Positions 1-22,172 of a DNA stretch of 22,172 bases are shown here, piece after piece; positions within the stretch are counted from its first letter, which is position 1, and each line of letters opens with the position of its first letter. This DNA comes from a virus: IMG/VR virus record IMGVR_UViG_3300025632_000092, positions 1 to 22,172 of that record; one strand, 5' to 3'. The notes beneath the pieces were generated by a model. That model ran no database searches, was not told the origin of the DNA, and saw only the letters and a list, made by a program, of their open reading frames with translations. The position numbers and the translations under genes were made by a program.

Positions 1-102
1 CGGCTGTTGCTGCATGGGCGGCTGTTGCTGCATGGGCGGCTGTTGCTGCATGGGCGGCTGTTGCTGCATGGGCGGCTGTTGCTGCATGGGCGGCTGTTGC
101 TG
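1..102. repeat. Tandem 18-bp coding repeat (PMQQQP units)
   Basis: Five perfect 18-bp copies (CCCATGCAGCAACAGCCG on the minus strand) run from 1 to 90, followed by 12 bases of a sixth, and the array touches the window edge. Each unit is six whole codons, so the array stays in frame inside the ssDNA-binding protein gene and adds one PMQQQP block per copy. Identity at third codon positions points to recent slippage expansion. Confidence 0.95.
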
Positions 103-738
103 GTTAGTGCCAGGCATGTTTACACCACCGCCGCCAACGGGCGTTTGTGAGGCACCTGGTGGAAGTTGATATTGTTGACCACCGAACAAAGTTTCAGCAT
201 CGGGGCCGTTCTGAATTTCAGTACCATAACCAACAAAATCAATCGCAACAGGATTGATATACAAACCAGGTGTGTGTGTGCGATCTGTTGGGACGTTCAC
301 TTTCACGTTGGTTGCAACAGCGATGTAATCACCACATTTGATTTCATGCGCTTCAAGTTGACGATAGGCACCGTTTTCAAACTTATACATAGGCGGCGCA
401 TAACCGTTCTTGAACGTAAGAACGTAACAACCTGCATAGCCTTCACGGTTCGCAAATGGTTGACCGTTGCTGTCAACACCGTCACCATCGTTGTATTTCC
501 ATGAAAATTTAGGCGGCGCACCGTTGGGATAACCCGCAGCTTGTTCAGCCGCCATTGCGGGCCAAATATCACGTTGAAATTCATCCTTGGGAAATGCAAC
601 ACCAAATGCCCATTCTTCTTTTGGCTGCCCATTTTGATCAAGCTTGGGTTGCTTGGTTTGAACATCTTTGACGATCTGCGATTTGCCAGGATTACCCCAA
701 ACAATACGCCCAACGCCGGTTTTGATTTCAAGTGCCAT
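1..738 (-). CDS. DUF2815-like phage ssDNA-binding protein, C-terminus cut by window edge
   Basis: The frame opens at ATG 738 and stays open for 246 codons to base 1, so the C-terminus lies outside the window. A purine-rich AAGGA lies about 10 nt upstream of the ATG. The N-terminal part (MALEIKTGVGRIVWGN, then a lysine/glutamine-rich stretch and EEWAFGVAFPKDEF) resembles the DUF2815 family, phage single-stranded DNA-binding proteins that work beside DUF2800 nucleases and phage DNA polymerases. After a Gly-rich joint (PVGGGGVNMPGT) the protein enters a Pro/Met/Gln tail made of PMQQQP units. That resembles the disordered, partner-recruiting tails of SSB proteins, though the tail's function is inferred. 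Family call is by recognition, without a search; the next gene being DUF2800-like supports it. Confidence 0.75.
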   Translation of the reverse strand, partial: MALEIKTGVGRIVWGNPGKSQIVKDVQTKQPKLDQNGQPKEEWAFGVAFPKDEFQRDIWPAMAAEQAAGYPNGAPPKFSWKYNDGDGVDSNGQPFANREGYAGCYVLTFKNGYAPPMYKFENGAYRQLEAHEIKCGDYIAVATNVKVNVPTDRTHTPGLYINPVAIDFVGYGTEIQNGPDAETLFGGQQYQLPPGASQTPVGGGGVNMPGTNQQQPPMQQQPPMQQQPPMQQQPPMQQQPPMQQQP

Positions 739-765
739 TCTGATTTTTTCCTTTTCTTCAGATGA

Positions 766-1863
766 TTAAGTATTGAAGATGCGTTGCGCTTTTTTGTTCG
801 CGTCAATGCGTTTCAATTTCATGCCTGTTTGTGGTCTGTAAGTCAACGCTTTAACCGCTGTTTCATTAGCGTGTTTTTTAATTGCTTGATTAGGTGTGAT
901 CATCTTTCCTGAAACAACGTCAACACCGGTTAAAGCTTCAATCATTTCGGGCGTTATACCTTTTGCCCATGTTGTATTTCCTAAACCACGTTCAATTGCG
1001 TAGTTTTCAACAACTTCACCTTTCATACTTCTGTTTATCGCTAATTCTTCAAGTGCTTCAAGCCTTGAAATCAAAGCCGATTTTGCGCGATAGAGCGTGT
1101 CTAATTCAAAAGATAACAAAGCGTTATCAATTTCATCATCGTGCGCAACTGTTGAAGCCTCAATTGAATTCATACTTGCCATTCTTGCGGCGGGGCAATT
1201 GAAAAGTGATGGGCATTTTGCGCAATGTGAACCGGTGTTCAAATCTTCAGACAAGTTTGAAAGCGTATCATAAACCTTTTGCCAAAGTTTTACAAATTCA
1301 CCATAATCAATTTGCCACGATCTTACAGAACCTAACGGATGACCTGGACGGGGTTGAATTACCGTAAATTTAATTTGCGCAATGGTGTGTTGCGGGTTCT
1401 GAATGAAATAACCAATCGCATGTGCAATCAACGTCCAATTCATATCAGGTTCAACAATCCGCCAACCATATTTGAAATCGTCAATGTGAAGAATTCCGTT
1501 TTTAACACCGATGTGATCCGCACGGCAATTGACTTGAAATAAATCATTACCAAAAGAACTTTCAAATTCTACTGAACCCGCATGTTCTTCAATGTAATTG
1601 TTATAATCACCAACATGTTCAGCAATGTCTTGTGTGATGAAAAAACCGTTTGGCGCTTTTTGATCAATGAAATCATTTTCAATACGATCTGAACAAAAAG
1701 TTCTTTGCGCAAGCCAATGTGCAGCGTTTCCTTCATCCCGTCCGTCAACAATCGGGGCGGCGTTCATGGGCGAATTTTCGCCGCCCATGAGCCTTGAACC
1801 GTTGCAATTCATCAGGCGGTTTAGACTTGTTGCATCGGTTGTGAACATTTGAGTTAACCCCAT
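766..1863 (-). CDS. DUF2800-family PD-(D/E)XK nuclease, Cas4/AddB-like
   Basis: Visible features: an N-terminal SLNRLMNCNGS block with Cys20, a DEGNAAHWLA block (residues 43-52) typical of Cas4/RecB-type nucleases, a nuclease core with D116 and HIDDFKYG (residues 126-133, giving the D-x-K pair D129/K131), and CAKCPSLFNC (Cys214, Cys217, Cys223). One N-terminal and three C-terminal cysteines spaced C-x2-C-x5-C match the iron-sulfur staple of Cas4 and AddB nucleases. The likely role is DNA end processing in phage replication or recombination, working with the neighbouring SSB. It overlaps the upstream gene by 10 bp. ATG 1848 (MFTTDATS) is an alternative start with better ribosome-site spacing. 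Length (365 aa) fits DUF2800. Activity is inferred. Confidence 0.8.
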   Translation of the reverse strand: MGLTQMFTTDATSLNRLMNCNGSRLMGGENSPMNAAPIVDGRDEGNAAHWLAQRTFCSDRIENDFIDQKAPNGFFITQDIAEHVGDYNNYIEEHAGSVEFESSFGNDLFQVNCRADHIGVKNGILHIDDFKYGWRIVEPDMNWTLIAHAIGYFIQNPQHTIAQIKFTVIQPRPGHPLGSVRSWQIDYGEFVKLWQKVYDTLSNLSEDLNTGSHCAKCPSLFNCPAARMASMNSIEASTVAHDDEIDNALLSFELDTLYRAKSALISRLEALEELAINRSMKGEVVENYAIERGLGNTTWAKGITPEMIEALTGVDVVSGKMITPNQAIKKHANETAVKALTYRPQTGMKLKRIDANKKAQRIFNT

Positions 1864-2609
1864 TTTCCATCACGTTGCAGCAATTGTACCGCATATGCGA
1901 TCATGTTCGGTTGTGCTGCAATATCGGTGATCGCGGTCAATTGCACTTGGAACGCACCGGCCATTTCAGCGGTAATTTTCGCCAAGTAATCAGCGTTCAC
2001 CATTGGTTGACCGGCTTCATCACGTTTCTGCATTTGTGCGGAAAGATGTTGCATGAACGTGTGAAAATCCATGCCTTCAGCGGCGGGCGCGGGTGCAGGG
2101 GTTGGCGGCGCTGTTTGCTGAACCGGCGCGGGCTGTTGCTGTTGATCAACGGGCGGCATTGGTGGTGCAGTTTGTGCGACAGGCGCAACGGGTGGTGGAA
2201 TTTGCTGAACCGGCGCGGGTTGTTGCTGTTGATCAACGGGCGGCATTGGTGGTGATGTTACAGGTGTGACATTTGGCATCGGTGCAACGGGGGCAACAGG
2301 TGCAGGGGATTGCGCAACAGCGGATTTAAGTTCAGCTTCAACCGATGCGACAAATGCAGGATCAAGCTTTTTCTTTTTGCGCCAAGTGTCATCCTTGTTT
2401 TGCGCTTTTGACGGTGCATGAATGCGATCATCCCAAGGAACACCGTCACTATCAACAGCGGGGGCTTGTGTGTTCACCGGCGCGTTTTCATCATCTTCAT
2501 CACGGACGGGCGCGGGCATTGCTGGTGTTTGACCAGAACCAAAATGACCGGCAACGAATTTTGCAAGTTCATCACCGGTTTCAAACGTTAAGGTAAGTGT
2601 TGGTTTCAT
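1854..2609 (-). CDS. Pro/Gln-rich phage protein with PWDxRIH motif
   Basis: 251 aa, starting at ATG 2609 behind AAGGAAC. The N-terminus (residues 1-25) looks folded. An acidic stretch is followed by DSDGVPWDDRIHAPSKAQN and DDTWRKKKKLDP (about residues 53-84), a block I recall from many otherwise uncharacterised phage proteins encoded near replication genes. Residues about 100-175 are low-complexity Pro/Gln/Ala, containing the unit PPMPPVDQQQQPAPVQQ twice. The C-terminal ~70 residues look helical. It is the first gene of a minus-strand operon leading into the DUF2800 nuclease and the SSB, so a replication-associated scaffold role is plausible. No catalytic motif is visible and the function is unknown. 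Confidence 0.75.
   Translation of the reverse strand: MKPTLTLTFETGDELAKFVAGHFGSGQTPAMPAPVRDEDDENAPVNTQAPAVDSDGVPWDDRIHAPSKAQNKDDTWRKKKKLDPAFVASVEAELKSAVAQSPAPVAPVAPMPNVTPVTSPPMPPVDQQQQPAPVQQIPPPVAPVAQTAPPMPPVDQQQQPAPVQQTAPPTPAPAPAAEGMDFHTFMQHLSAQMQKRDEAGQPMVNADYLAKITAEMAGAFQVQLTAITDIAAQPNMIAYAVQLLQRDGKWG
2114..2254. repeat. Two 54-bp direct repeats within a coding region
   Basis: Bases 2114-2167 and 2201-2254 are the same 54-bp sequence with one mismatch that I can see (a c/t difference after GGCGCGGG). The offset is 87 bp, a multiple of three, so both copies encode the same Pro/Gln block in the 251-aa protein. Confidence 0.85.
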
Positions 2610-2718
2610 GATTTTTGTTCCTTAATCTTGGGTTATCTGTCAGATTGACATAAACCACTGTTGACACCGATGCAACAGGAATTTAACAGTGTGGTCAAGT
2701 TATGAGGGATTAAAAATC
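2610..2718. promoter_or_regulatory. Divergent promoter region with a 7-bp inverted repeat
   Basis: This gap separates two divergent operons. On the plus strand, TTGACA (2662-2667) is followed 17 bp later by TAACAG, a plausible sigma70 promoter for the gene starting at 2719. An upstream TTGACA begins near 2646. CACTGTT (2656-2662) and AACAGTG (2685-2691) form a perfect 7-bp inverted repeat with a 22-base interior that spans the putative -35 and -10 elements, as an operator or hairpin might. On the minus strand, TTGCAT then 17 bp then TATGTC is a weaker candidate for the opposite operon. All assignments come from motif reading only. Confidence 0.5.
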
Positions 2719-3342
2719 ATGGAACTTAGCGTAAGTTGTGACACTTTCGTTAGATTGGCAAAAATTGCTTCATCTAATGATGCGGGTTATCTTAAATCAA
2801 TCTGGTTAGAAATTACCGATAAAGGTGATGTTCTAGCAATCGCAACAAATCGCAAAATTGCAGCGATTGAACACCTTGGAATGATCAAAGCCGATCCTGG
2901 TAAAATGAACGTTTGTGTTGATGAAGCATTTGTTCAGCAATGCCAAACTGAAACAGCGTTCAACGGAACTATCACTTTCGTAAATAATCCCGTCCTAAAA
3001 TTCGTAAGTGCTAAAACAAGTCTTGGTTATGTTCACGCAACCAACGCGGGTGTTTACACCGATGGTAAAAATGAATTTGAAACTTGGCGTGATTGGTTTC
3101 CTGATGAAATGCCGAAAAAAACCAATGGTGGTATTTTCAGCAATCTTGATAATTTAGCATTGTTGGCATCAAGCGCACCAACCGCTTCAGTTGTTTTTCA
3201 AAAATGGATTGATGCGGAAAAACCGGTAATGGTGCGCGATGTTCATGATGACAAATGGGTTGGGCTTTTCATGCCGCGCCCTGATGCAAAAAATCGTTCA
3301 CCTGAACCGTTCGCAATTCCAACATGGGTTGAAAAAACATGA
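2719..3342 (+). CDS. Possible sliding-clamp-like (DnaN-fold) protein
   Basis: Translation from ATG 2719 gives 207 aa; the start has GAGGG upstream at a workable distance, and I reject the in-frame ATG at 2689. The stretch KSIWLEITDKGDVLAIATNR (about residues 26-45) followed by IAAIEHLG resembles the beta-clamp pattern of a strand pair ending in 'ATN/DxxR-A'. The end (KPVMVRDVHDDKWVGLFMPRP, about residues 168-188) resembles the clamp C-terminal strands 'PVLIR...WVGLIMPM'. At about 207 aa it would hold two clamp-sized domains, like T4 gp45 or PCNA, rather than three as in bacterial DnaN. It opens the replication operon and overlaps the next gene by ATGA. The fold is a hypothesis; it may instead be an unrelated phage protein. 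Confidence 0.4.
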   Translation: MELSVSCDTFVRLAKIASSNDAGYLKSIWLEITDKGDVLAIATNRKIAAIEHLGMIKADPGKMNVCVDEAFVQQCQTETAFNGTITFVNNPVLKFVSAKTSLGYVHATNAGVYTDGKNEFETWRDWFPDEMPKKTNGGIFSNLDNLALLASSAPTASVVFQKWIDAEKPVMVRDVHDDKWVGLFMPRPDAKNRSPEPFAIPTWVEKT

Positions 3343-3761
3343 TCCCTGTAAGTTGCCGTGTTAAACACGATCCCGAAAATGGGACGTATGGGGATTGTTT
3401 GCGGGCTGTTGTCGCGTCCATACTTGAAATTGAACCACCTGAAAACGTTCCCCATTTCTTTCATGACAATCCTGGTGGTGATGAAGGTCATGAACGTTTG
3501 CGTGAATTTCTTAAAACGCAAGGTCTTGTTCCGTTCATGACTTATTTCAGCGGCGATGACAGTTTAGAAAACGTTCTTCAAACACAACAGTCAATTAACC
3601 CTGATGTTCATTTTGCGCTTTTCTGTCAAAGTGAAACGGCTGATCATGTGGTTGTTTGCTGCAATGGTAAAGTTGTTCATAACCCGTCATGGGTTCAAGG
3701 CAGTGTGACCGGCCCGAATTCAAACGGGTATTGGGGCGTTATGGTGTTTGCGAAATGTTGA
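3339..3761 (+). CDS. Small papain-like-fold protein with Cys-His-Asn candidate triad
   Basis: 140 aa, starting within the ATGA overlap with the preceding stop. YGDCLRAVVASILEI puts Cys20 at the start of a helix, the arrangement of papain-like and C39-type peptidases. ADHVVVCCNGKVVHNPS supplies His103 and Asn115 in two following strands, so Cys20-His103-Asn115 would complete a triad. I recognise the 'GDCxRAxxASILE...VPHF...DHxVV...VVHxPS' pattern as a frequent uncharacterised phage protein family. It could be a peptidase, amidase or transglutaminase-like enzyme, or an inactive relative; the substrate is unknown. There is no signal peptide or membrane segment. Its place between replication genes argues for a cytoplasmic role rather than lysis. 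Confidence 0.6.
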   Translation: MIPVSCRVKHDPENGTYGDCLRAVVASILEIEPPENVPHFFHDNPGGDEGHERLREFLKTQGLVPFMTYFSGDDSLENVLQTQQSINPDVHFALFCQSETADHVVVCCNGKVVHNPSWVQGSVTGPNSNGYWGVMVFAKC

Positions 3762-4477
3762 TTAAAAACGGTAAATTTTGGCTTGGTGATTGTCTTGAAT
3801 TGATGAAAGACATTCCTGATGGTTCTGTTGATATGATTTTATGTGATTTACCCTATGGAACTACACGAAATAAATGGGACACTGTAATTCCGTTTGAGCC
3901 GTTGTGGGAACAATACTGGCGTGTTGCAAAACCAAATGCAGCAGTTGTTTTAACAGCACAAACACCTTTTGATAAACTACTTGGTTCATCGCAAATTCAA
4001 TTTTTAAAATATGAATGGGTTTGGAATAAAATGCGTGGAACAGGTCATTTAAACGCAAAAAAACAACCAATGAAATCACATGAAAATTGTTTAGTTTTTT
4101 ATCGCAAACAATGTTTTTACAACCCGCAAAAAACATTTGGTCATAGTAATTATGAAACAAGTGAAAATAGCGCGTCTGATAATTACAACAAGGTTGTAGG
4201 AACTAAAACCAAAAACACAGATGGTTCGCGTTATCCCGTCACAATTCAAGATTTCAAGATTAAGAAAAATCCCGAACACCCAACGCAAAAACCGGTTGGG
4301 TTGTTTGAATACCTGATCAAGACGTATACAAATGAAGGTGAAACCGTCCTGGATAATTGCGCCGGTTCAGGTACAACAGCCGTTGCTTGTGAGAACACAA
4401 ACCGCAAATGGATTTGCATTGAACAATTGCCTGAATATTATTATCCGGCGGTAATGCGGGTGGCATCATTACCATGA
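3755..4477 (+). CDS. Beta-class N6-adenine/N4-cytosine DNA methyltransferase
   Basis: 240 aa from ATG 3755, overlapping the previous stop by 7 bp; the longer in-frame start at 3689 would lie deep inside the upstream gene and is rejected. The catalytic DLPY motif (31-34) comes first. HPTQKP (175-180) and the AdoMet-binding VLDNCAGSGTT (198-208) follow near the C-terminus, the beta-class order of the N6_N4_Mtase family. The enzyme would transfer a methyl group from S-adenosylmethionine to an exocyclic amine in DNA. No partner restriction endonuclease is adjacent, so it is probably an orphan modification enzyme protecting phage DNA. The recognition site cannot be read from sequence. It overlaps the helicase gene by ATGA. 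Confidence 0.9.
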   Translation: MLIKNGKFWLGDCLELMKDIPDGSVDMILCDLPYGTTRNKWDTVIPFEPLWEQYWRVAKPNAAVVLTAQTPFDKLLGSSQIQFLKYEWVWNKMRGTGHLNAKKQPMKSHENCLVFYRKQCFYNPQKTFGHSNYETSENSASDNYNKVVGTKTKNTDGSRYPVTIQDFKIKKNPEHPTQKPVGLFEYLIKTYTNEGETVLDNCAGSGTTAVACENTNRKWICIEQLPEYYYPAVMRVASLP

Positions 4478-6123
4478 TCACGTTACGCCCTGATCAATTC
4501 AATCTGAAGATTGGTATTTATGGCGGTTGGGAAACCGGTAAATCAAACATGCTTGCCGTGTTGCCAACGGGCGGCGGTAAATCAATCGTTATGTCAGATA
4601 TTATTCTTGATAAATATCAACTTGGTTATCGTCAAATTATCATGGCGCACCGGACGGAACTTGTTGGTCAAATGTCTGTTCACGTTGGGCGGCGTGGTAT
4701 TAAACATCGGATTATTGCGCCTAAAAATGTCGTTCGCCAAGTCATTGAAGAACATAGAAGTGAATTCAACGGTTATTCTTTTGTTAATCCAACGGCAAAT
4801 TGTTCAGTTGGCGGTGTTGATACGATCCTTTCACGCGCTGATGAATTGAAAGAATGGGCTGAACAGCAAGAACACTGGTACATTGATGAAGCGCACCACG
4901 TTTTGCGCGGTAACAAATGGGGAAAGTGCGTTGATCTTTTCCCCCGTGCGCTTGGATTAGGCGTAACCGCAACACCTGAACGCGCCGATGGTCAAGGGCT
5001 TGGAATTCATTCAGACGGTGTTTTTCACGAAATGGTTCAAGGTCCAACCATGCGTGAACTTATAGATCAAGGGGCGCTATGTGATTATGAAATTGTTATT
5101 CCTGAAAGTGATTTTGAAGTTCCTGAACAAGTTGCACCTGGTGGTGATTATTCACCTAAAAAAATGCGTGAAGCTTCAGAAAAATCACACATTGTTGGCG
5201 ATGTTGTTAAGGAATACATCAAATACGCAATGGGGAAACGCGCAATCGTTTTCGCTACCGATGTTGAAACGTCAAACGAAATTGCCAAAAACTTCAATGC
5301 GCAAGGAATTGCCGCCGCGTCGGTATCTGCTAAGACACCGCCCGAAGTAAGGGCTGATTATATTCGTCGCTTTAGGGATGGTCGTTTAACTGTTCTGGTG
5401 AATGTTGATTTGTTCGGTGAAGGTTTTGATGTACCGGCTGTTGAAGTTGTAATAATGGCTAGACCAACCGCAAGCCTTGCTGTTTTTCTTCAGCAATTCG
5501 GGCGCGTGTTGCGCACCATGCTTGGTAAACAATACGGTTTGGTTATTGATCATGTTTCAAATTGGAAGCGTCACGGGTTCCCCGATAAGCCGCGATTGTG
5601 GACGCTAGACCGGCGTGACAAGCGCGGTAAAAAAGAACCTGATCCTGAAGATATTCCGCTAACGGTTTGCAAAGGTTGTTCCCGTCCATACGAACGATTT
5701 TATACAGCTTGCCCGCATTGTGGATTAGAACCACCGATTATAACAGCCGTTCGCAATCTTGAACAAATTGACGGTGATCTTGTTTTGCTTGATCGTGCAA
5801 AGCTTGAAGAATTGCGTAAAGCGGCTGAACTACCTTCACCGGCTGATGTTGCCCAACGTACAGCACATGTTGCGGGCGGTGGTGCTGGTACACTTGCGGC
5901 GCGTCAACAAATCGAAAGAATTCAAACGCAACAAAAACTTGAAGCAACAATAAATCAATGGGCCGGTATTCAACGCGCAAAAGGGCGTTCGGATCGTGAA
6001 AGTCACAAACGGTTTTTCATTGCAACCGGTGTTGATGTTTTAAGTGCGCTTGCTGAACCCCGTGCAAAGATGGACGGATTAACAAATACAATAGAAGGAT
6101 GGATTAACAATGCCACCAGTTGA
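4474..6123 (+). CDS. SF2 DEAH-box helicase with C-terminal zinc ribbon
   Basis: 549 aa. Motifs seen in order: Q-motif-like LRPDQ (4-8), Walker A PTGGGKS (31-37), motif Ia MAHRTEL (57-63), DEAH (138-141), motif III TATPER (165-170), then the second RecA domain with VNVDLFGEGFDVP (309-321) and motif VI QQFGRVLR (340-347). Cys399, Cys402, Cys413 and Cys416 form a CxGC/CPHC zinc ribbon. The ~130 residues after it are mostly helical and not recognised. This is the RecG/RadD/UvrB-like ATP-dependent helicase found in phage replication modules with VRR-NUC and DUF2800 proteins. Likely role: unwinding or remodelling branched DNA during replication. It overlaps the upstream gene by ATGA and the DUF3310 gene by 14 bp. 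Confidence 0.9.
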   Translation: MITLRPDQFNLKIGIYGGWETGKSNMLAVLPTGGGKSIVMSDIILDKYQLGYRQIIMAHRTELVGQMSVHVGRRGIKHRIIAPKNVVRQVIEEHRSEFNGYSFVNPTANCSVGGVDTILSRADELKEWAEQQEHWYIDEAHHVLRGNKWGKCVDLFPRALGLGVTATPERADGQGLGIHSDGVFHEMVQGPTMRELIDQGALCDYEIVIPESDFEVPEQVAPGGDYSPKKMREASEKSHIVGDVVKEYIKYAMGKRAIVFATDVETSNEIAKNFNAQGIAAASVSAKTPPEVRADYIRRFRDGRLTVLVNVDLFGEGFDVPAVEVVIMARPTASLAVFLQQFGRVLRTMLGKQYGLVIDHVSNWKRHGFPDKPRLWTLDRRDKRGKKEPDPEDIPLTVCKGCSRPYERFYTACPHCGLEPPIITAVRNLEQIDGDLVLLDRAKLEELRKAAELPSPADVAQRTAHVAGGGAGTLAARQQIERIQTQQKLEATINQWAGIQRAKGRSDRESHKRFFIATGVDVLSALAEPRAKMDGLTNTIEGWINNATS

Positions 6124-6346
6124 AGATAGGCGCGATATGGTCAATCATCCACCACATTACACAAATCATCCATCTGGTGTTGAATGCATTACTGTTACAG
6201 AGCATATGAATTTCAACAACGGCAATGCGATTAAATACATTTGGCGGGCTGATGAAAAAGGCAATGCTATTGAAGATTTAGAAAAGGCCCGTTGGTATAT
6301 TGAACGTGAAATTCAACGTAGAAAGAAAATGAAAACCGATGTCTGA
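6110..6346 (+). CDS. DUF3310 (SaV-like) protein
   Basis: 78 aa. The core NHPPHYTNHPSGVECI, the EHMNFNNGNAIKYIWRA block and a C-terminal helix EDLEKARWYIEREI are diagnostic of DUF3310. The family includes Staphylococcus phage SaV-type proteins and is linked to T7 gp1.7, a nucleotide kinase. A role in nucleotide metabolism is therefore possible but not shown for this short version. The start is ATG 6110 with AGGA about 10 nt upstream, inside the end of the helicase gene; a second in-frame ATG precedes NHPPHY. Confidence 0.85.
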   Translation: MPPVEDRRDMVNHPPHYTNHPSGVECITVTEHMNFNNGNAIKYIWRADEKGNAIEDLEKARWYIEREIQRRKKMKTDV

Positions 6347-6395
6347 AATGAGTGAAACAGACCAGATTTGCACGGATTGTTGCGATGACCAGTGA
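6339..6395 (+). CDS. Possible 18-codon linker ORF
   Basis: ATG 6339 overlaps the DUF3310 stop (ATGTCTGA) and reads MSEMSETDQICTDCCDDQ to TGA 6393-6395. That stop overlaps the likely VRR-NUC start at 6385. The chained overlaps match the style of this operon, and the peptide has three cysteines. It may only keep ribosomes moving into the next gene (translational coupling). There is no homology argument and it may not be a real gene. Confidence 0.25.
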   Translation: MSEMSETDQICTDCCDDQ

Positions 6396-6783
6396 AGCCG
6401 CTGTTCAATCCGCCACGCGGCGCGATCATGCCTATATTGGTCCCATGTGGCGCAACAATTCAGGCGCTTGCTATGATGAACGCGGGCGATTGATCCGGTA
6501 CGGGTTGGGCAATGACAGCGCCCAAATCAACCAGGAAATCAAGTCTAGCGATCTGATAGGTATCACGCCGGTTCTGATCACACCGACCATGTACGGGCAA
6601 ATTTTGGGGGTGTTCACCGCCTATGAATGCAAACCGTCCGGTTGGCGATACAATTCGGTTCCATCAAAATCAAATCGTGACATAGCGCAAAACAAGTTTC
6701 ACAACATCGTTCGGGATGCGGGCGGTTTTGCGGGTTTCGTAAGTGATCCAAACGATATACATTCGATAATTAGACGGGGATAA
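6385..6783 (+). CDS. VRR-NUC domain nuclease
   Basis: 132 aa from ATG 6385 (MTSEAAVQ), which is where homology to VRR-NUC proteins begins; an in-frame GTG at 6352 would add eleven residues. Motifs: AAVQ helix, WRNNSGAC (22-29), GRLIRYGLGN (34-43), SSDLIGITP (54-62, with D56), AYECK (79-83, E81 and K83 of the PD-(D/E)XK core) and a following helix with Q102. VRR-NUC proteins are structure-specific endonucleases related to Holliday-junction resolvases and the FAN1 core. In phages they accompany the SF2 helicase and DUF2800 gene, as here, so branch cleavage during replication or before packaging is likely. The reading frame looks richer in G+C than its neighbours. Confidence 0.85.
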   Translation: MTSEAAVQSATRRDHAYIGPMWRNNSGACYDERGRLIRYGLGNDSAQINQEIKSSDLIGITPVLITPTMYGQILGVFTAYECKPSGWRYNSVPSKSNRDIAQNKFHNIVRDAGGFAGFVSDPNDIHSIIRRG

Positions 6784-6788
6784 AAACA

Positions 6789-7061
6789 ATGAAACACGGT
6801 GACAAAATCAAGAAAGAAATTTTGCATCAGGGGTGCATGATTTGGGCTGAAGACGTTTCAAAGCTTTCAGCGCGGGCAATTGGTAAACGCATGAATGGTT
6901 ATACACATTCAGCGGTTCTTTACCATTTTGGGACGTTTGAAAAGCTGAAGAATGCAATTGCCCAACATGCTGTTGAAACAGATTTTGAAGCTGTTGTTCG
7001 GCAATTGCAAGCTGTTGATCATCCGGCTTTAAGTCTTTTGAAAAGCGCAACACCGCGATAG
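6789..7061 (+). CDS. Short TetR-type helix-turn-helix protein
   Basis: 90 aa. SARAIGKRMNGYTHSAVLYHFGTFEKLKNAIAQHA (about residues 27-61) matches the TetR N-terminal DNA-binding domain, including the LYHFGT turn. The long ligand-binding domain of full TetR repressors is absent; only about 25 residues follow. It is the last gene of the plus-strand operon and probably encodes a phage regulator acting on phage or host promoters. Its 3' end overlaps the opposing HNH gene by 43 bp. Confidence 0.75.
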   Translation: MKHGDKIKKEILHQGCMIWAEDVSKLSARAIGKRMNGYTHSAVLYHFGTFEKLKNAIAQHAVETDFEAVVRQLQAVDHPALSLLKSATPR

Positions 7062-7300
7062 TTTTGTTCTTTGTGAAGTTTCCACCATTGCGGAACATTT
7101 GTGATGATCCATATCCAAGATTTCAGATGTAAATCAGCTTTTAATTCGTTACAAGCGCGGCAAGCTTTCACTTTTATCTTACCGTTTTGACTTTTTGCAA
7201 CTATATGATCACTTGTGCATTGCAAACCGTCACCGGTTCTATGGTTCATTACGCGATCACACCAATAACACTTGGTAATTCTTTTCTTACGTTTCACCAT
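7019..7300 (-). CDS. HNH endonuclease
   Basis: 93 aa. CYWC (Cys11, Cys14) and CRAC (Cys47, Cys50) form the usual zinc-binding pairs. CTSDHIVAKSQNG (28-40) carries the D-H catalytic pair, and CRACNELKADL supplies the N of the HNH signature. Small HNH proteins in phages may be nicking enzymes, homing endonucleases or packaging cofactors. This one sits far from the terminase genes and ends the small-gene operon, so a homing or replication role is as likely as packaging. The last 43 bp overlap the opposing TetR-like gene. Confidence 0.85.
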   Translation of the reverse strand: MVKRKKRITKCYWCDRVMNHRTGDGLQCTSDHIVAKSQNGKIKVKACRACNELKADLHLKSWIWIITNVPQWWKLHKEQNYRGVALFKRLKAG

Positions 7301-7448
7301 TTGTAACTAATTCCATAAATTCAGCAAAAGCTTCACCTTCAGTTGCAAAACCTTTGTGATGATTTTCATCAATGTAAACATCAAACCAAGGCGTGAAGTG
7401 AGTAACACGCCTTATTGAATATTGATCTATTTCAGCGATTTTAACCAC
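7287..7448 (-). CDS. Small hypothetical protein, GTG start
   Basis: A 53-aa frame from GTG 7448 (VKIAEIDQYSIRRV...) to TAA 7287-7289, overlapping the HNH start by 14 bp. It fills what would otherwise be a 150-bp hole in a tightly packed operon. FTPWFDVYIDENHHKGFATE and a helical C-terminus (AFAEFMELV) look like a small folded domain. It shares its frame with the upstream 64-aa gene, separated by TAG and one codon. No family recognised. Confidence 0.6.
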   Translation of the reverse strand: MVKIAEIDQYSIRRVTHFTPWFDVYIDENHHKGFATEGEAFAEFMELVTNGET

Positions 7449-7451
7449 AGT

Positions 7452-7646
7452 CTAACTATTATCTTTCAACCATTTTTTCAAAATGCGTTTGGCTTCACCG
7501 TTGTTTCCGGTTGGGCAAATTTCTTTTGAATAACCAGTTTGCGGACTGATCCCGCTAAGAACCCCGTTTTCATCAATGAACCCAACAAGGTCATTACCTT
7601 GACGAATTTCATAACCATCATCTTTGTGAATTGCTCTTAACTGCAT
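7452..7646 (-). CDS. Small hypothetical protein
   Basis: 64 aa starting MQLRAIHKDDGYEIRQ, overlapping the upstream gene by 29 bp. The pattern (short strands DGYEIRQGNDLVGFIDENGV, a Gly/Thr loop, C-terminal basic helix AKRILKKWLKD) suggests a compact beta-alpha domain. No catalytic motif or membrane segment. Function unknown. Confidence 0.6.
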   Translation of the reverse strand: MQLRAIHKDDGYEIRQGNDLVGFIDENGVLSGISPQTGYSKEICPTGNNGEAKRILKKWLKDNS

Positions 7647-8073
7647 TTTTCTTGCCTTTCGCTTTTCTTATCAGATAGTGAAAAGAACCATCTGGTTGTT
7701 TCTTTTGAAACAATTGTGCTTCATCGCGTTCGTAATATCCGTTCGCATGTTCCATCATGAACCGCAACGGGCGGCGTTGTTCTTTCGCCATTCCGTAACA
7801 AGCAATTTCACCAGGTTCAGCCGATGTAAACCATTGATCAATTTCTTCTTTTTGGGTGAAAATTTGCATGTATTGCAATCCTGTTTTGATTTGAAAATCT
7901 GCAACTTCACTTGGTTTTGCGTCAAACCAATGTGGCATTTTTTCTTGTGTTTCTTTTGAAAATCGCCAACCCGTCCGAATTGAACAACGTGTTTTTTCAA
8001 TCATGCGCCCTGCAAAATTCAAGCGCCATGCGAATTCAAACAGGTTCCATCTATATTGTTGAAACATGATCAA
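7618..8073 (-). CDS. Hypothetical phage protein
   Basis: 151 aa. ATG 8073 overlaps the previous stop (ATGA); the second Met (8067, MFQQYRWN) has the better-spaced GGA and may be the true start. The sequence is rich in aromatic and basic residues (FEFAWRLNFAGRMIEKTRC, RRPLRFMMEHANGYYERD) and has a lysine-rich C-terminus (KAKGKKNAVKSNSQR) that could contact nucleic acid. No family recognised. Confidence 0.65.
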   Translation of the reverse strand: MIMFQQYRWNLFEFAWRLNFAGRMIEKTRCSIRTGWRFSKETQEKMPHWFDAKPSEVADFQIKTGLQYMQIFTQKEEIDQWFTSAEPGEIACYGMAKEQRRPLRFMMEHANGYYERDEAQLFQKKQPDGSFHYLIRKAKGKKNAVKSNSQR

Positions 8074-8258
8074 ATCATTCCATATTCAATTGCGAGATTT
8101 TCACGCAATGTTACTTTTGATGTATCGTGATCAAAAGTACACGAAAGATTTGAAATCCAAACAGGTTCATCAGACCATTCATGTTCAAAAAGAAACTCGG
8201 TTTCTGTTTCACGCTTTAATTCAACATCAAGTTCAACCATATCGTTGCGGCGGGTCAT
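8070..8258 (-). CDS. Small acidic hypothetical protein (EPVW type)
   Basis: 62 aa. It starts in a TAATG overlap with the MazG stop and ends in an ATGA overlap with the next gene. ELKRETETEFLFEHE, SDEPVWISNLS and a C-terminal LAIEYGMI recall a common short phage family with the pattern 'T-E-K-A-xLF...PVWLPKSQ...LAxEKGLI'. The function of that family is not known to me. Strongly acidic overall. Confidence 0.65.
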   Translation of the reverse strand: MTRRNDMVELDVELKRETETEFLFEHEWSDEPVWISNLSCTFDHDTSKVTLRENLAIEYGMI

Positions 8259-8701
8259 TATCTTTCATCCCCTGAACCGCGTAAAACACCGCGTTCTTGA
8301 CGATCTTTCAATTTTTGGACGTTGATCAATGCAGCATCGGCAAGCGTAATTCCAAGTTCATTGCAAGCGGCTGAAAGATACCAAAGAACATCACCAATTT
8401 CTTTTTTAAGTAATGCGTGGCGTTCATCGGTTAACTTCCCGTCTAGTTCGCACGATCCACCATGATCCCACACATGAATCAAACCATCATCACGCATGGC
8501 TTTGCCAACGTGTTCAGCGAATTCACCGGCTTCACCGTTCATTTTTAATGCGACGTATGCAAGCCCTATCGGTGTTCCCTGCCCTGGATAAACAGCGGTT
8601 CCCGTGGCAAGTGTCTGATACATGTTCAGGGCGTTGCGATCTGGAAATTCAGCGCATTCTTCAGCGAATTGCGCAAGCAAATCAGGTTTAATGTTGTTCA
8701 T
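8258..8701 (-). CDS. mazG: MazG-like NTP pyrophosphohydrolase
   Basis: 147 aa from ATG 8701 behind AGGTGG; a 40-residue upstream extension in the same frame is rejected because it would swallow most of the preceding gene. The metal-binding signature is visible: NGEAGEFAE (E57, E60) and KKEIGDVLWYLS (E101, D104), the ExxE...ExxD motif of all-alpha NTP pyrophosphatases. The enzyme hydrolyses (d)NTPs to monophosphates and pyrophosphate in the cytoplasm. Phage versions may adjust nucleotide pools or lower the alarmone (p)ppGpp. With dCMP deaminase and DUF3310 elsewhere in the window, pool control is a clear theme. Confidence 0.88.
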   Translation of the reverse strand: MNNIKPDLLAQFAEECAEFPDRNALNMYQTLATGTAVYPGQGTPIGLAYVALKMNGEAGEFAEHVGKAMRDDGLIHVWDHGGSCELDGKLTDERHALLKKEIGDVLWYLSAACNELGITLADAALINVQKLKDRQERGVLRGSGDER

Positions 8702-8903
8702 TTTTTCCACCTTGGATGAGTTTAAATTTTGGGGGTTTTGGCATGGATTGTTCTTGATGTTGATCAAGCGTCTTACATTGCCAATCGTAAACATCGTTTT
8801 TGTATTGATTATATTCATCAATCATTGAAACCGCAGCTTCACGTAAATCGTTGAAAACAGACCGGCGAACAATTCCAAAACGATACAACAAGTGATCAAT
8901 CAT
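8688..8903 (-). CDS. Small hypothetical helical protein
   Basis: 71 aa, starting in an ATGA overlap and ending 14 bp inside the mazG start. The N-terminal two thirds (DHLLYRFGIVRRSVFNDLRE, then SMIDEYNQYKNDVYDW) look helical; the C-terminus is a Pro/Lys-rich tail (SMPKPPKFKLIQGGK). No family recognised. The coupled position suggests co-expression with mazG. Confidence 0.65.
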   Translation of the reverse strand: MIDHLLYRFGIVRRSVFNDLREAAVSMIDEYNQYKNDVYDWQCKTLDQHQEQSMPKPPKFKLIQGGKNEQH

Positions 8904-9163
8904 TGCATTAAACCAGCTTGTCTTTTAATTGCTTCAGCGGTAACACCCATTTCAGCAAATACTTCAAGTTCAAAAGTTTCATCATCGCGGCGGAAACGTA
9001 GCGTTAAAGCCCGTCCTGATTTCGACACATCATAAAGCCCGCAAGATTTCTTAAAAGCGGCTTGCATTGCCTCATTGTGTTTTTGCTGATTTTCAATTAC
9101 TTGATTTAATTTCACAAGTTCAGCTTCAAGGTGTTTGATGCGGGCTGTTTTAGAAGAAAGCAT
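8900..9163 (-). CDS. Small coiled-coil hypothetical protein
   Basis: 87 aa. Residues 1-38 (KTARIKHLEAELVKLNQVIE...) show a leucine/isoleucine heptad pattern typical of a coiled coil. This is followed by a small beta region (RALTLRFRRDDETFELEVFAE) and a C-terminal helix. It overlaps the membrane-protein gene upstream by 14 bp and the next gene by ATGA. Possibly a dimeric adaptor; function unknown. Confidence 0.65.
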   Translation of the reverse strand: MLSSKTARIKHLEAELVKLNQVIENQQKHNEAMQAAFKKSCGLYDVSKSGRALTLRFRRDDETFELEVFAEMGVTAEAIKRQAGLMQ

Positions 9164-9290
9164 ATGAAATACCCCAAATTATCAAAACCCATAAAATCAA
9201 AGAAATTGGCAAAACCCAAACCAATGCTTTGAAAAAACCTAAATCATCAACATGACGCGGTGTTCCATCTTCATCAGGTTCAATAGCCAT
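9150..9290 (-). CDS. 46-aa single-pass membrane protein
   Basis: The frame runs from ATG 9290 to TAA 9150-9152. An acidic N-terminus (MAIEPDEDGTPRHVDDLG) is followed by a ~24-residue hydrophobic, Trp-rich stretch (ALVWVLPISLILWVLIIWG), so one transmembrane segment is expected. It overlaps both neighbours by 11-14 bp, matching the operon style. It could be a small inner-membrane effector or a holin-like peptide, but no lysis genes are nearby. Confidence 0.65.
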   Translation of the reverse strand: MAIEPDEDGTPRHVDDLGFFKALVWVLPISLILWVLIIWGISYAFF

Positions 9291-9405
9291 TCTGTGAATT
9301 CTCCAATTGATAATAAATGTGATTGTTCATCGCTTTAGTGATCACATGACCGGCAAAAAGCGAAAGCAATAAAACTGCAAATGTTATTGTAAACTTAGCG
9401 GTCAT
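9280..9405 (-). CDS. 41-aa small membrane or exported protein
   Basis: ATG 9405 has AAGGA about 9 nt upstream, the best ribosome site of this operon. MTAKFTITFAVLLLSLFAGH is a hydrophobic N-terminal helix, either a signal anchor or an uncleaved signal peptide, followed by a short polar tail (VITKAMNNHIYYQLENSQNGY). It is the first gene of the ten-gene minus-strand operon. Function unknown. Confidence 0.6.
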   Translation of the reverse strand: MTAKFTITFAVLLLSLFAGHVITKAMNNHIYYQLENSQNGY

Positions 9406-9567
9406 CGTTCATTTCCTTGTTTGTTGAATGTAGGTCTAAGTTATTCACAAACAGGCGTCAACAAGTTTTTTGCCAAAACGTGCCATTTTTCGGTTGCTTG
9501 ATCTGAGCACAAGATTTAGACAGATGGAACGCGCAAGCCGCTGATGATGACGCAAGGTATTGAAAAC
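9406..9567. promoter_or_regulatory. Divergent intergenic region with TACATTCAA motif
   Basis: 162 bp between divergent operons. On the minus strand TTGACG (9456-9461) and TACATTCAA (9424-9432) lie 19-56 bp ahead of ATG 9405. The same 9-mer recurs before two other minus operons at 14986 and 15709. On the plus strand TTGCTT, 17 bp, TAGACA is a weak candidate promoter for the HTH gene at 9568. The elements are read by eye. Confidence 0.45.
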
Positions 9568-9735
9568 ATGAAAAAAACCCTAAAATGCAAAGAAGTGGCA
9601 CAACATATAGGGGTTCCCTTGCGTACATTCTACCGCATGTTGGGTGATAAAAGATTTCCCGTTGATCCAATTCCGAACACTAAACCGCGACTATGGCAAA
9701 CCGCCGATGTTGACGCCTGGTTGGCGGGCGAATGA
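9568..9735 (+). CDS. AlpA/excisionase-like helix-turn-helix protein
   Basis: 55 aa from ATG 9568; the 8-residue upstream extension from 9544 has no ribosome site I can see. LKCKEVAQHIGVPLRTFYRML (residues 5-25) is a MerR-like helix-turn-helix. The following RFPVDPIPNTKPRLWQTADVDAWLAG has the wing and terminal helix of AlpA/HTH_17 proteins. Such proteins bind DNA as phage regulators or excisionases. No integrase is in view, so here it more likely controls the replication operon, whose primase-helicase gene it overlaps by 4 bp. Confidence 0.75.
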   Translation: MKKTLKCKEVAQHIGVPLRTFYRMLGDKRFPVDPIPNTKPRLWQTADVDAWLAGE

Positions 9736-12059
9736 TAGTGCAAGATTTCAATCAGGCTTCAGCTTTTACAAATGCACTTGGCGGCGGTGTTTTTGATTTT
9801 AGAGCGATACACGATCAACGCAAAGATATTCCTGCAATACCTTTCAGGGGGACTTTAAATGAATGTTGGGGTTCAATCGTCAATTATAACAATCAAGGAT
9901 ATGGTTGTTTTGCGGTGGTCAATCACTTGGACGGTAACGGGCGTGAATTAAACAACGTCCAATCGGTTCGCGCTCATTTCATAGATTTAGACAATCTCAA
10001 CGCAATGATCAACATGCAGCGCGCAAGCCAATGGCAACCCGCGCCCGCGTTCGCTGTTCAATCATCGCCAAATAAAGCGCACGTATATTGGCCGGTTCAA
10101 CCGTACTGCGACAATGACCGTTTCACACTTGTTCAACGCAAACTTGTTCAATTCTTTGATGGTGATCCGCGCATTATTGATGCAACCCGTGTCATGCGCT
10201 TGCCTGGTACGCTTCATCAAAAAGCTGAACCGGTTCTTGTTACATGTTTCAGCCTTGCCGGTTACGGTCAAGTCAACCCTGTTGAAACAATTGAGGCGGC
10301 TTTGTCACACATTAATGTGATGGAACACGTTTCAACACGCAAAGAACTTGGTGATCCTGAACTTGCTGCACCATCGGTTGAATGGTTGCAATTCGCGCTT
10401 AATAATTCTGATCCAAATGAATTTGATCGTGGTGAATGGATTAGTTTTAGCGCCGCATTTAAACAATCGGGTTGGAATTTAATTGATCCTGATACGCTTT
10501 TTGACATGTGGTCAAAATGGTGCGCAAGATATGAATACAATGATGAAGGTGAAAACCTGAAGCAATGGAACAGTGTTAGAGATACGCAAGTTGGTTGGAA
10601 ATCAATCACCTATAAAATCCCTGCATTGTTGGCACATTTACGCCTTGCGGAAAAGAAACAACCCGCGCCGCTGAACGGGCCGGTGGATGCACCGCCCATG
10701 CCTAACAACCCCGATGCGCCACCAGTTGCGCCGGATATGCCCGCGCCGCCTGAACTTGATTGCAAAGGTGAACTGTTGACCGATACCGAACAACAGGTTT
10801 GGTTCAAAGGGTGTGTGTTTATTGAGAATTTCGGAACGATCCTTACCCCGTCCGGTAGGTTGATGAACGCTACAAAATTCAACGGTGCGTTTGGTGGTAA
10901 AAAATTCATTATTGATGAACATGCAAAAGTTGTAAACGAACCGTGGCAAGCCGCTTTGCGTTCAACGCTTTGGACAATTCCGAAAGCTGACCATATTCGT
11001 TTCTTACCGCATTTGGGTCACTTGAGTATTCACGTTGATGAACTTGATAGGCGCGGTGTCAATACATATAAACCTGCATTGATCAAATCACGCGCCGGTG
11101 ATGTAACACCGTTCTTGAACCATCTTGCGTTGATCCTACCAAATGAAGATGACAGGCGCATATTGCTTGATTTCTTTGCGCACAATGCAAAATATCCAGG
11201 TTTCAAAATCCCTTGGTCTCCCTTGCTACAATCGGCTGAAGGTGTTGGCAAAGGTGTTTTCAAAGCGGTGATGAAGCATGTTATGGGTTCACCATATGTT
11301 TACTATCCCAAAGCTAAAGAAATGGTTGAAAGCGGTTCTAAATTTAACGCATGGATGCGGGCAAAACTGTTCATTCTTGTTGATGAAATTAAAACTGATG
11401 AACGCCGCGATATGATTGAAATCTTGAAAGATTTTATTTCTGAAAAAGAAATTGAAATTCAAGGTAAAGGTACTGATCAAGACAAAGAAGATAATTACAG
11501 TAACTGGATGTTTTTCAGCAATTGGAAAGATGCAATTCCGGTCAACAAGAATGCGCGGCGGTTCAGCATCAATTATAGCGTTTTGCAAACGGCTGAACAA
11601 ATTTTAGATGCGGGCATGGATGATGCATATTTCAACCGGTTGTTCACATGGCTTGAAGGTGGTGGTTTAGAGATCATCGCGCACTATCTGCTAACCTATC
11701 CGATTGAACGCGGTGCAATCCCCATGAGAGCGCCCAACACGTCTAGCACGGTTGAAGCCTTGCGCCAATCACGCGGACCGCTAGAACAGCTTGTGATTGA
11801 TGCGGTTGCGGATGAAATGCCAGGGTTCAAAGGCGGTTATGTGAGTTCGCAAGCTTTGGTAAATCGTATCAAAGCATCAGGTGCGCGGGCTGTTTCACCT
11901 AAGACGGTTTCAAGCGTTCTTGAACAGTTGGGTTATTTCTATATTGGTCGCGCAACACGTCCGTATTTTGTTGAAGATGCGGAAAACAAAACAGCCGTTT
12001 ATCATACCAACCCTGAAGCGGTTGTTGATTATTTCGGGCAATGGCAAGGATATGAATAA
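9732..12059 (+). CDS. Primase-helicase (AEP-like primase, PriCT-2, SF3-like helicase)
   Basis: 775 aa. N-terminal primase/polymerase part: AHFIDLDN (81-88; D85 and D87 as the metal pair), SSPNKAHVYWP (111-121; H117) and IDATRVMRLPGTLHQK (149-164) match archaeo-eukaryotic primases. Residues ~215-300 (NEFDRGEWISFSAAFKQSGW) match PriCT-2. A Pro-rich linker (~310-341) leads to an AAA+/SF3 helicase with Walker A SAEGVGKGVF (501-510) and Walker B LFILVDEI (546-553), similar to the DUF5906/NrS-1 and VirE-type phage helicases. The ~60-residue C-terminus looks like a winged helix. It would initiate and unwind phage DNA at the origin. Start overlaps the HTH gene; the stop is TAATG into the next gene. 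Confidence 0.9.
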   Translation: MIVQDFNQASAFTNALGGGVFDFRAIHDQRKDIPAIPFRGTLNECWGSIVNYNNQGYGCFAVVNHLDGNGRELNNVQSVRAHFIDLDNLNAMINMQRASQWQPAPAFAVQSSPNKAHVYWPVQPYCDNDRFTLVQRKLVQFFDGDPRIIDATRVMRLPGTLHQKAEPVLVTCFSLAGYGQVNPVETIEAALSHINVMEHVSTRKELGDPELAAPSVEWLQFALNNSDPNEFDRGEWISFSAAFKQSGWNLIDPDTLFDMWSKWCARYEYNDEGENLKQWNSVRDTQVGWKSITYKIPALLAHLRLAEKKQPAPLNGPVDAPPMPNNPDAPPVAPDMPAPPELDCKGELLTDTEQQVWFKGCVFIENFGTILTPSGRLMNATKFNGAFGGKKFIIDEHAKVVNEPWQAALRSTLWTIPKADHIRFLPHLGHLSIHVDELDRRGVNTYKPALIKSRAGDVTPFLNHLALILPNEDDRRILLDFFAHNAKYPGFKIPWSPLLQSAEGVGKGVFKAVMKHVMGSPYVYYPKAKEMVESGSKFNAWMRAKLFILVDEIKTDERRDMIEILKDFISEKEIEIQGKGTDQDKEDNYSNWMFFSNWKDAIPVNKNARRFSINYSVLQTAEQILDAGMDDAYFNRLFTWLEGGGLEIIAHYLLTYPIERGAIPMRAPNTSSTVEALRQSRGPLEQLVIDAVADEMPGFKGGYVSSQALVNRIKASGARAVSPKTVSSVLEQLGYFYIGRATRPYFVEDAENKTAVYHTNPEAVVDYFGQWQGYE

Positions 12060-12439
12060 TGACCAAAGAACATAAACCAGTTGGAATTGCGCTAGTTATG
12101 CCGTTTCAAACACAAGTTGCTGTTTTTGACAGTTTCAAATCATGGCGTAAATATTATAAAAAAATAGGTTCGCCAATTAATCCTAAATGGGCAGATGGTG
12201 CCGCCGCGCTTGCGTCAACACATCGTGGAAGTAATGGAAAATATTGGTATTCAATCATTGTTCCTGAAGATGGAAATCTTGGAACAATCGTGCATGAGTG
12301 TTCACACATGGTTGATTACATTTGCGATGATAGTGGTGTTCCAATCAATATGGAAAACACCGAAATCAGGGCTTACATGTTAGGGGTCTTGTTTTTGGAC
12401 GTTTGCGAGATTTTGCGCCGCCCTGTTGATGCATCTTAG
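12059..12439 (+). CDS. Small HExxH putative zinc metallopeptidase-like protein
   Basis: 126 aa, starting in a TAATG overlap. GTIVHECSHMVDYI contains HECSH (79-83), the zinc-binding HExxH motif on a helix. About 19 residues on, NTEIRAYMLG offers Glu102 as a third ligand, as in gluzincins. The fold resembles small phage-encoded metallopeptidase-like domains; the target is unknown and proteolysis is not proven. There is no signal peptide. Its last 4 bp overlap the opposing gene. Confidence 0.65.
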   Translation: MTKEHKPVGIALVMPFQTQVAVFDSFKSWRKYYKKIGSPINPKWADGAAALASTHRGSNGKYWYSIIVPEDGNLGTIVHECSHMVDYICDDSGVPINMENTEIRAYMLGVLFLDVCEILRRPVDAS

Positions 12440-12741
12440 TTTGTTGATTTGCCGATTTTAAAAGCGTTGATGAAGTTGCTAAATTCTTCTAATGCTTTTA
12501 AAATTTCATCGCTTTCTTCACAATCAAATTCAATCAAACCATCTTCATCAACTGAACAGTTCAATGAATTCGCAATTTCGGAAATCTGATCTGAAACCGA
12601 TTGTTCAACATCACATTCATGAGTTTTGCGCACACTTTGAATTGTTGCCCAAATTCTACCGGCGTCCGAATGTTGGTCAATTTCAACATCTGTTAAAGGT
12701 TCTGATGTTGAATAAATTAGCGGTGCATTTCCTATGGTCAT
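12436..12741 (-). CDS. Hypothetical acidic protein
   Basis: 101 aa from ATG 12741, chosen because it overlaps the dCMP deaminase stop by ATGA; a start at 12756 would add five residues. Composition is acidic (EPLTDVEIDQHSDAG, CSVDEDGLIEFDCEESDE) with a C-terminal helix (ILKALEEFSNFINAFKI). DNA-mimic-like acidity is notable but not diagnostic. Last gene of its operon, convergent with the metallopeptidase-like gene. Function unknown. Confidence 0.65.
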   Translation of the reverse strand: MTIGNAPLIYSTSEPLTDVEIDQHSDAGRIWATIQSVRKTHECDVEQSVSDQISEIANSLNCSVDEDGLIEFDCEESDEILKALEEFSNFINAFKIGKSTN

Positions 12742-13166
12742 TTTGCATGTTTCCAAAAACCAACACGGCTTTCTTGAAACATCATTTCAGTTGTTGCGAA
12801 ACTTTCCGCAAATCGTTCGGCAATTCCTGGTTCAGCTTCAAACGTATGCACACCGATAATACCGGCTTGAATTAGCGCACCACCGCAATTGCAACATGGC
12901 GGGTGTGTTACATATGCGGTGCAACCTTGAACACTAGTAGTTGCGTTGAAAATGGCGTTCGCTTCAGCGTGTTGAACCATCCTGTATTTCAACGGGCGGT
13001 TTTCATAGCGTTCAACCGTATCTTCAACACCGCGAGGAAAACCGTTGAAGCCCATCCCAACAACAACGCGGTTCGGATTGACGATCACGCAACCAACTTT
13101 TGTTGAAGGGTCTTTTGACCATTGCGCAACGTGAATTGCGAGCTCAAGAAATCGTCGATGGTTCAT
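12738..13166 (-). CDS. Deoxycytidylate (dCMP) deaminase
   Basis: 142 aa. HAEANAI (67-73) supplies the zinc ligand His67 and catalytic Glu69, and PPCCNC (89-94) supplies Cys91 and Cys94, the cytidine/deoxycytidylate deaminase signature. SKDPSTKVGCVIV and GFNGFPRGVED are typical of dCMP deaminases. It converts dCMP to dUMP, feeding thymidylate synthesis for phage DNA. No thymidylate synthase is in the window. Length is normal. It overlaps both neighbours by ATGA. Confidence 0.92.
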   Translation of the reverse strand: MNHRRFLELAIHVAQWSKDPSTKVGCVIVNPNRVVVGMGFNGFPRGVEDTVERYENRPLKYRMVQHAEANAIFNATTSVQGCTAYVTHPPCCNCGGALIQAGIIGVHTFEAEPGIAERFAESFATTEMMFQESRVGFWKHAK

Positions 13167-13771
13167 AGTTTTTCCAATACTAAAAAATAACTGTGATGGA
13201 TGCGAGCGTGTTTCGCTCTACCTTTTCTATTCGGTCTTGGCATTCTGTTTTTAGCCGGTAAAATAAACAAATCTTTCAATCTAAAACCAAATTGATTTGC
13301 CCAATTCACAACATTTAAATGTGTGCAATGCATTTTATGATTGTGAATAATATCCTGACATTTGAAAACAACAATTCCTTTTTTTTTCAAAATTCTTGAG
13401 AATTCTTTCAAAGAACCAATGTAGTGACTTTCAAGTTCATCATAACGCCAATATCCTGCAAATCTTTTTGCCATGATCATATTACCGTTTCCGTTGCGAT
13501 TTTTACGAACATATGTTAGAAACGGCGGATCAAAAACAACAGATTTTACACTTTCATTTTTCAAAGGTAAGTCTGTTGAAGATGCAAACTTACAATCTTT
13601 CAACGTCCAATCCATGTCGAACCTATGGACGGGTTTCTTCTTATCTTTATAGAATGAACCATTTCCAAAAGTTGCATCAACTTCAAAACCTTCAAGACAA
13701 TGAAGTTCTAAAATCCAATCCAATATTTCATGCTGATCATAACTTACAGATTTTGGGTTGAATTCATCCAT
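13163..13771 (-). CDS. Class I SAM-dependent (DNA) methyltransferase, DPPF type
   Basis: 202 aa from ATG 13771; ATG 13780 and TTG 13792 are longer alternatives. FEVDATFGNGSFY (29-41) is the AdoMet-binding motif I, followed by FDMDW (acidic residue ending strand 2) and VVFDPPFLTYV (79-89), whose DPPF is the motif IV of amino-methyltransferases. Motif I before motif IV differs from the 3755 methyltransferase, so the two are unrelated in domain order. The C-terminus is basic (RPNRKGRAKHARIHHSYF). DNA is the likely substrate, but no target-recognition domain is evident at this size; an RNA or protein substrate is not excluded. Overlaps dCMP deaminase by ATGA. Confidence 0.75.
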   Translation of the reverse strand: MDEFNPKSVSYDQHEILDWILELHCLEGFEVDATFGNGSFYKDKKKPVHRFDMDWTLKDCKFASSTDLPLKNESVKSVVFDPPFLTYVRKNRNGNGNMIMAKRFAGYWRYDELESHYIGSLKEFSRILKKKGIVVFKCQDIIHNHKMHCTHLNVVNWANQFGFRLKDLFILPAKNRMPRPNRKGRAKHARIHHSYFLVLEKL

Positions 13772-13814
13772 TGTCAACATTAAAACCCGCAAAGAAAGCT
13801 TGTTCAGGTTTCAT
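13764..13814 (-). CDS. Possible 16-codon leader ORF
   Basis: ATG 13814, just after the stop of the 170-aa gene, reads MKPEQAFFAGFNVDNG to TGA 13764-13766. That stop overlaps ATG 13771 of the methyltransferase (ATGGATGA). It may couple translation across the gap or be chance; there is no homology argument. Confidence 0.25.
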   Translation of the reverse strand: MKPEQAFFAGFNVDNG

Positions 13815-13817
13815 TCG

Positions 13818-14330
13818 CTATTCCCCTTTGATCCGTTCAAAACACAAGCCCCTAATCATTGAATATCCTGGACGTTGGTTCAAGTGGTTTGACATTGCAC
13901 CAGGGCTGATCCCGTAAAATTTAGATGCAGCGGCGGCGTTGCGGTATTCAAGACCGTCATCAATACACCTGATACGCCCTGATGATACGTCACGTTCACC
14001 ATGAACGTTGCAATACGGCTTTGTTTCACGCGCTACAAGGGCGGCATGATTGGCGGCTTCATACGGGCTGTCAAACGTTGCCAACACCTTGATAATGACC
14101 CGTTCAACCGGTGCAACATATTGCCGCCATGCGCGGTTTTTACGTGCATCAGGGCATTCAAGCAATTGCCGGAATTGACATGATCCAACATACATTGCGC
14201 GGCGATCATCAGGACCATATTCGACAATGTGCAAATATGAACAATGTGCAAGGGCAGGATTGTTTAGATCAACGTTGAATTCAGCGTCTTTAACAACTTG
14301 TTTCGTGTTGGTGGTGTTAAGCGGTATCAT
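13818..14330 (-). CDS. Putative GIY-YIG-like protein with NUMOD1-like C-terminal module
   Basis: 170 aa from ATG 14330, with GAGG about 8 nt upstream. The N-terminal half has SYLHIVEY...AMYVGSC (31-51), spaced like the GIY...YIG strands, then Arg/Trp residues (ARKNRAWRQY) and SPYEAANHAALVARETKPYCNVH (88-110), which could carry the catalytic Glu. This nuclease assignment is tentative. Residues 119-167 (IRCIDDGLEYRNAAAASKFYGI, SNHL, FERI) resemble the NUMOD1 DNA-binding module of homing endonucleases. The same module ends the protein at 15028-15678. It may be a homing-type endonuclease or DNA-binding regulator. Confidence 0.6.
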   Translation of the reverse strand: MIPLNTTNTKQVVKDAEFNVDLNNPALAHCSYLHIVEYGPDDRRAMYVGSCQFRQLLECPDARKNRAWRQYVAPVERVIIKVLATFDSPYEAANHAALVARETKPYCNVHGERDVSSGRIRCIDDGLEYRNAAAASKFYGISPGAMSNHLNQRPGYSMIRGLCFERIKGE

Positions 14331-14364
14331 TTTACAACCTCAAATTCAGGTATTGTGTTCCAAT

Positions 14365-14571
14365 TCATCGGTCAAGTTTCCAATCGTTTGCAAAAATCTG
14401 ATGAATGTCAAATTTATGCTTTTCAAGTTCATCAGATTGATGGTTAATAGACCAAAAACAACCACCTTCAATCGAATAAACAATATGTGGTTCACTTGTG
14501 CGATAAAAATCAAATTCATTAGTAACCTTGAGATTTCGCAACGCTTTTAAAAGTTCATCAAATGTCATCAC
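14365..14571 (-). CDS. Small hypothetical protein
   Basis: 68 aa. The start is GTG 14571 or, more likely, the ATG directly after it (14568). A helix (FDELLKALRNLKV) is followed by two or three beta strands (EFDFYRTSEPHIVYSIEGGCFWSIN) and a short C-terminal helix. It overlaps the upstream gene by 14 bp. No family recognised. Confidence 0.6.
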   Translation of the reverse strand: MMTFDELLKALRNLKVTNEFDFYRTSEPHIVYSIEGGCFWSINHQSDELEKHKFDIHQIFANDWKLDR

Positions 14572-14770
14572 TGTTATATCCCATTATAAACCAATTGTGA
14601 CCGTCCCATTCAAGCATGGTTCCGCATGGTAGCGTTACCCAACCTTGTTTATCTTCCATGCTGCGGGCGAAATCAAAAACGCGGTAAATCGCCTGTTGCA
14701 ATGTGAAACATGTTTCTTCTTTTCCGTTCGCAACCGCTTTGCACATTTTACCGGTGAAGTTGTGTTTCAT
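14558..14770 (-). CDS. Small hypothetical protein
   Basis: 70 aa starting MKHNFTGKMCKAVANGKEE, in an ATGA overlap with the previous gene. A basic N-terminus leads into a helix (LQQAIYRVFDFARSMEDK) and then two strands (WVTLPCGTMLEWDGHNWFIMG). No catalytic or membrane motif; function unknown. Confidence 0.6.
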   Translation of the reverse strand: MKHNFTGKMCKAVANGKEETCFTLQQAIYRVFDFARSMEDKQGWVTLPCGTMLEWDGHNWFIMGYNSDDI

Positions 14771-14964
14771 AGTTGATAACTTACACGCATAATAGCGGTT
14801 CCTTCATAAACAGTTTGTTCAATCACGGCTTTGCGAACGGCTTCATCAAGTTGATGCAATTGTGTTTCACCAGGTATCAAGATCACTTGCGGGATAATGC
14901 CGCCCGAACGATCATTTACAGTGACGGTTAATTTCACTTGTTTCTTGCGTGGATTATCAATCAT
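14767..14964 (-). CDS. Small hypothetical protein
   Basis: 65 aa from ATG 14964, with AGGA about 9 nt upstream, the first gene of its transcription unit. KKQVKLTVTVNDRSGGIIPQ and a later YEGTAIMRVSYQL are beta-rich and flank a helix (QLHQLDEAVRKAVIEQ), a ferredoxin-like or small alpha/beta layout. Unknown family. Confidence 0.6.
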   Translation of the reverse strand: MIDNPRKKQVKLTVTVNDRSGGIIPQVILIPGETQLHQLDEAVRKAVIEQTVYEGTAIMRVSYQL

Positions 14965-14985
14965 CGTCTTATATCCTGTTGTGTG

Positions 14986-15022
14986 TTGAATGTATTATTG
15001 ACCGCATGGTTAGGTTTGTCAA
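14986..15022 (-). promoter_or_regulatory. Sigma70-like promoter with TACATTCAA motif
   Basis: On the minus strand, TTGACA (15017-15022) is separated by exactly 17 bp from AATAAT (14994-14999). TACATTCAA (14986-14994) follows at once and overlaps the putative -10. The position, 22-58 bp ahead of ATG 14964, is right for the small-gene operon that ends at 12436. Confidence 0.6.
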
Positions 15023-15027
15023 ATGGT

Positions 15028-15678
15028 TTAAGCGGGTTTTGCGTCATCCGCTGCAACGATCCGTTCAAAGGTGCGATCATGTACGGTTGCAAAGCCGTAG
15101 CGCCCTGCAAGGTGGTTGCTGATGGACGTGGTTGGAACACCATAGGCTTGCGCACAGGTGGCAATTGAGGGGTATTCTATACCATCGGTGACACAACGCA
15201 CTGGCTTGCCCCGCTTTGACGCTTGCGGGCGATCTGTGGCGGTTTCTGCACCATATGTATCAAGGGCAGCGCATACCGATTGGGCGGCAACCATCCATTC
15301 AACATAATCTTGACCGCGCAACCAGGCGATAGGATCAACCGTGTCAAAAATATGTTGCGCTTTCTGAAGCGCGATCAAAACAGGGTCATCACCGGCAACA
15401 GTGTTCACGCGGTTTTTCACGCTAATCGCGGCGGCGATACCTTTGACGATCATTTTAATCTGTTGCAAATCGTCGCTGCTATCGGTTGGCGTTGATATGC
15501 TTTCACCCGCGCCGTCACCGCTATTTTCCAGGCTTGGAATTGGCGGGCGTGATGCGTCCGGTATCTTTGCATATTCATCAGGTGTGAATAGAGCATAGCA
15601 AAGATCATCGTCATCAGGTGACAATCTTTCACCCCTGGTTATTTTCATCATCAGTTCATCTTTTTCAGATTTAGTCAT
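15028..15678 (-). CDS. Phage protein with NUMOD1-like C-terminal module
   Basis: 216 aa from ATG 15678 behind GGTGAT; an in-frame GTG at 15687 would add three residues. Residues 1-70 are charged and probably flexible (PDDDDLCYALFTPDEY, then a Ser/Thr/Asp-rich stretch). The middle (70-145) is helical. Residues 159-207 (VRCVTDGIEYPSIATCAQAYGV, SNHL, FERI) match the C-terminal module of the 13818-14330 protein and resemble NUMOD1. Probably DNA-binding. I cannot assign a nuclease domain. The gene looks richer in G+C than the surrounding DNA. Confidence 0.6.
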   Translation of the reverse strand: MTKSEKDELMMKITRGERLSPDDDDLCYALFTPDEYAKIPDASRPPIPSLENSGDGAGESISTPTDSSDDLQQIKMIVKGIAAAISVKNRVNTVAGDDPVLIALQKAQHIFDTVDPIAWLRGQDYVEWMVAAQSVCAALDTYGAETATDRPQASKRGKPVRCVTDGIEYPSIATCAQAYGVPTTSISNHLAGRYGFATVHDRTFERIVAADDAKPA

Positions 15679-15780
15679 CTTTATCACCGTTTTCTATATT
15701 GCATGTAATTGAATGTAGTGGCGCGTTCATCGTCAATCAAGGGTTATTTTTGCTAAATTTTTAACATTTTTAAAATCGCT

Positions 15781-15822
15781 TAAATTTCTAAATTATTTTA
15801 ATAAATTTCTAAATTATTTTAA
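15781..15822. repeat. Tandem 21-bp AT-rich repeat, two copies
   Basis: Two perfect adjacent 21-bp copies, each beginning TAAATTTCTAAATTATTTTA. The only G or C in each copy is a single C. It lies in noncoding DNA and could be a DNA-unwinding element or initiator-binding iteron. Confidence 0.9.
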
Positions 15823-16004
15823 TATTACATCTTTAATCTTTAATTAGATTGGTGGAGTGATGTAAACACCCTAAATTCCCTAATAGCGACAGACTTTTAT
15901 TTTTATGTTATATATCGAAGTATTATTTGAGGAAACAGAAGGTAATACAATAACGACATAACATATCATAGTGAAAACCTGAGAGAATAGGGAAATTACG
16001 TTTG

Positions 16005-16042
16005 CTTACATCATGACTAACTCTATGCAGTTAGTGTGTAAG
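16005..16042. other. Compound hairpin
   Basis: CTTACA (16005-16010) pairs with TGTAAG (16037-16042). Inside it, ACTAACT (16016-16022) pairs with AGTTAGT (16029-16035) around the 6-base loop CTATGC. An asymmetric internal loop (5 versus 1 bases) separates the two stems. There is no U-tract, so it is not a standard terminator; it may be an origin structure or a regulator site. Confidence 0.6.
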
Positions 16043-16070
16043 ATGTAATCTTAAATTTAAGTAAATTGAG

Positions 16071-16103
16071 CAAAAATAAACCCGTCCAAATTAATGAACG
16101 GGC
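16071..16103 (-). terminator. Rho-independent terminator
   Basis: Read on the minus strand, CCCGT (16098-16102) and ACGGG (16081-16085) form a 5-bp GC-rich stem around a 12-base loop, followed directly by TTTATTTTTG. It lies 13 bp past the stop of the 16116-16370 gene and would end the minus-strand small-gene cluster. Confidence 0.65.
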
Positions 16104-16115
16104 GCAACTGCTATT

Positions 16116-16370
16116 TTAAAATAAATTGTCTGATCCTGGATTTCTTTGATCAATGGCGATTAATGCACCGCCTTTACCAGATGTTTGCCGAATGCACTTA
16201 CCGTTAAAAAATGCATCCCATGAACCGGCGTAGTTTTTACGGATTTCACCACCGTTATATTTTTCAGCCCGCCCATAATTCCCCGTTACGGTTTTAGGTG
16301 GGTCAAATACCCGTTCTTTAAATTCAGGCGGGTATCTGAAATCTGTTTCAAAGGTTAAATATTCAGCCAT
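16116..16370 (-). CDS. Small hypothetical protein
   Basis: 84 aa, starting in a TAATG overlap with the previous stop. The sequence is polar and aromatic (MAEYLTFETDFRYPPEFKER, NYAGSWDAFFNGKC), without a membrane segment or known motif. It is the last gene before the terminator and is transcribed with the 87-aa gene from repeated promoter A. Confidence 0.6.
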   Translation of the reverse strand: MAEYLTFETDFRYPPEFKERVFDPPKTVTGNYGRAEKYNGGEIRKNYAGSWDAFFNGKCIRQTSGKGGALIAIDQRNPGSDNLF

Positions 16371-16633
16371 TAAATCAAACCGAACAAAACCAAATCTTGT
16401 GTGATTTTCTTTGCGATTGTATCGCGCAAAATCTGATCAACTGGATTGATTGAACCCTGAAGTTCATGGTTCGCTTGAATTTCTTCAAGAACCGTCAAAT
16501 AAGCCGTTACAACGGTGTGATCAAGGTTTGCGTTTGTGTGGTTTGCGATCAAAGCCCGCGCACCAAGCATTGCTGCTTCACCATGTTCGTTGTTGTCTGT
16601 TGCTGTTTCGATTTTATTTACAAGGTTTGTCAT
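16370..16633 (-). CDS. Small hypothetical helical protein downstream of repeated promoter A
   Basis: 87 aa from ATG 16633 (MTNLVNKIETATDNNEHGEA). GGA lies about 9 nt upstream, inside the repeated leader. A longer in-frame start at 16699 would translate the promoter itself and is rejected. The protein is mostly helical (EAAMLGARALIANH, VVTAYLTVLEEIQANHEL, QILRDTIAKKITQDLVL). No family recognised. A dedicated strong promoter suggests an early or accessory role. Confidence 0.65.
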   Translation of the reverse strand: MTNLVNKIETATDNNEHGEAAMLGARALIANHTNANLDHTVVTAYLTVLEEIQANHELQGSINPVDQILRDTIAKKITQDLVLFGLI

Positions 16634-16713
16634 TGTTTCGTTCCATCTGTTTTGTTTCGTTGTCTTAGTTATAGCGATGGTTGTTGCGATGGTCAACAAC
16701 TAATTTAAAATAA
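16627..16713. repeat. Promoter-leader cassette, copy A (87 bp, identical to copy B)
   Basis: The 87 bp here are identical to 17069-17155. The copy runs from upstream of the -35 element through the leader into the start codon of the 87-aa gene. The 3' end of the neighbouring 76-aa gene lies inside it. Confidence 0.9.
16668..16696 (-). promoter_or_regulatory. Sigma70-type promoter A (TTGACC-17-TATAAC)
   Basis: Minus strand: TTGACC (16691-16696), 17-bp spacer, TATAAC (16668-16673). The spacer contains CCATCGC twice, 12 bp apart, counting the CC that ends the -35. It is about 35 bp ahead of ATG 16633. AT-rich DNA upstream of the -35 could act as an UP element. Confidence 0.85.
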
Positions 16714-16935
16714 ATGACCGCGTAAAAATTTAAGCGATCTTTGGCGGTAAATTTTACGGTTCCAAATAAGATGACGGTGATCACCTGGATTTTTTTTAGG
16801 AACAATTATCGCCAACGTCCGGTTGTGAAAATATTTACCAAACATTTCACCGCGATCTGATTTGATTTGTTTGATAACTTCAGCGCGTTGCAGAATTTTC
16901 AAACCTGCAACGCGCTTTACAGCAATTAACATCAC
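16705..16935 (-). CDS. Small basic hypothetical protein
   Basis: 76 aa; starts at GTG 16935 (GTGA overlap with the previous stop) or at the adjacent ATG 16932. It is highly basic (IAVKRVAGLKILQRAEVIKQ, HLIWNRKIYRQRSLKFLRGH), so nucleic-acid binding is possible. Its stop lies within repeat copy A. Expressed from promoter B together with the 47-aa gene. No family recognised. Confidence 0.55.
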   Translation of the reverse strand: MMLIAVKRVAGLKILQRAEVIKQIKSDRGEMFGKYFHNRTLAIIVPKKNPGDHRHLIWNRKIYRQRSLKFLRGHLF

Positions 16936-17075
16936 GCAACCTTGTTCATATAATTGATTGCAGCTTTTTCAGATTTGTAAGTTTTCCAGCAATCACCGTT
17001 GTTGTCGGTTACGAAATAAGTTGCTGATCCGTTGAATTCAACTTTGAAATCTTTGTTTGTTGCGATGATTGTCAT
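16932..17075 (-). CDS. 47-aa hypothetical protein downstream of repeated promoter B
   Basis: From ATG 17075 (MTIIATNKDFKVEFNGSATY) to TGA at 16932. The longer frame starting at 17141 would begin inside the -35 region and is rejected. Two or three beta strands (FKVEFNGSATYFVTD, GDCWKTYKSEK) are followed by a short helix (AAINYMNKVA), resembling small phage inhibitors of host enzymes only in size. Function unknown. Confidence 0.6.
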   Translation of the reverse strand: MTIIATNKDFKVEFNGSATYFVTDNNGDCWKTYKSEKAAINYMNKVA

Positions 17076-17155
17076 TGTTTCGTTCCATCTGTTTTGTTTC
17101 GTTGTCTTAGTTATAGCGATGGTTGTTGCGATGGTCAACAACTAATTTAAAATAA
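17069..17155. repeat. Promoter-leader cassette, copy B (87 bp)
   Basis: Identical over 87 bp to 16627-16713, including the start codon of the downstream gene. Copies C and D share the core but have diverged. The stop codon of the 93-aa gene (17147) lies inside the copy. Confidence 0.9.
17110..17138 (-). promoter_or_regulatory. Sigma70-type promoter B (TTGACC-17-TATAAC)
   Basis: Minus strand: TTGACC (17133-17138), 17-bp spacer with the CCATCGC direct repeat, TATAAC (17110-17115). It drives the 47-aa and 76-aa genes; no terminator separates it from the operon upstream. Confidence 0.85.
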
Positions 17156-17428
17156 TTTACCAGGATCAACACGCGGTAAATCTTTGGCGTCATTTCCGTT
17201 CAACGATCCGTTATCCCATTCAGGCAACGCCTGGACGCTGCAACAGGTGATGGGGTAGAAATGCCCGTGCGTGATCGTTAGGCGGGCCGGTGTGGCGTCA
17301 CACACCTGATCGTGGTGGGTGAAACAGTAACGCAACCGCGCCAACCGTGCGATCTGTTTTGAATATGGCCCTTCAACAACATGATCTTTAACACCGCGCC
17401 TGATGATCACATAATGATTGTCGGTCAC
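17147..17428 (-). CDS. Hypothetical protein, GC-rich gene
   Basis: 93 aa from GTG 17428, overlapping the previous stop by GTGA. It is rich in His, Arg and Cys (HYVIIRRGVKDHVVEG, YCFTHHDQVCD, CCSVQALPEWDNG). The nucleotide sequence is clearly more GC-rich than adjacent genes, suggesting a different origin. No family recognised; paired cysteines and histidines might bind metal. Confidence 0.55.
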   Translation of the reverse strand: MTDNHYVIIRRGVKDHVVEGPYSKQIARLARLRYCFTHHDQVCDATPARLTITHGHFYPITCCSVQALPEWDNGSLNGNDAKDLPRVDPGKLF

Positions 17429-17667
17429 GATCTAAACTTTCTCAATTGTTCATAGTAAGAAATTGCAATTTTCGGATCATGAAGTGGTGTTAAAGAATTT
17501 TTTCCATATGTACTGTTCATGATCATTTTCAAATATTGAACTTGATAAGAGTAAAGTTTTCCTTCAATTATTGCAGGTTTTACAGGTTTTACAGGCATTA
17601 ACAGACCTGGTGTTTTTACAACCAGAGGAGCAGCTAACAAACCTGTTAAAAATTCTCTACGTTTCAT
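17425..17667 (-). CDS. Small protein with twin-arginine (Tat) type signal sequence
   Basis: 80 aa from ATG 17667 with GAGGT upstream. MKRREFLTGLLAAPLVVKTP has the twin-arginine pattern R-R-x-F-L followed by a hydrophobic helix, so export by the host Tat pathway is predicted. The rest (IIEGKLYSYQVQYLKMIMNS, TPLHDPKIAISYYEQLRKF) is a short helical, Tyr-rich region. Short Tat-leader proteins occur in other phages in my memory, without known function. It overlaps its upstream neighbour by ATGA. Confidence 0.65.
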   Translation of the reverse strand: MKRREFLTGLLAAPLVVKTPGLLMPVKPVKPAIIEGKLYSYQVQYLKMIMNSTYGKNSLTPLHDPKIAISYYEQLRKFRS

Positions 17668-17837
17668 TTTTTACTTACCTCATTCATTTTCATCGGCAAC
17701 GTTGTTTGGATACTTGGGAAATCAACCATATAGGGGAACGGTAGTTTAAGGTTGATTGATTTCAGTGTTCCTTGATCACCTTTCTTTAAAGGTTGCATAT
17801 CTATCGTACATTTCACCACGTCACCAACTTCAATCAT
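17664..17837 (-). CDS. 57-aa hypothetical protein
   Basis: The frame runs ATG 17837 to TGA 17664-17666, with ATGA overlaps at both ends. It begins MIEVGDVVKCTIDMQPLKKG, continues through DQGTLKSINLKLPFPYMVDF and ends in a Lys-rich tail. The beta-rich N-terminus could be a small barrel. It overlaps the Tat-leader gene, implying co-translation. Unknown family. Confidence 0.6.
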   Translation of the reverse strand: MIEVGDVVKCTIDMQPLKKGDQGTLKSINLKLPFPYMVDFPSIQTTLPMKMNEVSKK

Positions 17838-17962
17838 GACGGATCACCAAAATTCATGATTTTGTCACACATCATAAAATGACCTTTCTTTGTTAAATCT
17901 ACATCTAGAACATATTTAAAATACATTATATTTTCGTAATCTGAAATCAATTTTTGAAACAT
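17834..17962 (-). CDS. 42-aa hypothetical protein
   Basis: ATG 17962 (MFQKLISDYENIMYFKYVLD) to TGA 17834-17836, which overlaps the next ATG. The upstream ribosome site is weak (AAGATGAA). A helix followed by strands, Met-rich near the end (HFMMCDKIMNFGD). It fills the gap between flanking genes in operon fashion. Unknown. Confidence 0.5.
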   Translation of the reverse strand: MFQKLISDYENIMYFKYVLDVDLTKKGHFMMCDKIMNFGDPS

Positions 17963-17968
17963 TTCATC

Positions 17969-18217
17969 TTATTCAATCCATTCTTGTTCATTGTCTTGAA
18001 CCGCAAAATCCGTACCAGGATCAACGCGGTAATTCATCCATGTAACTTGACCGGTTGCAACGGTTGTGCCAAATGCAGGGTCTTGGCAACGTATTACACC
18101 ACCAATTGCAAACAACACGTTAACAGCATCGGAAATCATTTCACGGCGCGTTAGTTGGTCACTTGATTGATCATGCACAACTGTTCCTGTTGTGGTTTGC
18201 GCTTGTACTGTAATCAT
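17969..18217 (-). CDS. Hypothetical protein
   Basis: 82 aa in an ATGA overlap with the upstream gene. A Thr-rich N-terminus (MITVQAQTTTGTVVHD) is followed by a probable helix (LTRREMISDAVNVLFAIGGV) and an acidic end (DPGTDFAVQDNEQEWIE). The hydrophobic stretch is too short for a confident membrane segment. Unknown family. Confidence 0.6.
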   Translation of the reverse strand: MITVQAQTTTGTVVHDQSSDQLTRREMISDAVNVLFAIGGVIRCQDPAFGTTVATGQVTWMNYRVDPGTDFAVQDNEQEWIE

Positions 18218-18489
18218 TTCTTTACCCTTTCAGCTTTTACGATTGCGATTTGATTGCGGCGTTCTTGTAAAAACCCAACCGTTGCATGTTCTAAATGCGG
18301 CGCAACCCAACTTTTACCTGTTGCGTTACCAGTTTGCCTAAATTGTTGCGGTGAACAATCTGTTACAACATTTCCATTTTTATGTTTTTTAATCACTTTG
18401 CAAACAGTGCTGAAAGCAAGCGGATTGTTTGAATATGAATGTGGAATGTGAAGGACTTTATCACCAACTTTGAATTCTTTAGACATCAC
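18214..18489 (-). CDS. Hypothetical protein with KOW/SH3-like beta pattern
   Basis: 91 aa; starts at GTG 18489 (GTGA overlap) or ATG 18486, with AAGGA upstream of both. SKEFKVGDKVLHIPHS, CKVIKKHKNGNVVTD and a C-terminal basic helix (RRNQIAIVKAERVKK) resemble the small beta-barrel 'KxGDxV' pattern of SH3/KOW-type domains. The fold is a guess and no function can be named. Confidence 0.6.
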   Translation of the reverse strand: MMSKEFKVGDKVLHIPHSYSNNPLAFSTVCKVIKKHKNGNVVTDCSPQQFRQTGNATGKSWVAPHLEHATVGFLQERRNQIAIVKAERVKK

Positions 18490-18932
18490 TCGGCTTCCTT
18501 AAAGAGTTTCAACAAATCTTGAACCTTTTCAGGTGTGCAAAATTTATCACCGTTTTTCATTGTCACAACTGTTCCGGTTGTAGAGTATTTCCCGTGGTTT
18601 ACAGTTTGACTTGATGCAACATGTGATATTTCATCAATGTTTATGATTGCCGTTTCCTCACGCCAAAAATTATCACCCCTACCAGTGTGTGGGTAAAATT
18701 TAATTGAAATAATCATCAAACTTGCCAATTCTGCAAAAAGTTCATCAAGTGTTAATTCATCATCTGAAGCGTAAGTTTTAACACCTTTGCTTTCAAGAAA
18801 TTTTTCTTCATTTGCAATTTCACGTTCAATACCTTGAATATAAGTATTCATTGCAGGGTTGTGACCGTGACGTTCTTTTTCGTTTGAAAGACGTGTTGTC
18901 AAAGCGATAAGGTGATCTGTGTTGTAGGTCAT
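18486..18932 (-). CDS. Hypothetical protein, first gene behind repeated promoter C
   Basis: 148 aa from ATG 18932 (MTYNTDHLIALTTRL), chosen because GGA falls at the same distance as in cassettes A and B; ATG 18944 and 18938 are in frame and possible. The N-terminal ~50 residues (TTRLSNEKERHG, IQGIEREIANEEKFLE) form an anti-parallel helical pair seen in other phage proteins. The C-terminal half (ETAIINIDEISHVAS, GTVVTMKNGDKFCTPEKVQDLL) is beta-rich. No known function. Heads a seven-gene operon. Confidence 0.65.
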   Translation of the reverse strand: MTYNTDHLIALTTRLSNEKERHGHNPAMNTYIQGIEREIANEEKFLESKGVKTYASDDELTLDELFAELASLMIISIKFYPHTGRGDNFWREETAIINIDEISHVASSQTVNHGKYSTTGTVVTMKNGDKFCTPEKVQDLLKLFKEAE

Positions 18933-18959
18933 TGTCATATCCATTTAGTTGCTGTCTTA

Positions 18960-18988
18960 GTTATAGCAATGGTCGTTGCGATGGTCAA
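18960..18988 (-). promoter_or_regulatory. Sigma70-type promoter C (TTGACC-17-TATAAC)
   Basis: Minus strand: TTGACC (18983-18988), 17-bp spacer, TATAAC (18960-18965). The leader has diverged from copies A and B, and the second CCATCGC is CCATTGC. It drives the operon 18932 to 17147. Confidence 0.85.
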
Positions 18989-19020
18989 GAACTATTTTAG
19001 AATATTGCCTAATTAATTTA

Positions 19021-19040
19021 ATCACACTATATGTAGTGAT
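19021..19040. promoter_or_regulatory. Short palindrome just ahead of terS
   Basis: CACTA (19025-19029) and TAGTG (19034-19038) flank TATG, one base from the terS ATG region. TTGCCT, 17 bp, TATATG overlaps it as a weak plus-strand promoter. Either an operator over the terS start or chance. Confidence 0.35.
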
Positions 19041-19041
19041 C

Positions 19042-19635
19042 ATGAACCAGATTGTAGAATTCTCAAGCGCATATCGCCAATTACGCCCGTCCGAACGCAC
19101 GTTTGTTGATGGTTATGTAAGCGATCTTGAGACTAAAGCGGTTCGCACCGGTGAAAAACTTCACATGTTGTTAGCGCGCCCGATTGAAGTTGATGATCGT
19201 TCAGGTGAATATTTAGGGCTTTCCCTGGTTCGTGCTGCAATTGCTGAACGGGTGCGTGAACTTCAAGAGGAAATGGAACTGAGCGTTTATAAGACGCTTA
19301 AAGAATTGCGATCTTTGGCATATTCCAACATCGGAAATTACATGGAAATTGGTGAAGATGGTCAACCGTATTTTGATCTTGCCCGTTGTACGCCTGAACA
19401 GCTTGCAGCGGTTAAATCAATTGAGATTGAAGAACGCCCTAATATGTCGCGTAAGTTTAAATTCGTCTTGCATGATAAGGTCGCCGCGCTTGATAAAACA
19501 ATGAAATACCAGGGCTTGCTTGATGATGATCATTGGCGTTCTGAAAATGCAAAAACGGTCAAGGCCGAAACCCTAACCGCTGATGCAACTGATGATGAAG
19601 CGGCGGATTTGTACGCCCGTATGATCAATGGTTGA
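19042..19635 (+). CDS. terS: Terminase small subunit
   Basis: 197 aa from ATG 19042; the 22-residue extension from 18976 is rejected as it reads through intergenic DNA. No strong Shine-Dalgarno is visible. RPSERTFVDGYVSDLE (15-30) is the N-terminal DNA-binding helix region, and ELSVYKTLKELRSLAYSNIG, DGQPYFDLARCTPEQLAAVK and KFVLHDKVAALDKTMKYQGL follow the Terminase_2/TerS pattern. The subunit recognises phage DNA and recruits the large subunit for headful or cos cutting. The gene is directly followed by terL on the same strand, with a small opposing gene in the gap. Confidence 0.85.
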   Translation: MNQIVEFSSAYRQLRPSERTFVDGYVSDLETKAVRTGEKLHMLLARPIEVDDRSGEYLGLSLVRAAIAERVRELQEEMELSVYKTLKELRSLAYSNIGNYMEIGEDGQPYFDLARCTPEQLAAVKSIEIEERPNMSRKFKFVLHDKVAALDKTMKYQGLLDDDHWRSENAKTVKAETLTADATDDEAADLYARMING

Positions 19636-19834
19636 TCTTATACTGCTTTGCAAGAAACTCTTTGGTTTCATAGCCAAAAATGCCATCATTCATCGGATGA
19701 TTTGGGTTGCCGGTGTCGAGCATGTGAACGGGTGTGTTGTTCAATTCTCTAACGGCGTCATCGTGACCAAGTTTCGCAGCTTTCAAAGCTTCTTTGCTTT
19801 CAAAAACCGATTGTGCAACCGTTCGTTTAACCAT
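19625..19834 (-). CDS. 69-aa hypothetical protein, inserted between terS and terL
   Basis: From ATG 19834 (MVKRTVAQSVFESKEALKAA) behind the repeated leader of promoter D; the longer start at 19897 lies in the promoter and is rejected. The N-terminal half is a charged helix (ESKEALKAAKLGHDDAVREL), the C-terminal half a polar turn-rich region ending KEFLAKQYKINH. The stop overlaps the end of terS by 11 bp on the opposite strand. It reads antisense to the packaging genes. Unknown function; probably a gained accessory (moron-like) gene. Confidence 0.6.
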   Translation of the reverse strand: MVKRTVAQSVFESKEALKAAKLGHDDAVRELNNTPVHMLDTGNPNHPMNDGIFGYETKEFLAKQYKINH

Positions 19835-19868
19835 TGTTTTATTCCATCTGTTTTGTTTCGTTGTCTTA

Positions 19869-19897
19869 GTTATAGCGATGGTGTGTGTCATGGTCAA
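19869..19897 (-). promoter_or_regulatory. Sigma70-type promoter D (TTGACC-17-TATAAC), overlapping terL start
   Basis: Minus strand: TTGACC (19892-19897), 17-bp spacer, TATAAC (19869-19874). The leader 19842-19882 is identical to that of copies A and B; the spacer half next to the -35 differs. The -35 sits on the terL start codon (ATG 19890-19892, plus strand). Confidence 0.85.
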
Positions 19898-21656
19898 TAG
19901 TTATTTTACAGATAATGCATCGTTGATTGGTTGGCGTGATCATGCTGATAACGTTGTTGAACTTGTTCAGCCCTGGAAACCTGAACCGCTTGATCATGAA
20001 CAATGGCCACCTGATTATAAAGCTGTTTACGCATGGCGCATGAAACAGTTGCAAATTTTGCGTTCTGATCCTGCAATTCTTAAATCTGCAAAGGCTTATT
20101 ATTCATCACGTCCTAAAGAATTCATCATGCATTGGATGGATACTTATAACCCGCGCAAGAAATCGGGAAAATGGATGCCGTTTGTGTTCTTTGCGCGGCA
20201 AGCTGAATTCATTGATTTTTTAGATGATTTGCGCAATGCTGGTGAAAGCGGGCTTGTTGAAAAGTGTCGTGATGCCGGTGCAACGTGGCTTTCATGTGGT
20301 TATTCTATTCATTCATTTATCTTTATTGATGATGACGCTATTGGTTGGGGTTCTCGCAAACAAGACTTGGTTGATAAACTTGGCGATCCTGATAGTATTT
20401 TTGAAAAGATGCGTCTTATTCTGAAGCGTTTACCGGACGTTTTTCAGCCAAATTATGATGCAAATTTCATGCGTATCGTGAACCATGACAACGGTTCAAT
20501 CATCGGTGGTGAAGCTGGTGACAACATCGGGCGCGGTGGTCGTAAATCAATGTATTTCAAAGATGAAAGCGCCCATTATGAACGCGCTGAAAAGATTGAA
20601 AGCGCGTTAGGTGACAACACCAATTGCCAAGTTGATATTTCAAGCGTTAACGGTTTGGGCAATGTGTTCCATAGGCGGCGTGAAGCTGGTGTTGATTGGC
20701 AACCAGGGAAACCGATTGCTGAAGGTTACACGCAAGTTTTCGTTATTGATTGGCGTGATCATCCTGAAAAAACGCAAAAATGGTACGATGACCGTAAAGC
20801 GAAATATGAACGTGAAGGTATGCTTCATATTTTTGCGCAAGAGGTTGACCGTAATTATAGCGCCGCTGTTCAAAACACAATCATTCCTTATGAATGGATT
20901 GTTAACTGCATTGATGCACATAAAAAAATCAGATGGAAAGATGAACACGGTGTTATTCAGACCGGTCTGACAGATGAACAGATTGGTAATAACTATCTCG
21001 CCGGTCTTGATGTTGCTGATGAAGGTATTGACCGCAACGCCCGTTCGTTGCGGCAAGGCATTGTTTGGCGTGATGTTGAAGAATGGGGTGAACGTGATGT
21101 TGGCGATACAACACGCAAGATGATTGCAGGTTGTCGCGATTATAAAGGTATTCGGGTTCAGTATGATGTTATTGGCATTGGTTCAGGTGTTAAATCTGAA
21201 TTCAATCGCTTATTGTCTGAAAACATTATTACACGCGGTATCATCAATCTTGTTCCTTGGAATGCCGGTTCTGGTGTTGTTAATCCATTTGATCACGTTA
21301 TTCCTGATGATGATGAAAGCCCGATGAACAAAGATTTATTCGGAAACATGAAAGCGCAAGCTTGGTGGTCAATTCGTGCAAGATTTTACAAGACGTTTAA
21401 GAACATCACAAAAGGCGTTCTTTACCCTGTTGATGAACTCATTAGTCTTGACAGTACCATGAAATTATTGCACCAACTGATGAAAGAACTTGCGCAACCA
21501 ACACGCGGCGAAAATGGATCATTGCGAACCATCGTGAATAAGAAACCGCAAGGAATGAAAAGCCCGAACTTAGCTGATGCGGGAATTATGATGTACTTTC
21601 CTATTGAGGATAATCACGGCCATGCAGTTAGTGGAAATTATGGCGGCTCAGGTTAA
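19890..21656 (+). CDS. terL: Terminase large subunit (ATPase-nuclease)
   Basis: 588 aa from ATG 19890 (MVNSYFTDNASLIGW); ATG 19878 would add four residues, and a frame opening at 19794 would translate the antisense promoter and is rejected. ATPase motifs: LVEKCRDAGATWLS (122-135; Walker A-like, with Cys where Ser is usual), MYFKDESAH (221-229; Walker B, D225/E226) and DISSVNGLGN (249-258; coupling motif). Nuclease: YLAGLDVADEG (D374), IRVQYDVIGIG (D426) and SPNLADAG near the C-terminus supply the RNase H-like acidic cluster. It powers DNA translocation into the procapsid and cuts concatemers. No clear Shine-Dalgarno is seen; it may be translated by coupling. Confidence 0.92.
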   Translation: MVNSYFTDNASLIGWRDHADNVVELVQPWKPEPLDHEQWPPDYKAVYAWRMKQLQILRSDPAILKSAKAYYSSRPKEFIMHWMDTYNPRKKSGKWMPFVFFARQAEFIDFLDDLRNAGESGLVEKCRDAGATWLSCGYSIHSFIFIDDDAIGWGSRKQDLVDKLGDPDSIFEKMRLILKRLPDVFQPNYDANFMRIVNHDNGSIIGGEAGDNIGRGGRKSMYFKDESAHYERAEKIESALGDNTNCQVDISSVNGLGNVFHRRREAGVDWQPGKPIAEGYTQVFVIDWRDHPEKTQKWYDDRKAKYEREGMLHIFAQEVDRNYSAAVQNTIIPYEWIVNCIDAHKKIRWKDEHGVIQTGLTDEQIGNNYLAGLDVADEGIDRNARSLRQGIVWRDVEEWGERDVGDTTRKMIAGCRDYKGIRVQYDVIGIGSGVKSEFNRLLSENIITRGIINLVPWNAGSGVVNPFDHVIPDDDESPMNKDLFGNMKAQAWWSIRARFYKTFKNITKGVLYPVDELISLDSTMKLLHQLMKELAQPTRGENGSLRTIVNKKPQGMKSPNLADAGIMMYFPIEDNHGHAVSGNYGGSG

Positions 21657-22172
21657 TAAAATCGCACGTCCTATTGCGTTTGAAAATGTCGGTGATCGTG
21701 AAACGGTTGACGGTGTTGACAAGCGTTCAAAAGATAGCGCCGCAATGGTTCCTTATTGGGATAAAACAGACGCTATCATGGGTGGTGTTCAAACCATGCG
21801 TGATAGCAAAGATCAATATTTACCAAAGTTTCCAAAAGAAACAAAAGATGATTTTGATTTTCGTCTTGAAGCGACAAAATTCACAAACATCTTTCGTGAC
21901 ATTGTTGAAGGTCTATCTGCAAAACCGTTTGAAGAACCTGTTTCACTTGTTGGTGATGGTGTAAATCAAGCGTTTACCGATTTCATTGATGATGTTGACG
22001 GTGATGGAAACAATCTAAGCGTATTTGCAAGTGCTACATTCTTCAGCGGCATTGCACATGCGATTGATTGGATTTTGATTGATTACCCAACGGTTGACAG
22101 TGAAAAGGTGAAAACCAAGGCTGATCAAAAAGCCGCTGGTGTTCGCCCGTTCTGGTCACATGTTCTTGGACG
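21640..22172 (+). CDS. Portal protein (DUF4055-like), N-terminal part
   Basis: ATG 21640 (MAAQVNKIARPIAFENVGDR) with GGA 6 nt upstream, overlapping terL by 17 bp; ATG 21622 is an in-frame alternative. 177 codons are visible before the window ends. AAMVPYWDKTDAIMGG, YLPKFPKETKDDFDFRLEAT, FRDIVEGLSAKPFEEPV and FFSGIAHAIDWILIDYP match the N-terminal region of DUF4055 portal proteins. Portal rings form the unique capsid vertex where TerL docks. The gene order terS-terL-portal supports the call. Confidence 0.85.
   Translation, partial: MAAQVNKIARPIAFENVGDRETVDGVDKRSKDSAAMVPYWDKTDAIMGGVQTMRDSKDQYLPKFPKETKDDFDFRLEATKFTNIFRDIVEGLSAKPFEEPVSLVGDGVNQAFTDFIDDVDGDGNNLSVFASATFFSGIAHAIDWILIDYPTVDSEKVKTKADQKAAGVRPFWSHVLG

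Follow-up and report, generated by a model that had tools for sequence, protein, structure and literature searches.

Repeated promoter-leader cassettes ahead of small accessory genes in a 9NA/Rigallicvirus-like siphovirus and its relatives

Four copies of one promoter-leader sequence in a 22,172-bp linear virus record from a tailed phage (the whole stretch analysed, hereafter the window) appear to belong to a genome-wide family of phage-specific promoters of the host sigma70 type. Each unit of the family would comprise an A+T-rich upstream element, a -35 hexamer TTGACC, a constrained 17-bp spacer, a -10 hexamer TATAAC, a short A-rich leader with a ribosome-binding site and at least one small accessory gene. 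Taken as a whole, the observations are very probably best explained by host-sigma70-type early promoters combined with recombination at the shared promoter-leader. Host RNA polymerase would use the copies early, on the strand opposite the late structural genes; we infer early timing, strength and a benefit of the cassette genes.

The pattern TTGACC-N17-TATAAC occurs in four exact minus-strand copies spanning 16668-19897, just where the preliminary description had put them, while about 0.004 exact sites would be expected from base composition (our own arithmetic) and backward-read controls held none. Identity between copies A and B extends over exactly 87 bp, copy D keeps both core and leader, and copy C keeps the core with a shorter, diverged leader, all in line with that description. 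The top repeat of the window is a 102-nt family consisting of the promoter copies, the others being 94, 63 and 73% identical to A. A general promoter scan was uninformative alone (54 sites vs 47 expected); blind clustering of promoter-like sites by spacer similarity returned the window copies as a cluster of four, and controls gave no cluster. The copies are placed as follows.

16627-16713, minus strand: 87-bp stretch of copy A identical to copy B (A+T-rich upstream element, core, leader and first codons)
16668-16696, minus strand: promoter core of copy A (TTGACCATCGCAACAACCATCGCTATAAC), exact match, conserved in relatives
17069-17155, minus strand: 87-bp stretch of copy B identical to copy A
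17110-17138, minus strand: promoter core of copy B, identical to A, exact match
18960-18988, minus strand: promoter core of copy C (TTGACCATCGCAACGACCATTGCTATAAC), exact match, short leader
19869-19897, minus strand: promoter core of copy D (TTGACCATGACACACACCATCGCTATAAC), exact match, overlapping the probable terL start

Small open reading frames follow every copy (two after A, two after B, seven after C and one after D), which bears out the earlier count of one to seven uncharacterised genes per copy; none of those in the window has an informative family in Pfam or PHROG. The genes and the one convincing terminator-like site among the window cassettes are listed below.

16080-16103, minus strand: intrinsic terminator-like hairpin after the last cassette gene
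16116-16370, minus strand: A2, 84 aa, second gene of cassette A, no family, with a relative in G007
16370-16633, minus strand: A1, 87 aa, first gene of cassette A
16705-16935, minus strand: B2, 76 aa, GTG start, second gene of cassette B
16932-17075, minus strand: B1, 47 aa, first gene of cassette B
17147-18489, minus strand: C2-C7, six more small genes of the copy C unit (18214-18489, 17969-18217, 17834-17962, 17664-17837, 17425-17667 and 17147-17428)
18486-18944, minus strand: C1, 152 aa, or 148 aa if started at the ATG at 18932 (homologous to the A/B start), no informative family
19625-19834, minus strand: D1, 69 aa, the only gene of cassette D, lying between terS and terL

Because terminators between units are few, downstream units are probably also transcribed from upstream promoters. 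A1 has no PHROG match and only a sub-threshold Pfam match; in four related contigs (G004, G005, G006 and G013) the same promoter precedes A1 homologues of about 50% identity, and relatives of C3, C5 and C7 were found in related records. Ten cassette genes from relatives likewise gave no informative match, the only hit being a sub-threshold one to ribosome modulation factor for G002 27994.

The window encodes an SSB/annealing protein, an exonuclease, two DNA methyltransferases, a helicase, an HTH gene, a primase, a dCMP deaminase and the terminase subunits, and a portal gene begins at its end.

9544-9732: HTH gene
19042-19635, plus strand: terminase small subunit gene (terS), a late gene on the strand opposite to the cassettes
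19890-21656, plus strand: terminase large subunit gene (terL), a late gene on the strand opposite to the cassettes

Among named phages, its TerL is closest to those of Rhizobium phages P106B (62%) and RHph_X2_24 (60-62% for the two), followed by HMSP1-Susan (49%) and the Salmonella 9NA/Sasha group (41-42%). By TerL and replication genes (exonuclease, SSB, helicase, primase), the window fits a 9NA/Rigallicvirus-like siphovirus. The motif GANTC is nearly absent from it. The promoter type, the nearest phages and this near-absence together suggest that the host is probably an alphaproteobacterium. Contig L005 resembles the window, with 99.7% identity over 4.7 kb, and a second contig, L006, continues the genome from the window end through an overlap of 127 identical bp. 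L006 comes from a different assembly and thus represents the same phage or a nearly identical one, not proven to be the same molecule.

L006 carries two more minus-strand copies, each before a single small gene, one between the scaffold-like and major capsid genes and the other between two later virion genes. The single region of about 3.3 kb to which the set had first been assigned is therefore too narrow. A search of related phages for the 29-bp core, which the preliminary description had named as a check, showed that the core recurs there: related metagenomic phages (TerL 64-81% identical) have one to eight copies each. The core was found at three or fewer mismatches in 11 of 24 related records, with up to five per record and none in the backward-read control, and a profile search gave eight copies in G002. 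All 53 copies detected in window-type phages (36 distinct copies, since the 53 include near-duplicate contigs) lie on the strand opposite terL and the late genes. A Shine-Dalgarno-like motif and an ATG-started reading frame of at least 40 aa follow 20-60 nt downstream in 49 of the 53, vs 5% of random same-strand positions. Some copies have altered or diverged cores, such as G001 22306, which has apparently lost one 12-bp unit, and two (G011 35591 and 35971) have no convincing downstream gene. As a candidate source of the core, a host or prophage origin was rejected: only three scattered matches in unrelated bacteria, at chance level, occurred among about 85,000 genomes.

By their hexamers and spacing, the copies are well supported as sigma70-type promoters, and they agree with the alphaproteobacterial type, for which the published Sinorhizobium meliloti consensus is CTTGAC-N17-CTATAT (PMC2573895). 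The -10 element varies among copies (TATAAC, TATGTT, TAAGAT, TATTCT, TAAATT and others); TA at -12/-11 is kept in 35-36 of the 36 distinct copies, partly imposed by the search pattern, and -7 is mostly T or C, as for a working sigma70 -10 element. These features, the uniform strand and the fixed place 20-60 nt ahead of a ribosome-binding site and ATG count against replication iterons, packaging sites or mobile-element ends. The repeats are dispersed, near-identical and found in mobile units, as such elements would be, yet no transposase or inverted ends were seen, and we regard this reading as highly improbable.

Conservation of the A upstream of the -35 element and of the 17-bp spacer exceeds what neutral change would predict. 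Between the window and G002 or G011, spacer identity averages 0.68-0.69 (best pairs 82-88%), as against 0.55 and 0.40, respectively, for terL fourfold-degenerate sites and 0.35 and 0.25 for the flank at -30 to -13. The search pattern itself fixes the TTGAC and CA.CGCTA columns and inflates their conservation, so the constraint rests only on columns 6-16, 20 and 26-29 and the upstream A at -5; the pattern leaves free columns 7-13 (ATCGCAA) and the invariant A that stands five bases upstream of the -35 element. Most copies also contain a 12-bp-spaced direct repeat of YCATCGC.

The copies could instead be plain recent duplications kept alike by gene conversion, with a spacer that has no role of its own. 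They are indeed more alike within than between genomes, and A and B share 87 identical bp. However, the spacer is alike across phages whose terL fourfold sites have strongly diverged and whose cassette genes are unrelated, while the flanks at -30 to -13 are not conserved, and we consider this account rather unlikely. The constrained, lineage-specific spacer would most simply be a binding site for a phage regulator controlling all copies, a weak step in the proposed mechanism. In its fuller form, which adds a regulator to the promoter-and-recombination explanation, a phage DNA-binding protein would read the 12-bp-spaced half-sites and switch all early units together, and lineages would change specificity like immunity types. 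This is plausible but unproven, and we hold it tentatively. The excess constraint relative to terL fourfold sites, the direct repeat CCATCGC-N5-YCATCGC in most copies, the HTH gene of the window and the different but equally constant spacers of other lineages (with unrelated flanks in HMSP1-Susan) are all consistent with it. On the other side, no protein is tied to the spacer site, G007 and G008 have lost the first half-site, and gene conversion could likewise homogenise spacers inside a genome.

Some copies raise the question of a divergent promoter pair, with a leftward half serving the small genes and a rightward half, on the other strand, serving the late gene alongside. A, B and C all contain TTGCGA-16-TAAAAT/TAGAAT on their plus strands, and the hypothetical example toward terS lies within copy C.

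18976-19003, plus strand: possible divergent promoter in copy C toward terS (TTGCGA-16-TAGAAT), hypothetical, resembling Sasha/9NA plus-strand sites

In Sasha and 9NA, TTGCAAT..GTCAAGAATTATTTTAAACT stands at the equivalent position ahead of rightward genes, and an upstream AAAATARTTC-TTGAC is common to them and the window family. In D, G002 and several further copies, though, the rightward half is absent or poor, and A and B have no adjoining rightward gene, so that paired promoters seem an unlikely general design.

The preferred explanation, sigma70-type promoters with recombination at the shared promoter-leader, also bears on the turnover of units. Ahead of terS, in promoter-sense order, the single unit of G003 and the identical G001 carries gene MKAETQ...; in G004, G005 and G006 a unit with MTNL... 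comes before the MKAETQ... unit, and in G013 the order of the three units is MTNL..., MNVL... and MKAETQ.... Pairwise alignments change partner within the 50-60-bp promoter-leader repeat. Assembly error is made less likely by the recurrence of the one- and two-unit forms in assemblies made independently; only one contig shows the three-unit form. The slot between the homologues of L006 4176 and 4874 holds F1 in the window phage, a homologue of window D1 (76% identical) in G001/G003 and a third gene in G004/G012. D1 and its promoter thus occupy a different slot in the window than in G001/G003, with a promoter of the same kind. In a slot of the capsid region, about 95% identity between G001 and G004 runs as far as the -10 element, and the genes beyond it are unrelated. 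Further, three units precede the capsid gene in G004 vs one in G001, whose flank fits the first and whose gene fits the last.

The ladder, the slot changes and the breakpoints at the repeat indicate that units are gained, lost and moved, although the breakpoints rest on few events. The idea of a modular, expanding set is thereby upheld in that relatives gain, lose and relocate promoter-plus-gene units, with breakpoints in the repeat. Being repeated, the promoter-leader offers a homologous boundary at which copies could recombine, whether inside a single phage or across relatives infecting the same cell. Such exchange would add, delete or move a ready-to-express gene and leave transcription unbroken. 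From these few contigs, we infer homologous recombination as the mechanism of gain and loss, and its direction.

Analogous sets are found in other phages. P106B and X2_24 have their own (TTGACGCACAATNAGAAACG...), with about four clear copies each that precede annotated small genes, some between late genes. In HMSP1-Susan, TTGACAAATAAACCGCAATGTTCCATAAG occurs at least five times, with upstream flanks that are unrelated, and the upstream element of the window family was looked for there and not found. Several copies of TTGACGGATTACAGAC... occur in Sasha and about nine of AAAATAATTCTTGACGGATTRCA in 9NA, many preceding leftward groups of small genes. Their upstream AAAATARTTC fits the window family well, and the sites rank in the top 1-8% of the TTGAC sites of those genomes; clustering in Sasha is close to its control, so the Sasha case rests on the visible long similarity. 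No repeated set was found in G018 (TerL 47%). In 9NA, small novel genes are interspersed among virion genes (PMC4153490). The window family resembles the 9NA-like phages (Nonanavirus, Sashavirus) and Rigallicvirus in gene content, in small genes among virion genes and in having its own repeated promoter sets, but differs from them in spacer sequence. We found no description of promoter sets in 9NA-like phages or Rigallicvirus in the open-access literature.

Nor did we find a published account of this promoter set in that literature. The preliminary impression that the set was new thus holds at the sequence level but not for its kind, given the 9NA layout (PMC4153490) and the cassettes of T4-type phages. 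The latter, PeSL (promoter early stem-loop), are regulatory cassettes that behave as mobile units (Arbiol et al. 2010; Comeau et al. 2014, cited in PMC4503421). Going by papers that cite this work, both systems have early-type promoters repeated among many small unknown genes and linked to modular shuffling; here, repeated sigma70-type promoters stand before small variable genes and the few shuffling events seen have their breakpoints at repeats. The 65 nt upstream of copies generally folds no better than shuffles, the exception being a clear terminator hairpin at G011 24339. Since the defining stem-loop is not generally present, we do not file the window cassettes as PeSL. Unlike PeSL, they belong to a siphovirus of the 9NA/Rigallicvirus sort and consist of a promoter plus leader with a lineage-specific constant spacer. 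By analogy, the closest known system would be the T4 PeSL cassettes, minus the stem-loop.

Other comparisons are more distant. Morons of lambdoid phages are extra genes with their own promoter among late genes, and they usually carry their own terminator and are expressed in lysogens. The window cassettes have a shared repeated promoter and one terminator-like site, with no sign of lysogeny in the window fragment; no prophage match for the core beyond chance was present among about 85,000 genomes. In the haloarchaeal virus HGTV-1, a conserved promoter-like motif precedes most genes of one genome arm (PMC3950731), but it is an archaeal TATA-box plus inverted repeat, whereas the window family has no inverted repeat.

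One broader and rather doubtful possibility is that the 9NA-like siphoviruses infecting alpha- and gammaproteobacteria inherited a dispersed early regulon from a common ancestor, in which the lineage-specific spacer is an 'address' read by a phage regulator. Cassettes would then circulate only within the same address, and the address would turn over like an immunity type.

The turnover of promoter-plus-gene units suggests how such viruses may swap accessory genes. It offers a testable route by which lytic siphoviruses may gain or lose small accessory genes among essential late genes, in which the shared promoter-leader would serve a double role as expression signal and recombination boundary. 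Culturable phages with analogous sets include HMSP1-Susan (S. meliloti) and 9NA (laboratory Salmonella). The promoter is also a search handle, as scanning with the promoter of a lineage may lead to its accessory genes and, among them, to candidate host take-over or counter-defence genes.

The promoter core designated copy D (19869-19897, minus strand) overlaps the probable start of the terminase large subunit gene, terL, which runs on the opposite strand, and a candidate terL start codon is supplied by the reverse complement of the copy D -35 element (ATGGTCAA). The same sequence context is found at 27994 in the related phage record G002. In another relative, G001 (L042), the cores at 20001 and 22306 carry an extra 12-bp repeat unit or lack one. 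These differences suggest slippage inside the spacer. Two further repeats in the window lie within genes:

1-120, 18-bp tandem repeat CGGCTGTTGCTGCATGGG, within an SSB-like gene
2114-2259, repeat with 87-bp spacing, within the gene at 1854-2609

The window contains almost no copies of GANTC, the site that CcrM methylates in alphaproteobacteria (1 found versus 68-82 expected over its whole length), and none of the other 16 NNxNN palindromes is as strongly depleted. This near-absence is shared with G001 (3 found/155 expected), G002, G011 and the Rhizobium phages P106B (0/about 200) and RHph_X2_24 (4/190). Depletion is weaker in HMSP1-Susan and the related record G018, and G019 shows no depletion of GANTC. 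Two DNA methyltransferase genes sit in this genome nearly devoid of GANTC:

3689-4474, plus strand, DNA methyltransferase gene 1
13166-13792, minus strand, DNA methyltransferase gene 2

One small gene product is a candidate regulator, and P106B encodes its counterpart, P106B_70, at the equivalent location:

9544-9732, plus strand, small HTH_17/excisionase-like protein, directly 5' of the primase gene

In RHph_X2_24 (L009), a gene adjoining terL (32589-33188) is annotated as Srd, 'postulated decoy of host sigma factor', which is noteworthy because the promoter cassettes are of the sigma70 type.
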